Origin: Actinomycetes bacterium
GTDB taxonomy: Bacteria; Actinomycetota; Acidimicrobiia; Acidimicrobiales; Palsa-688
Assembly: GCA_021838445.1 (NCBI GenBank)
Contig: JAKCDU010000011.1
Location: 1 to 64,000, forward strand
Length of the DNA: 64,000 nucleotides
Direction: 5' to 3'
Shown here: in pieces, positions 1 through 64,000 of the stretch
How the letters are laid out: every line of letters starts with the position of its first letter
Position numbering within the stretch: position 1 is the first letter of the stretch
The notes under the pieces: model-generated
What the model was told of the DNA's origin: nothing
Seen by the model: the letters and a program-made list of their open reading frames with translations, nothing else
Database searches by the model: none
Program-made: the position numbers and the translations under genes

Positions 1-90
1 CAGCCGCCCCCAGCCGGCGCCAGCCGCCCCCAGCCGGCGCCAGCGGGGCTCAGCGGGCGCCAGCCGCCCCCAGTGGGCGCCAGCGGCAAG
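1..90. repeat. Degenerate 10-bp tandem repeat (CAGCCGCCCC / CAGCCGGCGC)
   Basis: Nine successive 10-bp units all begin with CAG. The commonest forms are CAGCCGCCCC (three copies) and CAGCCGGCGC (two copies); the later units are more diverged. The array starts at the window edge, so it may continue to the left. It lies just downstream of the fliT-like gene, which ends at 127 on the minus strand. No function is evident. Confidence 0.8.
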
Positions 91-126
91 GTCAGCGAGC
101 GCCCCACCGGGCGGCCGCTGGCGAGG

Positions 127-450
127 TCAGACGCTTCGGTCGAAGTAGCGGGGGGCGGGGCGCTCGTCGGCTCCCACCAGGGCGGTGGGGCGGGTCGCTC
201 CGGCGGTGATCTTCAGCCGGTCGGCCACGGCGGCCATCTCGCGCTCCATCCGCTTCTCGGCAAGCGTGGTGGCCTCCAGGAGGGCCTCGGCCCGGCGCGC
301 CAGCACAGCCGGGAGGGGTCCCAATCCGTCCGGGAGCGCAAAGTGGTCGAGGTACACGTCCGGCTCGCCGGCGGCGATCCGTTGGACTTTCTCCAACCGT
401 CGCTCCATGGCGTCGAGCACTTCGGTCCAGGTGGGTCGGCCGGCGGTCAC
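127..450 (-). CDS. FliT/FlgN-like small flagellar protein (hypothetical)
   Basis: This is a 107-residue, mostly helical, charged protein with a GTG start that overlaps the fliS stop codon (GTGA). Translation is therefore probably coupled to FliS. Small helical proteins encoded directly after fliD-fliS are usually FliT-type chaperones of the filament cap. Size, composition and position fit that role, but I see no diagnostic motif and the assignment is by context. The C-terminal 30 residues look disordered. Confidence 0.6.
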   Translation of the reverse strand: MTAGRPTWTEVLDAMERRLEKVQRIAAGEPDVYLDHFALPDGLGPLPAVLARRAEALLEATTLAEKRMEREMAAVADRLKITAGATRPTALVGADERPAPRYFDRSV

Positions 451-869
451 TTGGCTCCGGACACTTCGGGGACCGACTCGCTGCGGATGGCCGCTTCGTG
501 CCAGGCGGCCCCGAGCTGGGCCACATGCTCGGCCACCGCCGCGACCCGGGCCCGGTCCTTCTCCAGGTTGGCTTTGACCAGTTCGGTGTACAGGTGGTCA
601 TAGAGAGCCTGCAGACGGGCAGCCGGCTCCCAAACCGAGACGTCGATGGTCTCCCGCAGGGCCATCAGGATGTCCTGGGCATGAATCAGCAGATCGCTGA
701 TCAACTTGATATCGCGGGGTTCGGCGTCCATGGACCGCCCGGCGCGAGCCAGGTCCATCTGCAGGGCGTCGAAGAGCATCGTCAGTCGGCTGGCCGGCGT
801 GGACGTCTCGATGGCCTCGGTGAGATAGCGGACCCTCATCTCCTCGGCTCTGTGCGCATCGCTTGCCAT
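447..869 (-). CDS. fliS: Flagellar export chaperone FliS
   Basis: This 140-residue protein has the FliS signature: a YLTEAIETSTPASRLTMLFD-like N-terminal segment followed by helices around residues 40-110. FliS binds the C-terminal helices of newly made flagellin in the cytoplasm, prevents premature polymerisation and delivers flagellin to the export gate. The reading frame stays open upstream to 1019. I chose ATG 869 because the homology begins there and an AGAAGGAGG sequence lies upstream, although its spacing of about 13 nt is long. A sigma-28-like promoter lies about 90 bp upstream, so fliS and the downstream fliT-like gene can be transcribed separately from fliD. Confidence 0.92.
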   Translation of the reverse strand: MASDAHRAEEMRVRYLTEAIETSTPASRLTMLFDALQMDLARAGRSMDAEPRDIKLISDLLIHAQDILMALRETIDVSVWEPAARLQALYDHLYTELVKANLEKDRARVAAVAEHVAQLGAAWHEAAIRSESVPEVSGAK

Positions 870-959
870 GATGTCCCAGCCGCCTCCTTCTCGCCGCACC
901 GGTAGTTCGGCGCACCGCGTCAGTGGACTCCGGGGGCTCACCTCCTGTGTCCGCTCAAT

Positions 960-986
960 GCATCGGCATTGGGACATTCGACTTGA
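960..986 (-). promoter_or_regulatory. Sigma-28-like promoter upstream of fliS
   Basis: Read on the minus strand, TCAAGTCG (979-986), an 11-nt spacer and GCCGATGC (960-967) resemble the FliA/SigD/WhiG promoter consensus TAAAGTTT-N11-GCCGATAA. The predicted leader is about 85 nt. Closely similar elements lie upstream of flhA and flbD in this window, which strengthens the call. Confidence 0.55.
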
Positions 987-1066
987 GCGCCCCGCAAAGC
1001 CGGTCAGAGAGCGCCTCACCGCCTGTCGACCCCACGATGACGGGGTCCGGCGGCGGGCGCGTCGAA

Positions 1067-1097
1067 GCGCCCGGGGACCAAGTGGTCCACCGGGCGC
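1067..1097 (-). terminator. Strong hairpin downstream of fliD
   Basis: GCGCCCGGGGACCA (1067-1080) pairs with TGGTCC-A-CCGGGCGC (1083-1097), giving a 14-bp stem with one bulged A and a very short loop. It starts 19 bp after the fliD stop. No T-run follows on the minus strand, so it may act as a non-canonical or factor-assisted terminator, or stabilise the mRNA 3' end. Confidence 0.55.
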
Positions 1098-1115
1098 ATC
1101 CCTGAGATCAGTCGG

Positions 1116-3671
1116 CTACGGCCCGTTCGACTTGATGGTGGCCAGCTCACCGGCCAGCGCCGACGACTGGTTCTTGAGCGTCCCGATGGTCGCCTCCATG
1201 TTGGCGTACTTGTTGAGGAGCATCTGTTGCTCCTGGTTCAGGAGCTGCTGGTACATCTGGATCTGGGGGCTCAGAGTGTTCTTCTGATTCTGCAGCCCGT
1301 TGACCGTCTGGGTGATCTCGCCGGTGGCCGGATCGGACATCTGGGTGCTGATGTTGGACAGCACCTGGGCCAGACCGGGGGTGTAGGTCAAGGATCCGAG
1401 GTTGGTGGAGCTGGTGATCCCGGACGCCCCTACCACCACCGAGAGGCCGCCCAGGTTGGGGTCCGAGACGGGGGCCGACAGCGCTTGACCGACGCCGGTC
1501 GCAGCCACCCCGTTGATGGTGCCGGCGACATCGGTGCCGGTGAAGGTCGCCGAGGGCGAGCCACCGGTGAGGCCTAGCGTCCCGGCGGCCGTGCTGGTGG
1601 TGCCCACCGTGAAGCTGGTCCCCGACCCGTACTGGGTCGAGATCAGTTGGAGCTGGGTACCCCCCACGATCTGGGCGGTCAGGGCCATACCCTGGGATGC
1701 GAAGGCAGAGTTGAGCCCGTTGGCGATCGACGTCAGGGACTGCCCCGTGGTCGTCGTGAAGGTGGCGCTGGCCGAGCCGAGGCCGACGGTGAGTGTCTCT
1801 CCGGCCCCCACCGTTCCGCCGGCCAGGGCCGAGCCGGTCGTCACCGCCTGACTGGCGCTGTGGCTGACGTTGATGGCGTAGGTACCGGCCCGCGTGGCCG
1901 CCGTGGCATATGAGAAGGACACCTGCCCGGCGTAGGAGGGAGACGAGGGACTGAAGGTGCCCCCCTGGTTGAACAGTGCCTGGACCTGCGACGGATTGGT
2001 GTTGAACGCCGTCTCGAAAGCGGCCTGGTCGAAGGTGATCTGGCCGTTGCTGATCTTGATACCCACATTGGCCGCGCTACCGAGGTTGGATGATCCCACC
2101 GCCGAGGCGAAGGCCGACAGCACCGACGATGTCAGGCCTTCGAGCACGGCCGAGCCCATCAGAGGGCCGGCCTTCTTGGTGGTCGCGTTGTAACCAGCGT
2201 AGGTCTGAAGGTCCGACAGGAGGGTATTGGCGTCGTTGACCATGGACTGCACCGAGCCGGCGATAGATGAAGCATCCTGGCCCACGGTGACGGTCACCGG
2301 GTTGGTGCTGGTCTGCGCCACATTGACCGTCAGGCCCGGTATCAGGCCCGTGAAGGTGTCGTTCTGGGACGACACCGTGTAGCCCGACGTACCGCCGATC
2401 TGGATTTGGGCATTCTGGGCGGCCACCGCAGTGCGGAGAGAGCCCAGGGACGAGGAACTGAAGGCGCTCGGGTCGACCGACAGGCTTCCGGCCGTTCCGG
2501 TGGTCGACGAGGAGACCTGGAGTACGTACTGGTTGGTGCCGGTCTGCACGGCAGACGCCACCATGCCGGTTCCTGAGCCGTTGATGGCCGTCACCACATC
2601 CGACAGCGAGCCGCTGCCGGTGGAGACGTCGGTGGCGGTGACCGACCCGGAGGCGATGATCGAGCTGTTGACGTACTGCTGCGAGCCGGTCGGTGCGATG
2701 GTGGCGGTGAAGGTGGCTCCGCTGGCCCCGTTCAGGGTGACCGGCCCTCCGGGCACCACCGTCGAGATGGTGTTGGCGGTGCCGTCGACGTTGACGATGG
2801 CGTCCGAGCCGGTGGAGGACCCAGCAGACAGGCCCAGCGTGGCGAGGGCGGTGCCGCCGGTGATCTGCAGGGTCTGGGTGGAGCCCTGGTTGACGGTGGA
2901 CAGGACCAGGTTCCCGTTGCCGTCGTAGCCTGCCTGGAGCACCGACGACGCGCCGGCGGCCTGGATGGCCGACTTGACGGCGCTGAGGAGGCCCGACCCG
3001 CTGTAACCTCCGGCCGGGGCGGCCCCGAGGGTCAGGCTGTAGGCGGTGCCGTTCACCGACACCCCGAGGGTGTCGTTGCTGCCGGTGGTGATGTTGATCC
3101 CGCTGGTCGCCGACGCCAGGCTGGTGGTCCCCGACAGGGACGCCGCCTGGGAGGCCTGGGTCACCTGGAAGGTATGGGCCCCGAGGGCCACGCCGCTGCC
3201 GTTGGCCAGGGTGGCGAAGCCGATCTGGCCCCCGCCCTCGGACAGGAGGATGTCAGACTTGGAGGTGACGATCTGGGAGGTGGAGCTGGCCGTGCCGCTC
3301 GAGACCAGGGAGTTGGCGGTGGCCAGCTGCTGAACGGTGAATTGCACCGATCCAGTGGGCGTGCCGGAGGCGGCCGTAGCCGTCGCGACCGTGCTGTTCG
3401 AGGAGCTGGCGGTGCGGGCCTGCCAACCGCTGGCCTGGGCCAGCGTGTCCGTAATGCCCTTCAGGGCGAGGACGTCGGAGTTGATCTGCTGATAGTTGGA
3501 TACGTTCGACGAGATGGTCGACTGCTCGGTCTGCAGGTTGGTGATCGGGATCTGGAACGGCTGCAGCTCGGCCTGGATGATGCTCGACGTGTTGATACCG
3601 GAGACCAGGCCGTAGGAGACGACCGACGGAAGAAGCCCGTTGGTCCCGAGGGTGCTGCCAGAAGTGGACAT
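1116..3671 (-). CDS. fliD: Flagellar hook-associated protein 2 (filament cap), FliD
   Basis: The N-terminus contains the conserved FliD segment (SGINTSSIIQAELQPF, about residues 24-39) followed by a coiled-coil D0/D1 region. The C-terminal 80 residues are the matching helical partner (QNQKNTLSPQIQMYQQLL). FliD forms the cap under which secreted flagellin folds into the filament. At 851 residues it is well above the usual 400-600. The extra length is Ser/Thr/Gly/Ala-rich beta-type sequence containing several flagellin_IN-like stretches (for example the NDTLGVSVNG and GETLTVGLG regions), so the outer cap domains look expanded. ATG 3671 is preceded by TAAGGACC. It is transcribed after fliC and is separated from it by a perfect stem-loop. 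Confidence 0.93.
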   Translation of the reverse strand: MSTSGSTLGTNGLLPSVVSYGLVSGINTSSIIQAELQPFQIPITNLQTEQSTISSNVSNYQQINSDVLALKGITDTLAQASGWQARTASSSNSTVATATAASGTPTGSVQFTVQQLATANSLVSSGTASSTSQIVTSKSDILLSEGGGQIGFATLANGSGVALGAHTFQVTQASQAASLSGTTSLASATSGINITTGSNDTLGVSVNGTAYSLTLGAAPAGGYSGSGLLSAVKSAIQAAGASSVLQAGYDGNGNLVLSTVNQGSTQTLQITGGTALATLGLSAGSSTGSDAIVNVDGTANTISTVVPGGPVTLNGASGATFTATIAPTGSQQYVNSSIIASGSVTATDVSTGSGSLSDVVTAINGSGTGMVASAVQTGTNQYVLQVSSSTTGTAGSLSVDPSAFSSSSLGSLRTAVAAQNAQIQIGGTSGYTVSSQNDTFTGLIPGLTVNVAQTSTNPVTVTVGQDASSIAGSVQSMVNDANTLLSDLQTYAGYNATTKKAGPLMGSAVLEGLTSSVLSAFASAVGSSNLGSAANVGIKISNGQITFDQAAFETAFNTNPSQVQALFNQGGTFSPSSPSYAGQVSFSYATAATRAGTYAINVSHSASQAVTTGSALAGGTVGAGETLTVGLGSASATFTTTTGQSLTSIANGLNSAFASQGMALTAQIVGGTQLQLISTQYGSGTSFTVGTTSTAAGTLGLTGGSPSATFTGTDVAGTINGVAATGVGQALSAPVSDPNLGGLSVVVGASGITSSTNLGSLTYTPGLAQVLSNISTQMSDPATGEITQTVNGLQNQKNTLSPQIQMYQQLLNQEQQMLLNKYANMEATIGTLKNQSSALAGELATIKSNGP

Positions 3672-3719
3672 GGTGGTCCTTACCGGAGAGAAGCGGGTTG
3701 GAGGAGCGCGTCATCGACG

Positions 3720-3751
3720 CCGGCCCCGAGATCGAAAGACCTCGGGGCCGG
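3720..3751 (-). terminator. Perfect 11-bp stem-loop between fliC and fliD
   Basis: CCGGCCCCGAG (3720-3730) and CTCGGGGCCGG (3741-3751) form a perfect 11-bp stem with a 10-nt loop. It lies between the fliC stop (3778) and the fliD start (3671). There is no downstream T-run on either strand, so it could attenuate read-through and keep fliC mRNA above fliD mRNA, rather than being a full intrinsic terminator. Confidence 0.65.
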
Positions 3752-3777
3752 TGACGATGTCATTTCCGTTTGGGCTC

Positions 3778-4608
3778 TTACTGGAGGAGCTTGAGGACCA
3801 GAGACGGGCTCTGCTGAGCTTGGCTCAGCATGGCCACGCCGGACTGCATGAGGATTTGGTCCGTGCTGTAGGTCGTCGTCGCCTGAGCGAAGTTGACGTC
3901 CACCAGACCCGAGTAGGCGGCCTGCAGGTTCTGCTGGCCGACGGTCAGGTTGGCCACGATGGCGTTCAGCTGGTTCTGGGTGGCACCCACATTGGCTTCG
4001 ATCGACGCCACCGAGTTGATGGCGGCCTGGACCGACGCCACCGCCGCAGCCGCCGAGGCGGCCGAAGCCACGCTCAGACCCGAAACGGCCAGGGCACCGG
4101 TGGAGGCGCCGCTGATGCTGAGGGTCAGCTGGTTGGAGGTGTTGTCGAAGGCACCGACCTGGAGGGTCTGGTTGGAGAAGGTTCCGTCCAGCAGGTTCGT
4201 CGTCCCGAACGAGGTGGTGTTGGCGATCTGGTCAATCTGATTGGCCAGAGCCTGGAACTCCTGGTTGTTGGCGTTCAACGAGTTCTTGTCGTTGGTGGCG
4301 CCGTTGGCGGAGCTCAGGGCCAGGGAGTTCATGGTCTGAAGGATCGAGGTGATCTGGTTCAGCGCCCCGCTGGCGGTCTGGATCAGGGAAACGCCGTTCT
4401 GGGCGTTGCTGATGGCCTGGGTGTAACCGTTGGACTGCGACTGCAGGCCTTGGGCCACGACGTACCCGGCAGGGTTGTCGGCAGCCGTCTGAATCTGCAG
4501 ACCCGACGACAGCTGGGAGATGGCCTTGCTCATGGCCATGTCCGTCGAGTTGACGTTGTTGTAAGCGTTGAGCGCTGTGAGGTTGCTGTTGACTACGAGA
4601 GAAGACAT
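3778..4608 (-). CDS. fliC: Flagellin
   Basis: This 276-residue compact flagellin has the conserved N-terminal D0/D1 helices (VNSNLTALNAYNNVN ... ISQLSSGLQIQTAADNPAGY) and the C-terminal D1/D0 helices ending in LSQAQQSPSLVLKLLQ. Only a short variable segment lies between them, so the surface-exposed domain is small. ATG 4608 follows a near-perfect AAGGAGGA ribosome binding site. The frame is open to 4779, but that extension has no flagellin homology. The protein is exported through the flagellar type III system and forms the filament. The adjacent glycosyltransferase island suggests it is glycosylated. The 5' leader carries features described separately. Confidence 0.97.
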   Translation of the reverse strand: MSSLVVNSNLTALNAYNNVNSTDMAMSKAISQLSSGLQIQTAADNPAGYVVAQGLQSQSNGYTQAISNAQNGVSLIQTASGALNQITSILQTMNSLALSSANGATNDKNSLNANNQEFQALANQIDQIANTTSFGTTNLLDGTFSNQTLQVGAFDNTSNQLTLSISGASTGALAVSGLSVASAASAAAAVASVQAAINSVASIEANVGATQNQLNAIVANLTVGQQNLQAAYSGLVDVNFAQATTTYSTDQILMQSGVAMLSQAQQSPSLVLKLLQ

Positions 4609-4612
4609 CCGG

Positions 4613-4640
4613 TCCTCCTTGACACGGGCCACGACTCCTT
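4613..4640 (-). promoter_or_regulatory. Two AAGGAG motifs in the fliC leader (candidate CsrA sites)
   Basis: On the minus strand the fliC leader holds AAGGAGGA (4613-4620), which is the ribosome binding site, and a second AAGGAG (4635-4640) 20 nt upstream. In Bacillus subtilis hag mRNA, CsrA binds two such GGA-containing sites, one overlapping the Shine-Dalgarno sequence. csrA and fliW occur in this window, so a similar control is plausible. This is an inference from motif layout only. Confidence 0.4.
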
Positions 4641-4730
4641 CGGTGCCCTGGATTGGGTGAAGCGTGTCCGACACCGCCTGACGGTGGTGGCCGGCACAGA
4701 ATTCCTCGACACCAGAACTTCCCGAGTTGA

Positions 4731-4746
4731 TGTGACACACGTCACA
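4731..4746. promoter_or_regulatory. CRP/FNR-family palindrome upstream of flagellin
   Basis: TGTGACACACGTCACA is an exact match to the CRP-type consensus TGTGA-N6-TCACA; the inner C/G pair also pairs. It lies about 125 bp upstream of the fliC start and about 105 bp before the divergent glycosyltransferase start. A cAMP-responsive CRP/GlxR-type regulator could control either gene. No CRP-family gene is in the window. Confidence 0.6.
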
Positions 4747-4851
4747 GAACCACCGGTGGGAGGACTTGTTGCTCTTCACATGATGGCGCAGACCGACCGG
4801 GCTGCCCAGGGTCGCTCAAGGCGAGCCGTGCAATTCCCGAAGACCAAGAAG

Positions 4852-7800
4852 ATGGCGAGGCAACCGGTATCCATTATCATCCTGGCGTGGAACGCCTGGG
4901 ACTCGACCAAGGCGTGTCTCGACTCGCTGCGTCCCACCCTCGGGGTGCGAGACCAGGTGATCGTCGTGGACAACGGGTCCGAGGACGGGACCGCGACGGG
5001 ACTGCGGCAGTACCCATGGCTTCGGGTGGTCTCCAACCCGGAAAATAGGGGTTTCGCCGGAGGCTGCAACGACGGAGCAGCCGTCGCCGCCGGGGAGGTC
5101 CTCATATTCCTCAACAACGACACCCTCCTGTCCGGCAAGTGGATCGATCCCCTGGTGGCCGCCCTCGAGCAGCCCGATGCGGGGGCCGCCGGCCCTCGCT
5201 CCAACTTCGTTTCGGGCGCCCAGGTGATCGAGGGAGCCAACTACGCACATTCGGCGGAGATGAAGCGATTCGCCCGGGCCTGGTCTCAGGCGCATCGTGG
5301 GCAGATATCAGAGACCAATCGGCTGGTCGGCTTCTGCGTGGCGGTGACCGCCCAGGCCTTCAACGACGTCGGTGGTTTCGACGAGGCCTACGGGATCGGC
5401 GGGTTCGAGGACGACGACCTGTGCCACAAGCTGATCAAGTCGGGTCGCAAGCTGTATGTGTGCCATGACTCGTTCGTGCACCACGATGGTCACAAGACTT
5501 TCGACGCCAATGGGCTCAACTGGTACACCGAGCAGGAATCCAACCGGAGCCACTTCCTCGCCAAGCACGGAGACGTCGAACCTGGTCTCAGGTACATCTC
5601 TGCCTGCCTCATAACCAAAGACGAGGAGGAGAATCTCCCGACCTGCCTGGCTTCGCTGCAGGGCATCGTCGACGAGATCGTCGTGTACGACACCGGCTCC
5701 ACCGACCGCACCGTCGAACTGGCCACCGAGGCCGGCGCTGTCGTATTCGACGGCTATTGGGACGACGATTTCTCCCGTGCCCGGAACGCTTCCCTCGAGC
5801 ACTGCCACGGAGAATGGATCGTATGGGTGGATGCTGACGAGACACTACAAGCAGATCCGATCACGCTACGAAGGCTCCTCGCTGGCACCCCGGCCGAGGT
5901 TGACGCCTTCTCGGTGCGCATCGACAACCTCACCGGCGTAGGAGTCGGATCGAGCTTCGTGCACCACGCCAGCCGCATCTTCCGCCGGGCCCGGTGCGAG
6001 TGGACGGGACGCCTCCACGAACAGGTAGCCCAGCGGGGAACACATGCCCCTATCCAGCAGCGTGACATGCCCGACTCGGTGTGGATCCGCCACACCGGTT
6101 ATCTCGACGAGGCCATGCGTAGCCGCAACAAAGCCGAGCGTAACCTGCGGGTCGCGCAGGCCGAGGTAGACGACCAGGCCAGCTGGGACCGCGGCTACTC
6201 CCTCACCTCACTCGCCCGCTCCCTGATGCTGGCCGGGCGCCCCGAGGAGGGCCTGGCTCGGGCCATCGAGGGCCTGGATGTGACCAACAACGAGATCACC
6301 CGGCGCCTGGCCGTCCGGACCGCCATCGACTGCACCCTTGCACTCGGCCGACCAGCCGAGGCTCTCGAGTGGTGCAGTCGGCTGCGCGCCGAGAACGCCA
6401 ACCCGAACACCGCCAACGCCTTCGAAGCTACCGTCCGCCTGGCGATGGGGCAGTGGGAGGTCGCCCTCGAGACTCTCGGACGGGTCCAGCCGGGGATAGA
6501 CGACGAAGACGGATTCGGTGTCTCGGCTGGTACCGTAGGCGCCCAGCGAGCACAGGCACTGGTCGCACTGAATCGCCTCAGCGAGGCTGTCGACGCGCTG
6601 CTCGGGAGCCTCAACGACGCCGGCGTACTCGATACTCATCTCGGGTCTCTGATCGACTACATGCACCAGGCCGGGAGACCGCTCGAGGAGCTGGCCCGTG
6701 CTATCCCATCTGAGCGGGTGGTCTACTTCCTGGCCCAGTTACTGCAGATCCAGCCCGATGCCGCCGACGCCGCCCTCGAGGCTTGCTTCAGCACCGGCGT
6801 GGACCCCAAGTCGGTGCTGGCGACGGCCACTACTCTGGCTCCCCGCCTAGGACTCGAGCGGGCCATGGTCTGGTCGGCGCGCCTGCGCCAGGCCGGCCAC
6901 GCCTTCGCATGTCCCCTGCTGACGATGGCCAGAACCGGGTTGGACGCGGTGCCACGGGCCCGGGCGGCAGCTGTTACCCGTCAGCTCTTCGGGGACCCGG
7001 ATGCCGATGCCGCGTTCCACACAGCCTGCCTCCTCGCCGCTCCCGTCCAACTAGAGATCATCCGGCAAGAGACTGCGCAAATCTGCCCCGATCTGCTGAC
7101 CATTCTGTCCCGAGTCGAGGCAACTGCCAAGTCATCTCGCACACGGGGCGCCCGGTTCCCCGTGAGCATCGTCATCCCGTGCTTCAACCGGGTCGACCTG
7201 ACGCGCGACTGTCTGGCCAGCCTGGCCGCCCACACCGATCCACATGACTACGAACTCATACTCGTGGACAACGGATCCTCTGATGGAACCGATGAGATCA
7301 CGTTCCCTGGACCAGCTGACTTCCAACTGATACGGAACGAGGAGAACCTCGGGTTCTCACGGGCCTGCAACCAGGGTGCCGCCGCAGCCCGACACGACAT
7401 CATCGTCTTCCTGAACAACGACACCCTGGCCACGCCCGGATGGCTACCAGCTCTTCTAGAGCCATTTGCCAACTCCTCAGTCGGAATTGTTGGAGCTCGC
7501 CTCCTCTACGCCGACGGAACCATCCAGCACGCCGGTGTCGATGTCGGCGCTGGTCCGGACGGCGTGTTCCACGGGAGTCATCGTTACCGTCTGAATCCGG
7601 CGGAGTTCCCCCCTGCGCTGGAGCCCGGTTCGGTGCCAGCGGTGACCGGTGCCGCCCTCGCCATCCGCAAGGACGTCTTCGAGGCGGTCGGGGGGCTCCA
7701 CGAAGGGTACTGGAACGGCAACGAGGACGTGGACCTCTGCCTGCTCGTTCAAGAGCAGCGCAAGTTGGTCTGGTATCAACCCAGTTCCGTGCTGTTCCAC

Positions 7801-7947
7801 CTCGAGTCACAGTCCGGAAGCGAACGGTTCACCGGCTACACCAAGAACGTGGCGCTGTTCAACGAGCGCTGGGCCTCCAAACTCGAGGGTCGCCTAATCA
7901 GCTCCGAACCACGAGGTCATGTCGGGGCGGCCGTCTCACGCCGCTGA
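4852..7947 (+). CDS. Three-domain family-2 glycosyltransferase (putative flagellin glycosyltransferase)
   Basis: This protein of about 1031 residues contains three GT-A/GT2 modules. Module 1 (about residues 4-245) has PVSIIILAWNAW, VDNGSEDGT and FLNNDT motifs. Module 2 (about 246-470) has ITKDEEENLPTCLASL and VWVDADE and resembles TPR-linked GT2 enzymes. A helical TPR-like stretch (about 470-760) follows. Module 3 (about 768-1010) has VSIVIPCFNR, VDNGSSDGT and FLNNDT. All three keep an acidic DXD-type motif. It is divergent from fliC and adjoins a sugar-modification operon, so successive transfer of sugars to flagellin is the likely job. ATG 4852 begins at the homology and has only a weak GAAG ribosome binding site; in-frame ATGs at 4780 and 4783, 16-20 nt after a GGGAGG, are alternatives. 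The much longer upstream open frame is antisense to fliC and not coding. Confidence 0.88.
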   Translation: MARQPVSIIILAWNAWDSTKACLDSLRPTLGVRDQVIVVDNGSEDGTATGLRQYPWLRVVSNPENRGFAGGCNDGAAVAAGEVLIFLNNDTLLSGKWIDPLVAALEQPDAGAAGPRSNFVSGAQVIEGANYAHSAEMKRFARAWSQAHRGQISETNRLVGFCVAVTAQAFNDVGGFDEAYGIGGFEDDDLCHKLIKSGRKLYVCHDSFVHHDGHKTFDANGLNWYTEQESNRSHFLAKHGDVEPGLRYISACLITKDEEENLPTCLASLQGIVDEIVVYDTGSTDRTVELATEAGAVVFDGYWDDDFSRARNASLEHCHGEWIVWVDADETLQADPITLRRLLAGTPAEVDAFSVRIDNLTGVGVGSSFVHHASRIFRRARCEWTGRLHEQVAQRGTHAPIQQRDMPDSVWIRHTGYLDEAMRSRNKAERNLRVAQAEVDDQASWDRGYSLTSLARSLMLAGRPEEGLARAIEGLDVTNNEITRRLAVRTAIDCTLALGRPAEALEWCSRLRAENANPNTANAFEATVRLAMGQWEVALETLGRVQPGIDDEDGFGVSAGTVGAQRAQALVALNRLSEAVDALLGSLNDAGVLDTHLGSLIDYMHQAGRPLEELARAIPSERVVYFLAQLLQIQPDAADAALEACFSTGVDPKSVLATATTLAPRLGLERAMVWSARLRQAGHAFACPLLTMARTGLDAVPRARAAAVTRQLFGDPDADAAFHTACLLAAPVQLEIIRQETAQICPDLLTILSRVEATAKSSRTRGARFPVSIVIPCFNRVDLTRDCLASLAAHTDPHDYELILVDNGSSDGTDEITFPGPADFQLIRNEENLGFSRACNQGAAAARHDIIVFLNNDTLATPGWLPALLEPFANSSVGIVGARLLYADGTIQHAGVDVGAGPDGVFHGSHRYRLNPAEFPPALEPGSVPAVTGAALAIRKDVFEAVGGLHEGYWNGNEDVDLCLLVQEQRKLVWYQPSSVLFHLESQSGSERFTGYTKNVALFNERWASKLEGRLISSEPRGHVGAAVSRR

Positions 7948-8111
7948 GTGCGATACGGGCCGGAGGCAGACGCGAGACCCTGGGTACGTGGCTGTCCTCC
8001 GCCCGTCCTGAGCAGAGCCTCCAACATCATGATCCCGACCATCAAAGCCTGGAACCTGTCGGACGCGATCGTGGCACCGCCGCCCCCCCCAGCCTTCCTG
8101 GCGAAGTTGGC

Positions 8112-9011
8112 TCAGATTCCCGTGGTGACGGGATAGCCCAGCTCGAAGAGGAGGTTCCCAGCGACACGCTCGAACTCGGCAACGTCTTCGGGCTCCATCT
8201 GCGTGCGCCAGTCACGCAGTCCCGGTGTGACAGAGCGGCGCAGGCTGGCATCCTCCTCGGGTGCCGGGCTCATCTGCAACTGGCGATCGGCGGCCGACGT
8301 GTAGTCGAGCATCGCCGGATGAAAGGCAATACCGAGAAATGTACAGACGCGGTGCAGAACTGGTCCGGGACTGAGGACGAGGTCCTCGTAGCGAACCTCC
8401 AAGTACCGCTCGGACCCGAGGCGAGAACCGTCCTCTCGGCCCTGTTCCACTCTCTGGATCCAGTAACTTGCCGCCTCGTTAGCGGTCTTCGGGGCCCAGG
8501 ACGTGTCACGCATCGCGAGGGCCACGTCACGCCCGTCCCGAATCAGGTGGACGAATCGGGCCTCCGGAAACAGTTCGGCTAAGCGCGGCATGTGCAGGAC
8601 GTGATCAGGAGTTTTATCCCCACAGAGCTCCTTCCCCTGCAGACGCGCGTAGAGATGATAAATAGCCCTCATCACATCCGGTCGCCTCGACGCTTCGGTG
8701 ACGAGCACTTCGGTAACGACCAGCTCGGGGTCGATACCCCAGCGGCGGAACCGGTGCGACTCGCTGAGCTCATCGAGCATCGCGAGCACCTCCCCTCGAT
8801 CGAATCGATGGGGATGCTCCTGGGGAACCATTCCGACCGGCCGGGAGTGAGGATCGGACAGACTACCGAAGCTCTCGTGGCGCAGACAGAAGCGCAGCAT
8901 GAACCCCGCTGTTTCGCCGGGGACCGCCAACTCGGGGTGCGAGTCCAGCATCACCGCCAAGAGGGTCGTGCCGGACCGACCGCACCCCACCACGAAAGGG
9001 AAGGGCTTCAC
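8112..9011 (-). CDS. Sulfotransferase family protein
   Basis: This 299-residue protein has the two PAPS-binding elements of sulfotransferases: a 5'-phosphosulfate loop VVGCGRSGTTLLAVML (about residues 7-22) and a 3'-phosphate element FVHLIRDGRDVALAM (about 155-170). It should transfer sulfate from PAPS to a carbohydrate or similar hydroxyl acceptor. It is the last gene of a run of five genes, each overlapping the next by 4 bp, and its ATG overlaps the FdtA-like stop codon. The operon and the neighbouring flagellin gene suggest that it sulfates a flagellar or surface glycan, but the acceptor cannot be told from sequence. Confidence 0.85.
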   Translation of the reverse strand: MKPFPFVVGCGRSGTTLLAVMLDSHPELAVPGETAGFMLRFCLRHESFGSLSDPHSRPVGMVPQEHPHRFDRGEVLAMLDELSESHRFRRWGIDPELVVTEVLVTEASRRPDVMRAIYHLYARLQGKELCGDKTPDHVLHMPRLAELFPEARFVHLIRDGRDVALAMRDTSWAPKTANEAASYWIQRVEQGREDGSRLGSERYLEVRYEDLVLSPGPVLHRVCTFLGIAFHPAMLDYTSAADRQLQMSPAPEEDASLRRSVTPGLRDWRTQMEPEDVAEFERVAGNLLFELGYPVTTGI

Positions 9012-9451
9012 GCGATCGTTCCAGCCGAGGGTGCGCTCACGGCCGCGACATACTCACGCCAGTCCCGAATGTAATCCGACTCGTCGTAGTGGGCTGAAGC
9101 CAACACGAGGCACACCGACCCCGACGAGAAATCGACCAGCTCCCGCCAGAGCATCGTCGGCACGAGTAGCCCGTAATAGGATCTGTTCAAAGAGAACGTG
9201 CGCGAATATTGTCCGTCTCTGAGCACAACGTCGAAACTGCCGGACGCGGCAATGATGAACTGCTGAATCGACTTGTGAGCATGGCCACCGCGGCTTTCGC
9301 CACCAGGCACATCGTAGAGGTAGTAGACCCGCTCGATCGGAAACGGCACGTGGACGCTGCCTTCGATGAACGTCAGATTGCCACGCGGGCTCGGGATCCG
9401 GTTCAAGTCGATGATTCGCGCATCGTCTAGCCGGCTCAATGTCGTAGTCAT
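9008..9451 (-). CDS. FdtA/QdtA-like dTDP-4-oxo-6-deoxyglucose 3,4-ketoisomerase
   Basis: This 147-residue cupin protein has the signature of sugar 3,4-ketoisomerases: RGGHAHK (about residues 54-60, the two catalytic His), SGSFDVVLRDG, and a C-terminal LASAHYDESDYIRDW block. These enzymes convert dTDP-4-keto-6-deoxyglucose to the 3-keto isomer, which the neighbouring DegT-type aminotransferase would aminate to give a 3-amino-3,6-dideoxyhexose (Fuc3N or Qui3N type). Sequence alone does not say which C4 epimer is formed. It overlaps both neighbours by 4 bp. The rmlA/rmlB genes that would supply the substrate are not in the window. Confidence 0.87.
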   Translation of the reverse strand: MTTTLSRLDDARIIDLNRIPSPRGNLTFIEGSVHVPFPIERVYYLYDVPGGESRGGHAHKSIQQFIIAASGSFDVVLRDGQYSRTFSLNRSYYGLLVPTMLWRELVDFSSGSVCLVLASAHYDESDYIRDWREYVAAVSAPSAGTIA

Positions 9452-10458
9452 GAGAGGGTCACCTCGTAATGCTCGTAAACCACTCCTCCAGCACCGAAGG
9501 AGAGCTTGTAGTCGTAAAGTCCGGTGTTGAGCGCCGTGCCGTGGTCAACGGTGCTGATTCCGTAGTCAAAGAACGAAAGGCTGCGCTTCAAGGCCTGCTC
9601 GATGGTCGCCTCTACGACCAGGTCCATCGCTCCCAGTTGCCGGCCTTCGGCGGAAGCGGCGGCGTACTGAAGGTGAGCAACCGGACCGGCCATGAAGACA
9701 ACCCCGCCAGCCATCACCTCTCCCTCCCGATGCGCGGTCAGGAGGACCACTTCGTCGAGAAACAGGTTCGCCAGGAGCGCCATCTCGGCCACAGTGTGAA
9801 CCGGGCGGGTGCCGTGGCGGTCTCCGAGGTTCGCTTCTAGTATCTGCCAGTACGAGTTCAGCGAGGCCCATCCGGCCTCAACCACGATGCCTTGGCGACG
9901 GGCAACGCCCTGCTGGTAACGGCGCCCCTTGGTCAGCTTGCGAGGCATCCGCAGATCGACGGACGCCGAGAGGTCGCAGCGCACCCGGGCCGCATCGAGG
10001 CGGAACATGGAATAGGACTCGTCCTCCGCGGGCAGCCGATGATAGATGTGCGGTATCGCCTTGTACCGGAACGTAGACGCGCCTAGTTGCCCGTAGAGAC
10101 CAATGATGGCCTCAATCACATTCAGGTGGGTTGTGCCTCGTATGGACCCGTCATGGACGAGACCGCCGTATGTGAGCCCCGGATGGCTGACGACCGAACG
10201 ACGGCCATCTTCCACCAGCGCCGCCGGCAGTACCGCCCGCACGCGGCCCTTTCGGTCCTCGACGACAGATGAGACGTCATCAAAGCGATCGCCGTGGTAG
10301 CTCAGAAAGCGACGAGAGTGTAAGAACGTGCCGTTGCATGAGACGGCCACGAGGTCATCCCATCGTCGTTCATCGCGCTCGGGATCGTAGACCCGGACCG
10401 TCAGGTCACAACCCGGAACGTCCACCGAAGATGAGGAGGAAGGCGCGATCGTGCTCAT
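9448..10458 (-). CDS. GNAT/FemAB-like acyltransferase
   Basis: This 336-residue protein resembles the GNAT-fold acyltransferases found in polysaccharide clusters (FemAB/BioF2-like group). Features include an RKLTKGRRYQQGVARRQG basic segment in the middle and a C-terminal core with MAGGVVFMAG, GAMDLVVEATIEQA and FDYGIST. In classic Fdt/Qdt pathways the 3-amino sugar is N-acetylated by a separate FdtC-type enzyme. None is present here, so this protein may acylate the amino sugar with acetyl or another acyl group. That role is inferred from its place between the FdtA-like and FdtB-like genes, with 4-bp overlaps on both sides. Confidence 0.72.
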   Translation of the reverse strand: MSTIAPSSSSSVDVPGCDLTVRVYDPERDERRWDDLVAVSCNGTFLHSRRFLSYHGDRFDDVSSVVEDRKGRVRAVLPAALVEDGRRSVVSHPGLTYGGLVHDGSIRGTTHLNVIEAIIGLYGQLGASTFRYKAIPHIYHRLPAEDESYSMFRLDAARVRCDLSASVDLRMPRKLTKGRRYQQGVARRQGIVVEAGWASLNSYWQILEANLGDRHGTRPVHTVAEMALLANLFLDEVVLLTAHREGEVMAGGVVFMAGPVAHLQYAAASAEGRQLGAMDLVVEATIEQALKRSLSFFDYGISTVDHGTALNTGLYDYKLSFGAGGVVYEHYEVTLS

Positions 10459-11585
10459 TCTGGTCCGACCGGTATCAGACCGTCGATGGAACTGACCACA
10501 CGTTCCTGCTGGCTCTCGGTTATCCCCACGAACAGTGGCAGCGAGAGCAGGGTCGCAGCTGCTTCCTCGGCCACCGGTAGGGAGCCAGGGGGGGTGTCTG
10601 GGCTGGCGAACACCGGTAGGAGGTGCAGGGGCGAGGGGTAGTGGACCCCTGACCCGATTCCGTGTCGGCGTAGTTCCTCGGCCAGGCGGTCTCGATCGGG
10701 GTGACGAACCGTGTACAGATGCCAGACATGCTCATTGCCCTCATCCACCGCCGGACGCGTCAGTTGCGGGACATCGGCCAGGCGCGAGTTGTACCAGTCC
10801 GCCGCCCGGGCCCGGATCGCGTTCCATCGGTCAAGGTAGGGAAGCTTGGCAGCCAGTACGCAACTCTGGAGGGGATCCAAGCGGGAGTTGAATCCGAAGC
10901 GACCGTGGTCGTACTTGATGGCGCTCCCGTAGTTGCGAATGGCTCGTGCGGCGTCGGCCAGTGCTCGGTCTCCAGTAACGAGTGCGCCCCCGTCACCCCA
11001 CGCTCCCAGGTTCTTGGTGGGATAGAAGCTGGTGCAGTAGAAGCTGCTCGCGACCCCGACGCGCCTCCCCAACCGGCGGGCCCCCTGCGATTGTGCGCCA
11101 TCCTCCAAAAGAGCCAACCCGTGCCGGGCCGCCAGAGCGCCGAGCCGTTCGAGCGGGGCGATCTGCCCGTAGAGGTTTACTGCCAACACAGCTGCGGTGC
11201 GATGGCCGATCTTTGATTCGACGCAGGTCGGGTCGATCAGGAGAGTCGCGGGGTCGATGTCGGCGAAGACCGGCGTGGCTCCGCTACGCAGCACGGCAAT
11301 TCCCGTCGCCGCAAAGGTCAGAGCTGGGACCACAACCTCGTCGCCAGGACCGATATCCAGCGCTCGTAGAGCGATCTCGATGGCGTCCGTCCCACTTGCC
11401 ACGCCGATCCCATGAGACGTTCCGCAGTAGTCGGCGAAGTCCGTCTCGAATGCTTCCAGTGCCGGACCGAGAATGAATTCACCCTGATCAATGAGCTGCT
11501 CCCACCGACCCACGATCTCGGCCCGTACCAAGGTGTTCATGGGCTCGAGATCCACCAAGGGGACCATCGCATCCATCGCGGTCAT
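10455..11585 (-). CDS. DegT/DnrJ/EryC1-family sugar aminotransferase (FdtB-like)
   Basis: This 376-residue PLP enzyme of the sugar aminotransferase family has the cofactor region ASGTDAIEIALRAL (about residues 63-76), the DGAQSQGA motif, and the Schiff-base lysine in SFYPTKNLGAWGDGG. Paired with the adjacent 3,4-ketoisomerase it should aminate C3 of dTDP-3-keto-6-deoxyhexose using glutamate. The start ATG overlaps the GT2 stop codon and its own stop overlaps the acyltransferase start. All genes from 12652 to 8112 therefore form one coupled unit. Confidence 0.9.
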   Translation of the reverse strand: MTAMDAMVPLVDLEPMNTLVRAEIVGRWEQLIDQGEFILGPALEAFETDFADYCGTSHGIGVASGTDAIEIALRALDIGPGDEVVVPALTFAATGIAVLRSGATPVFADIDPATLLIDPTCVESKIGHRTAAVLAVNLYGQIAPLERLGALAARHGLALLEDGAQSQGARRLGRRVGVASSFYCTSFYPTKNLGAWGDGGALVTGDRALADAARAIRNYGSAIKYDHGRFGFNSRLDPLQSCVLAAKLPYLDRWNAIRARAADWYNSRLADVPQLTRPAVDEGNEHVWHLYTVRHPDRDRLAEELRRHGIGSGVHYPSPLHLLPVFASPDTPPGSLPVAEEAAATLLSLPLFVGITESQQERVVSSIDGLIPVGPE

Positions 11586-12652
11586 CGGGATGCACTGCTG
11601 TTCAGCTGTCGGGACGGCGGGGAAGTGAGCTCAGCCAAGCGAGTCGCGAGCGCTTCCAGGACCTTCGATCCCCGTCGTCCGTGCAGGACTTCGGCCGGCA
11701 GGCGGGACCGTATGAGCCCGTCCAGTGCGGCCAATGCCTGTATCTCATCCTCGGTTTCGCTCAAGTATCCAACCTGTCGGGCCCCGACGATGATGTCGTA
11801 CCAGGACAGCACCAGGTCGCCCTGTAAGTCGCCCCGTTGACTCTGCTGCCCGGGATGGATCCGGAATGAGCTCAAGGACTGGCTCACATAAGCCATCGTC
11901 CGACCAGCCATGAGATTCAGCCACCAAACGATGTCAAGGTTGCGGGCCGGTGCCCGACCACCAATTGCGTACATTCGGTCCATATCCAGCAGGTGCCTCC
12001 GGAAGAGCACGGTTGACGGCTCGCCGATCCAGTTGACCCCCTGTCGCAACAGGAAGCTGCCAGCTACCCACCCGTCGAGTACCATGACCGGAGCGTCGGT
12101 AACGAGGAATGGCATGTCGCCAAGCACATTGTCCTGATCATCCACCTGATAGCGGCGCGAGCTCACAAGAGCGATGTCTTTCCGTTGCTCGGCTACGCCG
12201 ACCATGATTTCTATCGCTGACGGCTCGAGGAGGTCGTCACCGCACAGATATTTGACATACTCCCCGCGGGCGTTGGTCAGACAGGATTTGAAGTTCTCGC
12301 GGGATCCTACGTTGACAGTATTGATCCAGGCCCTGGCTCGTTGGTCGGTTGCGGCGAAGTCACGAGCGATTTGGGCACTTCCGTCGGTGGAACAGTCATC
12401 GATCAGAATGACTTCGAGGTTGGTGTATGTCTGCGCGCTCACAGAGGCTAGGCAGGCCGGCAGGAATCGGGCTGAGTTGTAGATCGGAATCAGCACCGAG
12501 ACCAGAGGGCGATCGCTGCTCACCGGTGACCGCCCAGCAGTCGGGAGTCCCGGGACCGACGGGGATGCGTACCGGCGTCGCTTGCGTTGGCCATTTCCAC
12601 TCCGCTTGTAGGCGAAATCCGCGACCGAGACCGGGATTCGCATTTGACACAA
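11582..12652 (-). CDS. Family-2 glycosyltransferase
   Basis: This GT-A/GT2 enzyme has LVSVLIPIYNSARFL (about residues 49-63), VILIDDCSTDGS and YLCGDDLLEP, the last being the acidic metal/nucleotide site. The family uses nucleotide sugars in the cytoplasm. It probably transfers one of the sugars of the locus. The longest frame starts at TTG 12652, with ATG 12643 just inside. The first 45 residues are basic and low in homology, and GTG near 12526 is an alternative that would begin right before the GT domain. It overlaps the aminotransferase by 4 bp. Confidence 0.85.
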   Translation of the reverse strand: MCQMRIPVSVADFAYKRSGNGQRKRRRYASPSVPGLPTAGRSPVSSDRPLVSVLIPIYNSARFLPACLASVSAQTYTNLEVILIDDCSTDGSAQIARDFAATDQRARAWINTVNVGSRENFKSCLTNARGEYVKYLCGDDLLEPSAIEIMVGVAEQRKDIALVSSRRYQVDDQDNVLGDMPFLVTDAPVMVLDGWVAGSFLLRQGVNWIGEPSTVLFRRHLLDMDRMYAIGGRAPARNLDIVWWLNLMAGRTMAYVSQSLSSFRIHPGQQSQRGDLQGDLVLSWYDIIVGARQVGYLSETEDEIQALAALDGLIRSRLPAEVLHGRRGSKVLEALATRLAELTSPPSRQLNSSASR

Positions 12653-12724
12653 CTTTTCTTCGGCTCGGTCTGCCGGCCACTTGATGCCGCGCTCTCCAGA
12701 CCTACCTCCCCAGGGGAGACAGGC

Positions 12725-13534
12725 TCAAAGGCGCTTCCGCGTGTCGACCCACAGCTCTGAGGCCAGTTCGGGTAGTTCCCGTCCCAGTTGAGCCAGACCA
12801 TGAAACAGGCGCTCGTCGCCGAAAGGCAGGGTTGACATCTGGTCGTGAGTGAAAGGTTTCATGAAGATCCCGCCCTCGGCCACGACTTCCAGACCGGCGC
12901 CTTCCACAAGTGCTCCGAAGGACTCTCGATCGAACACTCGCCGCTGTTCCAGTAGGCGGTTCCGCTCACTCAGGTCGTGCTCATCGTCGATCAGCCCCAT
13001 AGCCTGGGCCAGGCGACGGTGCAGGGAGTAGGCGTTGGGGACGCTCAGGTGAAGCACGGAGTCGGTTCCTGCCAACCCGGTCATGGCCAGAAGGACCCGG
13101 TGCGGTTGGGTCAACTCATGGAGGAGGCTCGCACATATCAGAAAGTCGGCCTCCCCCAGCAGAGCTGAGACCTCCCGTCCGACGTCCTCCACCGTCCCTT
13201 GGATCAGAACGAGGCGATCGTCGCCTCGGCCACCCTTCTCGGCCTCGGAGAGGAAGGCGCCTACCGGCTCGACGGTGACCCAACGATCGAGGGCGTTCGA
13301 CAGAACGGAGTCCCGTTGAACGCGGCTGAAGAGCGAGTCGAGCCCACAGCCCACCTCTACGACCGTGGCCGGCTGGTATCTGCGTAGACGTTCGAGGATC
13401 AGATCCTGACGATGGCGAACCAGTACTGATTCGAAGCTCAGGGAGCCGGAGTAAGCGCCCTGGTAGCGCTCGATTCGATCGGTATCCGGGTGGGTTCCCA
13501 TCACGGCTGAATCGGTTGGCTGGACGGGGACCAC
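12725..13534 (-). CDS. Class I SAM-dependent methyltransferase
   Basis: This protein of about 269 residues has the SAM-binding motif VVEVGCGLDSLFSRV (about residues 58-72) and a later LICASLLHELTQPHRVL segment. It is the first gene of the island operon, 72 bp upstream of the GT2 gene. It probably methylates a sugar or a lipid/peptide acceptor in the same pathway; the substrate cannot be predicted. The start is uncertain: GTG 13534 gives the longest frame and ATG 13501 begins at MGTHPDTDRIERY. Neither has a clear ribosome binding site. The gene is divergent from flhA across about 300 bp. Confidence 0.8.
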   Translation of the reverse strand: MVPVQPTDSAVMGTHPDTDRIERYQGAYSGSLSFESVLVRHRQDLILERLRRYQPATVVEVGCGLDSLFSRVQRDSVLSNALDRWVTVEPVGAFLSEAEKGGRGDDRLVLIQGTVEDVGREVSALLGEADFLICASLLHELTQPHRVLLAMTGLAGTDSVLHLSVPNAYSLHRRLAQAMGLIDDEHDLSERNRLLEQRRVFDRESFGALVEGAGLEVVAEGGIFMKPFTHDQMSTLPFGDERLFHGLAQLGRELPELASELWVDTRKRL

Positions 13535-13836
13535 GGGGGATGGTATCGGCGTCGGAGCGCCGGACTTGAGCTGGGGCGGGATCGCGGGCCAAGCGGCTCA
13601 GAGGCCCGCTTCATCCCAGCTCAAAGCGCCGCCCGCCTTCCCCGGGATTCAGAGGCCCAGCCCGGAGCCGGGCACCTGGAGGGGGAGCCGGGAGCCGGTC
13701 ACCCCCGGCCCGGGCGGCTCAAGTGAGGGACTGGTCCCGCCGATACAGACCGTGGTGATCGCCAGGAAGGCGAGCCAGACGGGCCACGGACGGTCCACCC
13801 AGTCCAACGCCCTGTCCCGCTCCTTCCGAGGTCCCC
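13535..13836. other. Divergent intergenic region between the island operon and flhA
   Basis: About 300 bp without a convincing gene. Open frames crossing it are high-GC shadows. It contains the sigma-28-like promoter for flhA (13719-13746) and short GAGCCGGGAGCCGG-type repeats near 13684-13698. The promoter of the island operon should lie in its left half, but I cannot assign it. Confidence 0.6.
13719..13746 (+). promoter_or_regulatory. Sigma-28-like promoter upstream of flhA
   Basis: TCAAGTGA (13719-13726), 12 nt, then GCCGATAC (13739-13746). The -10 matches seven of eight positions of GCCGATAA and the -35 matches TAAAGTTT in five. The predicted leader is about 85 nt, and the element faces the operon flhA to the small membrane protein. 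Confidence 0.6.
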
Positions 13837-15885
13837 TTGCCCAACCGCACCGGTCTCATAGGCGTACCCGCGGCTGTCATCGCGGTGGTCGTCATGCTCG
13901 TGGTGCCGATGCCGAGCATCGTGCTCGACGTGCTGATCAGCGCCAACATGAGCGCCGCCGTGATCATCCTGCTGATGACCATGCACGTGCGCCGCCCGCT
14001 GGACTTCTCGGTGTTCCCCTCGGTGCTGCTGGTCGCCACCCTCTTCCGCCTGGCCCTCAACGTGTCGGCCACCCGGCTGGTACTGCTGCACGGCTTCGCC
14101 GGCTCGGTCATCTCGGCGTTCGGCAACTTCGTGGTGGGCGGCCAGATCGTCATCGGCCTGGTCGTCTTCCTGATCCTGATCGTCATCCAGTTCATCGTCG
14201 TCACCAACGGCGCCGGCCGGGTGGCCGAGGTGGCGGCCCGGTTCACCCTCGACGCCATGCCCGGCAAGCAGATGGCCATCGACGCCGACCTGAACTCCGG
14301 CACCATCGACCAGTTCGAGGCCCGCCGGCGGCGCAAGGAGATCGCCGACGAGGCGGATTTCTACGGGGCCATGGACGGTGCCTCCAAGTTCGTCCGGGGC
14401 GACGCCATCGCCGCCATCGTCATCACCGCCATCAACCTGGTGGGCGGCCTCACCGTAGGCGTGGTGCAGCAGCACCTGTCAGTCAGCTCGGCGGTGCACC
14501 GCTACAGCCTGCTCAGCGTCGGTGACGGCCTGGTCTCGCAGATTCCGGCTCTGCTGCTGTCCATATCGACCGGCCTGGTCGTCACCCGGGCCGCCACCGA
14601 CGAGGAGGACTTCGGCACCGATGTGCTGATGCAGGTCCGCCGCCAGCACCGGGCCATCACCATCGCCAGCGCGGTGATGGCGTTCATGGGGATCATCCCC
14701 GGCCTGCCCCACCTGGCTTTCCTGGTGGTGGGTGCCGGCCTGTTCTTCCTCGGCCGAAGGGCGGCGGCGTCGGTGGCCGCCGACAACCTCCGGGATCAGG
14801 CCGACGACGCCCCGGTCGAGCCTCTCGACCCCGACAGCCCCCAGGCTCTGGCCACCGAGATGAAGGTTGAGCCGCTGGAGCTCGAGATCGGCACCAACCT
14901 CATCGACCTGGTGGACGCCAACCAGGGCGGCGACCTGCTGGAGCGGGTCAAGGGCCTGCGGCGCAAGATCGCCACCGAGAAGGGCCTGATCATCCCGTCG
15001 GTGCGTACCCGGGACAACGTCACCCTCGACCCCGACAAGTACACCATCCGAATCAACGGCGTCGAAACCGCCACCGGCAGCGCCCCTCCCGGCCAGTTCC
15101 TCGCCATTGGAGACGGTCTGGACCTGGTGCCCGGCACGCCCTGCGTGGAGCCGGTGTTCGGGTTGAACGCCAAGTGGGTGCCCGCAGAGGCCCGCCAGCA
15201 GGCCCTCGTGGCGGGAGCCACGGTGATCGACCGTTCCTCGGTGATCACCACCCACCTCGGGGAGGTGGCGTCCCGCTACGCCGGTCGTATCCTCTCGGCC
15301 CAGCAGGTCCGCCAGTTGCTCGACCGGCTGCGCCCGTCGGACCCGGCCCTGCTCGAGGAGATGGCCACCGCCCAGGTGAGCCTGACCGACATCCACGGGG
15401 TGCTGTGCGCCCTGCTCGACGAGGGCGTCCCCATCCGGGACCTGGTCCGCATCGTCGAGGCCGTCACCGTCAAAGCCCGCCAGAGCAAGGACGCCGACAG
15501 CCTGCTCGAAGCGGCCCGGCGGGCCGTGGGCCCGGCCATAACGGCCCAATACGCCAAGGACGGCACCGTCTCGGCCATCACCTTGGACGCGGCCCTCGAA
15601 CGCCAGCTCCTCGACGCCGTGCGCTCCAGCGACCAGGGTCCCTACCTGGCCGTCGACGGGCGCCTGGCCGAGGCACTGGTCCGGGAGGTCCACGAGGTGG
15701 CTACCCGGGTGGAGCAGTCGGGGCGCGACGCAGTGCTGATCTGCGCGTCGCGGCTGCGGTCCCCCCTTCAGCATCTGATCGCGGCCGGCGCCCGCCGGGT
15801 CGCAGTACTGGCCATCAACGAGCTCGGCCCACAGGTCCGAATTGAGCGCATGGGAGTGGTGAATGTCGCAACAGAAACAGTTTGA
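13837..15885 (+). CDS. flhA: Flagellar biosynthesis protein FlhA
   Basis: This 682-residue protein is the export-gate component of the flagellar type III secretion system. The N-terminal third has about eight hydrophobic segments, with the conserved VFPSVLLVATLFRLALNV block and the FHIPEP-family cytoplasmic loop (DAMPGKQMAIDADLNSG; GAMDGASKFVRGDAIA). The C-terminal half is the soluble domain that docks chaperone-substrate complexes. Length fits the family. The first in-frame start is TTG 13837, just before TM1, with no strong ribosome binding site. Its end overlaps the next gene by 23 bp. Other export genes (flhB, fliPQR) are outside the window. Confidence 0.96.
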   Translation: MPNRTGLIGVPAAVIAVVVMLVVPMPSIVLDVLISANMSAAVIILLMTMHVRRPLDFSVFPSVLLVATLFRLALNVSATRLVLLHGFAGSVISAFGNFVVGGQIVIGLVVFLILIVIQFIVVTNGAGRVAEVAARFTLDAMPGKQMAIDADLNSGTIDQFEARRRRKEIADEADFYGAMDGASKFVRGDAIAAIVITAINLVGGLTVGVVQQHLSVSSAVHRYSLLSVGDGLVSQIPALLLSISTGLVVTRAATDEEDFGTDVLMQVRRQHRAITIASAVMAFMGIIPGLPHLAFLVVGAGLFFLGRRAAASVAADNLRDQADDAPVEPLDPDSPQALATEMKVEPLELEIGTNLIDLVDANQGGDLLERVKGLRRKIATEKGLIIPSVRTRDNVTLDPDKYTIRINGVETATGSAPPGQFLAIGDGLDLVPGTPCVEPVFGLNAKWVPAEARQQALVAGATVIDRSSVITTHLGEVASRYAGRILSAQQVRQLLDRLRPSDPALLEEMATAQVSLTDIHGVLCALLDEGVPIRDLVRIVEAVTVKARQSKDADSLLEAARRAVGPAITAQYAKDGTVSAITLDAALERQLLDAVRSSDQGPYLAVDGRLAEALVREVHEVATRVEQSGRDAVLICASRLRSPLQHLIAAGARRVAVLAINELGPQVRIERMGVVNVATETV

Positions 15886-17875
15886 GGGTCCCGACGTCAG
15901 GGTTCTCCTCGATGAGATCTGCACGACCTACGGAACGGATCCCACCATCACCCGGGCCGAGACGTTCCGCACCGGTGGGGTCCTCGGCTTCTTCCAGCGC
16001 GAGCACTACCGGCTGGTGGTCGACGACCCCTACGACTACGACTACGGCTACGACGACGACCCAGCCGACGTGTACGTGCCGAGCGTCGACACCGAGGTGA
16101 GGGCGGCCCTGGAAGCCGGACCCGAACCCGAACCGCGCCCCAAGGGGGGCCGCCACTTCGCCGGCAAGGCGCCCCGGGAGGGGCGGAGCAGCCGGGTGCT
16201 GAAGAGCCCCCGCGGTGAGCGCATCCGGCCCAGCCGGGCCTCCAAGATCGGCGCCGAGCTGGCCGCCTACCTGGAGGCGACCGACTCGGAGCCCTTCTTC
16301 TCCTCCGAAGGCCACCCCGCCGGCGACTTCGCCGAGATGCTGTCAGCCGAGACCGGAGCCGGGGCTGCCCAAACCGGTCCGGAGCCGGTGGGCGTCGCCT
16401 TCGCCGCCGGCCCGGCGCCGGCCCCCCCGGGGCGTGCCAACGGGGACCGCGCCGGCACCGACCCGTTCGCAGAGCTCGCCGACTCGATGATCGACGTCAC
16501 CCAGGTGATGGCCGCGGTCCGACTGGTCGGTCCGGACAACGCGACGGTGGGAGCCGCCGTGGCCACCCATGGCGCCCGGGCGACGGGCGGAGCCAGCCAG
16601 CCCCGGCGGGCCCCGATGAAGGGCCGAGCCACCATGAAGGGCCTGGCCAGCATCACCGGTATGGGCCCCGACGCCATGCCGACCGGGGTCGCCGGCAGCC
16701 CCAGGATCAGGACCAGCAGCCGGAGCGGGGCGGCCACCGCGCCGGGGTCCGGATACCGGCCGCCGGTGGAGGAGATGGCCACCGCAGTCTCGGAGACCAT
16801 CGCCGAGACGGGGTCGGCCCCGGGCGCCCCGGCGGCGGGCGACCGCCCGTCGTTCGACTCGGTCCTACGCAAGGTGGCCCAGATGATCGACGAGCCCCAG
16901 GCTGGCGGCGCAGCCGACGCCGAGCTGCTCGGAGCCCAGCTGTTCGCTCCCGCCACCGGCAACCAGAGCCGTGGGACCGGCGACGAAATCGACGACGACA
17001 TCGACGGGGAGGCCGGGACCGGGGAGCTCTCCCACCTCGCCGCCGAGCGGATCTTCGCCGCCGCCTACGCCGGCGACGACGATGACGACGAGGCGGCCTG
17101 GGACGCTGCGGCCCTGCGCATGCGGTTGGTGCGCTGCGGGCTCGACGCGGTGGCCGTGGACATGGTCGAAGCGGCCGTCGCCGGCGGCCGGGCGATCGAG
17201 GCGGCCCTGCTCGACCTGTTCGCGGCTCAGCCCCGGGCGCCCCGCCCGCCGCGGCGGCCCGGCTCGCTGGTCGTGGTCATCGGACCGGCCGGTCGGGCCG
17301 CCGAGGAGGCCACCCGCATCGCCGCCGAGGTCGGCTCCGACCCGTCCCGCATCGCCGTGGCCACCACCGCGGAGGTTCCCACCAAGGTCCGTGACGACCT
17401 GCTCGTCCGCAACGCCGACGAGGCGGCCGAGATGGCCGGCGGTCACCGCCGGGGCCGCATCGGCGTCGTGGCCGTGGACAACGAGGCGGGCAGCCGCTCC
17501 ACCGCCTGGGCCCGGCACATCGTCGACGCCCTCCGGCCGACGCTGCTGCTCGCGGTGGTCGACGCCATGTACAAGACCGAGGACGTCGAGGAGTGGATCG
17601 AGGGTCTCGGCGGGGTCGACGGCATCATCGTCGACAACGTCGCCTACACCGCCTCGCCGGGACGGATCCTGGACCTGGAGCTGCCCATCAGCCGCATCGA
17701 CCACCAGCCGGCCACCCCGGTGCGCTGGGTGGCCACCATCCTCGACCGACTGGACATGGGAACGGCCACCAAGGACACGGCAGGACCGGGTGCGGCCCTC
17801 ACCGAGGAGCTCATGAACCTGGTCAGCTGCCCGCCCGCCATTGGCGGCGAGGCGGTGAGTGGGACGTGGCCGTAA
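15863..17875 (+). CDS. FlhF-like protein with degenerate SRP-type G domain
   Basis: This 670-residue protein begins with a segment typical of FlhF (IRTYGxDA-like DEICTTYGTDPTITRAETFRTGG followed by VLGFFQREHY, residues about 17-49). A long acidic/Pro/Gly-rich region (about 55-410) follows, then a helical N-domain-like part, then a Rossmann-type domain from about residue 467. Position after flhA is also typical of flhF. The GTPase motifs are lost: the P-loop reads GPAGRAAEEA instead of GxxGxGKT, DTAGR is replaced by VDNEAGSR, and TKxD by VDNVAYT. It is unlikely to bind GTP in the usual way and may act as a scaffold for flagellar placement. ATG 15863 overlaps the flhA end and follows GGGAGTGG. 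Confidence 0.72.
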   Translation: MSQQKQFEGPDVRVLLDEICTTYGTDPTITRAETFRTGGVLGFFQREHYRLVVDDPYDYDYGYDDDPADVYVPSVDTEVRAALEAGPEPEPRPKGGRHFAGKAPREGRSSRVLKSPRGERIRPSRASKIGAELAAYLEATDSEPFFSSEGHPAGDFAEMLSAETGAGAAQTGPEPVGVAFAAGPAPAPPGRANGDRAGTDPFAELADSMIDVTQVMAAVRLVGPDNATVGAAVATHGARATGGASQPRRAPMKGRATMKGLASITGMGPDAMPTGVAGSPRIRTSSRSGAATAPGSGYRPPVEEMATAVSETIAETGSAPGAPAAGDRPSFDSVLRKVAQMIDEPQAGGAADAELLGAQLFAPATGNQSRGTGDEIDDDIDGEAGTGELSHLAAERIFAAAYAGDDDDDEAAWDAAALRMRLVRCGLDAVAVDMVEAAVAGGRAIEAALLDLFAAQPRAPRPPRRPGSLVVVIGPAGRAAEEATRIAAEVGSDPSRIAVATTAEVPTKVRDDLLVRNADEAAEMAGGHRRGRIGVVAVDNEAGSRSTAWARHIVDALRPTLLLAVVDAMYKTEDVEEWIEGLGGVDGIIVDNVAYTASPGRILDLELPISRIDHQPATPVRWVATILDRLDMGTATKDTAGPGAALTEELMNLVSCPPAIGGEAVSGTWP

Positions 17876-18132
17876 GGCACCCCGAGTTCGTCCTCGCCGC
17901 CGCGGTGGCGGTATCGCTGCCGATGGCGCCGGGACTGCTCAACGGCCAGATCAGCGGGATGACCGCCATCGAGCGGTTCCTGATCGCCCTGATCGTGTGC
18001 TGGATCCTCGGTTCGATCCTGGGATGGGTGCTCACCACCTACGGCGAGCAGGCCCGCCGGGCCCAGGTGATCAGGATGATCGAGGAATCCCAGAGAATGG
18101 ATAATGACGTAAGGAACGAAAGCGACAGCTAG
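17866..18132 (+). CDS. Small membrane protein of the flagellar operon (unknown)
   Basis: This 88-residue protein starts at GTG 17866, overlapping the FlhF-like gene by 10 bp, with GGCGGTGAG as a possible ribosome binding site. It has one weak hydrophobic segment near residues 6-24 and a clear membrane helix (about 33-55, FLIALIVCWILGSILGWVL), then a charged tail (EQARRAQVIRMIEESQRM). I do not recognise the family. Coupling to the FlhF-like gene suggests a role in flagellar assembly or placement. The longer open frame upstream is a shadow of the FlhF-like gene. Confidence 0.65.
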   Translation: MAVRHPEFVLAAAVAVSLPMAPGLLNGQISGMTAIERFLIALIVCWILGSILGWVLTTYGEQARRAQVIRMIEESQRMDNDVRNESDS

Positions 18133-18156
18133 TCCCAAAAGCCTGTTACCTGCCTA

Positions 18157-18176
18157 GCGCGGCATTCGTGCCTCGC
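18157..18176. terminator. TTCG-loop hairpin
   Basis: GCGCGGCA (18157-18164), TTCG, TGCCTCGC (18169-18176): an 8-bp stem with one mismatch and a stable TTCG tetraloop, 25 bp after the small membrane gene and just before the flbD promoter. It may end the flhA transcript. No T-run follows. Confidence 0.35.
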
Positions 18177-18183
18177 GGTCATC

Positions 18184-18211
18184 TCAAGGGGTCTTGCGAC
18201 CGGGCCGACAC
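18184..18211 (+). promoter_or_regulatory. Sigma-28-like promoter upstream of flbD-motA-motB
   Basis: TCAAGGGG (18184-18191), 12 nt, GCCGACAC (18204-18211). It has the same TCAAG / GCCGA cores and spacing as the flhA element. The -10 is one base weaker (GCCGAC). The predicted leader to flbD is about 40 nt. Confidence 0.45.
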
Positions 18212-18258
18212 TCGGTCTGCGGCGTCGTGCCGCATCTGCTGGTCAGAGGAGTCCCCAG

Positions 18259-18561
18259 GTGATCGTCCTAACCCATTTCGGCAACGGCCATCGGATCGCG
18301 TTGAACGTCGACCTCATCGAGAAGGTCGAGGAGACGCCCGACACGGTCATAACGCTCGTCAACGGCACCCGTTACCTGGTGCAGGAGTCGCTGGACGACA
18401 TCATCGACAAGACGGTCTGCATGCGGGCCCGCATCCTGCACCTGTCGCAGACCATGCCCGAGCAGCCCGACGGCTACCGGCTCAGGTTGGTGCGCGGCCT
18501 CGAGGCCTCGGTGACCGAGAAGATCGACGGTCCCACCGGTGGGGAGGTCGACGAACGATGA
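18259..18561 (+). CDS. flbD: FlbD/SwrD-type flagellar protein
   Basis: This 100-residue protein has the FlbD (SwrD) signature: MIxLT..NG at the N-terminus, LNVDLIEKVEETPDTVITLVNG (split over about residues 14-35), then YLVQES. The family is usually encoded beside motAB and in Bacillus increases motor power. The C-terminal 40 residues extend beyond the usual domain of about 70 residues. GTG 18259 has GAGGAG 8-10 nt upstream. Its stop overlaps the motA start (ATGA). Confidence 0.88.
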   Translation: MIVLTHFGNGHRIALNVDLIEKVEETPDTVITLVNGTRYLVQESLDDIIDKTVCMRARILHLSQTMPEQPDGYRLRLVRGLEASVTEKIDGPTGGEVDER

Positions 18562-19340
18562 AACCGACCCCCCTCGACCGCCTCACCCCCATGGCCGTCG
18601 GCGGCGCGCTGGGCCTGGTCTTCCTCGCCATGATCCTCGACGGCTCCAGCCCGGCCGTGCTGTTCAAGCCGGCGCCGCTCATCCTGGTCTTCGGGGGCAC
18701 CGCCGCGGTGGGCGCGGCGGGCTTCATGAAGCGTGACCTCAAGGAGATCAAAGGGCTGCTCATGTCGGCCTTCGGGGTGCCCGACCCGCCGACCGCCGAC
18801 GACATCGACAGCGTCTTCGAGTTCGCCTCGATCGCCCGCAAGGACGGGCTTTTGGCCCTCGAGTCGGCCTCCAAGGACATCACCGACCCGTTCCTCAAGC
18901 AGTGTGTGCAGCTGACCGTGGACGGCACCGACCCCGAGGAGATGCAGGACATCCTCGAAGGCGAGATCGCCGCCGCCGAGGAGCTGAACAAGATGGGCGC
19001 CAAGTTCTTCCAGGACCTCGGCGGCTTCTCCCCCACCCTCGGCATCATCGGCACCGTGGTCGGCCTGATCCATGTGCTGGCCAACCTCAGCAACCCCGGC
19101 TCGCTCGGTGCGGCCATCGGCTCGGCGTTCACCGCCACCCTGTGGGGAGTGCTGGCCGCCAACGTGTTCTGGCTGCCCATCTCCAACAAACTCAAGCGGG
19201 CCGCGGCCATCGAGACCCAGCGCAAGCGGATGATCGTCGATGGCATGCTCGCCGTGCAGGCCGGCAGCAACCCCCGCATGATCCGGGCCCGCATGGAGGC
19301 CTACCTGCCTCCGTCGGCCAAGGAAAAGGAGGCGGCGTGA
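18558..19340 (+). CDS. motA: Flagellar motor stator protein MotA
   Basis: This 260-residue MotA/PomA family protein has four membrane segments: two near the N-terminus, a cytoplasmic loop (LKQCVQLTVDGTDPEEMQDI) with the charged rotor-contact region, and TM3/TM4 in GGFSPTLGIIGTVVGLIHVL and GSAFTATLWGVLAANVFWLP, with the conserved prolines. Together with MotB it forms the ion-driven stator. ATG 18558 overlaps flbD and its TGA overlaps the motB GTG. Confidence 0.96.
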   Translation: MKPTPLDRLTPMAVGGALGLVFLAMILDGSSPAVLFKPAPLILVFGGTAAVGAAGFMKRDLKEIKGLLMSAFGVPDPPTADDIDSVFEFASIARKDGLLALESASKDITDPFLKQCVQLTVDGTDPEEMQDILEGEIAAAEELNKMGAKFFQDLGGFSPTLGIIGTVVGLIHVLANLSNPGSLGAAIGSAFTATLWGVLAANVFWLPISNKLKRAAAIETQRKRMIVDGMLAVQAGSNPRMIRARMEAYLPPSAKEKEAA

Positions 19341-20155
19341 GCGGTGGCCGGCGGGGCCGGCGGGGACACCACGAGGAGGAGGTGGAGAACAGCGAGCGGT
19401 GGCTGCTCACCTACGCCGACATGATCACCCTGCTGCTGGCCCTGTTCATCGTGCTGTTCGCCATCTCCACCATCAACCAGAAGAAGTTCCTGGCCCTGGC
19501 CCTGGGCCTGAAGGAGAGCTTCGACCCCAAGCCGGGGGTGCTGCAGAGCGGCAACGGGCTGTTGAACAACGCCAGCTTGACCCAGACGGCCGGGAGCACT
19601 TTCAAGATCGCTGGTCTACCGGTGACCTCGACCACCACCGTCCCGGCCGGCACCAACCAGAACCCGTCGGGCAACGCCCAGACCAACGCCACCCTGCAGA
19701 AGCTGCAGGCCCAGATCCAGGCCCAGCTGGGCGCCGCCGGTCTCACCGGCAACGTCAGCCTCCAGCTGGAGACCCGCGGCCTGGTGGTTCAGATCCTGGC
19801 CGACAAGGTGTTCTTCGCCACCGGGTCGGCCGACCTGGGTCCCCAAGGTAACCGGGTGGTCGACGTCGTGGCATCGGTGCTCAAGTCCTACACCTTCAAT
19901 GTCGACGTGGAAGGGTACACGGACAACCAACCACTCGTCGGCGGGCCGTACGGCTCCAATGAGGAGCTGTCGGCCGTCCGGGCCGTAAACGTGGTCCTCC
20001 GCCTGGAGAACACCGACGGCATCAACCCGGCCCGCTTGTCGGCCACCGGTTACGGCTCCAGCCGCCCGATAGTCCCCAACAACTCGCCTCAGAACATGGC
20101 CGAGAACCGCCGTATCGACATCGTCATCCTCACCTCACAGAGCGCCCAACCATGA
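19337..20155 (+). CDS. motB: Flagellar motor stator protein MotB
   Basis: This 272-residue protein has a single N-terminal membrane helix (WLLTYADMITLLLALFIVLF) containing the ion-binding aspartate, then a linker, then an OmpA-like peptidoglycan-binding domain (VFFATGSADLGPQG, VEGYTDNQP, SATGYGSSRPI, NRRIDIVI). The helix resembles proton-type MotB more than sodium-type MotS. GTG 19337 overlaps the motA stop and follows AAGGAGG. Confidence 0.95.
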   Translation: MSGGRRGRRGHHEEEVENSERWLLTYADMITLLLALFIVLFAISTINQKKFLALALGLKESFDPKPGVLQSGNGLLNNASLTQTAGSTFKIAGLPVTSTTTVPAGTNQNPSGNAQTNATLQKLQAQIQAQLGAAGLTGNVSLQLETRGLVVQILADKVFFATGSADLGPQGNRVVDVVASVLKSYTFNVDVEGYTDNQPLVGGPYGSNEELSAVRAVNVVLRLENTDGINPARLSATGYGSSRPIVPNNSPQNMAENRRIDIVILTSQSAQP

Positions 20156-20628
20156 GCAACGTCACCGCCGAACAGATCGCCGCCGGGGCCGAGGCCCCCC
20201 CCAAGAAATCCAAGAAGAAGCTGTTCATCATCATCGGTGTCGTGGTGCTGCTCATCGGGGGCTACGAGGCCAAATCGATACTCCTGGCGCCCCACTACAA
20301 AGCTGGACAAAAGGTTCCTGACGGAAAGATTGTCCCTCTGGACCAGATCACCGTCAATACGACCGATAACCACTACGTGCAGCTCAACGTCTCCCTGCAG
20401 CTGACCGCGGTGGCCAACGCCAGCACCATATCCGCCGACCTGCCCCGCTTCGACGACGCCGCCATCTCGGTGATCGGTGCGGAGACGTCGACCCAGCTGC
20501 TGGCGCCTGGGGGCAAGGACGCGGCCAAGGCGGCCATGCTCGAGGACTTCCAGAAGATCGCCGGCACCGTCGACGGGGCGGCGCAGCAGATATCGGCGGT
20601 CTATTACACCAACATCATCATCCAATAG
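20152..20628 (+). CDS. fliL: Flagellar basal body-associated protein FliL
   Basis: This 158-residue protein has a short cytoplasmic N-terminus, a lysine-rich stop (KKSKKKLFIIIGVVVLL), one membrane helix (about residues 24-43), and a periplasm-facing FliL domain (ITVNTTDNHYVQLNVSLQL, then KDAAKAAMLEDFQKI). FliL surrounds and supports the stator. It overlaps motB by 4 bp, completing a flbD-motA-motB-fliL unit. Confidence 0.92.
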   Translation: MSNVTAEQIAAGAEAPPKKSKKKLFIIIGVVVLLIGGYEAKSILLAPHYKAGQKVPDGKIVPLDQITVNTTDNHYVQLNVSLQLTAVANASTISADLPRFDDAAISVIGAETSTQLLAPGGKDAAKAAMLEDFQKIAGTVDGAAQQISAVYYTNIIIQ

Positions 20629-20639
20629 GTGGCACACAC

Positions 20640-21152
20640 ATGACAGAGCCGGGCCCCAAGTCCGAACCCCCCGACTGTGAAGCCCTGCTGGCGTGTCTGG
20701 CTGAGGAGCAGGACGCCCTCGGGAGGCTGCTGTTCAAGCTGCGCGAACAGCACCTCATCCTGACCTCCGGCGAGCACCGGTGGCTGGAGCCGAGCACGAG
20801 CGAGGTGGAGTCGGCGGTCAGGCAGCTGACTGCTGTCGGACAGCGCCGGGAGGCCATCGCCGGGCGGGTCCACGCCGCCCACGGCCTGCCCGCCGGAACG
20901 ACCCTGGCCCGCCTGGCCGAGAGGGTCAGCGACGAGCTGCTCTGCCAGCAACTCCACCAGCGCCAGCGCTCCCTGCGCGACGTGCTCGACCAGGTCCGCC
21001 GCTCGTCGCGTCAGAACCGCCGGCTGCTGGCGACGGGTCTGGCCGCCACCAACGACGCACTGGCCGTGCTCGGAGCGGTACCGACCTACGACGCCGAAGG
21101 CCTCGCCACCCACTCGCTGCCGTCGACGCGTTCCTTCGACGCCCGGATATAG
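20640..21152 (+). CDS. flgN: FlgN-family export chaperone
   Basis: This 170-residue, almost entirely helical protein has heptad-like stretches (LLACLAEEQDALGRLLFKL; QQLHQRQRSLRDVLDQVRR) and sits directly before flgK and flgL. FlgN chaperones the hook-filament junction proteins FlgK and FlgL to the export gate. The assignment rests on length, helical pattern and position; sequence identity in this family is low. ATG 20640 is 11 bp after fliL. Confidence 0.8.
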   Translation: MTEPGPKSEPPDCEALLACLAEEQDALGRLLFKLREQHLILTSGEHRWLEPSTSEVESAVRQLTAVGQRREAIAGRVHAAHGLPAGTTLARLAERVSDELLCQQLHQRQRSLRDVLDQVRRSSRQNRRLLATGLAATNDALAVLGAVPTYDAEGLATHSLPSTRSFDARI

Positions 21153-21161
21153 GAGGCCACA

Positions 21162-22508
21162 TTGGGCAACCTCGGACTCTCCATCGCCGCCACAGGGGTA
21201 AACGCGTCGCAGACCGCGATGGACAACATCGCGGAGAACCTGGCCAACACCAACACCCCCGGATACGTCGACCAGACGGCCAACCTCACGGCCAGCGCCA
21301 TGGTCGGGCCCTACGCCGTGGGCGGGGGGGTGTCGGTCACCTCCATCACCCAGGCCAACGACGCAATACTGGCGACCAACTCCAACCAGACTCAGGGTTC
21401 CCTGTCGCAGTCCACGGCCCTCCAGCAGGTGCTGCAGCAGGCTCAGATGGCCTTCCAGAACCCCTCGTCGACGTCCGGCCTATCCAACGATCTCTCCAAC
21501 TTCTGGCAGTCGTGGGATCAGGTCACCGCCAACCCGAGCAGCAGCGCCGCCCGCCAGGGGGTCATCGACTCGTCCCAGACGGTCGTCTCGGACCTGCAGC
21601 AGGCCACCACCCAGCTGCAGAGCACCGCGGCGGGGGCCAGCGCCCAGCTGACCTCGACGGTCTCCCAGGTCAACGGTTACCTCGCGCAGATGGCCCAGCT
21701 CAACAGCCAGATCGTCCTGGCCAAGAGCAGCGGCGGCTCCATCAACTCCCTCATGGACCAACGCAACGCGGTGATGACCGACCTGGCGTCCTCGATCGGC
21801 GCCACCGGGGTCAGCCAGCCAGACGGTTCCCTCCTGGTGCAGGTCGGAGGGGTGACCCTGGTCCAGACCAACTGGTCGGACACCGTTGCCCTCAAGGCGA
21901 CCGGGGGCGTCACCCAGCTGGTGGCCCAGACCAGCAACGTCACCGTCAACCCCTCGTCGGGCACGGCCGCGGGCCTGATGGCCGCCGTCAACCAGTACCT
22001 GCCCGGATTCCAGACCCAGCTCGACGCGGTGGCCAACAACCTCGCCAGCACGGTGAACACCCAGCTGGCGGCCGGCTTCACCGCCACCGGGGCAGCCGGC
22101 CCGGCCCTGTTCACAGGAACCGGAGCAGGTGGCATCGCCGTCAACCCGGCCGTCGTGGCCGACCCCACCCTCATCGCTGCAGCGAGCACCTCGTCGCTGC
22201 CGGCGGCGACCAACGACGGGTCCAACGCCCAGGCCATCGCCAACCTGTACAACTCGCCGGGTGGCCCCGACGCCACCTACCGGACCCTGGTGCAGAACGT
22301 CGGGGACCAGGTCGCGGCGGTGAACGACTCGGTGTCGTCCAACACGTCCTTGGCCAACACCGCCAAGCAGAACCTGCAGGCCGCCGTCGGGGTCAACCAG
22401 AACAACGAACTGGTGAGCCTCATGAACTTCCAGCAGACCTACCAGGCCGCGGCCAAGGTGATCTCCACCGTGGACTCGGCGGTGCAGTCACTGCTCAACG
22501 CGGTCTGA
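21162..22508 (+). CDS. flgK: Flagellar hook-associated protein 1, FlgK
   Basis: This 448-residue protein has the rod/hook-type N-terminus (SIAATGVNASQTAMDNIAEN, then LANTNTPGYV) and the C-terminal helix of FlgK (NELVSLMNFQQTYQAAAKVI). It forms the first hook-filament junction ring. The start is TTG 21162, supported by AGGAGG 5 nt upstream. The length is at the short end for FlgK, so the outer domain is small. Confidence 0.95.
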   Translation: MGNLGLSIAATGVNASQTAMDNIAENLANTNTPGYVDQTANLTASAMVGPYAVGGGVSVTSITQANDAILATNSNQTQGSLSQSTALQQVLQQAQMAFQNPSSTSGLSNDLSNFWQSWDQVTANPSSSAARQGVIDSSQTVVSDLQQATTQLQSTAAGASAQLTSTVSQVNGYLAQMAQLNSQIVLAKSSGGSINSLMDQRNAVMTDLASSIGATGVSQPDGSLLVQVGGVTLVQTNWSDTVALKATGGVTQLVAQTSNVTVNPSSGTAAGLMAAVNQYLPGFQTQLDAVANNLASTVNTQLAAGFTATGAAGPALFTGTGAGGIAVNPAVVADPTLIAAASTSSLPAATNDGSNAQAIANLYNSPGGPDATYRTLVQNVGDQVAAVNDSVSSNTSLANTAKQNLQAAVGVNQNNELVSLMNFQQTYQAAAKVISTVDSAVQSLLNAV

Positions 22509-22541
22509 CGGGCACGGAGAAAGCGAGCGAACGGACATCCC

Positions 22542-23462
22542 ATGAGCAACCTCTCGGCCATCAACTACACGCCCACCATCATCGCCAACCAGTTGGTGAG
22601 CAACCTCAACACCGACCAGACCCAGCAGTCGCAGCTCGAGACGCAACTGTCGACGGGGACGCTCGTCAACAGCCCGTCGGACAATCCGGCCGCCGCGTCG
22701 TCGCTCATGTCACTCGATTCGACCCTGAGCCGGACCCAGCAGTACCTGACCAACGCCAACGACGGGGTGGGCTGGCTGTCGCTCGGCACCTCCACCCTCA
22801 ACTCGGTGATCACCACGCTGCAGCAGGCCCAGCAGTCGGTGCAGGCCCTGTCCGGGAACACCCTGACCGGGTCCCAGGCGGCCATCACCGGCACCGTCGC
22901 CCAGCTGCAGTCGAGCATGTCCGAGGTGCTCAACCTGGCCAACACGACCTACGGCAACCAGGCCATCTTCGCCGGCACCGGCAACGTCGCCCAGGCCTAC
23001 GACAGCTCGGGTAACTACATCGGCGGGGGCAGCGCCCCGACCCGGACGGTGGCCCCCGGCGTGACCCTCCCTGTCGCGGCGACCGGCCCGGCGGTGTTCG
23101 GCACCGGCACCAGCGGCCTGCTCGGGCCGACGGGGGTGCTGCAGACCCTCATAACCGACGTGCAGACCGGCACCCCGGCATCCCTGAAGAAGGCCTACAC
23201 CACCGATCTGAGCGCCCTTGGCTCGGCCATCACGACGGTGGAGGGCCAAGCCGCCGTCCTCGGTGCCAGCTATCAGCGGATGCAGGCCTTCGCCAACCAG
23301 GCGACCAGCGCCCAGACCGCCCTGCAGACCCAGATCTCCTCCATCGACAGCGTCAACGTGGCCCAGGCCACCACCCAGCTGGTCCAGGAGCAGAACACCT
23401 ATCAGACCGGCCTTTGGGCCACGGCCCAGATCGAGCAGCACTCGCTCGTGTCCTACCTGTGA
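22542..23462 (+). CDS. flgL: Flagellar hook-associated protein 3, FlgL
   Basis: This 306-residue flagellin-like junction protein has an N-terminal coiled region with STGTLVNSPSDNPAAASSLMSL and a C-terminal helix SVNVAQATTQLVQEQNTYQTGLWATAQ (split), ending in LVSYL. It forms the second junction ring between hook and filament. It sits 33 bp after flgK and 13 bp before fliW. Confidence 0.93.
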   Translation: MSNLSAINYTPTIIANQLVSNLNTDQTQQSQLETQLSTGTLVNSPSDNPAAASSLMSLDSTLSRTQQYLTNANDGVGWLSLGTSTLNSVITTLQQAQQSVQALSGNTLTGSQAAITGTVAQLQSSMSEVLNLANTTYGNQAIFAGTGNVAQAYDSSGNYIGGGSAPTRTVAPGVTLPVAATGPAVFGTGTSGLLGPTGVLQTLITDVQTGTPASLKKAYTTDLSALGSAITTVEGQAAVLGASYQRMQAFANQATSAQTALQTQISSIDSVNVAQATTQLVQEQNTYQTGLWATAQIEQHSLVSYL

Positions 23463-23475
23463 CAGGAATGCAGCT

Positions 23476-23943
23476 TTGACCATAACCTTCACCAATGGGA
23501 GCGAAACGGTGACCCCCGCCGGCGAGGTGCCGGGCGGGCTGACCGAAGGCGTCTCCGTGGACTTCCCGGCCGGCCTGCCCGGCTTCGCCGATGCCCACCA
23601 CTTCCTGCTCGAGGATCTCGGTGAGCAGCTGCGCCCCTTCCAGCGCCTCCGTCACACCGGGTCCCCCGAGATCGCCTTCACCGTAGTGCTGGCCGGCCTG
23701 CTCTACCCCGACTACAGCGTGGAGATCGACGAGGACCACCAGGTGACCCTCGGCATCACCGGGGCCGGCGAGGTGGCCACCTACGTGATGATCACCGTGC
23801 CCAGACCCCCCCAGCCTCCCACCGCCAACCTGCTCGGCCCGATCGTGGTCAACCGCCGCACGGGAGCCGCCGCCCAGGTGGTGCAGCACCGCTCCTCCTA
23901 CCGGGTGGCCGAGCCGCTGCCCACCGCCCGCCGCCCGGCCTGA
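23476..23943 (+). CDS. fliW: Flagellar assembly factor FliW
   Basis: This 155-residue protein has the FliW pattern VDFPAGLPGFADAHHFLL, then PFQRLRHTGSPEIAFTVV, then LYPDYSVEI. FliW binds flagellin and, when free, binds CsrA and relieves its repression of flagellin translation. I chose TTG 23476 because AGGA lies 7 nt upstream and the homology begins shortly after. The longer frame upstream overlaps flgL. The gene is last in the flagellar operon and convergent with csrA, as expected for this regulatory pair. Confidence 0.9.
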   Translation: MTITFTNGSETVTPAGEVPGGLTEGVSVDFPAGLPGFADAHHFLLEDLGEQLRPFQRLRHTGSPEIAFTVVLAGLLYPDYSVEIDEDHQVTLGITGAGEVATYVMITVPRPPQPPTANLLGPIVVNRRTGAAAQVVQHRSSYRVAEPLPTARRPA

Positions 23944-23950
23944 ACGCCGA

Positions 23951-23974
23951 CGAGCTCCGGCCCGCCGGGGCTCG
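23951..23974. terminator. Hairpin between convergent fliW and csrA
   Basis: CGAGCTCCGG (23951-23960), CCCG loop, CCGGGGCTCG (23965-23974): a 10-bp stem with one G-U type pair. It lies between the two stop codons and could terminate both transcripts. No T-run. Confidence 0.55.
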
Positions 23975-23992
23975 ATGGGTGGGGCCGGGGGG

Positions 23993-24427
23993 CTACTCGG
24001 TGGCGCCGGGGAAGAGGCCGGCCAGGCCCGAGAGGTCCTCCTCGGCGCTGGCCTGCACCGCCAGGCGGTTGGCCTCCTGCATCTGCTGGTAGACCTCCTC
24101 CCGGTAGATGAGGACGTGGGGTGGGGCCTCGATACCGATGCGCACCGACTCGTTGGACACGGCCTGCACGGTGAGGACGACCTCGTCGTTGATACGCAGC
24201 CCGGGGCGGGGCCGGCGTGACAGGACGTGCATCACCGCGGGCTCCCAGGCCCGGTCCCGGCTCTTCATCTCGGCTGCCACTTCGGCCTGGTCGAGGCGTT
24301 CGACCTTCACCTCACCGGGGCCGGAGACGCTCAGGCACACGTCGTCACCCGAGACCAGCTCAACCCGCACGGTTATGTCGTGGCCGACCAGGATCGACGA
24401 CCCGGCCCGGCGGCTGAGGACGAGCAC
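23993..24427 (-). CDS. csrA: CsrA with two tandem CsrA domains
   Basis: This 144-residue protein is about twice the normal CsrA length (61-80) and carries two CsrA-like repeats. Repeat 1 (residues 1 to about 55) starts MLVLSRRAGSSILVGHDITV but is degenerate where RIGIxAP and HREE should be (CLSVSGPGEVKVERLD). Repeat 2 (66 to about 124) starts MHVLSRR and is canonical (VRIGIEAPPHVLIYREEVY, with the RNA-binding Arg). About 20 residues of tail follow. CsrA is normally a strand-swapped homodimer that binds GGA motifs in mRNA and is antagonised by FliW; here one chain could form a pseudo-dimer with one good RNA site. GTG 24427 is 5 nt after the DUF3566 stop, with CGGAG upstream, so it is probably expressed with the gyrase genes. 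Confidence 0.9.
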   Translation of the reverse strand: MLVLSRRAGSSILVGHDITVRVELVSGDDVCLSVSGPGEVKVERLDQAEVAAEMKSRDRAWEPAVMHVLSRRPRPGLRINDEVVLTVQAVSNESVRIGIEAPPHVLIYREEVYQQMQEANRLAVQASAEEDLSGLAGLFPGATE

Positions 24428-24431
24428 CGGG

Positions 24432-25538
24432 TTACTCCGGCCTCAGCGTCTCTAGCTCGACGCGCACGCCGCCGACGACGTCGGCAATGAGGTTGTAGAT
24501 CAGGGCGAACACGACGCTGCCGACCATCCCGACCAGGGCGATGACCCCTCCGACAAGGCCGGTGTACTCGGCGATGACGGTGGGGTGCAGCCGGAAGGAC
24601 TTGAGGCTGAAGAGGGTACGGATGGACTTCTCGATGGACGGGAGGCTGCCGAAGACATTGGCCGCCTCGTAGAGCAGGATCGCGGCCACCACCACCGCCG
24701 CCAGCATGACCAGCCAGAACATCAACGACACCCGAATCACCGTGAGCAGGTCCAGGTGACGGATAGTAGCCCGGCTGCGCACCCGGGTCGGGCGGGCCCG
24801 GCGGCGCCGGTCGGTCAGCACCACGTCGGGGCCGCCGCCCCGCAGGTCGGGGTTTCGGGGGTCGGTGTCGGGCCCCAATCCGTTGCTCTCGATGTCGGCA
24901 GCGGGGTAGGGGCGGCGGCGGGGGCCTCTCGTCACCGGAACGGCCATGGTGTCGGCCATGGAGGGACCGCCGGGCAGCCCCCCGGCGGGCGGGAAGGCCG
25001 GTTCGGGGGCCAGGCGGGGCCTGGGTTCGGCCCGCCGGGGCCTGGACCGCTCGTTGGTGACCGAGCCCGGGAGGGGCACGGCCATCATCCCGTCGGCGCC
25101 GGCCAGGGGGGCCTCGGCGCCGGCCAGGGGGGCGAAGGCCGGCAGCTCGGAGCCGGCGGAGGCGGCCCGGCCGTCGCCCTGCAGGCGGCTGCGCCACGAG
25201 GACACGGGGCGGCGGGGGGGCTCGGCCGGGACCGGCGCGGAGCGGCCCGCGGCCGGTCGGCCCGATCCGCCCGGGTTGGCACCCCGGCTGGGAAACCCGT
25301 CGCGACCTGACCCGTCGCGACCTGAAGGTGACGGGGCAGGCCCGCGGTTGGGCGAGCCGTCGCGGTCGGAACCCGAGGGGCGAGCGGCCGGGTCAGCCCA
25401 GTCGTCATGGGGAGCCGGGCGCGCCGGACCGGCCGACCACAAAGACCCGTACTCCGCGGGGACCGGGGAACCCCATCCCCCGTCCTCGGAGTCGGCCCGG
25501 TCACGGTCGGAGGGCGGGCGACCGGGCGTGTCCACCAT
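24432..25538 (-). CDS. DUF3566 transmembrane protein
   Basis: This 368-residue protein has a long Pro/Gly/Arg/Ser-rich, probably disordered N-terminus (about 1-245). Its C-terminal DUF3566 domain carries two membrane segments (LMFWLVMLAAVVVAAILL and GLVGGVIALVGMVGSVVFAL) and ends in VVGGVRVELETL. The gene directly after gyrA in many actinobacteria, including mycobacteria (Rv0007), encodes this family. Function is unknown. It lies 17 bp after gyrA and 5 nt before csrA. Confidence 0.88.
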   Translation of the reverse strand: MVDTPGRPPSDRDRADSEDGGWGSPVPAEYGSLWSAGPARPAPHDDWADPAARPSGSDRDGSPNRGPAPSPSGRDGSGRDGFPSRGANPGGSGRPAAGRSAPVPAEPPRRPVSSWRSRLQGDGRAASAGSELPAFAPLAGAEAPLAGADGMMAVPLPGSVTNERSRPRRAEPRPRLAPEPAFPPAGGLPGGPSMADTMAVPVTRGPRRRPYPAADIESNGLGPDTDPRNPDLRGGGPDVVLTDRRRRARPTRVRSRATIRHLDLLTVIRVSLMFWLVMLAAVVVAAILLYEAANVFGSLPSIEKSIRTLFSLKSFRLHPTVIAEYTGLVGGVIALVGMVGSVVFALIYNLIADVVGGVRVELETLRPE

Positions 25539-25555
25539 CAGCGGCGATCCTGCAC

Positions 25556-28024
<2,469 letters not shown>

Positions 28025-28180
28025 GGGTTCAGTTCAGCTGTCCAGGTATCGAGGGGTCTATGGGTTCGAAGAGTCGGTCGGGTCGAAGGTCGGGACGGCC
28101 GCCCGGGCTCCGGGTGGGAATCCGGGCGCCTGGACCGCCGGGCCCGGGACGCCGCCCGGCCCGGGACGCCGCCAAGCGGG

Positions 28181-30142
<1,962 letters not shown>

Positions 30143-30228
30143 TCAAAAGGGGTTGATCGGGCCGCCCCCGAATCTGTCCTCACACGACAAATACGCAGGT
30201 CAGCGGCACGAAATTCGATGTCTGTAGT

Positions 30229-30633
30229 TTACCAGAGGGGTGGGTCGGCACAGGGCTGGGAGCGGTCGCGCCGCCCACGCCGGAAAGGTGCCTCCACTAT
30301 CGGTTGGCCCACCACCTTGAGCTGGATGTCCCGCACCTCGCCGGGCCCGGTGACCCCGGCGATGCGCTCGAGGAGCTCGCCGGTCATGTAGCTCAGCTGG
30401 GTGGCCCACGCCGGCTGGTCCACGGCCAGCACCAGCACCCCGTCGTGAAGGGAACGGGGCCGGGCGTGCCCGGCGATGTCAGGTCCCACCATCTCCTCCC
30501 AGCGGGCGAACACCGCCGACGCCGCCGACGCCGAGGGACCACCGAGACGCCGGGTGGTGTGGTCCAGGAGCTCGCTCAGGGACCGCGGGTCTCGCTCGCC
30601 GGGGGACGGCCCCGACGGCTGCCAGGTGCTCAC
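30229..30633 (-). CDS. dciA: DciA-family (DUF721) replication protein
   Basis: This 134-residue DUF721 protein has the FARWEEMVGPDIAGHARPRSL block and the DGVLVLAVDQPAWATQLSYM block. Proteins of this family (DciA) load the replicative helicase DnaB in bacteria without DnaC/DnaI, and in actinobacteria the gene lies between recF and gyrB (mycobacterial Rv0004). That fits this neighbourhood, where dnaB and dnaA are also close. A 174-bp gap separates it from recF. Confidence 0.9.
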   Translation of the reverse strand: MSTWQPSGPSPGERDPRSLSELLDHTTRRLGGPSASAASAVFARWEEMVGPDIAGHARPRSLHDGVLVLAVDQPAWATQLSYMTGELLERIAGVTGPGEVRDIQLKVVGQPIVEAPFRRGRRDRSQPCADPPLW

Positions 30634-30807
30634 CGCCGGCCTCGGCCCACGCCGGCCGCCCTAGAGAACACGGCTACTACGACTACCACGCCGCCCCAGG
30701 TGAACTCCAGGTGTCAATGAAGTGACACGTCAGGAAACCGGCGAGAACGAGATCGCGTGATATCCACCACTTCGTCCACAGGCTGGGGACAAAGTCCGCC
30801 CGGGGGT

Positions 30808-31953
30808 TCATACCAGTAGCTTCCCATCCTCGACCCGAAACCACGCCGCCGGGGACGCCCCGCTCGGCAGCTCACCGGCGGTGGTGACTATGGCCTGGGT
30901 CTCCGACAGGGCCGGCAGGTTGGCCATCAACGAGTCGGCCCGGGCCGCGTCGAGCTCGGAGAAGACATCGTCGAGGAGCAGCACCGGCGGAGTGTCGAGG
31001 GCGGCGGCCAGCAGGCGGTGACCGGCCAGGCGCAGAGCCAGGGCCAGGGTGCGCTGCTCCCCCTGGGAGGCGTGGGTCCGGGCCGGCAGCGCCCCGATGG
31101 CCAGAGCCACGTCGTCGCGCTGAGGACCGACGGTGGTCACCCCCCGGCGCAGATCGTCGGGGCGCGCCGCGTCGAGGGCGGCGGCCAGGGAACCCGACCA
31201 CGACACCTCGTAGGCCAGCGTGGTGCTCAGGCGGGACGGCGCCGCCGACCCCGACGCCAGGGACCCGTAGGCTCCCTCCACCAGGGGCTGCAGCTCGTCC
31301 ACCAGTTCCCGCCGGGCGGCCACCAGGGATTCGCCGACGGTCACCAGCTTGGCGTCCCAGACGTCCAGGGTGATCTTGACGTCGTCGGGTAGCGGCCGCC
31401 CGGGGCGCCATCCGACCCCGCCGCCGGCGCGGCCGGCCAGCGCCGATTTGAGCAGGGCGTTGCGCTGCTTGAGGACCCGTTCAAGCTCACTCAACAGGTC
31501 GTAGCGGCGCGGTTGGAGAGCCACGAGGAGGTCGTCGAGGTAGGAGCGCCGTCCGGCGGGTGGCCCTTTGACCAGGCTGAGGTCATCTGGGGAGAACACC
31601 GTCACCTGCAGGGCGCCGAGCAGGTCACGGGTGCGGCGCAGTACCTGGCCGTTGACCTGGACGCGGTCGCGACCCGTGGCGTGGAGCTCGGCGTCGACGG
31701 TGACGAGGCGGGCGTCGTGGCGCACCCGGGACCGCAGCACCGCTGACCCCGACGGGGCCCCGGCCCGGATGAGGGCGGCGGAGGGCGAGGCCCGCAGCGA
31801 CTTGAGGGTGGACAGGTAGGCCACCGCCTCGATCAGGTTGGTCTTGCCGGCGCCGTTGGCTCCCGTGACCACGGTGATGCCGTGGGGGGCGGGGCTGAAC
31901 TCGGCTTCGCCGTAGCTGCGGAAGTCGCTCAGGAAGAGCTGCTCTAGGTACAC
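30808..31953 (-). CDS. recF: DNA replication and repair protein RecF
   Basis: This 381-residue SMC-like ATPase has Walker A in GANGAGKTNLIEAVAYL (about residues 30-46), the signature region ASQGEQRTLALALRLAGH, and Walker B PPVLLLDDVFSELDA. RecF acts with RecOR in gap repair and fork restart. The start is GTG 31953 (MYLEQLFLSDFRSY). Confidence 0.96.
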   Translation of the reverse strand: MYLEQLFLSDFRSYGEAEFSPAPHGITVVTGANGAGKTNLIEAVAYLSTLKSLRASPSAALIRAGAPSGSAVLRSRVRHDARLVTVDAELHATGRDRVQVNGQVLRRTRDLLGALQVTVFSPDDLSLVKGPPAGRRSYLDDLLVALQPRRYDLLSELERVLKQRNALLKSALAGRAGGGVGWRPGRPLPDDVKITLDVWDAKLVTVGESLVAARRELVDELQPLVEGAYGSLASGSAAPSRLSTTLAYEVSWSGSLAAALDAARPDDLRRGVTTVGPQRDDVALAIGALPARTHASQGEQRTLALALRLAGHRLLAAALDTPPVLLLDDVFSELDAARADSLMANLPALSETQAIVTTAGELPSGASPAAWFRVEDGKLLV

Positions 31954-32043
31954 GGTGGGGGCTCGTCGGCGACCACGGTGGACTCCTGCCGTCGCGGGTC
32001 GGGCCAGGTGGCGAGACCGGGCCCGGGGCCGGAGATCAACCGA

Positions 32044-33162
32044 TCAGCTGACCCGGACGGGCATGAGCAGGTACAGGTAGGCGTCGGAGTCGATGGGGCG
32101 TAGCGTGGCCGGCTTGAGGGCGTCGAGGGTGTCGAGAGCCACCTCGTCGCCGGTGACCGCCTCCACCCCTTCGATGAGGAAGTTGGGGTTGAAAGCGACG
32201 GTGATCTCCGCCCCCTCGTACTTGGCGTCCACGTCCTCGGTGGCGGTGCCCCAGTCGGTGGTGATGACCGTGAGCTCGATGCCGTTGGGGCGCAGGGCGA
32301 TGCGCACCGGGGTGGTGGCGTCCCGGGCCAGCAGCTTCACCCGCCGGACGGCGTCGAGGAGGGCTTCCCGGGCGACTATGAGACGGTTGGGGTAGTTGGC
32401 GGGGATCAGCGCCTTGTAGTTCGGGAACTCCCCTTCGATGAGCCGGGTAGTGAGGGTGATCCCGGCGTCGGGGCCGCCCGGACCGATCCCGAACGTGGCG
32501 TCGTGGGCGCCCAGACGCAGGCTGACCTGGCCGTCGGCGGAGCCCAGGAGGCGCAGCAGCTCGTTGAGCGCCCGGGACGGGACCAGGACCTTCTGGCCCT
32601 CCCCGAGCACGCCCACGCCGGGCAGGTCCCGCACCGCCAGGCGGTAGGAGTCGGTGGCCACCAGGCGCAGCCCGCCGTCCTCGGCGGCCATGAGCACCCC
32701 GGTGAGGATGGGGCGGGACTCCTCGCTCGACGCGGCCCGGGTCACCTGGCGCAGGGCCTCGGTGAGACCAGCCGCCTCGAGGGCCACCGAGTCGCCGGTC
32801 GGCACGGGCAGCCGGGGGAAATCGGCACTCGGATGGGTGCGGACGGTGAAGTGGGACCGGCCCGAGGCGATGCGCAGCTCCTCGTCGTCGGCCTCCAGGC
32901 TCACCGCCCCCGGCTCGAGGGCCCGCACGATGTCGGTCAGCAACCGTCCCGGTGCCACCACGACTCCGTCCCCGGACCCCGAGACCGTCGTCGAGACGGT
33001 GATGGTCAGATCCAGGTCGGTCCCGGTCACCTCGAGGGCGTCACCCGAGACCGACAGGCGAACACCGCCGAGGATGGGCATGGAACTACCTCGCCCGGCC
33101 GCCGCCCGCCCGGCCGTGCCCAGGGCATCCACGAGGACATCACGCTCGCATCGAAACTTCAA
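32044..33162 (-). CDS. dnaN: DNA polymerase III subunit beta (sliding clamp)
   Basis: This 372-residue beta clamp starts MKFRCERDVLVDAL and ends with the conserved YLYLLMPVR. The three-fold repeat architecture is evident from the length and from motifs such as RSHFTVRTHPSADFPRLP and NPNFLIEGVEAV. It tethers DNA polymerase III. The start codon appears to be TTG 33162, with GAAGGTGG upstream. Confidence 0.96.
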   Translation of the reverse strand: MKFRCERDVLVDALGTAGRAAAGRGSSMPILGGVRLSVSGDALEVTGTDLDLTITVSTTVSGSGDGVVVAPGRLLTDIVRALEPGAVSLEADDEELRIASGRSHFTVRTHPSADFPRLPVPTGDSVALEAAGLTEALRQVTRAASSEESRPILTGVLMAAEDGGLRLVATDSYRLAVRDLPGVGVLGEGQKVLVPSRALNELLRLLGSADGQVSLRLGAHDATFGIGPGGPDAGITLTTRLIEGEFPNYKALIPANYPNRLIVAREALLDAVRRVKLLARDATTPVRIALRPNGIELTVITTDWGTATEDVDAKYEGAEITVAFNPNFLIEGVEAVTGDEVALDTLDALKPATLRPIDSDAYLYLLMPVRVS

Positions 33163-33412
33163 CGTGCCACCTTCATCGAGATTGCTTTTGTTCTTCTAAT
33201 TGGTAATTCAAGGAAGTGGATCTAGTAGGGCCTGTGGATTGTGGATACCGGGACGAAAGTCCTGGTAGGAGGCGGTTCCAATCACCGAGCGTATTCCCCA
33301 GGCTCCCACAGGGGTGTGACCGTAGGGCGGGTCGGCTGTGGACAGGCTGACCTTTGTCCCTACGAACTACATCGTCCCGACACACCTGACCAACAGCTCC
33401 GGCCACAGCCAT
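33163..33412. other. dnaN-dnaA intergenic region, candidate oriC (part 1)
   Basis: This 250-bp region between dnaA and dnaN is the standard actinobacterial oriC position. It contains an AT-rich stretch near 33177-33212, unusual for this GC-rich DNA and a candidate unwinding element. Inverted DnaA-box-like 9-mers are TGTGGATTG (33233-33241), TGTGGATAC (33240-33248) and TGTGGACAG (33337-33345). No gene is seen. Confidence 0.7.
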
Positions 33413-34954
33413 CTACTTGCCGCCTTTGATGTGCTGGATCAGCTCAGTGACCTGGTCATAGACCTGGCGGCGCTCCTTCATCAGGCCGGACACCTTCTCG
33501 ACGGCGTGGATGACGGTGGTGTGGTCCCGACCTCCGAACTCGCGGGCTATGGCCGGGTAGCTGAAGTCGGTCAGGTCCCGGAACACGTACATGCCGATCT
33601 GGCGGGCCTGCACGAGCGGCCGCCGCCGGCTCGTGCCGCAGAGATCCTCCACGCTGAAGCCGAAGGTCTCGGCGGTGGCGTCGAGGATCACCTTGGGGGT
33701 GATCTGGCGGGGGCGGTCGGCCTCGAGCAGGTCGGAGAGGATCTCGACCGCCTTGGCGAGGGTGGGCGGTTCCTGGTTGAGTGAGGCGTAGGCGGAGACG
33801 CGGATGAGAGCACCTTCGAGCTCCCGGATGTTGTCCCGGACGTGGGTGGCGATGAGCTCGAGCACCTCCCCCGGGATGGGCATGATCTCGCCCTCGGCCT
33901 TCTTGCGCAGGATGGCCAGGCGGGTCTCGAGCTCGGGGGGTTGCACGTCGGTGGTCAGACCCCACTCGAACCGGCTGCGCAGGCGATCCTCGAGGGTGGC
34001 GATGGAGCGGGGGTGACGGTCGGAGCTGAGCACGATCTGCTTGGAGCTCTCGTAGAGCCAGTTGAAGGTGTGGAAGAACTCCTCCTGGAGGGACTCCTTG
34101 CCCTCCATGAACTGGATGTCGTCGACGAGGAGGACGTCGCAGTCACGGTAGCGGCGCTTGAAGGCCATGGTGGCGTTGTTGCGGATGGCGTCGACGAAAT
34201 CATTCATGAACGTCTCGGTGGAGACGTAGCGCACCCGTTTGCCGGCGAAATTCTCGGTGACGTAGTGGCCGATGGCGTGGAGTAGGTGGGTCTTGCCCAG
34301 GCCCGAGTCGCCGTAGATGAACAGGGGGTTGTAGCTGCCGGCGGGGCTCTCGGCGACGCGTTGGGCGGCGGCATGGGCGAAGCGGTTGGACGACCCGATG
34401 ACGAAAGCGTCGAAGGTGTAGCGGGGATTCAGGTTGGGGGGCTCGATGCTGCGCACGGCCTCGCCCGAGGGGACCGCGGCGCGCAGCACGCCTTCGAGCG
34501 AACCGGGGGGCGCCGCCGATACCGACGCCGGTGCTGGTGCCGGGCCGGTGGGGTCGGGGTAGCTGCGCCGCCCCGGACCGTCACGGTCGGCCACTTGGTG
34601 GTTGGTGTGCGCGCCGGCCCGGTGGTCGGCGGGGGTCTGGGGGTCGGCGGGGGTCTGGGGGTCGGCTGGGGTCTGGGCGTCGGCCGAGTGGTCGACGGCC
34701 AGCGGGGCGGGCCGGACGTCGATCTGGACCTCGAGGTCGCGGGCGGCGACCTTGGAGGCGGTCTGTTCGATGAGGGAGAGGTAGCGGTCCTCGAGGCGGT
34801 CCCGCACCAGCCCGCTCGGCGCGGTCAGGGTCAGCACCGCGGAAGTGAGCTCCCCCGCCTCGAGGCCTTCGAACCAAGTCTTCCAGACGGCCTCCCGCAC
34901 GTCCTCGCGCAGCACCGCCCTACAGGTTGTCCACAAATCCACTGCGTGATCCAC
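33413..34954 (-). CDS. dnaA: Chromosomal replication initiator protein DnaA
   Basis: This 513-residue initiator has domain I starting [15 protein letters not shown], a domain II linker with a QTPAD repeat (from an imperfect 18-bp DNA repeat near 34630-34690), AAA+ domain III with Walker [16 protein letters not shown] and Walker B LLVDDIQF, and DNA-binding domain IV with [15 protein letters not shown] chose GTG 34954 because domain I starts there. The frame is open to 35062, but that extension is not DnaA-like and overlaps DnaA boxes. A second GTG four codons in is also possible. A perfect DnaA box (34927-34935) lies inside the first codons, which suggests autoregulation. Confidence 0.96.
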
Positions 34955-35328
34955 CGGTCCCCTGAGCCCTCCGGTCCCTTCTTCCACAAAGTTGTTCACA
35001 TCCTGTGGAGAACTCGACAAGGGATCGAAGACCCGAGTAATCGGGTCCCAAAGTGGCCCCATTGGGGAAGTAGCCGGTCTCCGGCGCCGAGCCAGATGGC
35101 CGGCTCAGCGCAGTCCGACGACGGTAGCACCGCGGCGGAGGCGTAGGCGCCGCCGCCTTTCGGGGTGGGGTCGGCCCGGCCTGACTGTCACAGACGGGCC
35201 TTAGGGTGGTTACGAGATGACCAATAGTCGGATCCTGTGGCTTGCCGTCGGGTTTGTCCACAGGATCGAGGAGTTCTCCACAGGTATTCCACCGGGAATC
35301 CACCCCTCTAGGGGGCTGGATACCCACA
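34927..35328. promoter_or_regulatory. DnaA-box cluster between dnaA and dnaB, candidate oriC (part 2)
   Basis: The 400-bp gap between dnaA and dnaB, with the first codons of dnaA, carries seven DnaA-box-like 9-mers. They are TTGTCCACA at 34927-34935 and 35254-35262, TCTTCCACA at 34980-34988, TTGTTCACA at 34992-35000, TGTGGAGAA (inverted) at 35004-35012, TTCTCCACA at 35274-35282 and ATACCCACA at 35320-35328. TTGTCCACA is the actinobacterial consensus. It must also hold the divergent dnaA and dnaB promoters. No gene is seen here. Confidence 0.75.
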
Positions 35329-35355
35329 GCAGAAGTTCGTTTAGGTAGTCAGCCC

Positions 35356-38121
35356 ATGGTCCAATCGATCGACACGGCTCTGTCCCGGCGGCGGCCGGGC
35401 GGTGGTGACCGCCCGGCTGTACCGGCCGGGACCCGTCTGCCCCCGCACAACCTCGACGCCGAGAAGTCTCTCCTCGGAGCCATGCTCCTGTCGCGCGATG
35501 CCATCGCTGCGGCCATGGAGACCTGCACCTCGGAGGATTTCTACAAACCGGCCCACGCCCACGTCTTCGACGCCGTCAACGTCCTGTACAACCAGGGCGA
35601 GCCGGCCGACCCCGTGACGGTGGCCGACGAGCTGGCTCGCGCCGGGCTGCTCGACTCGGTGGGCGGACTGGCCGCCCTGGTGGCCCTTCAGGCCGACACC
35701 CCGGCCACCACCAACGCCGCCCGCTACGCCCGCATCGTCGAGGAGCACGCGCTGCTGAGACGGCTGATAGCGGTGGCCGGGGAGATAGCCGAGATGGGCT
35801 ACACCGTCCCCGACGACGTGGCCGCCGCCCTCGACCGGGCCGAGAGCCTGGTGTTCAACGTGGCCGAGCGGCGCGTGACCGACAGCCTCAAACCTCTGAC
35901 CGAGCTGCTCTACGCGTCCATGGACCGCCTGGAGCAGCTGTTCGACCGGGGCGAGAGCATCACCGGGGTGCCCACCGGCTACATCGACCTCGACGAGCGC
36001 CTCTACGGGTTGCAGCCGAGCACCCTGGTGATCGTCGGGGCCCGCCCGGCGGTGGGCAAGTGCCAGGCCTTCGACACCCGGATCGTCGATCCCGACACCG
36101 GCGGGGTGACCACCGTCGAGGAACTGTTTCGACGCCAGCAGGTCCGGCCCCAGCCCCTCGCCGTGCTCAGCCTCGACGGAGACGGCAATCTGGGCCGCCA
36201 CGAGGTGACCCACCTCGTCGACGACGGGATCAAGCCGGTGTTCCGGGTTCGCACCCGGCTGGGGCGGTCCATCCGGACCACCGCGTCGCATCCGTTCCTC
36301 ACCCCACAGGGCTGGCGGCCTCTCGCCGACCTGACCGTGGGTTCGATCATCGGGGTGCCCCGGGTCATCCGGACCGGCTCGGCCGGCCCCATGGACCCCA
36401 TCGAGCTGCGCCTGTTGGCCCACCTCCTCGGCGACGGGGTGGACTCTTCGGCGGCGCCCACCTTCCACGGCCCACCGCCGGCGGTGAGGGCTGAGCTGGC
36501 CGAGCTGGCCCCGACGTTCGGCTGCCGCCTGGTGGCGGCCCGACCGCGGCGCTGGACGGGTGGCGCGGCGCGGGCGGACTCCTACCGGCTGGTGGCCGAC
36601 CGGGGCGCCGTCCACTCCCTCCCCGACCTGCTCCACCGCCACCGGCTCGACGACGTGGCGGGCGACGACCGGGCGGTCCCGGAGCGGATCTTCACCCTGC
36701 CAACCCAGCAGATCGGGCTGTTCCTCAACCGGCTGTTCGCCTCGGGGGGCCGGGCCCGGTGCGAGTACTCCGGGGACGGCCGGGGCCGGGTCTCCTTCGC
36801 CACCCGGTCCCGCCAGCTGGCCCGGGACGTGCAGCACCTGCTCCTGCGCTTCGGTGTGGTCGCCCGCTTGACGTTCCGCTCGACCGAGGGAACAGCCCGG
36901 CGCCTGCCGGGCTGGGAGCTGGACCTGGTCGGCCGGAGCGACGTGGTTCGTTTCTGTACCCGGATCGGGATCTTCGCCCAGGAGGCGGCGGTAGCCCGCA
37001 CCCTGGACCTGGCCCTCACCCACCGTTCGCTCGGCTGGACGCCTGACACCCTGGCCGTAGGGGTGTGGGAACCGGTGTTGGCCGCCCAGGGGGCCCGGCC
37101 CTGGGCCTCGGTCGCCCAGCCATCGGCCATCGGCTCCTCCTTGTCGGCCGGGGGTTCCTCCTGGTCGCGGAGCGCCATTCCCGGCGGTCCGGGCGGTCCG
37201 GGCGGTCCGGGCGGGCCGTTGCCGGGTGGGGCTCCGGCTGGCGCAGCGGGCGGGGCGTCGCGGGCCGCCCGGGCGGCGCTGCTGGTCGACGTGCTCGACC
37301 GGGCCACCCCGGGTGGGGAGAGCGACGTCTACTGGGACGAGGTGGTGGCCATCAAGGCCGACGGTGAGGCCCAGGTGTACGACTTGACCGTCCCGGTCAC
37401 CCGCAACTACGTGGCCGACGACGTGCTGGTGCACAACACCGCCTTCGCGCTGGGCATGGCCTCCCACGCCGCCGTCGAGGCCCGGGTCCCCACCCTGGTG
37501 TTCTCCCTGGAAATGGGCTGCGACGAGATCACCAACCGGCTGCTCGTGTCCGAGGCCCGGGTCGATGCCGGGCGTATGCGCAACGGCCGGCTCACCGAGC
37601 CCGACTGGCCCAAGATCAGCAACGCGGTGGCCCGCCTCGGCGACGCCCCCCTCTTCATCGACGACAACCCCAACACCACGGTCATGGAGATACGGGCCAA
37701 GGCCCGCCGCCTCAAAGCCCGCCACGGAGGGCTGGGCCTCATCATCGTGGACTACCTGCAGCTGATGTCGGGTGGCTCGGCCGAGAACCGCCAGCTCGAG
37801 GTGTCGTCCATCAGCCGGGGCCTGAAGATCCTGGCCCGGGAGCTGGAGGTGCCGGTGGTGGCCCTGTCGCAGCTGTCCCGCCAGCTCGAAGGGCGCGCCG
37901 ATAAGCGGCCCACCCTGGCCGACCTGCGCGAGTCCGGGTCGCTCGAGCAGGACGCCGACGTGGTGATGTTCCTCTACCGCGACGAGATCTACAACCCCGA
38001 CACCGCCGACCGGGGCGTGGCCGAGGTGATACTGGCCAAGCACCGCAACGGGCCGACCGGGAAGGTCCAGCTCAGCTTCTTGGAGCAGTACACCAAGTTC
38101 GTGAACATGGCGAGGGTCTGA
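35356..38121 (+). CDS. dnaB: Replicative DNA helicase DnaB with in-frame intein
   Basis: The precursor has about 921 residues. The exteins together make a DnaB of about 462 residues: an N-terminal domain (RLPPHNLDAEKSLLGAMLLS), a linker, and a RecA-like ATPase with IVGARPAVGK...TAFALGM (Walker A, split by the intein), LIIVDYLQLMSGG and ALSQLSRQLEGR. DnaB unwinds DNA ahead of the fork as a hexamer and is probably loaded by DciA. Splicing is needed to rebuild the P-loop. ATG 35356 starts MVQSIDTALSRRR; the longer open frame upstream runs through the DnaA-box region and is unlikely to be coding. Confidence 0.95.
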   Translation: MVQSIDTALSRRRPGGGDRPAVPAGTRLPPHNLDAEKSLLGAMLLSRDAIAAAMETCTSEDFYKPAHAHVFDAVNVLYNQGEPADPVTVADELARAGLLDSVGGLAALVALQADTPATTNAARYARIVEEHALLRRLIAVAGEIAEMGYTVPDDVAAALDRAESLVFNVAERRVTDSLKPLTELLYASMDRLEQLFDRGESITGVPTGYIDLDERLYGLQPSTLVIVGARPAVGKCQAFDTRIVDPDTGGVTTVEELFRRQQVRPQPLAVLSLDGDGNLGRHEVTHLVDDGIKPVFRVRTRLGRSIRTTASHPFLTPQGWRPLADLTVGSIIGVPRVIRTGSAGPMDPIELRLLAHLLGDGVDSSAAPTFHGPPPAVRAELAELAPTFGCRLVAARPRRWTGGAARADSYRLVADRGAVHSLPDLLHRHRLDDVAGDDRAVPERIFTLPTQQIGLFLNRLFASGGRARCEYSGDGRGRVSFATRSRQLARDVQHLLLRFGVVARLTFRSTEGTARRLPGWELDLVGRSDVVRFCTRIGIFAQEAAVARTLDLALTHRSLGWTPDTLAVGVWEPVLAAQGARPWASVAQPSAIGSSLSAGGSSWSRSAIPGGPGGPGGPGGPLPGGAPAGAAGGASRAARAALLVDVLDRATPGGESDVYWDEVVAIKADGEAQVYDLTVPVTRNYVADDVLVHNTAFALGMASHAAVEARVPTLVFSLEMGCDEITNRLLVSEARVDAGRMRNGRLTEPDWPKISNAVARLGDAPLFIDDNPNTTVMEIRAKARRLKARHGGLGLIIVDYLQLMSGGSAENRQLEVSSISRGLKILARELEVPVVALSQLSRQLEGRADKRPTLADLRESGSLEQDADVVMFLYRDEIYNPDTADRGVAEVILAKHRNGPTGKVQLSFLEQYTKFVNMARV
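36061..37437 (+). mobile_element. Intein in the DnaB Walker A motif
   Basis: This 459-residue intein begins with Cys (CQAFDTRIVDPDTGG) directly after PAVGK and ends VLVHN before extein Thr. Hint blocks are visible: block B TTASHPFLTPQGW (TxxH) and block F VYDLTVPVTRNYVADD. The endonuclease part has LAGLIDADG helix 1 LRLLAHLLGDGV with its acidic residue, but helix 2 IGLFLNRLFASGG has Gly where the catalytic Asp is expected. A Gly/Pro-rich insert (about 37180-37250) precedes the C-terminal splicing blocks. It looks splicing-competent but endonuclease-impaired. Confidence 0.92.
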
Positions 38122-38133
38122 GGGTAACTCGAA

Positions 38134-38811
38134 GTGGCGTCGGAACCGGGTCCCGGCGGGCCGGCACCGGAGGGGGCGGCGACCCGGGCGCCCGGCCTTG
38201 ACCTGGTGTCGCTGGGAGCGGCCGAGAGGTTTGGCACCGTCCTGGCTGATCCGCCGTGGCGGTTCGCCAACCGGACGGGGAAGGTGGCGCCCGAGCACCG
38301 CCGCCTGTCGCGCTACGACACCATGGCGAGTGAGGAGATCGCCGCTCTGCCCGTGGGTGAGCTGATGGCGGCCCGGTCGCACTGCTACCTGTGGGTGCCC
38401 AACGCCCTACTGGCCGACGGTCTGATGGTCCTCGAAGGTTGGGGGTTCGAGTACAAGGCCAACCTGGTGTGGCACAAGGTCCGCAAGGACGGGGGTTCCG
38501 ACGGGCGCGGCGTGGGGTTCTACTTCCGCAACGTGACCGAGTTGGTGCTGTTCGGAGCTCGGGGTCGGCTGCGGACGTTGGCGCCGGGCCGGTCCCAGGT
38601 GAACCTTCTGGCCTCCCGCAAACGGGAGCACTCCCGCAAGCCCGACGAGCTGTACGGCATCGTCGAGGCCTGCTCGCCCGGACCCCGGCTGGAGCTATTC
38701 GCCCGCTACCCCCGGGACGGTTGGGCGGTGTGGGGCCACGAGTCTTCCCCCGGCGTCGTCCCCCGGGGGAAGGCCCACCGGGGCTACCGCGGTGGCCCAC
38801 CCGTCGGCTGA
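38134..38811 (+). CDS. MT-A70-family adenine methyltransferase
   Basis: This 225-residue protein has the MT-A70 catalytic DPPW (residues 39-42, TVLADPPWRF), a YLWVPNALLADGL segment, and the C-terminal HSRKPDELYGIVE plus RLELFAR motifs. The family makes N6-methyladenine; bacterial members act mostly on DNA and are often phage-derived. It starts at GTG 38134, 12 bp after dnaB, so it is probably co-transcribed. No restriction endonuclease is nearby. The stop codon lies in the first copy of a 38-bp direct repeat. Confidence 0.85.
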   Translation: MASEPGPGGPAPEGAATRAPGLDLVSLGAAERFGTVLADPPWRFANRTGKVAPEHRRLSRYDTMASEEIAALPVGELMAARSHCYLWVPNALLADGLMVLEGWGFEYKANLVWHKVRKDGGSDGRGVGFYFRNVTELVLFGARGRLRTLAPGRSQVNLLASRKREHSRKPDELYGIVEACSPGPRLELFARYPRDGWAVWGHESSPGVVPRGKAHRGYRGGPPVG

Positions 38812-38860
38812 GACCTGGGTCACCCACCGGGGCTACCGCGGCGGCCCACCCGTCGGCCGA
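38774..38860 (+). repeat. 38-bp direct repeat spanning the MT-A70 gene end
   Basis: 38774-38811 and 38823-38860 are near-identical 38-bp copies (CCCACCGGGGCTACCGCGG start) separated by 11 bp. The first copy encodes the gene's last residues and its TGA stop. In the second copy TGA has become CGA. This is a recent local duplication. Confidence 0.85.
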
Positions 38861-38863
38861 CAC

Positions 38864-38901
38864 GGCACCGCCGCCCCCTCCGATGAGCGGGCGGCGGTGC
38901 C
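38864..38901. terminator. Hairpin between convergent MT-A70 gene and rplI
   Basis: GGCACCGCCGCCC (38864-38876) and GGGCGGCGGTGCC (38889-38901) form a perfect 13-bp stem with a 12-nt loop, 24 bp from the rplI stop. It is probably a bidirectional terminator without a T-run. Confidence 0.65.
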
Positions 38902-38924
38902 GGTGAACCGTATGGTGCGAGGCG

Positions 38925-39377
38925 TCAGCCCCGGAAGACCTCCACGGTCACCCGGAACTCCACCTCGTTGTGCAGCTTCACCGGCACCTCGTGGGTGCCG
39001 AGCGACTTGATCGGCTCGTCGAGGTGCAGGCGGCGGCGGTCGAGGGTCACCCGGGCCTGCTCGGCGACGGCGTCGACGATGTCGCTGGCGGTGATGGAGC
39101 CGAACAGCTTGGCCTGGTCGCCCGACCCGGCGCGGGCCGGGATGCGGATGACCATCGGAACCAGGGTGCGGGCCACCAGCTCGGCGGCCTCCCGGTCCCG
39201 GGCGTCCTTCAGGTCGCGGGATCGGCGCATGGCGTTGGCCTGGGCCGTGACCCCCCGGGTGGCCATGATGGCGTGCCCCTTGGGCAGTAGGTAGTTGCGG
39301 GCGTAGCCGTCGGCGACTTCGACGATGTCACCGCGCTTGCCAACCTTGTCAACGTCGCTTCGTAGGACGATTCTCAT
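38925..39377 (-). CDS. rplI: 50S ribosomal protein L9
   Basis: This 150-residue L9 has the N-terminal signature VDKVGKRGDIVEVADGYARN and YLLPKGHA, a long connecting helix, and the C-terminal domain with LFGSITASDIVDAV. It is the last gene of rpsF-ssb-rpsR-rplI and starts at ATG 39377, directly after the rpsR stop. Confidence 0.97.
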   Translation of the reverse strand: MRIVLRSDVDKVGKRGDIVEVADGYARNYLLPKGHAIMATRGVTAQANAMRRSRDLKDARDREAAELVARTLVPMVIRIPARAGSGDQAKLFGSITASDIVDAVAEQARVTLDRRRLHLDEPIKSLGTHEVPVKLHNEVEFRVTVEVFRG

Positions 39378-39806
39378 CTAGGCCTCCGCTCCGACCATCT
39401 CACGCTCGGACCCGGAGTCCTCGTCGATGTCTTCGATGTCTTCGACGAACTGGTCGTCGGGGTTAGTGTTGCGCTCGGCGTCATCCGGGCGGGGACCGCG
39501 TGGGCCCCTACCGGGCCCACGCTCGCTGACGGTCCTCTGGGTATGGGGAAGAAGAGCCACCTCGCGGGCGGTCTTGATGGCCACCTGGACGTCCCGCTGG
39601 TGCTGGGCGCAGTTGCCCGTGACCCGCCGGGAGCGGATTCTGCCCCGGTCGCTCATGAAGCGCTCGAGCAGGTTGATGTCCTTGTAGTCGATCCAGGTCG
39701 CGCTGTCCTTGCAGAAGATGCAGACCTTCTTCTTCCCGCGCGGACGGGTGTCCTCGAGGACCCTCTTCGACCCGCGGTCGCGGTCCCTATCGTTGTTCCG
39801 GGCCAT
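39378..39806 (-). CDS. rpsR: 30S ribosomal protein S18 with acidic tail
   Basis: The core S18 domain (about residues 1-88) has [34 protein letters not shown] and [12 protein letters not shown]. Cys-containing CxxC plus a later C/H make this a zinc-type (C+) paralogue. The protein is 142 residues against the usual 75-90. The extra 55 C-terminal residues are rich in Asp/Glu/Gly/Pro ([20 protein letters not shown]). The tail may be unstructured. Confidence 0.95.
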
Positions 39807-39809
39807 CGC

Positions 39810-40277
39810 TTAGAAGGGCTCCTCGTCGTAGTAGCTGTCGCCGCCGGCCGGCTCGTTGGAGACCGGGCGGCTCGAGGGAGCGCCGCTGTAGGCCGGGGCG
39901 CCTTCGGGAGTGCGCCGCTCGTTGCGGGTGATGGACGCAGTGGCGTAGCGCAGGCTGGGCGCCACCTCGTCGGCGGTGATCTCTATCTTGGAGCGGCGCT
40001 CGTGCTCAGGGGTTTCCCAGCTGCGCTGGTCGAGCCGGCCGCTGACGAGGACCCGGGTGCCCTTGGTCAGGGACTGGGCCGCATTCTCCGCGAGCTGGGC
40101 CCAGCACACCACGTCGAAGAACGAGGTGGCCTCCTCCCACTCACTGGTCTGGCGGTTCTGCCAGCGACGGTTGACGGCCACCCCGAAGGTGGCGGTCGCC
40201 TGACCGGACGGCGTGAAGCGCAGCTCCGGGTCGCGGGTCAGGTTCCCGACGATGCTCACATGGTTTCCGTTGGACAT
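39810..40277 (-). CDS. ssb: Single-stranded DNA-binding protein
   Basis: This 155-residue SSB has an OB fold (VSIVGNLTRDPELRFTPSGQA, FFDVVCWAQLAENAAQSL, GTRVLVSGRL), a variable linker, and an acidic C-terminal tip ending DSYYDEEPF that recruits partner proteins. I chose ATG 40277 (MSNGNHVSIVG) because GGAG lies about 9 nt upstream; the frame extends seven codons further to 40298. Confidence 0.96.
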   Translation of the reverse strand: MSNGNHVSIVGNLTRDPELRFTPSGQATATFGVAVNRRWQNRQTSEWEEATSFFDVVCWAQLAENAAQSLTKGTRVLVSGRLDQRSWETPEHERRSKIEITADEVAPSLRYATASITRNERRTPEGAPAYSGAPSSRPVSNEPAGGDSYYDEEPF

Positions 40278-40278
40278 C

Positions 40279-40644
40279 TCAACTTGCTCCGTTCTCACTC
40301 ACTGCCGCGGGCTCTGCGTCTTGACCCGTGGGGCGGTTGGAACGCACCGTGACCGCCTTGTCGGGGAGACGGATCACCTTGTGGCGGATGACCTCGTCTG
40401 CGAGTCCGAGCATCCGGTCCACCTCGGCCATAGCCGGCGGCTCGGCCATCACGTCCACCAGGACGTAATAGCCCTCGCTGCGGTGGCTCACTTCGTAGGC
40501 GAAGCGGCGCTTACCCCAGCGGTCCACCTTGCCCACAGTGGCACCGTGGGTGGTGAGGAGCTGCGTGGCTCGGTCGAGGACAGACCTGATGGCATCTTCC
40601 TCGAGGCCGGCGTCGAGAATGACCATTACTTCGTAGTGCCGCAT
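40279..40644 (-). CDS. rpsF: 30S ribosomal protein S6
   Basis: This 121-residue S6 starts MRHYEVMVILDAGLEEDAI, with VDRWGKRRFAYEVSHRSEGYYV and a short acidic tail. It is the first gene of the rpsF-ssb-rpsR-rplI operon, preceded by GGGAGGTGG. The leader contains stem-loops described separately. Confidence 0.97.
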   Translation of the reverse strand: MRHYEVMVILDAGLEEDAIRSVLDRATQLLTTHGATVGKVDRWGKRRFAYEVSHRSEGYYVLVDVMAEPPAMAEVDRMLGLADEVIRHKVIRLPDKAVTVRSNRPTGQDAEPAAVSENGAS

Positions 40645-40674
40645 GTGCGGCTCACCACCTCCCTGTGGACCCGC

Positions 40675-40739
40675 CCTGTTCGGTGCGGGGCCCCGGTAGG
40701 TCCGGGGCAGGGTCTCTCAATTGAAGACAGGGCATCCTA
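40675..40739 (-). promoter_or_regulatory. rpsF promoter and structured leader (possible S6:S18 site)
   Basis: On the minus strand a TAGGAT -10 element (40734-40739) precedes a leader with a 7-bp hairpin, GCCCCGG-ACCTA-CCGGGGC (40690-40708). Next comes CCCGC-ACCGAACAGG-GCGGG near 40671-40689, a stem with ACCGAA in the loop. S6:S18 complexes autoregulate rpsF operons by binding leader RNA with an exposed CCG. The match is suggestive only. Confidence 0.35.
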
Positions 40740-40919
40740 CTGGACATCGGCGATAGCTGAACAGCGGCCGCTGGTGCTCGGTACCGAGCCGTTGCGGCGA
40801 ACAGGTCGACAGGGAGAAGTCTGCCAGGTGGGTGTGACAATGGGAAGCGTGCACGCACCGGCTCAGGTTGGGTCTATGGCGGGTGAACGGTCGCTCACCG
40901 GCCTGCGCCGGTCAGGACG

Positions 40920-41480
40920 GTGACGCCGGTGAGGAAAGCCTCCAAGGCGGCCCTACTCGGAGCAACGGCCGTGGCTCTGACCGTCGGGCTGACCGTCGGG
41001 CTGACCGTAGACGTGAGGGCGCCGGCCGGCTCGACCGCAGACGTGAGGGCGCCGGCCGGCTCGCCGACGATGGGATCGGCCACTTTGTCCGTCGCCCCGG
41101 CCTTCGCGATGGGCTCGCCGGGGCGGTCACGGGTGGCGTGCGTTCTAGAAGCTTCGACCACGGCGCAGCAGAATTACGGGCTCATGTACCGCTCGACGCT
41201 GGCCCCCTACGCCGGCATGGCCTTCGTCTTCGACCGGCCCTCGGACGCGCAGTTCTACATGCGCCACACCCTCCTCCCGCTGTCCATCGCCTGGTTCGAC
41301 ACCCAGGGTCGCTTCGAGGCCGAGACGGTCATGGCGCCCTGCCCTGACCAGGTGCAGCTGTGCCCGACCTACGGACCGGGCCGGCTCTACTCGCTGGCCC
41401 TGGAGGTCCCCGCCGGGGGTCTGGGCCCGCTCGGGGTCGGGCCCGGGGCGGTGGCCCACATCGGCGGGCCCTGCCGCTGA
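40920..41480 (+). CDS. Exported DUF192 family protein
   Basis: This 186-residue protein has a signal-like N-terminus (KASKAALLGATAVALTVGL) and a C-terminal DUF192 domain (about 85-186) with YGLMYRSTLAPYAGMAFVF and YMRHTLLPLSIAWFD. DUF192 function is unknown; members are small secreted or membrane-associated proteins. The segment after the signal contains a perfect 27-bp duplication (about 41011-41064) giving two copies of DVRAPAGS. GTG 40920 is the first start, with no clear ribosome binding site. Confidence 0.75.
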   Translation: MTPVRKASKAALLGATAVALTVGLTVGLTVDVRAPAGSTADVRAPAGSPTMGSATLSVAPAFAMGSPGRSRVACVLEASTTAQQNYGLMYRSTLAPYAGMAFVFDRPSDAQFYMRHTLLPLSIAWFDTQGRFEAETVMAPCPDQVQLCPTYGPGRLYSLALEVPAGGLGPLGVGPGAVAHIGGPCR

Positions 41481-41490
41481 GAGGTAACCG

Positions 41491-42402
41491 CTACTGGTGG
41501 ATGAGGGCGGGCACGGCGTTGGCCGCCAGGTGGTAGGTCTCGCCGTCGTCGGGAAAACGCCCGGCTCGCACATCTTCGGCCCAGCGGCCCAGAGCGGAGG
41601 TGGCCTCGGCCTGCAGGGCGGCGTAGCGGCGGACGAACTTGGGGGGGCGCTGGTCATCGAAGCCCAGAACGTCGTGGAACACCAGCACCTGCCCGTCGCA
41701 GTGGGGTCCCGCCCCGATACCGATGGTGGGCACGTCGACCGACTCGGTGATCAACTGGGCCACCACGTCGGGGATGCCCTCCAGCACGATGGCGAAGCAG
41801 CCGGAGTCGCTCAGGGCCCGGGCGTCGTCGATGAGGGCCTTGGCCGCCTCCAGGTCCTTGCCCTGCACCTTGAAGCCCCCCATGGAGTGGAACGACTGGG
41901 GGGTGAGGCCGAGGTGGCCCATGACCGGGATCTCGGCGTCGATGATGGCCTCGACCACCTCCAGGCGCTTGCGGCCCCCCTCCAGTTTGACGGCCTGGGC
42001 CCCGGCCCGGACCAGGATGGCGGCGTTGCGGACGGCGTCGGAGGCACCTGTGTGGTAGCTCATCCACGGGAGGTCGGCCACGACCATGGGCGTTGGTGAC
42101 GTGCGGGCCACCGCGGCGGTGTGGTGGGCCATGTCCTCGACGGTCACGTGCAGGGTGTCCTCGTAGCCGAGGACCACCATGGCGAGGGAGTCCCCGACCA
42201 GCACGAGGTCGACGCCGGCTCCGTCGGCGACGCGCGCCGAGGGAGCGTCGTAGGCGGTGACCATCACCAGGGGTTGCCCGCTGCCCTTACGGGAGCGCAC
42301 CCACGGCGCCGTCACCTTGACCCGCCGGGCTGGCCCGGGAGCGGGCGCGCCCCCCATCGGCGGTGCCGTGGGGATGGTCGACTCGGGGCCATAGGTCGTC
42401 AT
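41491..42402 (-). CDS. panB: 3-methyl-2-oxobutanoate hydroxymethyltransferase
   Basis: This 303-residue PanB catalyses the first committed step of pantothenate synthesis, hydroxymethyl transfer from methylene-THF to ketoisovalerate. Motifs are MVTAYDAPSARVADGAGVD, VGDSLAMVVLGY, KLEGGR, PVMGHLGLTPQS and TIGIGAGPHCDGQVLV. ATG 42402 follows GGAAGGA. About 35 Pro/Gly-rich residues precede the domain. The open frame to 42498 adds nothing PanB-like. Confidence 0.96.
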   Translation of the reverse strand: MTTYGPESTIPTAPPMGGAPAPGPARRVKVTAPWVRSRKGSGQPLVMVTAYDAPSARVADGAGVDLVLVGDSLAMVVLGYEDTLHVTVEDMAHHTAAVARTSPTPMVVADLPWMSYHTGASDAVRNAAILVRAGAQAVKLEGGRKRLEVVEAIIDAEIPVMGHLGLTPQSFHSMGGFKVQGKDLEAAKALIDDARALSDSGCFAIVLEGIPDVVAQLITESVDVPTIGIGAGPHCDGQVLVFHDVLGFDDQRPPKFVRRYAALQAEATSALGRWAEDVRAGRFPDDGETYHLAANAVPALIHQ

Positions 42403-42570
42403 GGCTGGTCCTTCCGCTATGTCCGTCCAGCGCGCTGGGCTGCCGGCGGGGTCTGGTCCGCTCATTGTGGCGCGCCGGGCGCAGGCGCGCCACCCCATGT
42501 TTTCCGTGTGGGCGGCGGGGCTGGGGGGTCGCGGGCGGTGGGGGGTGCGGCGGGCTTCAGCCGGCGGGCT

Positions 42571-45144
42571 TCAGCCGGCGGGACTGGCCGGTGCGGTCGT
42601 GGTCGTGGTGGTGGCCGGGGTGGCCAGCGTGGTGGGGGGAACCGTCGTCGCGGTGGTGGTCGGCGGAGTGGTCTGGGGAACCGTCGTTGAGGTCGCCGGC
42701 TGGGTCGTGGTCGTCGACTCGGGCACCGTGGTGGTGGAGGTGGTCGTCGTGGTCCCGAGCCCCTCGGGGTACAAGACGCTGCCCGCCGGCGGAGGGGTCA
42801 GGGTGGTTCCCCCTATGTAGTACACCGGCTGGAACTGCCCGGCCCACTGGGGTTCGGACGATATGGCCGCAGCCATGAAGCTGTGCCACAGGATGGCCGG
42901 GATGCTGCCGCCCTGGATGCTCGAGTAGCCCCGGAAGTTGACCATGGGTTTGAAGGTGTTGGCGTATCCCATCCACACCGCGGTGGTCAGGTTGGGGGTG
43001 TAGCCGATGAACCAGGCGTTGGCTGAGTTATCGGTGGTGCCGGTCTTGCCGGCCACGGGAGAGCCGACTCCGCCGGCGGCCCCTCCCGTGCCGCGCAGCA
43101 CCACCTGCTCGAGGATGTAGGTCTCCTCGTCGGCCTGGGCGGGGGTGAGAACCACCCGCGACGAGGGAGTGACCGGCAGGGGGAGGGCGTGGCCGCTCGA
43201 GTCGGTCACCCGGGTGATGAGCAGCGGGGTGTGGTAGACGCCCCCGTCGGCGAAAGCGGCGTAGGCCGCGTCCATCTCGAGCGGCGAGACCTCGTCGGTG
43301 CCGAGCACCTCGGACAGGTCCCCCTGCAGCTCCGACGGCTTGATCCCGAGCGAGACCGCCATCGAGTCGAGATTGGCGGCACCGATGCGGTCGACCACCT
43401 GCACGTAGACGGTGTTCACCGACAGGGCGGTGGCATCGACGATGTTCATCTGGGGCGCCACCGACTCGTGCTCGAAGTTGGTGACGGTGTAGGGCGCCCC
43501 GTTGGTGTTGCCGTGGGGGATCTCCACCGCCGGGGGGGCCGGCAGGACCGACAGCGGCGAGTAGCCCAGTTTGATCAGCTCGGCCAGCATGAACGCCTTG
43601 AACGTGGACCCCGGTTGGCGGCCTCCACCCCCACCGGCGGTGCCCAGGGCCAGGTTGACCGAGGACTTGGTGTAGTCCTGACCGCCGACGAGGGCCTTGA
43701 CCTGACCGTTGTCATCCATGGAGACCAGCGCCCCCGAGGGGTCACCCTTGGTCGGGTCGAGGGCCTGCGGGTCGTTGCCATAGATGGCCGAGTAGGCCTC
43801 GGCCTGAAGGGTCGGATCGAGCGTGGTGGTGACCCGCAGGCCGCCGCCGTCGACCATGGCCGCGCCGTACTTGGCGATCAACTGCTGGCGGACGGCCTCG
43901 ATGAAGTAGTCGGAACCGCTGGCCGACAGCACCCGCGACGCGGCGGTGGAGTGAGGGGCCACCACGTACGCGGAGAACGGCACGGCCGCCGCGGCGTCGG
44001 CTTGGGCCTGGGTGATCTTGTGATCGCGGACCATGGCCTGCAGTGACTCGAGTTGGTTCTGGCGGGCCACGGCCCGGTCGGCCGTCGGATCGGCCAGGTC
44101 CGGTTCGCGGATCATCCCGGCGAGCATGGCCGCCTCGGGCAGCGTCACCTTCGTGACCGGCACCCCGAAGTAGGTCTCGGCCGCGGCTTCGATGCCGTAG
44201 GCGCCCCTCCCCCAGTAGATGGTATTGAGATAGCCCTGGAGGATCTGGTCCTTGGTCATCGTGCGGGAGACCTCCACCGCGATGCCGGCCTCTTTGATCT
44301 TGCGGGTGATGGTGCGCTGGGAGTCGAGATAGGTCTGCTTGACGTACTGCTGAGTGATGGTCGAGGCGCCCTGCAGGTTGCCCGAGCCGAAGGCGTCGCT
44401 GACGAGAGCCCGGACGATGCTCACCGGGTTGATCGCGCCCTCGGTGAAGAAGTGGCGGTCCTCGGTCGACACCACGGCGTCGACCACCACCTTGGGTACC
44501 TGGGCGAGGGGGACACTCACCCGGTTCTGTTCCGAGTAGGTGGCGATGGTCCGGCCCGACGAGTCGTATATGAAGGTGGTCTGGGCCAAGGGGTGGGCCG
44601 CCGGTAGCGGTAATCGGGTCAGCTTGTACAGGCCCAGCGCCACGACGGCCGCAACCAGCAGGCAGGCCACGAAAAGGGGGCGGCGGAGTTTCCAGAGGAT
44701 TCCCCCGACGACCGTCGGCTGGACCGATGCCCGCTTCGGGCGCCCGACCCTCCGGGCCGGCGGGGTGCGCTCGTCCCGCCGACGGGGTCCCGCGCCCCGA
44801 CCACCGCGACCGCCGTCCGCCCGTCGTCCCTGGTCGGTACCGGCAGCCCGCCGCCCACCACCCGACCGATGGGCGTCACCAGCGTCAGAGGTGGCGGCGC
44901 CGCCCTGGCGACCGGCTCCGGCTGCACCCCGGCGGTTCCCGCGGGCCGCTCCCCTCCCCGTGGGTGCCCCCCGGGAGGGGTCGGCGGGACGTCTGGCGGC
45001 GGGGGCGCCCCGGCCGGTCGCGGTGGGCTCGACCCGGGGGGGCGCGACGGGGCGCTTGGCGGGGGGTTGGTCGGCTCCCGGGCTAGGGCGCGAACCGGAC
45101 CCGGGCGGGCCGTTGCTCCGGCGGCGGTCAGGGGGTTGAGCCAT
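42571..45144 (-). CDS. Class A penicillin-binding protein (PonA-type)
   Basis: This 857-residue bifunctional peptidoglycan synthase has a basic, Arg/Gly/Pro-rich cytoplasmic region of about 155 residues and one membrane helix (LFVACLLVAAVVALGLY). The GT51 domain has STEDRHFFTEGAI, GASTITQQYVKQ and GYLNTIYWGRGAYGIEAAA. The transpeptidase has GSTFK (active Ser), SVN and KTGTT. A Thr/Pro-rich, probably wall-spanning tail (about 795-857) ends the protein. In mycobacteria ponA1 also adjoins the DUF5318 gene, as here. The assignment ponA1-like rests on domains and synteny. Confidence 0.95.
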   Translation of the reverse strand: MAQPPDRRRSNGPPGSGSRPSPGADQPPAKRPVAPPRVEPTATGRGAPAARRPADPSRGAPTGRGAARGNRRGAAGAGRQGGAATSDAGDAHRSGGGRRAAGTDQGRRADGGRGGRGAGPRRRDERTPPARRVGRPKRASVQPTVVGGILWKLRRPLFVACLLVAAVVALGLYKLTRLPLPAAHPLAQTTFIYDSSGRTIATYSEQNRVSVPLAQVPKVVVDAVVSTEDRHFFTEGAINPVSIVRALVSDAFGSGNLQGASTITQQYVKQTYLDSQRTITRKIKEAGIAVEVSRTMTKDQILQGYLNTIYWGRGAYGIEAAAETYFGVPVTKVTLPEAAMLAGMIREPDLADPTADRAVARQNQLESLQAMVRDHKITQAQADAAAAVPFSAYVVAPHSTAASRVLSASGSDYFIEAVRQQLIAKYGAAMVDGGGLRVTTTLDPTLQAEAYSAIYGNDPQALDPTKGDPSGALVSMDDNGQVKALVGGQDYTKSSVNLALGTAGGGGGRQPGSTFKAFMLAELIKLGYSPLSVLPAPPAVEIPHGNTNGAPYTVTNFEHESVAPQMNIVDATALSVNTVYVQVVDRIGAANLDSMAVSLGIKPSELQGDLSEVLGTDEVSPLEMDAAYAAFADGGVYHTPLLITRVTDSSGHALPLPVTPSSRVVLTPAQADEETYILEQVVLRGTGGAAGGVGSPVAGKTGTTDNSANAWFIGYTPNLTTAVWMGYANTFKPMVNFRGYSSIQGGSIPAILWHSFMAAAISSEPQWAGQFQPVYYIGGTTLTPPPAGSVLYPEGLGTTTTTSTTTVPESTTTTQPATSTTVPQTTPPTTTATTVPPTTLATPATTTTTTAPASPAG

Positions 45145-45249
45145 TGAGGTTCACGAGTGCTGCGGTCAGGGTGCACCGACTCGGTCTTGGCCCCAGCCCA
45201 CGCAGCAGGAGGTCGGAAACGGACCGAGTTGTACGACTCCGGCCAGAGG

Positions 45250-45654
45250 CTACCTACGAGAGGTGACGGCGAAGCTGCGGTTGAGGTGATTCCACGCGCA
45301 GTTGGGGCACACCTCGACGATGTAGCAGACCAGATCCTTGGACGTGCGGGCCACCTTGGTCATCTCCTGCTTGGAGGTCACGCACACCCCGGCCGGTGAC
45401 AGGCGGTTGCCGAATACGTAGGAAACCAGCCGGAGCTTGGCCTCCTCGCAGATCGGGCAGTCCTCGGACATCTCCTGACCCACGTTGATCGCTGCTCTCA
45501 ACAGGTCGGGGTGGGCGTCGCAGATGTCCAGGCGGGAGAGCCGCCCCTTGTGGAACTCGCTCACGATGGAGTTGCGGGCCAGGCGGTAGTCGACCTGGCC
45601 AGCCACGGCGGCGGCCGACCCTGCGCCTTTCAACTCCTCGAGCCGCAAACTCAT
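45250..45654 (-). CDS. DUF5318 family zinc-ribbon-like protein
   Basis: This 134-residue protein from ATG 45654 (MSLRLEELKGAG) has two CxxC pairs (CPICEEAKLRLVSYVFG and VCPNCAWNH), compatible with a metal site. It matches the small DUF5318 proteins encoded next to ponA in actinobacteria (Rv0049 in mycobacteria). Function is unknown. The frame is open nine codons further to 45681. No strong ribosome binding site is visible. It is divergent from padR across an operator-like dyad. Confidence 0.8.
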   Translation of the reverse strand: MSLRLEELKGAGSAAAVAGQVDYRLARNSIVSEFHKGRLSRLDICDAHPDLLRAAINVGQEMSEDCPICEEAKLRLVSYVFGNRLSPAGVCVTSKQEMTKVARTSKDLVCYIVEVCPNCAWNHLNRSFAVTSRR

Positions 45655-45710
45655 CACCGGGCACAGTACCGCTGGCCACAAGTCCCGGGGAGGTCGGAAA
45701 AAGAATTACC

Positions 45711-45747
45711 CCGATATATCGGTCCGATACATCGATCTGATGTATCG
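45711..45747. promoter_or_regulatory. Operator-like dyads in front of padR
   Basis: Two perfect palindromes stand side by side: CCGATATATCGG (45711-45722), and CGATACATC-N5-GATGTATCG (45725-45733 with 45739-45747). The ATACAT/ATGTAT core is like sites bound by PadR-family repressors. They lie between the divergent DUF5318 and padR genes, immediately before the padR start, so autoregulation of padR-ino1 is likely. Confidence 0.65.
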
Positions 45748-45758
45748 TGGTGACGACG

Positions 45759-46481
45759 ATGTTGGAACTGGCCATACTCGGGTTGCTCAAGGAGCAGGAG
45801 CTCCACGGCTACGAACTGAAGAAGCGGCTGGTCGAGACGCTCGGTTTCGTCAGCGGTGTCTCGTTCGGTTCGCTCTACCCGGCCCTGTCGCGCCTCGAGG
45901 CGGCGGGGGCGGTCAAGGCGGTCGAGTCCCGAAGTCTGTCCGCGGTGCCCCACACCGGGTCGCTCGGGGGTGAGCTGGCCGCCTTCCGGGCCCGCAAGAC
46001 GGTCGCTCCCCGCGGCAGCCGGGGCAAGAAGGTCTACGGGATCACCGAGCGGGGCGAGCGCCTCTTCGACGAGCTGCTGGCCGCCGAGACGCAGTCCTCC
46101 GATGACGATCGCGTCTTCAATCTCCGCTTGGCCTTTGCCCGCTATCTGCCCCCCGATGCTCGCATCGGGATGCTCGAGCGGCGCCGGGCCCAGCTCGTCG
46201 AGCGGCTCATCCACCTCCGGATCCGGGTGCAGGCGGCCCGAGACAGCTACGCCCGCAGCCTCGTCGAGCACGACCAGGAAGCGGCCGAACACGACCTCAG
46301 CTGGATCGAGCGGCTACTGGCCGCCGAGCGGGCCGGTCGTCATCCCGAGCCCGAGCCCCAGCTCGGCTCGCCCACCGGGAACGTCGCCGAGCGGTCTGGT
46401 ATCAGCCGCCACGGTCCCACCATCTCCGGGCTGCGGCCCTCAAATCACTTACCGAGTCCCGAGGAGGACATCAACCCATGA
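45759..46481 (+). CDS. PadR-family transcriptional regulator
   Basis: This protein of about 240 residues has the N-terminal winged-helix typical of Pad[45 protein letters not shown] and [16 protein letters not shown] 30-residue insert between the recognition helix and the wing, and a helical dimerisation region, follow. It resembles the regulator before ino1 in mycobacteria (Rv0047c). ATG 45759 starts the homology; GTG 45747 is an in-frame alternative inside the dyad. Little room is left for a ribosome binding site, so the mRNA may be nearly leaderless. It overlaps ino1 by 4 bp. Confidence 0.9.
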
Positions 46482-47554
46482 GCAAAAGAATCCGGGTGGC
46501 CATCGCCGGCGTGGGGAATTGCGCCAGCTCGCTCATCCAGGGCATCGAGTATTACCGCGACGCCGACCCGGCCGACACCGTCCCGGGCCTGATGCACGTG
46601 ACGTTGGGCGGCTATCACGTCTCCGACGTGGACTTCGTGGCCGCTTTCGATGTGGATGCAGCCAAGGTCGGCCTAGATCTGGGCAAGGCCATATTCGCCG
46701 GCCAGAACAACACGATCCGGTTCGCCTCCGTCGGCGACCTCGGCGTGACCGTCCAGCGCGGACCGACCTTCGACGGCCTCGGTAAGTACTACCGCCAGAC
46801 CATCGAGGAGTCCCCCGCCGCCGCAGTCGACGTGGCCGCGGTTCTTCGTGAGACGCAGGCCGACGTGCTGGTCTCCTACCTCCCCGTGGGCAGCGAAGAG
46901 GCCCAGAAGCACTACGCCCAGGCCTGTCTCGACGCCAAGGTGGCCTTCGTCAACGCCATCCCGGTGTTCATCGCCTCGGACCCGGAATGGGCCCAGAAGT
47001 TCACCGACGCCGGGGTGGCCATCGTCGGCGACGACATCAAGAGCCAGGTCGGCGCCACCATCATCCACCGCATCCTGGCCCGCCTCTTCGAGGACCGGGG
47101 CCTGGTCCTCGACCGCACCTACCAGCTGAACGTGGGCGGCAACATGGACTTCAAGAACATGTTGGAGCGGGAGCGCCTGGAGTCCAAGAAGATCTCGAAG
47201 ACCCAGTCGGTGACCAGCCAGCTGGACAATGGCATCGCCGCCGACGACGTCCACATCGGCCCGTCCGACCACGTCGCCTGGCTCGATGACCGCAAGTGGG
47301 CCTACATCCGCCTCGAGGGTCGGAACTTCGGCGATGTCCCTCTGAACGTGGAGCTCAAGCTCGAGGTGTGGGACTCCCCCAACTCGGCCGGGGTCATCAT
47401 CGACGCCCTGCGTTGCGCCAAGCTCGCCAAGGACCGCGGGATCGGCGGCCCTCTTCTCGGCCCCTCGGCGTACTTCATGAAGTCGCCGCCGGTTCAGTAC
47501 CACGACGACGAGGCTCATCGCCTGGTCGAGGAGTTCGCCGCCGGCGAAAGCTGA
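46478..47554 (+). CDS. ino1: Inositol-1-phosphate synthase
   Basis: This 358-residue NAD-dependent myo-inositol-1-phosphate synthase has the NAD-binding [51 protein letters not shown] and [11 protein letters not shown], all typical of actinobacterial enzymes. It converts glucose-6-phosphate to inositol-1-phosphate for phosphatidylinositol and mycothiol-type metabolites. The start ATG overlaps the padR stop, with GAGGAGG upstream, so it is co-expressed with its probable regulator. Confidence 0.96.
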
Positions 47555-47617
47555 GCCGACCGGCCAGATGGCCCTGGCGTGGGCTCGAACCATGGTGAGT
47601 CTGCGAACGGTAGTGAA

Positions 47618-47642
47618 TCTGCGGTCTGAATCAGACCGCAGA
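47618..47642 (+). terminator. Perfect 11-bp hairpin downstream of ino1
   Basis: TCTGCGGTCTG (47618-47628), AAT loop, CAGACCGCAGA (47632-47642). It probably ends the padR-ino1 transcript. An upstream GAGTCTGC (47597-47604) can instead pair with GCAGACTC (47638-47645), giving a competing structure. No T-run is present. Confidence 0.65.
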
Positions 47643-47719
47643 CTCGCTCTCGTTCGTGGATTGACTTTGGATTTCCGGGGTAGCGGCCGCCGAGGCGGGC
47701 GTTAGGGCAGGATTGGGGT

Positions 47720-48457
47720 GTGACCACCGACAACACCGCGGCCTGGGACCAGTTCGCCGAGGATTACCAGCGGCTGGCCGGGATCACCACCGATGCCGCC
47801 CACTACGGGCCGGACATCGCCACCGAGGCCGAGCTGAGGTTGCTCGGCGACCTCAAGGGGCGCAGGGTGCTCGAGCTCGGCTGCGGTGCCGGGCAGTGCT
47901 CGATCGCGTTCGCCCGGGCCGGGGCCACTGCCATCGGGATCGACTCCTCGGCCGCCCAGATCGAGCACGGCCGGCGCCTGGCCGAGGCCGCCGAGGTGAG
48001 AGTGGAGCTGCGTCGGGGGGACATGGCCGACCTGGCCTTTCTACGGGCCGACTCCATCGACGTGGCCTTCTCGTCGTACGCCTTCCAGTACGTCGAGGAC
48101 CTCGGTCGGGTGTTCCGCCAGGTCCATCGGGTGTTGCGAGTTGGGGCCCCGCTGGTGTTCAGCCTCCCCCATCCGGCTTACTTCCTGGTCGACGAGGACT
48201 CGGGGACCCCGCCCCGTATCGGGGGTAGCTACTTCGAGCGGGGACCGCAGCGCTACGAGTGGGGAGGGGTGACCTTCACGGCGTTCCACCACAGCTTCTC
48301 CGAGCTGTACATGGGCCTGGCTCGAGCGAGCTACCGGGTCGACCTGATACACGAGCCTGAGCCTTTGGCCGGCGCGCCGCGGAGTTGGTTCTGGCGCGAG
48401 GCCATGGAGTGGATGCCTCGGACGATCATCTTCCGGGCCCGCAAAGAGGGGAACTGA
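47720..48457 (+). CDS. Class I SAM-dependent methyltransferase
   Basis: This 245-residue methyltransferase of the UbiE/Methyltransf_11 type has SAM motif I VLELGCGAGQCSIAFARAG (about residues 49-67), the acidic motif II in GIDSS, and YAFQYVEDLGRVFRQVHRVL. The substrate is unknown. GTG 47720 starts MTTDNTAAWDQFAEDY; GGATTGGGG lies just upstream. Confidence 0.87.
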   Translation: MTTDNTAAWDQFAEDYQRLAGITTDAAHYGPDIATEAELRLLGDLKGRRVLELGCGAGQCSIAFARAGATAIGIDSSAAQIEHGRRLAEAAEVRVELRRGDMADLAFLRADSIDVAFSSYAFQYVEDLGRVFRQVHRVLRVGAPLVFSLPHPAYFLVDEDSGTPPRIGGSYFERGPQRYEWGGVTFTAFHHSFSELYMGLARASYRVDLIHEPEPLAGAPRSWFWREAMEWMPRTIIFRARKEGN

Positions 48458-48551
48458 GCCGCCCACCCGGATGCCGGCAGCTCCGGCGGTCTGGCTCCGG
48501 TGGTCCAGTTCCGGCGGTGCGGTGGTGCGGTGGGTTCTGGCGTGAGTTGGC

Positions 48552-49049
48552 TCAGCGGTGGAAGATCACGGCGACGGCGACCACCACCGACAATCCGGCA
48601 GCCACCGCCGCAAGGGGGGCGAGGGCTTCCCGGCGCCGGAAGGCCCGGACCGCCGTAACGACCGGCACGATGCCGAAGAACACGACGTGGGCGCTCAGAG
48701 CGATGACGATGTAGAGAGCCGCCAGGCCTATAGCGAGAGCCGATGCCTGGTTACGGCGGGCAAGAGTCCCGCCGCCTCCTCGGCCCCAGCCGCTACCGGC
48801 ACCGGGGCCGCCGCCCCAGCCGCTCCAGCCGCCGGGGCCGCCTCCGCCGCTCCAGCCGCCGGGGCCGCCGCCCCAGCCGCCGGGGCCGCCGCCCCAGCCG
48901 CTCCAGCCGCCTCCCGCGGCGGGGCCGGAGCCGCCCGAGGGGGCGGGCTGGGTGAGCTCGGTCCAGTGGGTGCCGTTCCACCAGCGCATGGACGTAGCGG
49001 GGTCGGCCGGGTCGGGATGCCAGCCTGGCGGAGGCCCAGGAGCGGTCAT
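48552..49049 (-). CDS. DUF2510 membrane protein with Gly/Trp-rich repeats
   Basis: This 165-residue protein has an N-terminal DUF2510 motif (PPGWHPDPADPATSMRWWNG). A low-complexity WSGWGGGPGGWGGGPGG-type segment (about 45-95) is encoded by repeated CCGCCGGGGCCGCCGCCCCAG-like DNA. Two membrane segments (about 103-125 and 140-162) follow. DUF2510 often precedes membrane domains in actinobacteria; function is unknown. ATG 49049 has GTGAGG upstream and lies 7 bp after pcnA. Confidence 0.8.
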   Translation of the reverse strand: MTAPGPPPGWHPDPADPATSMRWWNGTHWTELTQPAPSGGSGPAAGGGWSGWGGGPGGWGGGPGGWSGGGGPGGWSGWGGGPGAGSGWGRGGGGTLARRNQASALAIGLAALYIVIALSAHVVFFGIVPVVTAVRAFRRREALAPLAAVAAGLSVVVAVAVIFHR

Positions 49050-49056
49050 TTGAGCC

Positions 49057-50463
49057 TCACCGGGCCGCTCGGGGGGTGGCCTGACCGCCGCGGTCCTGCC
49101 ACCACTGGTCGAGTCTACGCCCCGCCTCCTCGGGCCCGAGGGGGCCCTCCTCGAGGCGCAGCTCGAGGAGGAACTCCAAGGCCTGGCCCACATCGCGCCC
49201 GGGTCCGAGACCGAGACGCTTCATGACCTCGTTGCCGTCGAGATCGGGGCGGATGGACTTGAGCTCCTCCTGCTCGCGCAACTCGGCGATGCGAGCCTCC
49301 AGCTCATCCATCCGCCGCGACAACGCCCGGGCCTTTGCTGCGTTACGGGTCGTGCAGTCGCAGCGGGTCAGCTCGTTGAGCTGGTCGAGGAGGGGACCGG
49401 CGTCGCGCACGTAGCGGCGCACTGCGCTGTCGGTCCAGCCCATCCGGTAGGTGTGGAAGCGGAGATGCAACTCGACCAGGCGGGTCACGATCTCGGTGTC
49501 CTCGGTCGAGTAGCGCAGGGCCCGCATCCGGTCGCGGGTCATGCGGGCCCCGACCACCTCGTGGTGGTGGAACGACACGGCCCCGCGCGGCCCGAACGAC
49601 CGGGTCTTGGGTTTGCCGATGTCGTGGAACAGGGCGGAGAGGCGCAGGAGCCGATCCGGCGAGGTGTTCTCCACGACGGCGATGGTGTGGGCCAGGACGT
49701 CCTTGTGGCGGTGTATGGGGTCCTGCTCCACGGCCAGAGCCGGCAGCTCGGGTAGGAACTCCTCGGCCAAGCCGGTGCGGACGAGGAACCACAGCCCCCC
49801 GCCGGGCCGCTCCACGACCATCAGCTTGTCGAGCTCGTCGCGGATGCGCTCGTCGGAGACGATGTCCAGCCGGGCCCGCATGGTGACCACAGCGTCGACC
49901 AGGTCCTGATCGGGCTGGAGGCCGTAGCCGGCGATGAACCGGGCGGCGCGCATCATCCGCAGCGGGTCGTCGCTGAAGGACTCCTCGGCCGCCAGGGGCG
50001 TGCGCAGGCGCTTGGCGGCGAGGTCGACAGCCCCCGAGAACGGATCGATCAGCTTCAGGTCCGGCAGGGACAGGGCCATGGCGTTGACCGTGAAGTCCCG
50101 CCGGGACAGGTCGGCGTCGATGGCGTCGGCGAACTTCACGTCGGGTTTGCGGCTGTCGGTGCGGTAGGCCTCAGCCCGGTGGGTGGTGACCTCGATGATC
50201 CGCCCCTCGGGGCTCTTCAGGCCGATGGTGCCGAAGCGCTTGCCCTGGGTCCACACCACGCTGGCCCACCCTGACACCACCGCCTCGATGTCGTCGGGGC
50301 GGGCGTCGGTGGTGAAATCCAGATCGGCTTCGGGTTGGAGCCGGTCGAGCAGGGCGTCACGCACCACCCCCCCGACCAGGTAGAGCCGGTGTCCGGCTGC
50401 CGCGAAGCGCTCCGCCATGGGGGCGGACTGCTCTATCAAGGGTCGCAGACGGTCGGGGACCAC
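49057..50463 (-). CDS. pcnA: CCA tRNA nucleotidyltransferase
   Basis: This 468-residue class II nucleotidyltransferase has LYLVGGVVRDALL and the catalytic ADLDFTTDARP (residues about 27-55), RRDFTVNAMA, DDPLRMMRAARFIA, and an HD domain with LSALFHDIGKPKTR. It adds or repairs the 3' CCA of tRNAs. It is the orthologue by position of the mycobacterial gene Rv3907c, upstream of the Rv3909/Rv3910/trxB block. Confidence 0.94.
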   Translation of the reverse strand: MVPDRLRPLIEQSAPMAERFAAAGHRLYLVGGVVRDALLDRLQPEADLDFTTDARPDDIEAVVSGWASVVWTQGKRFGTIGLKSPEGRIIEVTTHRAEAYRTDSRKPDVKFADAIDADLSRRDFTVNAMALSLPDLKLIDPFSGAVDLAAKRLRTPLAAEESFSDDPLRMMRAARFIAGYGLQPDQDLVDAVVTMRARLDIVSDERIRDELDKLMVVERPGGGLWFLVRTGLAEEFLPELPALAVEQDPIHRHKDVLAHTIAVVENTSPDRLLRLSALFHDIGKPKTRSFGPRGAVSFHHHEVVGARMTRDRMRALRYSTEDTEIVTRLVELHLRFHTYRMGWTDSAVRRYVRDAGPLLDQLNELTRCDCTTRNAAKARALSRRMDELEARIAELREQEELKSIRPDLDGNEVMKRLGLGPGRDVGQALEFLLELRLEEGPLGPEEAGRRLDQWWQDRGGQATPRAAR

Positions 50464-50535
50464 GACGTTTCACAGTACCGGCGTTGGGGCCGCCCGATCA
50501 GGCGTTAACGGCCCGGTTCCGATCGGCCCGGGGCG

Positions 50536-51624
50536 TCAGGTGGTCGGCAGGAGCCCGGCCGACTGCAGGGCCACCCGGAAGTCGTGGGGGCTGGTGGCCG
50601 CGGCCAGGGCGGCGCGCAGGGTGACCTCGCCGCTCTTGAACAGGGCGAACAGGCTCTGGTCGAAGGTCTGCATACCGTGGTACTCGCCGTCGGCGATGAG
50701 CTCCTCGATGGTCTCGCCGTTGGCCGCCGCGGGATCCATGATGCGGTCGGCGATGCGGCCTGTGACGACCATGGCCTCGATGGCCGGGACCCGCCCGTCG
50801 CCCGAGGCATGGGGCACCAGGCGCTGGCTGATGACGCCCTTGAGGACCCCGGCGAGGGTGAGGCGGATCTGGGTTTGCTGGAAGGGGGGGAAGAAGTCGA
50901 CGATCCGGTTGACGGTCTCGGTGGCGTTGGTGGTGTGCAGGGTGGACAACACGAGGTGGCCGGTCTCGGCGGCCATCAGCGCGGCCGAGACGGTTTCCAC
51001 GTCGCGCATCTCACCGATGAGGATCACGTCGGGGTCCTGGCGCAGTACCCGGCGCATGGCCTGGGCGTAGTCACGGGTGTCGGTGCCGATCTCGCGCTGG
51101 CACACCACCGACCGCTTGTCAGGGTGGAGAATCTCGATGGGATCCTCGATGGTGATGATGTTGGCCGAGCGGGTCTGGTTGATGTGATCGATCATGGCGG
51201 CCAGGGTCGTGGTCTTACCCGAACCGGTTGGGCCGGTGACCAGCACCATGCCGCGGTTCTCCTCGGCCAGGCGGGTGACGATCGGGGGCAGGCCCAGGTC
51301 GAGCACCGACATGGCCGCCGGGAGGACCCGTCGCAGCACCATGGCCGCGCTGCCGCGCTGACGGAAGGCGTTACCGCGGAAGCGTCCCAGACCGTCCACC
51401 GATAGGGAGAAGTCCGCCTCGCCGGTGCGGTGGAACTCCTCGATCCGGTCCACGGGCATGATCACCCGGAGGCACTCCTCCACCTCCTGGCGCTCGACGG
51501 GAGGGAACGGGGTGGGTCGCAGATCGCCGTTGACCCGGACTCTCGGAGCCGAATTGCCCTTGACGTGAAGATCGGAGCCGCCAACCTCAGTCACATGGGC
51601 GAGGATCGACTGCAAATCGAGCAC
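50536..51624 (-). CDS. pilT: PilT-family twitching motility ATPase
   Basis: This 362-residue type IV pilus retraction-type ATPase has SDLHVKGNSAPRVRVNG, Walker A VTGPTGSGKTTTLAAMID, the Asp box IITIEDPIEILH, Walker B DPDVILIGEMRD and the His box LSTLHTTNA. The start is GTG 51624. No other pilus gene is in the window, so it may serve a pilus encoded elsewhere. Confidence 0.94.
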   Translation of the reverse strand: MLDLQSILAHVTEVGGSDLHVKGNSAPRVRVNGDLRPTPFPPVERQEVEECLRVIMPVDRIEEFHRTGEADFSLSVDGLGRFRGNAFRQRGSAAMVLRRVLPAAMSVLDLGLPPIVTRLAEENRGMVLVTGPTGSGKTTTLAAMIDHINQTRSANIITIEDPIEILHPDKRSVVCQREIGTDTRDYAQAMRRVLRQDPDVILIGEMRDVETVSAALMAAETGHLVLSTLHTTNATETVNRIVDFFPPFQQTQIRLTLAGVLKGVISQRLVPHASGDGRVPAIEAMVVTGRIADRIMDPAAANGETIEELIADGEYHGMQTFDQSLFALFKSGEVTLRAALAAATSPHDFRVALQSAGLLPTT

Positions 51625-51761
51625 GGTAGGGATATCGGGACGCGTGGCCTGCGGGTTGAGCCGGAAAAAGTTGGGGCTGTCAGCGGAGGGCTCTGACCGC
51701 CCCCCGGCCGCGAAAGCTACCGTGGTAGCACCGTGATCGAGCCTAGCCCCAGGTCGGGCCG

Positions 51762-52481
51762 GTGACTGCCGCGCCGGTCTCCGTCATCCGACGCGGTCGC
51801 GAACGGGCCCGCTTCGCACCGTGGAGGGGGGACCGGGCCACGGCGCTGCTCACCGCCGCGCCGGAGGCCCCCCTGCTCTCCGTGGAATTCGTCGGTCACT
51901 GCCTGGAGACCCTGGCCGGACAGGGGTTCCACCGGGTGCGCACCGCGGCGCTGTCGCCGCTGGAGCAGTCCGGTTTCCTGGCCGCCGGGTTCGGCGTGGA
52001 CGAAGAGCTGTGCCTTCTCGCCGTCGATCTCAACGCCGGCCTGGAGCCGCTCGGCGAAGGGGTACGGCTGGCTCCGGCCCGGCGCTGGCGACGCTCGGAA
52101 GTGCTGAAAGTGGACGCCGCGGCCTTCGACGAGTACTGGCGTTTCGACCGTCTGGCCCTCGAAGACGCCCTGCTCGCCACCCCAGAGGTGCGCTTCCGGG
52201 TGGCCGCCCCCGCGCTGGCCCGCGTGCAGGGATACGCCATCAGCGGGCGCGCCGGGCGGCGCGGATACGTACAGCGCCTGGCCGTCCATCCCGGCGCTCA
52301 GGGTCACGGCACGGGAAGGAGACTCCTGCTCGACGGCCTGTGGTGGATGGCCGCGTCGGGGGTGACCCGGGCCTACGTCAACACCCAGAGCAGCAACGGG
52401 AACGCCCTTCGTCTTTACCGGTCGGTGGGCTTCGCTGACGAGGAAGTCGGGCTGTCTGTGCTGTCGGCGGACCTCGGATGA
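51762..52481 (+). CDS. GNAT family N-acetyltransferase
   Basis: This 239-residue protein carries the acetyl-CoA motif RLAVHPGAQGHGTGRRLLLDGL (split, about 170-191) and NALRLYRSVGF near the end, as in RimI-type GNATs. The N-terminal half also resembles a degenerate GNAT fold. The substrate is unknown. GTG 51762 is divergent from pilT. Its TGA overlaps the start of the next gene (ATGA). Confidence 0.82.
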   Translation: MTAAPVSVIRRGRERARFAPWRGDRATALLTAAPEAPLLSVEFVGHCLETLAGQGFHRVRTAALSPLEQSGFLAAGFGVDEELCLLAVDLNAGLEPLGEGVRLAPARRWRRSEVLKVDAAAFDEYWRFDRLALEDALLATPEVRFRVAAPALARVQGYAISGRAGRRGYVQRLAVHPGAQGHGTGRRLLLDGLWWMAASGVTRAYVNTQSSNGNALRLYRSVGFADEEVGLSVLSADLG

Positions 52482-54916
52482 CGAACGAGCGGGCGGGCTC
52501 GGCGCGGGAAGGATCGAACCCTTCGGTGCCGATTTCGGGGACCTCCGGGGTTGCCCCCTTTTCGGTCCTCGCCGCTCTTTCGGCTATGTCGGGTCGGGTG
52601 GCTCGGGCGGGCCGGGCGGGCCGGGTCGCCGCCAGGGTCAGCGCGGTGCTGGCTGTGCTGGCCGTGCTCGTGGGCCTCACCGCCGGGAGCCCGGCGGCAG
52701 TGGCGGGGGAGAGCTCGGCGTCCGGTGCGGCGGGCAGCGCGGGGTCGGTCTCGGCGGGCGGTGGGTCCGGTGGGTCCGGCTCGTCGTCGGTCACCCTGGT
52801 CGGCCAGAGCCCCTGGGTGGTCGGGACAGGTCCCTACAACTTCCATCTGCAGCTCCCCGGCGCCGTCCCCGGGGCCCGCCTCGAGGTTCGGATATTCGAC
52901 CAGATGACCACCCGGACCGGTTTCCAGGCGGCCGCCGGCGGTCACATCTACGACCGCTACTTCTATGACGTCGTGCTGCCGGTGAGCTCCCTTTCGGTCG
53001 ACGCCCAGGGCGGCTACGACGTGGTCCTGCCGGTCAACCAGGCGGCGGCGGCCGGCAACCCCTTCCGGTCCCCCGTCTACATCACCGGGACGGGCGTCTA
53101 CCCGGTGCAGTTCACCGTGTTCGACCAGAACGGCGCCAACCCCGGCTCCCCACTGGTGAGCTTCATCACCTTCGTCCAGCAGTCGGTATCGGCGGGCCAG
53201 ATCACCCCCATCTCCGCGGCTCTGGTCATCCCCGTTGCCACGACGCCGACCGTCGGGCCGGGGTCGTCCATCGGAGCGCCGAGCCCGTCGGAGGTGACGA
53301 GACTGTCCGACCTGGCCGCCGTCCTGCGTGACGATCCGTCGGTGCCGGCCACGCTCCAGGTCAGTCCGCTCACCATCGACCAGTTGGCGGCCAGCAACAC
53401 CTCATCGGCCCGCCAGGCGTTGGCCGCACTCTCCACCGCCGGCCATAGCGGTAACTATGAAATTCTGCCGTCCACGTACGCCCCGGTAGCACTCGAGGAC
53501 TTGTCATCGGCGGCCCTTCAGGGCGAGGTCGACCAGCAGCTGGCCGTCGGTTCGCAGACCCTTGCGGCGTCGTTCGGCACGGCGCCGGGGACCTCCACCT
53601 GGCTGGTCAACGGCCCCCTCGACGCGGCCACCTTCGCCCAACTGGTCGCCCACCACGCCACCCGGGTGATGACTCCCGAAGCCGACCTGACGGCGCTGTC
53701 CAACCCCGGACAGATCACCTTCGCCTGGCCCACCGTGTTGAGCAGCGACGGTCAGGCGGTGCAGTCGGTCGCCGCCGACTCCGGCCTGAGCGCGGACTTC
53801 ACCCGCACCACTTCGCCGGTCCTGGGCGCCAACGAGCTTCTGGCCGAACTGGCCATGATCTACAGCGAAGCCCCGAATGCGGTGCCCCACCGGGGGGTGG
53901 CCATCGTGGCGCCGGCGTCGTGGAGCGCCTCCCCGGTGTTCGTCCAGACCCTGCTCGAGGGACTCCACGGCGACCCGCTGGTGACCGCCACCACCGCCAC
54001 CGGGCTGTTCACCTCCATCGGCAGCCCGCAGGGCTACCGCGGCTTGGCTCACCCCCAGCAGAGCACCCCAGAGCCCTTCTTGGAGGCCAACGCCCGGACC
54101 ATAGAGAGGGACCGGACGGCCATCGCCAACCTCGGGCACGTGTTCGCCGGGGAGCGGACCCTGTCCGAGAACCTCCAGAAGCGGCTCCTGCTGGCCGAGT
54201 CCCCCGATCTCACCGCCGGTCAGAGGCAGTCCATCCTGGCGGTGATCGGGCAGGCCACGGCCAAGGTCTACACCGCCGCCACCCTGCCCCCGGCCACGTC
54301 CATCACCCTCACCGCCACAAGGAGCCAGCTTCCGGTGACGGTCCTGACCCAGGCCAGCAGCCACCCCTACATCGAGGTGGTGATGCAGAGCCCACACCTG
54401 GCCTTCCGACCGTTTCAGCCGCCCAACGGGACTTGCGGGGTGATCAATGAGAGCACCGAAGTCTGCACTTTGACCCTCATGAGCCAGAACACCACGTTGA
54501 AGGTGCCCGTCGAGACCCGCTCATCGGGGGTGTTTCCGCTGTATGTATCGCTGCTGCCGCCGGGTACCCCCTACAACAGCAGCGACAACCTGCTCGTCAC
54601 CCGCAAGGACACCATCCGCAGCACCGCCGTGTCGGGGGTGGCGCTGATCCTCATCGGCGTGGCCGGCCTGGCCCTGATCTTCTGGTGGGGCCGGGACCTG
54701 CGTCGGGGACGGCGTCCCAAGGGGATGGTCCCCGCCCCCGAGGCGGCCGACGCCGATGACGTGGTCACCGCCGGCGATCCCCTCCTCGACGCCTTCTTCG
54801 ATCTGCCCCCACCTGGCGCCGAAACGCGAGCCATGTCACCATCGCCGATCCCCGGCGGTCCAAGCCCTACCACCCACCTGAACGGCCGCGGTCGCGGCCG
54901 GGAGACGAGGAGATAA
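52478..54916 (+). CDS. DUF6049-type secreted, membrane-anchored protein (Rv3909-like)
   Basis: This 812-residue protein has a signal segment (ARVSAVLAVLAVLVGLTAG, about residues 50-68), a large extracytoplasmic region with beta-rich and alpha/beta parts, and one C-terminal membrane helix (VALILIGVAGLALIFWWG) followed by a basic cytoplasmic tail. Position between the GNAT gene and the kinase matches mycobacterial Rv3909, whose function is not established; an envelope role is likely. ATG 52478 overlaps the previous stop. ATG 52586 would place the signal peptide nearer the start and is equally possible. Confidence 0.78.
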   Translation: MTNERAGSAREGSNPSVPISGTSGVAPFSVLAALSAMSGRVARAGRAGRVAARVSAVLAVLAVLVGLTAGSPAAVAGESSASGAAGSAGSVSAGGGSGGSGSSSVTLVGQSPWVVGTGPYNFHLQLPGAVPGARLEVRIFDQMTTRTGFQAAAGGHIYDRYFYDVVLPVSSLSVDAQGGYDVVLPVNQAAAAGNPFRSPVYITGTGVYPVQFTVFDQNGANPGSPLVSFITFVQQSVSAGQITPISAALVIPVATTPTVGPGSSIGAPSPSEVTRLSDLAAVLRDDPSVPATLQVSPLTIDQLAASNTSSARQALAALSTAGHSGNYEILPSTYAPVALEDLSSAALQGEVDQQLAVGSQTLAASFGTAPGTSTWLVNGPLDAATFAQLVAHHATRVMTPEADLTALSNPGQITFAWPTVLSSDGQAVQSVAADSGLSADFTRTTSPVLGANELLAELAMIYSEAPNAVPHRGVAIVAPASWSASPVFVQTLLEGLHGDPLVTATTATGLFTSIGSPQGYRGLAHPQQSTPEPFLEANARTIERDRTAIANLGHVFAGERTLSENLQKRLLLAESPDLTAGQRQSILAVIGQATAKVYTAATLPPATSITLTATRSQLPVTVLTQASSHPYIEVVMQSPHLAFRPFQPPNGTCGVINESTEVCTLTLMSQNTTLKVPVETRSSGVFPLYVSLLPPGTPYNSSDNLLVTRKDTIRSTAVSGVALILIGVAGLALIFWWGRDLRRGRRPKGMVPAPEAADADDVVTAGDPLLDAFFDLPPPGAETRAMSPSPIPGGPSPTTHLNGRGRGRETRR

Positions 54917-55759
54917 GTGTCAGGCATCCGTGTAGTGACCGACAGTGCCTGCGACCTGTTGGACCAGACCCTCACCGAGCTTCACATCGGCCTGGTCCCG
55001 TTGCGCATCAGGTTCGGTGACGAGGAGCTGATCGACCGGGACGAGCTGTCGACCAAGCAGTTCTGGGCCCGCTGCGCCGACAGCCCCGTCCTGCCCGCCA
55101 CCGCCGCCCCCTCCCCCGGCCAGTTCCAGGCCGCCTTCGAGGCCATGGCCGACGACGGGGCCGACGGGGTCGTCTGCGTCAATCTCTCGTCGAAGATGTC
55201 GGCCACCATCGAGTCGGCCCGCCAGGCGGCCCGGGCCATGGAGGGACGTTTCCCGGTGCGGGTGGTGGACTCCCGGTCGGTCACCCTCGGTCTCGGTCTG
55301 GTCGTCACCGAGGCGGCTGGTGCGGCGGCGGCCGGCGCTTCCCTCGACGAGGTGGAGGCGGTCGCCGAACGGGCCGCCGGGCGCATGAAGCTGTACGGGG
55401 CCATCGACACCCTGGAGAACCTGAAGAAGGGCGGGCGGATCGGAGGGGCGAGGGCGCTGCTCGGTTCGATGTTGTCCATCAAGCCGGTGATCGAGGTGCG
55501 TGACGGGGTGGTCGAGGAGGAGTCCAAGCAGCGGACCCGCAGCCGCTCACTGCGCTACCTGGCCGATAAGGCCAGGGCCGCCGGCCCGGTGTCGCGTTTG
55601 GCGGTGTTCTCGGCCGACGCCCCCGACCTCGGCGAGTTCCTGACCCTTCTCGAAGGGGTGGAGCCCACGGAGGGCTCGACGCTGTTCGGCGACGTCGGGC
55701 CGGTGATCGGGACCCACGCCGGGCGGGGCGCCATCGGGGTGGCCTGGATACCGGTGTGA
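54917..55759 (+). CDS. DegV family fatty acid-binding protein
   Basis: This 280-residue DegV protein has VVTDSACDL (about residues 6-14), TAAPSPGQFQAAFE, NLSSKMSATIESA, VDSRSVTLGLG and TLENLKKGGRIGGARALLGSMLSIKP. The family binds fatty acids in the cytoplasm, in some bacteria with the FakA kinase for lipid incorporation. No fakA is nearby. GTG 54917 abuts the preceding stop, with GAGACGAGGAG upstream. Confidence 0.92.
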   Translation: MSGIRVVTDSACDLLDQTLTELHIGLVPLRIRFGDEELIDRDELSTKQFWARCADSPVLPATAAPSPGQFQAAFEAMADDGADGVVCVNLSSKMSATIESARQAARAMEGRFPVRVVDSRSVTLGLGLVVTEAAGAAAAGASLDEVEAVAERAAGRMKLYGAIDTLENLKKGGRIGGARALLGSMLSIKPVIEVRDGVVEEESKQRTRSRSLRYLADKARAAGPVSRLAVFSADAPDLGEFLTLLEGVEPTEGSTLFGDVGPVIGTHAGRGAIGVAWIPV

Positions 55760-55811
55760 CACCCGCCTGAGAGCCACGCGATGAGGATGGGGCGTCCCAC
55801 AGGGGTAGCCT

Positions 55812-57992
55812 TTGGACAACGTGGCCGGGTTTGACCAAACCATCCAGCCGCCGGGTGTCGGACGGATCCTGGCCGGTAGGTACCGTCTCGTGGCGCCCAT
55901 CGCCCGCGGTGGTATGGCGGAGGTGTGGGAGGCCCATGACGAGGTCCTCTCGCGCCCGGTGGCGGTCAAGATCCTGCAGTCCCACCTGGCTGTCGACGGG
56001 GTATTCCTGGAGCGCTTCCGACGCGAGGCGGTGACCGCCGCCCGCTTGGCCCATCCGGGCATCGTCTCAACCTTCGACACCGGCGCCGACGCGGGGACGG
56101 CGTTCATCGTGATGGAGTTGGTGCGGGGGCGCAACCTCCGCCAGTGGCTCGACTCATTCGGCCGGATGGAGCCTTGGCAGGCCGTGGCCGTGGGCCGCCA
56201 GGTCGCCGACGCCCTCTCCTACGCCCACCAGGCGGGGCTGGTACACCGCGACATCAAGCCGGCCAACATCCTCCTCGTCGAGGACGAGTGGGGCGGCATG
56301 CGGGTCAAGGTCACCGACTTCGGTATCGCCAAGGCCGGTATGGAAGCGGGGGCCGATCTCACCCGCACCGGTATGGTGCTCGGCACCCCCAAGTACCTGA
56401 GCCCGGAACAGATCCGCGGCGCCGACCCCGACGCTCGGGCCGACCTGTACTCGCTCGGGGTGGTCATGTACGAGATGCTGGTCGGCTCCCCTCCCTACGT
56501 GGGCGAGACCGACATGGCCACCGCTCTGGCCCACCTGGGCGACAAGGTACCCAAGCCGTCGGCGTCGGTGCGCGGCATCCCGAGCGGCCTGGACCGGGTG
56601 GTCTGCGACCTTCTGGCCAAAAGCCCCGACCGGCGGGTCTCCTCGGGGATGGAGTTGCGCCGCCGCCTCGACGGGCTGGGTCCCCTCGGCCCTCCCGGTG
56701 GTGGCCGGACCGGCGCCAAATCGGCGCGCCGGCGCAGTGAGGGCCGACTGCGGGGTCCTGTCCCTTATCCGGCCGGCCCGGTTCCCCCCGCCGGGTCGCC
56801 GCCCGATGGCCCTCCGCCCGGGAGCCCGGCACCGTTCCGGGCGCCCACCGGGGAACCCGTCATTCCTCGACTCGGCACCCCCGGCGCCTGGCCCACCTCC
56901 GGCCGCGAGGTCCCCCCCGGGACCCGCCCGGGGGCCCGCGAGATCGACCTCACCGCCACCGCAGCCCTGCCCGGCCTGATCCTCCGGCCCGGGGCCAGTG
57001 AGCCGACCACCGCCCTGGCCGGCCCCGAGCCGGCGGGCACCGCCCAACCCCATGTGTTCGCCGCCGTGCCGCCCCCCCCACCACCGCCCGGGCGGCCGGG
57101 GTGGAGCGGACCGACCTCGTCGGGTAGCGCCGGCACCGATCCCACCGGCGTCGATGTCACCTCCTTCGATGTCACCTCCTTCGATGTCACCACGGTCGGG
57201 CTCGCCGCAGCCGGATCCACCACCCTCGTCGGCCCCTCCCCCCGGGTCGGGACCGACCCCACAATCGGGCCTGTCCCGGGGGGATCGGTCCCGCTGGGCG
57301 GCGCCGCCGGCGGCGCGGTTCCGGTCGGGGCGGCCGCCCCGTCGATCGCGGCCCCGACCGGCGATGGCTCGACCGACCAGTTCGGCGTGACCGCCCCGGC
57401 CCCGGCCCGCCCGGCCCGGCGAGCCGAGCGCAACGTGGGGTTGGTGGTCCTCGGCCTGGTGGCGCTCGGAGCCATCATCGCCGCCGGGCTGGTCCTGGCC
57501 CGCGGAAGCCAACATCACGCCGGCACCGCCGGGACGGGCAGCGCGCTGCCCGGCTCCTCTGTGCGGGTGACCGCGGCGTCGGTCTATCTCCCGGTCCTGC
57601 ACCACACCCTGGACAACTCCGCCCAGGCCGGCCTGGCCATCGACGGCAACCCGGCCACCGCGTGGTCGACCGACCAGTACCGCACCAGGGCCTTCGGCAA
57701 CCTGTACCCCGGTATCGGTCTGGTCGTCCACCTGTCGGGATCGGCGGCTCTGCACTCGCTGCAGGTCACCTCACCCACATCCGGGTGGTCGGCTTCGGTG
57801 TACGTGTCGGCGACCGACGTACCCACCGGCCAGCCGGTGAGCTCCTGGGGGACACCCGCCGACTCCCACAGCTCCATCCAGGGCAACGCCACCTTCGACC
57901 TGAATGGTCGCACCGGCCGCTACATCCTGGTGTGGATCACCTACCTGGGCACCGACCGCACCGCCCAGATCGCCGAGCTGAAAGTCAGCTGA
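55812..57992 (+). CDS. Ser/Thr protein kinase with extracytoplasmic discoidin-like domain
   Basis: This 726-residue protein has a PknB-type kinase domain (about 20-290) that keeps the Gly-rich loop (ARGGMAEVW), the VAVKIL lysine, VHRDIKPANILL and DFGIAKA, so it should be active. A Pro/Ser/Thr linker (about 300-530) with a VTSFD repeat from tandem 15-bp units (57152-57190) follows, then a membrane helix (LVVLGLVALGAIIAAGLVL) and a C-terminal beta domain. That domain begins VYLPVLHHTLDNSAQAGL and contains DGNPATAWSTD, as in the C-terminus of mycobacterial Rv3910. Unlike Rv3910 there is no fused MurJ part. The start is TTG 55812. Confidence 0.9.
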   Translation: MDNVAGFDQTIQPPGVGRILAGRYRLVAPIARGGMAEVWEAHDEVLSRPVAVKILQSHLAVDGVFLERFRREAVTAARLAHPGIVSTFDTGADAGTAFIVMELVRGRNLRQWLDSFGRMEPWQAVAVGRQVADALSYAHQAGLVHRDIKPANILLVEDEWGGMRVKVTDFGIAKAGMEAGADLTRTGMVLGTPKYLSPEQIRGADPDARADLYSLGVVMYEMLVGSPPYVGETDMATALAHLGDKVPKPSASVRGIPSGLDRVVCDLLAKSPDRRVSSGMELRRRLDGLGPLGPPGGGRTGAKSARRRSEGRLRGPVPYPAGPVPPAGSPPDGPPPGSPAPFRAPTGEPVIPRLGTPGAWPTSGREVPPGTRPGAREIDLTATAALPGLILRPGASEPTTALAGPEPAGTAQPHVFAAVPPPPPPPGRPGWSGPTSSGSAGTDPTGVDVTSFDVTSFDVTTVGLAAAGSTTLVGPSPRVGTDPTIGPVPGGSVPLGGAAGGAVPVGAAAPSIAAPTGDGSTDQFGVTAPAPARPARRAERNVGLVVLGLVALGAIIAAGLVLARGSQHHAGTAGTGSALPGSSVRVTAASVYLPVLHHTLDNSAQAGLAIDGNPATAWSTDQYRTRAFGNLYPGIGLVVHLSGSAALHSLQVTSPTSGWSASVYVSATDVPTGQPVSSWGTPADSHSSIQGNATFDLNGRTGRYILVWITYLGTDRTAQIAELKVS

Positions 57993-58137
57993 CCGGCCCC
58001 CGCCCTGTCGACGAGGCGAGGACGAGGGCCACCGCGGGCCCCGACCCGTGTCGGCCTTCCCGGCTCGCCGACGAGGGCAGCGTCCCCCCCGCCGCTACCC
58101 TAGGAGCGGGAGGTCACCAGCTGGGTAGGCTCTGCCC

Positions 58138-58464
58138 ATGACATCTCCGTCGCCGGGTCCGTCGGGAAGTGACTGGCCGGCCGAAGTCGCTGCCCGGATC
58201 GACTCGTTGGTGGGCACCGTCAGGGACAAGACCACCGTGCCGGCCACCACAGCCGCCCGGGGGGTGGTCTACGGGCTGATCGCCGGGGTGCTCGGGGCGG
58301 CTATCGGCATCCTCATGGTGGTGGCCGTGGTCCGACTCCTCGACGTGTACCTGCCCTTCCAGCCCCGCGGCCGGCGGGTCTGGGTGGTCGACGCGGGGGC
58401 CTCGGCAATATTCCTGGGTCTCGGGGCGTTTCTCTGGCGCAGGAGGCGTCCTCGCGCCAACTGA
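58138..58464 (+). CDS. Small two-helix membrane protein (unknown)
   Basis: This 108-residue protein has a short N-terminal tail, a first helix (GVVYGLIAGVLGAAIGILMVVAVV), a basic loop (PRGRRVWV) and a second helix (GASAIFLGLGAFLW), ending RRRRPRAN. I do not recognise a family. It lies between the kinase and trxB. A TAGGCT element at 58126-58131 ends 6 bp before the ATG, so the transcript may be leaderless. Confidence 0.72.
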   Translation: MTSPSPGPSGSDWPAEVAARIDSLVGTVRDKTTVPATTAARGVVYGLIAGVLGAAIGILMVVAVVRLLDVYLPFQPRGRRVWVVDAGASAIFLGLGAFLWRRRRPRAN

Positions 58465-58494
58465 AACGACCAGACAAGGGATGGGCAAGAAACC

Positions 58495-59466
58495 ATGAGT
58501 GAAGACGGTGTTCGGGACATATTGATAATCGGGTCCGGACCGTCGGGTCTGACCGCGGCCATCTACACGGCCCGCGCCAACCTGGCGCCGCTGGTCATCG
58601 AGGGCCAGCCGTCGTCGACGAGCGACCAGCCCGGCGGCCAGTTGATGCTGACCACCGACATCGAGAACTTCCCCGGATTCATCGAGGGGCTGGCCGGGCC
58701 GGAGCTGATGGGCAACATGAGAGCCCAGGCCGCCCGCTTCGGCGCCGAGTTCCTCACCACCAAGGTCGACCGGGTCGACTTCAGCTCCTCGCCGTTGAAG
58801 GTCTGGGCGCCCGATCCCTCCACCGGGGAGCCGGTGGAGCACCGGGCCCGGGCGGTGATCGTCTCTACCGGGGCCCGCAGCTTGATGCTGGGCCTCCCCG
58901 CTGAGGAGCGCCTGCTCAGCCGGGGTGTATCCACCTGCGCCACTTGCGACGGCTTCTTCTTCAGGGGCCAGGACATCGCCGTCATCGGCGGCGGGGACTC
59001 CGCCCTCGAGGAGGCCATGTTCCTGACCAAGTTCGGCGAGACGGTCACCGTGATCCACCGCCGCAAGGAGTTGAGGGCCAGCAAGATCATGCAGGACCGG
59101 GCCTTCAAGAACCCCAAGATCAAGTTCGTGTGGGACAGCACGGTCACCGACATCATCGGCGACACCAAGGTGGAGGCCCTGCAGCTGCGCAACCTGGTGA
59201 CCGGCGAGGAGTCACGCCTGGCGGTGAGCGGCGTGTTCGTCGCCATCGGCCACGTGCCCAACACCTCGCTGTTCGAGGGTTGGCTGGACATGGACGCCAA
59301 CGGCTACCTGGTCACTGCCCTCGGCTCGACGGCCACCAACGTGGAGGGCGTCTTCGCCGCCGGCGACGTCCAGGACCACACCTACCGCCAGGCCATCACG
59401 GCGGCGGGCAGCGGCTGCATGGCGGCCATCGACGCCGAACGCTGGCTGGAGGCCTTGGCCAGCTGA
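58495..59466 (+). CDS. trxB: Thioredoxin-disulfide reductase
   Basis: This 323-residue FAD/NADPH enzyme has IIGSGPSGLTAAIYTARA (FAD), the redox pair CATCDG, GGGDSALEEAMFL (NADPH) and the C-terminal GVFAAGDVQDHTYRQAITAAGSG (split). It reduces TrxA. It is followed by trxA after 125 bp, the usual actinobacterial pair. Confidence 0.97.
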   Translation: MSEDGVRDILIIGSGPSGLTAAIYTARANLAPLVIEGQPSSTSDQPGGQLMLTTDIENFPGFIEGLAGPELMGNMRAQAARFGAEFLTTKVDRVDFSSSPLKVWAPDPSTGEPVEHRARAVIVSTGARSLMLGLPAEERLLSRGVSTCATCDGFFFRGQDIAVIGGGDSALEEAMFLTKFGETVTVIHRRKELRASKIMQDRAFKNPKIKFVWDSTVTDIIGDTKVEALQLRNLVTGEESRLAVSGVFVAIGHVPNTSLFEGWLDMDANGYLVTALGSTATNVEGVFAAGDVQDHTYRQAITAAGSGCMAAIDAERWLEALAS

Positions 59467-59591
59467 TCCAGTCGTTCCCGCTCCCCGGCGTCGTCGAGGC
59501 CGAGCTGGGGAATGGGCCGTGGGTGGGCGGTGTTCTTATGCACAGGCCCCGGGATGGTCCCACGGGTCGAAGCGAATCTAGAAAAAAGGCG

Positions 59592-59921
59592 ATGCCAGTG
59601 GCGCAAGAGTTGACTCTCACCGATCAGACCTTCGATGAGGAGATCCAAGCGGCCAGCGAGCCGGTCCTGGTGGATTTCTGGGCGGAATGGTGCGGCCCGT
59701 GCAAGATGGTAGCCCCCATCCTCGACGAGATCGCAGACGAGCAGGCCGGCAAGTTGAAGCTCGGCAAGATCAACATCGACGACAACCTCGAGCTGGCTCG
59801 GCGGTTCGACGTGATGAGTATCCCCACCATGATCCTCTTCAAGGACGGGGAACCGCAGCTCCGCATCGTTGGAGCCAAGGGCAAGGGCCAGCTGCTCCAA
59901 GAGCTTCACCCTTACCTCTAG
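59592..59921 (+). CDS. trxA: Thioredoxin
   Basis: This 109-residue thioredoxin has the active site WAEWCGPCKMVAP, FDVMSIPTMILFKDG with the cis-proline, and VGAKGKGQLLQEL. ATG 59592 is preceded by AAAAAAGGCG. The long frame upstream is a shadow of trxB. It reduces cytoplasmic disulfides using electrons from TrxB. Confidence 0.96.
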   Translation: MPVAQELTLTDQTFDEEIQAASEPVLVDFWAEWCGPCKMVAPILDEIADEQAGKLKLGKINIDDNLELARRFDVMSIPTMILFKDGEPQLRIVGAKGKGQLLQELHPYL

Positions 59922-59927
59922 TCGGCG

Positions 59928-59960
59928 ATATCCACAGGTTTAGACACAGTCTGTGGATGA
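59928..59960. promoter_or_regulatory. Inverted pair of DnaA-box-like sites between trxA and parB
   Basis: ATATCCACA (59928-59936) and TGTGGATGA (59952-59960) each differ from TTATCCACA or its complement at one base and face each other across 15 bp. They may be accessory DnaA sites or a small hairpin (ATCCACAG / CTGTGGAT). Confidence 0.45.
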
Positions 59961-59968
59961 GATAGACC

Positions 59969-60003
59969 CGAAGGACCCTTAGCTATTGCTTAAGGGTCCT
60001 TCG
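59969..60003. terminator. Intrinsic terminator between convergent trxA and parB
   Basis: CGAAGGACCCTTA (59969-59981), 9-nt loop, TAAGGGTCCTTCG (59991-60003): a perfect 13-bp stem followed on the plus strand by TATTTGTG. This is the best canonical terminator in the window; it can also serve the parAB transcript from the other side. Confidence 0.85.
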
Positions 60004-60071
60004 TATTTGTGCGGAGATTTCTCGTATTCCCCGCCGGCTCGGTGGGTCCCGGCGCCGTTGGGGTGAGGCGC

Positions 60072-60950
60072 TCAGTCCTCGGGAGTCGGGTCGGTCATGG
60101 CCCGGTAGATCCGCTCCAGGTCCTCGAGTGAGGCGAACTCTATGGTCACCTTGCCCCGCTTGTTGCCCACCTCCACCTTCACCCGGGTGTCGAGATGGGA
60201 GGACAGCAGATCCTCCAGCTCCAGGATGCCGGGCGGCCGCAGTTTGGATTGGCGGACTGCTCGCTCGGTGGGGGCCCCACCGAGCGAGTTGCGGTCCTTG
60301 ATGGCATCCTCGACCGCCCTGACCGACATCTGCTCGGCCACGGCCCGGCGGGCCAACGACTCCTGGAAGGCCCGGTCAGGGGTGCCGAGCAGGGCTCGGG
60401 CGTGCCCGGCGCTCAACTGGCCTTCACTGACCAGCTTCTGCACCCCGGGCGGCAACTGGAACAAGCGCAGGGTGTTGGTGATCGACGCCCGGCTGCGACC
60501 CACGCGGGCCGACAGCTGCTCGTGGGTCAGACCGAAATCCTCGATCAGCTGCTGGTAGGCCCCCGCCTCCTCCAGGGGGTTGAGATCCTGGCGGTGCAGG
60601 TTCTCGATCAGGGCCTGCTCCACCCGCCCGAGGTCCGACACGCTACGCACGATGGCGGGGATGCTCTGCAGACCGGCCCGCTTGGCCGCCCGCCAGCGAC
60701 GCTCACCGGCTACCAACTCATAGCGGCCATCAGCGATCTCACGGACCAGGACCGGCTGGAGGATACCGACCTCCCTTATGGAGGCCGAAAGGGAGGCCAG
60801 GGATTCCTCGTCGAAGGTGGCCCGAGGCTGGTGTTGGTTGGGCTCTATGACCGACACCGGCACGTCCAGGAGGGCCGAGGTACGGTCCCCCATCACCTCG
60901 GTGGGTATGAGGGCGCCGAGACCCTTACCTAACCCGCTGCGGCGCGCCAC
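60072..60950 (-). CDS. parB: Chromosome partitioning protein ParB
   Basis: This 292-residue ParB starts with the ParA-interacting ARRSGLGKGLGALIP, followed by the CTP-binding N-domain (LVAGERRWRAAKRAGL; VRSVSDLGRVEQALIENLHR, split) and the helix-turn-helix region (EQLSARVGRSRASITNTLRL). It ends in a C-terminal dimerisation segment. It binds parS and spreads. GTG 60950 follows AAGGAGGTGAG and overlaps the parA end by 26 bp. Confidence 0.96.
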   Translation of the reverse strand: MARRSGLGKGLGALIPTEVMGDRTSALLDVPVSVIEPNQHQPRATFDEESLASLSASIREVGILQPVLVREIADGRYELVAGERRWRAAKRAGLQSIPAIVRSVSDLGRVEQALIENLHRQDLNPLEEAGAYQQLIEDFGLTHEQLSARVGRSRASITNTLRLFQLPPGVQKLVSEGQLSAGHARALLGTPDRAFQESLARRAVAEQMSVRAVEDAIKDRNSLGGAPTERAVRQSKLRPPGILELEDLLSSHLDTRVKVEVGNKRGKVTIEFASLEDLERIYRAMTDPTPED

Positions 60951-62487
60951 CGCTCACCTCCTTGGCCAGTTCCCGGTAGGCGATGGCGCCTCTCGAGGAA
61001 GAGTCGAACGTGGTGACCGGCTGACCGAACGACGGGGCTTCCGAGAGGCGGACGGTCCGAGGTACGACGTTGCGGCAGACCCGGGTCCCGAAGTGCTCCC
61101 GGACCTCCTCGGCCACCTGCTCGGCCAGCTTGGTACGGGCGTCGTACATGGTCAGGACGATGGTGCTCACCTCCAATTTGTTGTTGAGATTGGACTTCAC
61201 CAGGTTGACGTTGCGCAGCAGCTGGCTCAGGCCTTCCAGGGCGTAGTACTCGCACTGGATGGGCACCAGTACCTCCCCTGCGGCGGCCAGGGCGTTGACC
61301 GTCAGAAGACCGAGGGAGGGCGGGCAGTCGATCAATAGGAAGTCGAAGTCGGCCTCCACGGTCTCGAGCGCCCGGCGCAGCCGCAGCTCGCGGCTGAACA
61401 CCGGCACCAACTCGATCTCGGCGCCGGCCAGGTCGATGGTGGCCGGGACCACGAAGAGGTTCCGCAGCGTGGTGGGCTCGATGACGTCCTCGATGGGCAC
61501 GTCGTGGAGGATCACGTCGTAGACCGAGGCATCGAGATTGCGGCCGTTGATCCCGAGACCGGTGGTGGCGTTGCCCTGGGGGTCGAGATCGATGACCAGC
61601 ACCCGGTAGCCCAGCTCGGCCAGGGAGGCGCCCAGGTTCACGGTGGTCGTGGTCTTACCCACGCCACCCTTCTGGTTGGCCACGGCCAGGCAGCGGGGCA
61701 GCGGATGGTCGACGGCACCCGGGTGGCGCGGGCGGCCCTGTTCATCGAGACCGAAGCCGGAGCCGGAGCCGGCGTGCTCGGAGGCTCCGGCTTCGACAAC
61801 ACCGGATGGGGAAGTCGAGGCCGCAGTACCCGGACTCCGAAGGGTGGCTTCCAGGATGTCGTCGAGATCGGGCGGCACGGAGACTCGGGATACACCGGGT
61901 CCGGTGTCGAGGACGGCTGCTCGGGGAGCGGCCGGGTGGCTGGTGGAGGCTCTGGGATCTGCGGGGTCGGGGATCGCCGAGCCGGGGGTCGAGTCGGAAG
62001 CGCTCGCCGAGAGCGTCAACTCCATCGCAGCCATGGAATCGGCGTGTCGGGCGCCCGAGCCCGGATCAGGGCCCCGATGGGGGTCGAACTCCGATTCTCC
62101 CGGGGAGCTCATGAGCACTTCGCCGTAGGCGGGGTGATCAGATCCGACGTGACCAGAGTCCGGGCTGGTGAGCAGGGATTCATCGCCACCTCCAGTGAGG
62201 TTGATTGGTTCCGCCTGACCGTCGTCGGCTGATCCGCCTGGACCGAGCCGGAGGTCCACCGGCTCAGGCCCCCTTGTCGTCGCCGCATCGGAGGCATCGG
62301 CCTGGTCCGCTGCTTCATGAGTATCACGCGGCAGCTGGTAGGGAGATGCCGTGGGCACCGACGGGCCCGCATCCGTACGGTTGGCCGTGGGAGCGGAACC
62401 GGTCGACCCCTCTCCCCGACTCCCGCCAGCCCGCAAGCGATCGAAGATCGACCGGGCTCGATCTGGCTGAGCAGGGAGTTCGGTCAC
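60925..62487 (-). CDS. parA: Chromosome partitioning ATPase ParA with long N-terminal extension
   Basis: The C-terminal about 250 residues form a complete ParA/Soj ATPase: deviant Walker A NQKGGVGKTTTTVNLGASLA, VLVIDLDPQGNATTGLG, FLLIDCPPSLGLLTVNAL and VLTMYDARTKLAEQV. It acts with ParB-parS in origin segregation. The open frame adds about 265 N-terminal residues, Ser/Asp/Pro/Gly/Thr-rich and probably disordered, starting MTELPAQPDRARSIFDRL. No start codon lies close to the ATPase domain, so the extension seems real. A perfect parS site lies 49 bp upstream. Confidence 0.93.
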   Translation of the reverse strand: MTELPAQPDRARSIFDRLRAGGSRGEGSTGSAPTANRTDAGPSVPTASPYQLPRDTHEAADQADASDAATTRGPEPVDLRLGPGGSADDGQAEPINLTGGGDESLLTSPDSGHVGSDHPAYGEVLMSSPGESEFDPHRGPDPGSGARHADSMAAMELTLSASASDSTPGSAIPDPADPRASTSHPAAPRAAVLDTGPGVSRVSVPPDLDDILEATLRSPGTAASTSPSGVVEAGASEHAGSGSGFGLDEQGRPRHPGAVDHPLPRCLAVANQKGGVGKTTTTVNLGASLAELGYRVLVIDLDPQGNATTGLGINGRNLDASVYDVILHDVPIEDVIEPTTLRNLFVVPATIDLAGAEIELVPVFSRELRLRRALETVEADFDFLLIDCPPSLGLLTVNALAAAGEVLVPIQCEYYALEGLSQLLRNVNLVKSNLNNKLEVSTIVLTMYDARTKLAEQVAEEVREHFGTRVCRNVVPRTVRLSEAPSFGQPVTTFDSSSRGAIAYRELAKEVSGGAPQRVR

Positions 62488-62535
62488 TCCCCTATCCTCA
62501 CCGGTGCAGGGGTCTTATGCAAGCACTGCACCTGA

Positions 62536-62551
62536 TGTTTCACGTGAAACA
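62536..62551. promoter_or_regulatory. parS centromere-like site
   Basis: TGTTTCACGTGAAACA is a perfect 16-bp match to the bacterial parS consensus, located just upstream of parA. ParB should nucleate here. It confirms the origin-proximal nature of the region. Confidence 0.95.
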
Positions 62552-62592
62552 GCGGGAGGGTGAGTGGTCCCGTCGCCAACATCGCGGTCCTG

Positions 62593-63189
62593 TCAGGAAG
62601 CGGGGGCAGTGGCCCGGAGGGATACATTGGTGCCCGCCGTCGCTGTGTGGAGGGAGCCCTGCGTCCCGTCGCGATATTGCACTTTGAATCCGGTGATTTT
62701 GACGACGCCCGAGTTGAGCGGAACGACGCCCATGGCGACCGACCCTCCGTCGCTGGGGTTGACCAGCACGGGGTGGAAGACGCCCGGGTGGGCGCACAGG
62801 GTCAGCCTGTCCGACATGCCCTCGCTACTCTGCGGCGCACACACCAAGATGAAAGTCACTGCGGGCGCCGAGTCCCGAGCCAGGATCGGGCTTATGGCGG
62901 TCACAGTGATAGGCCGCAAGGAGGAGATGGCCGGCGACACATAGGTGACCTGGCCCACTACGGCTTGCCCGGTCAACCCGAAACCCACTCTCCGGAACGT
63001 CGATCCTGGGCTACTCGGCCACAACCACCAGACCACGGCACCGACCAGGATGGCGAGGACGACGAGGAGGGCCACTAGCTGCCGACCGCGGGGGAGTCGC
63101 CACCGTCGGCCCGGACGGCTGGGCCCGGCGTCACCACCTGTGTCGTCGGATGGTGCTCCTTCCGGCCCGGCAGCTTCCTGTACGTTCAC
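62593..63189 (-). CDS. Membrane-anchored protein of unknown function
   Basis: This 198-residue protein has a charged, disordered N-terminus, one membrane helix (LVALLVVLAILVGAVVWWLW, about residues 38-57) and an extracytoplasmic beta-rich domain with two cysteines (LVCAPQ and LCAHPG), possibly disulfide-bonded. GTG 63189 has TAGGAG upstream. I recognise no family. In related genomes rsmG, jag and yidC would be expected beside parA; this gene takes that place. Confidence 0.7.
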   Translation of the reverse strand: MNVQEAAGPEGAPSDDTGGDAGPSRPGRRWRLPRGRQLVALLVVLAILVGAVVWWLWPSSPGSTFRRVGFGLTGQAVVGQVTYVSPAISSLRPITVTAISPILARDSAPAVTFILVCAPQSSEGMSDRLTLCAHPGVFHPVLVNPSDGGSVAMGVVPLNSGVVKITGFKVQYRDGTQGSLHTATAGTNVSLRATAPAS

Positions 63190-63510
63190 CGCTCCTACCG
63201 TAGCCAGCCGAAACCAACCGCACCCGCCCCGCCTCGCCCCCGCCCGGCCTTCGACGTGACCGGCCAGCGTTTGACATCCGCCTCTGGTCCATAGTCGCCA
63301 GGGGTGAGCTCACCCCGGTCGGAGGCGTCCTAGGGCCTGTGCACTTAGCGTCTCAGTGACACCCGATCGCGTCGGCTGTCAGCGACCTGGAGGGCGGAAG
63401 TAGGCCTGCCCCCGCCGAATCGCGCCGCGGTGGCGTCCGGTCCGCGGTGCAAGTGGCTGGCGGGGGTAGCTTCCCCTCGAAGTCTGCATGCAGAGAAGGA
63501 ACCCACGCCA
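63190..63510. other. Intergenic region with palindrome and IS left end
   Basis: About 320 bp without a gene. It holds the promoter region of the membrane-anchored gene, a perfect 16-bp palindrome GGGGTGAGCTCACCCC (63301-63316), and from about 63333 the presumed left end and leader of the IS256-family element. Confidence 0.55.
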
Positions 63511-64000
63511 GTGTCCAGTCGAGCACGACCGATTGAGTGCATCCGCGCGGCGACAGACGGCCTGATCGGCCCCTGGGACGGGGCTGGGCGAGGTGCTGGA
63601 GGAGGTGGCCCGGCTCGGGGTGCGCCTGTTGATGCAGACCGCGATCGAGGCGGAGGTCACCGAGCTTCTAGGCCGTGAGCGCCACAGCCTCGGCGAGAGA
63701 ATCCGGGCTGGGAGTCGTAACGGGCACTGCCCGACCACGGTCAAGTCCACCGCCGGGACGGTCAGGATCGACCGGCCCAAGCTGCGCGATCCCGACGGGG
63801 CGTTCGCTTCCCGGCTCTTGGGTGTCGGCGTGTGCCGCACCAGCGCGCTGGAGGCGCTGGTGATCGCGGGCTTCGTCCGGAGCCTCTCGGTCCGTGATGT
63901 TGAGGCCAGCCTGGTCGACGCCCTGGGGGCGGAGGTGGCCCTGCCGAAGTCGACCGTGTCCGGCGTGTGCGAGGCGATCACCGACGAGTTCGACACCTGC
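63333..64000 (+). mobile_element. IS256-family insertion sequence, left part, truncated by window end
   Basis: A transposase gene of the IS256/mutator type begins at 63511. The element's left end is placed near GGGCCTGTGCACTTAGCG (about 63333), which looks like a terminal repeat followed by a noncoding leader. The right end, the matching inverted repeat and target duplication lie beyond the window, so the boundary is provisional. Confidence 0.6.
63511..64000 (+). pseudogene. IS256-family transposase, N-terminal part, apparently frameshifted
   Basis: The main frame (from about 63575 to the window end) reads EVLEEVARLGVRLLMQTAIEAEVTELLGRER, then RNGHCPTTVKSTAGTVRIDRPKLRD and LSVRDVEASLVDALG, typical of IS256/mutator transposases. 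The likely start GTG 63511 (with AAGGA upstream) opens a different frame reading SRARPIECIRAATDGLIGP, which fits the family N-terminus. The two join by a +1 shift near 63566-63577, because the main frame has a TGA at 63563-63565. This is either a disrupted gene, a programmed shift or a sequence error. Confidence 0.7.

Follow-up and report, generated by a model that had tools for sequence, protein, structure and literature searches.

The characterised members of the CsrA/RsmA family are short single-domain proteins (61 aa in E. coli and 75 aa in C. jejuni) whose homodimers offer a pair of equal RNA sites and a pair of FliW sites. The RNA surface is composite, in that beta1 of one subunit meets beta5 of its partner (PMC7652899, PMC7829508), and V51 and N55 are the FliW-contact residues (PMC7829508, PMC6529632). 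Engineered mixed dimers have so far been used to ask whether CsrA needs two RNA and two FliW sites; a mixed B. subtilis dimer of wild-type and N55D subunits, for example, is inhibited by one FliW (PMC6529632). A rearranged and likewise short relative (64-79 residues) is RsmN/RsmF of Pseudomonas aeruginosa (4KJI, 4K59). A survey of actinobacterial flagella (PMC10746217) names CsrA only in its list of genes searched. No description of a tandem or single-chain CsrA was found in the literature searched, of which the coverage was incomplete and the absence therefore weak, and within that limit the suggestion of the first-pass annotation that the protein described below is an undescribed CsrA variant still stands.

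The window (the whole 64,000-nucleotide stretch of DNA that was analysed) contains a csrA gene that encodes two CsrA domains in one chain, referred to below as D1 and D2:

23993..24427, minus strand, csrA as a single-chain tandem of 144 aa, starting with GTG at 24427 (ORF and translation; Pfam/NCBIfam CsrA twice)
24260..24427, minus strand, domain D1, residues 1-56, with five strands followed by a short helix (PF02599 E 4.3e-11; AF2)
24233..24259, minus strand, linker, residues 57-65, with R57, R59 and W61 invariant
24059..24232, minus strand, domain D2, residues 66-123, strands and a long helix in AF2 (PF02599 E 5.1e-17)
24435..24438, minus strand, Shine-Dalgarno-like GGAG, which overlaps the 3' end of the DUF3566 gene (stop 24434-24432)

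Two CsrA repeats had been read from the sequence at first pass, and each half was indeed found to match PF02599 when searched alone. Residues 1-44, the repeat for which a failed profile search would have spoken against the reading, gave E 4.3e-11 and 43.0 bits, and residues 66-118 gave E 5.1e-17 and 62.0 bits (cut-off 27 in both cases), with 100.2 bits for the whole 144-aa protein; the NCBIfam CsrA models agreed with Pfam on two domains. Single-domain CsrA proteins score about 70-95 bits, against 62 and 43 for the tandem halves. The short single-domain chain typical of the CsrA/RsmA family is the feature that this protein of 144 residues and two domains lacks. No CsrA besides the tandem was found in the window genome, and neither a promoter and terminator scan nor an Rfam search of the window returned anything.

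The tandem architecture occurs in five genomes, the window genome included, which belong to three genera. An independent MAG (L033, JAGWSF010000039.1) carries a protein 97% identical to that of the window and was the one tandem found in a scan of genome contigs that reached close relatives only; identity to the window protein is 61-62% in G402 and G403 and 50% in G303. The remaining CsrA-bearing members of the window's family have a single domain, and no tandem of the same type was seen outside this family in samples of the class, order and phylum (395, 397 and 396 genomes); in the phylum-wide sample CsrA was present in 73 of 396 genomes and the tandem only in the window genome (G000). Such copies in independent assemblies and genera rule out an assembly artefact or chance. 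In a tree of the separate domains, the D1 and D2 clades were each supported at 100/100 and had an identical inner order with G303 as the first branch in both, so that one fusion in the ancestor of the five tandems, followed by vertical descent, accounts for them. Horizontal spread was considered and rejected, as none of the matching plasmid (174) and phage (15) records covered 80% of the query. Judged from its sequence, the tandem is a real, inherited and uncommon CsrA variant and otherwise an ordinary CsrA member.

Several other peculiarities of csrA were seen among the relatives. The contig of the independent MAG bears the title Acidobacteriota but falls in the window's genus and has the same gyrB-gyrA-DUF3566-csrA order; it is possibly mislabelled. 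Most single CsrAs of the window's family (L035-L042, L049) have H and not R at position 7 (LVLTRHVHQS), unlike the tandems. The single-domain CsrA of G410 (L046) contains about 12 extra residues (RSRCSCGARQDG) between beta3 and beta4, and in G134 (L056/L097) the CsrA match runs over two frames, an apparent frameshift, in a gene convergent with fliW. Four genomes of family f3 (G362, G269, G596, G360) carry extra short CsrA-like genes that match to about position 45 and have no helix. About ten dispersed, near-identical short csrA-like fragments (VEVADVRGRQVRLAVTAPPEVAVTRQEVSGR), several of them near contig ends, were found in G052 (L130-L135); they resemble a repeated or mobile element that includes part of csrA.

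Since the CsrA RNA surface is composite, the segments of the tandem were assigned to two sites, A and B, each combining beta1 of one domain with beta4-beta5 of the other:

24407..24424, minus strand, beta1 of D1 (L4, R6, R7), first half of site A (identity 1.00 across tandems; profile score 16.2)
24095..24154, minus strand, beta4-beta5 of D2 (R31, G33, A36, P37, V40, I42, R44), second half of site A (profile score, identity, dN)
24212..24229, minus strand, beta1 of D2 (L4, R6, R7 kept; H or Y at position 2), first half of site B (profile score, identity)
24290..24349, minus strand, beta4-beta5 of D1 (C31, S33, G36; V42 and R44 kept), second half of site B (profile score, identity, dN)

Strand-by-strand scores for both halves of the five tandems were obtained with a profile made from 38 distinct single-domain CsrAs belonging to the same class. 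D1 scored above D2 over beta1 and beta2, and D2 above D1 over beta4, beta5 and the helix, in 5/5 tandems each time; beta3 had no consistent side. The first-pass picture of one degenerate and one intact domain does not fit this result, because each domain has both standard and diverged parts, distributed according to the composite sites and not the domain boundary. The second repeat, which had been taken as intact, is clearly diverged in its first half, its beta2 scoring -1.1 to 1.5, whereas no single-domain CsrA used scored below 10.5. Across the tandems, the key positions of D1 read L4, R6, R7; C31, S(Q)33, G36, P37, V42, R44; and K(S)55, and those of D2 read L4, R(K)6, R7; R31, G33, A36, P37, I(V)42, R44; and N(S)55. 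Both halves of the window protein therefore contain the RNA-contact residues L4, R6, R7, V42 and R44, except that position 42 of D2 is I. As to the residues that the first repeat was said to have lost, R31, G33 and A36 (now C, S/Q and G) and N55 are gone, but the YREE arginine is kept, being R44 in the ungapped register (V-E-R-L-D) and invariant in all five tandems.

Substitution rates among the tandems that have fliW (G000, G402, G403) are distributed in the same way: dN is 0.00-0.05 in beta4-beta5 of D2 and 0.28-0.41 in beta4-beta5 of D1, and amounts to 0.04-0.19 in beta1-beta3 of D1 and 0.08-0.42 in beta1-beta3 of D2. D1 is nevertheless under purifying selection. In the tandem genes dN stays below dS, and the frames are intact in all three genera; dS in these comparisons is high to saturated and the dN/dS ratios are hence rough. 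If the two halves pair as CsrA subunits do, the standard pieces (beta1 of D1 and beta4-beta5 of D2) would meet in one site of the pseudo-dimer and the diverged pieces in the other. The asymmetric pseudo-dimer with one good RNA site proposed at first pass thus remains the best reading in so far as one site is standard; site B keeps L4, R7, V42 (I/V) and R44, with R or K at position 6, in all five tandems and cannot be called dead.

The neighbourhood of the gene includes flagellar genes:

24432..25538, minus strand, DUF3566 gene directly upstream of csrA (PF12089 E 1.3e-14)
25556..28024, minus strand, gyrA (ORF recognised by reading)
28181-30130, minus strand, gyrB, upstream of gyrA in the same direction (ORF recognised by reading)
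23476..23943, plus strand, fliW, convergent with csrA (PF02623 E 6.5e-28; start codon uncertain)
18561..23462, plus strand, motA-motB-fliL-flgN-flgK-flgL, upstream of fliW (Pfam)
24059..24094, minus strand, C-terminal helix of D2 with the N55 equivalent N120 (24070-24068), predicted single FliW contact (identity; PMC7829508, PMC6529632)

The genes gyrB-gyrA-DUF3566-csrA are co-directional, and four bases separate the csrA GTG from the DUF3566 stop. This neighbourhood is repeated in L033, G402 and G403, and the gyrB-gyrA order of the window was recovered by phmmer at L033, L088 and L089. The window genome has fliW and flagellin genes, and fliW adjoins csrA; the co-directional, translationally coupled fliW-csrA arrangement of the B. 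subtilis type is absent here, the two genes lying convergently on opposite strands, and the single-domain csrA of the class mostly follows fliW on the same strand. The FliW-contact residue N55 corresponds to N120 in the helix of D2 and to K in D1 of the window protein. This reverses the earlier idea that the degenerate half might serve for FliW binding, for N55 is kept only in D2. The tandem-bearing genome G303 (94% complete) yielded no fliW, flagellin or FliF; there position 55 of D2 is S and beta4-beta5 of D2 is relaxed (dN about 0.35), changes that fit a release from FliW and flagellin control in what is a single case. The csrA loci of G303 (L052) and G406 (L096), found with no flagellin, FliW or FliF, may have another role or be leftovers; many of the assemblies are drafts made up of numerous contigs, which leaves some doubt about gene absences.

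The AF2 model of the window protein, built from five sequences, is of moderate quality (pLDDT 75, pTM 0.65). Of the monomer prediction suggested at first pass, the part concerning D1 came out well, with the full strand order (strands 2-5, 11-14, 18-26, 29-35 and 42-45, helix 47-56), but beta1 of D2 (61-71), which is needed for a pseudo-dimer, stayed below pLDDT 50 and formed no confident strand. Intramolecular strand swapping would accordingly be expected from homology and not read off the model, for which the top Foldseek matches were the CsrA chains 2bti, 1vpz and 5z38 (probability 0.95-0.98, E about 0.2-0.35).

A second lineage of single-chain CsrA was found in family f14 of the window's order, where 11 genomes have CsrA-like chains of 183-204 residues (L065-L075, L078-L087), all of which match PF02599 and most of which have strong GGAGG-type motifs before the start. 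The halves of this long form are homologous to each other (HHalign E 1.7e-11, 74 columns). Relative to single-domain CsrA, the second half contains an extra 24 residues forming a beta hairpin, and the half-to-half alignment places the same insertion in the first, so the CsrA unit was probably enlarged first and duplicated later. Because the extra hairpin occurs in both f14 halves and in neither tandem half, the two duplications were probably separate; one shared origin of both forms was weighed and set aside as the less simple account. The FliW tree gave no decision between shared and separate origin, and in the FlgL tree the tandems and long forms stand side by side, G395, a genome with a normal CsrA, being placed beside the tandems. 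Nothing comparable to the long form was seen in viral contigs.

In the f14 chains, the split in conservation described above is taken to completion. The N-terminal L4, R6 and R7 and the C-terminal G33, A36, P37, V42, R44 and N55 are invariant in 11/11, leaving one site and one N55, and the pattern of second-half beta1 and first-half beta5 is lost in all 11, so that the counterpart site is gone. Identity is 0.97 for beta1 in D1 against 0.50 in D2, and 0.63 for beta5 in D2 against 0.22 in D1. The AF2 model of the G660 protein is a confident single-chain fold (pLDDT 90, pTM 0.80) with 15 strands and two helices, to which the PDB offered no whole-fold match; the helices are placed after beta5 in the models of the tandem and the long form. 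In nine of the 11 genomes csrA converges with flgL-fliW, directly adjacent in six and with a gap of about 0.7-1.1 kb in G647, G533 and G595; fliW and csrA lie on one strand in G621, and no fliW was found in G256.

The predicted target of the tandem lies in the same window:

3778..4608, minus strand, fliC (flagellin, 276 aa), predicted mRNA target (PF00669 E 1.2e-32; start by reading)
4626..4648, minus strand, fliC leader hairpin with GGA in its loop, predicted CsrA site, about 30 nt upstream of the start

A hairpin with a GGA loop is present 30-37 nt upstream of fliC in 3/3 tandem and 8/9 long-form leaders seen, and the GGA is lost from it in G256, the long-form genome with no fliW found. Pairing in eight long-form leaders reached 92%, compared with 31-39% when slid, and covariation in the long-form hairpin was no better than in shuffles (131-144 of 500). 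Single-domain relatives, such as G395 and G227, have GGA-loop fliC hairpins too. On this sequence evidence, the leader hairpin argues that the ordinary CsrA-flagellin link persists. Since a second GGA of the window leader sits in the Shine-Dalgarno sequence (aaGGAGGAccggATG), the leader does not separate a one-site from a two-site CsrA.

The two CsrA domains, their common inheritance, the split in conservation, the neighbouring fliW and the hairpin of the fliC leader are best joined by the following reading, to which we assign a probability of roughly 0.6. The fused halves would most likely fold on each other intramolecularly as the usual strand-swapped dimer does, giving a pseudo-dimer in one chain. 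Site A (beta1 of D1 and beta5 of D2) would bind the GGA-loop hairpin of the fliC leader and thereby hold down flagellin translation, site B (beta1 of D2 and beta5 of D1), which has drifted, would probably have a weaker or different grip on RNA, and the only docking point for FliW would be the C-terminal helix of D2 with its N55, one FliW thus releasing one CsrA molecule. Folding within the chain, binding of RNA and FliW and the 1:1 ratio are what the homology and the residue pattern would lead one to expect.

According to the alternative that survives best, which we still regard as unlikely, the fusion only makes dimerisation permanent and both RNA sites work: site B, drifted in its framework, would still bind RNA, perhaps of another sequence, and the protein would bridge the leader hairpin and the Shine-Dalgarno sequence. 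The contact residues kept in site B, the good conservation of D1 beta4 itself (identity 0.79) and two GGAs retained about 21-30 nt apart in the fliC leaders, a spacing inside the bridging range of 10-63 nt (PMC7652899), are what this alternative would predict; it does not account for the replacement of R31, G33 and A36 in D1, for a beta4-beta5 that evolves several times faster in D1 than in D2, or for the complete loss of site B in the long-form lineage.

A more doubtful alternative assumes two products of one gene, the full tandem and a D2-only CsrA started at Met66 that would form an ordinary homodimer. In every tandem the Met66 codon is ATG with TGGGA ahead of it (24259-24230 in the window), anti-Shine-Dalgarno pairing there is at least equal to that at the GTG start (where it is weak in G303, G402 and G403), and D2 alone keeps L4, R/K6, R7, V/I42, R44 and mostly N55. 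The methionine is, however, the expected relic of the second copy's start, the codons for W61-[DE] force TGGGA, and pairing as strong as that at Met66 occurs at 15-57% of positions in tandem genes. Purifying selection on D1 and a first half of D2 that is among the most diverged regions also speak against an independent D2 product.

The two chain ends could also be conserved merely because constraint was relaxed around the fusion point, but the positions that stay frozen are the reported RNA and FliW contacts, which the long form has likewise kept. That the gene is a decaying csrA kept by chance, as the sub-normal scores of both halves and the retention of the tandem in G303, where no flagellar genes were found, might suggest, is very improbable given dN below dS with intact frames across three genera, the nearly frozen beta4-beta5 of D2, the position of the tandem as the only csrA in genomes with fliW and fliC, and the parallel case in f14.

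If the pseudo-dimer reading with one standard site is combined with the f14 data, a wider proposal can be made, which we hold tentatively and at a little under even odds: two or more independent internal duplications within one order would have produced single-chain CsrA, selection each time keeping one composite RNA site and one FliW site and giving up the other, so that a one-handed CsrA would operate in a 1:1:1 ratio with FliW and flagellin mRNA, with the f14 chain as a new fold variant of the CsrA superfamily.

Compared with the known systems, the tandem resembles CsrA/RsmA (PF02599, TIGR00202) in the match of both halves, the presence of L4, R6, R7 and R44, the fliW neighbour and the GGA hairpin of fliC, and differs from it as a single chain of 144 residues in which the two sites are unequal and N55 occurs once. 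It differs from RsmN/RsmF in that the helix position is not rearranged, the helices being predicted after beta5; a 29-residue hairpin of the f14 long form overlays 4KJI and 4K59 at 0.6-0.7 A, and the sequence match of RsmN/RsmF to either single-chain form is poor (E 0.19-0.24 over 29 residues only). The long form shares with the tandem the single chain, the retention of site A and one N55, a mostly convergent position with flgL-fliW and a similar fliC hairpin, and is set apart by an extra beta hairpin of about 24 residues per unit, the loss of the site B residues and the lack of a whole PDB match. The same asymmetry has been engineered in B. subtilis CsrA-hetero (wild type/N55D, PMC6529632), with one FliW-competent half, and, as Mercante 2009 is relayed in PMC7652899, in E. 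coli CsrA with R44A in one subunit, which has one RNA-competent site; these are made of two chains and were obtained by mutation, and the tandem is a natural single chain. Nature offers a graded series, from the homodimer through a tandem with one standard and one drifted site to the one-site long form, and all three forms apparently serve one flagellin switch.
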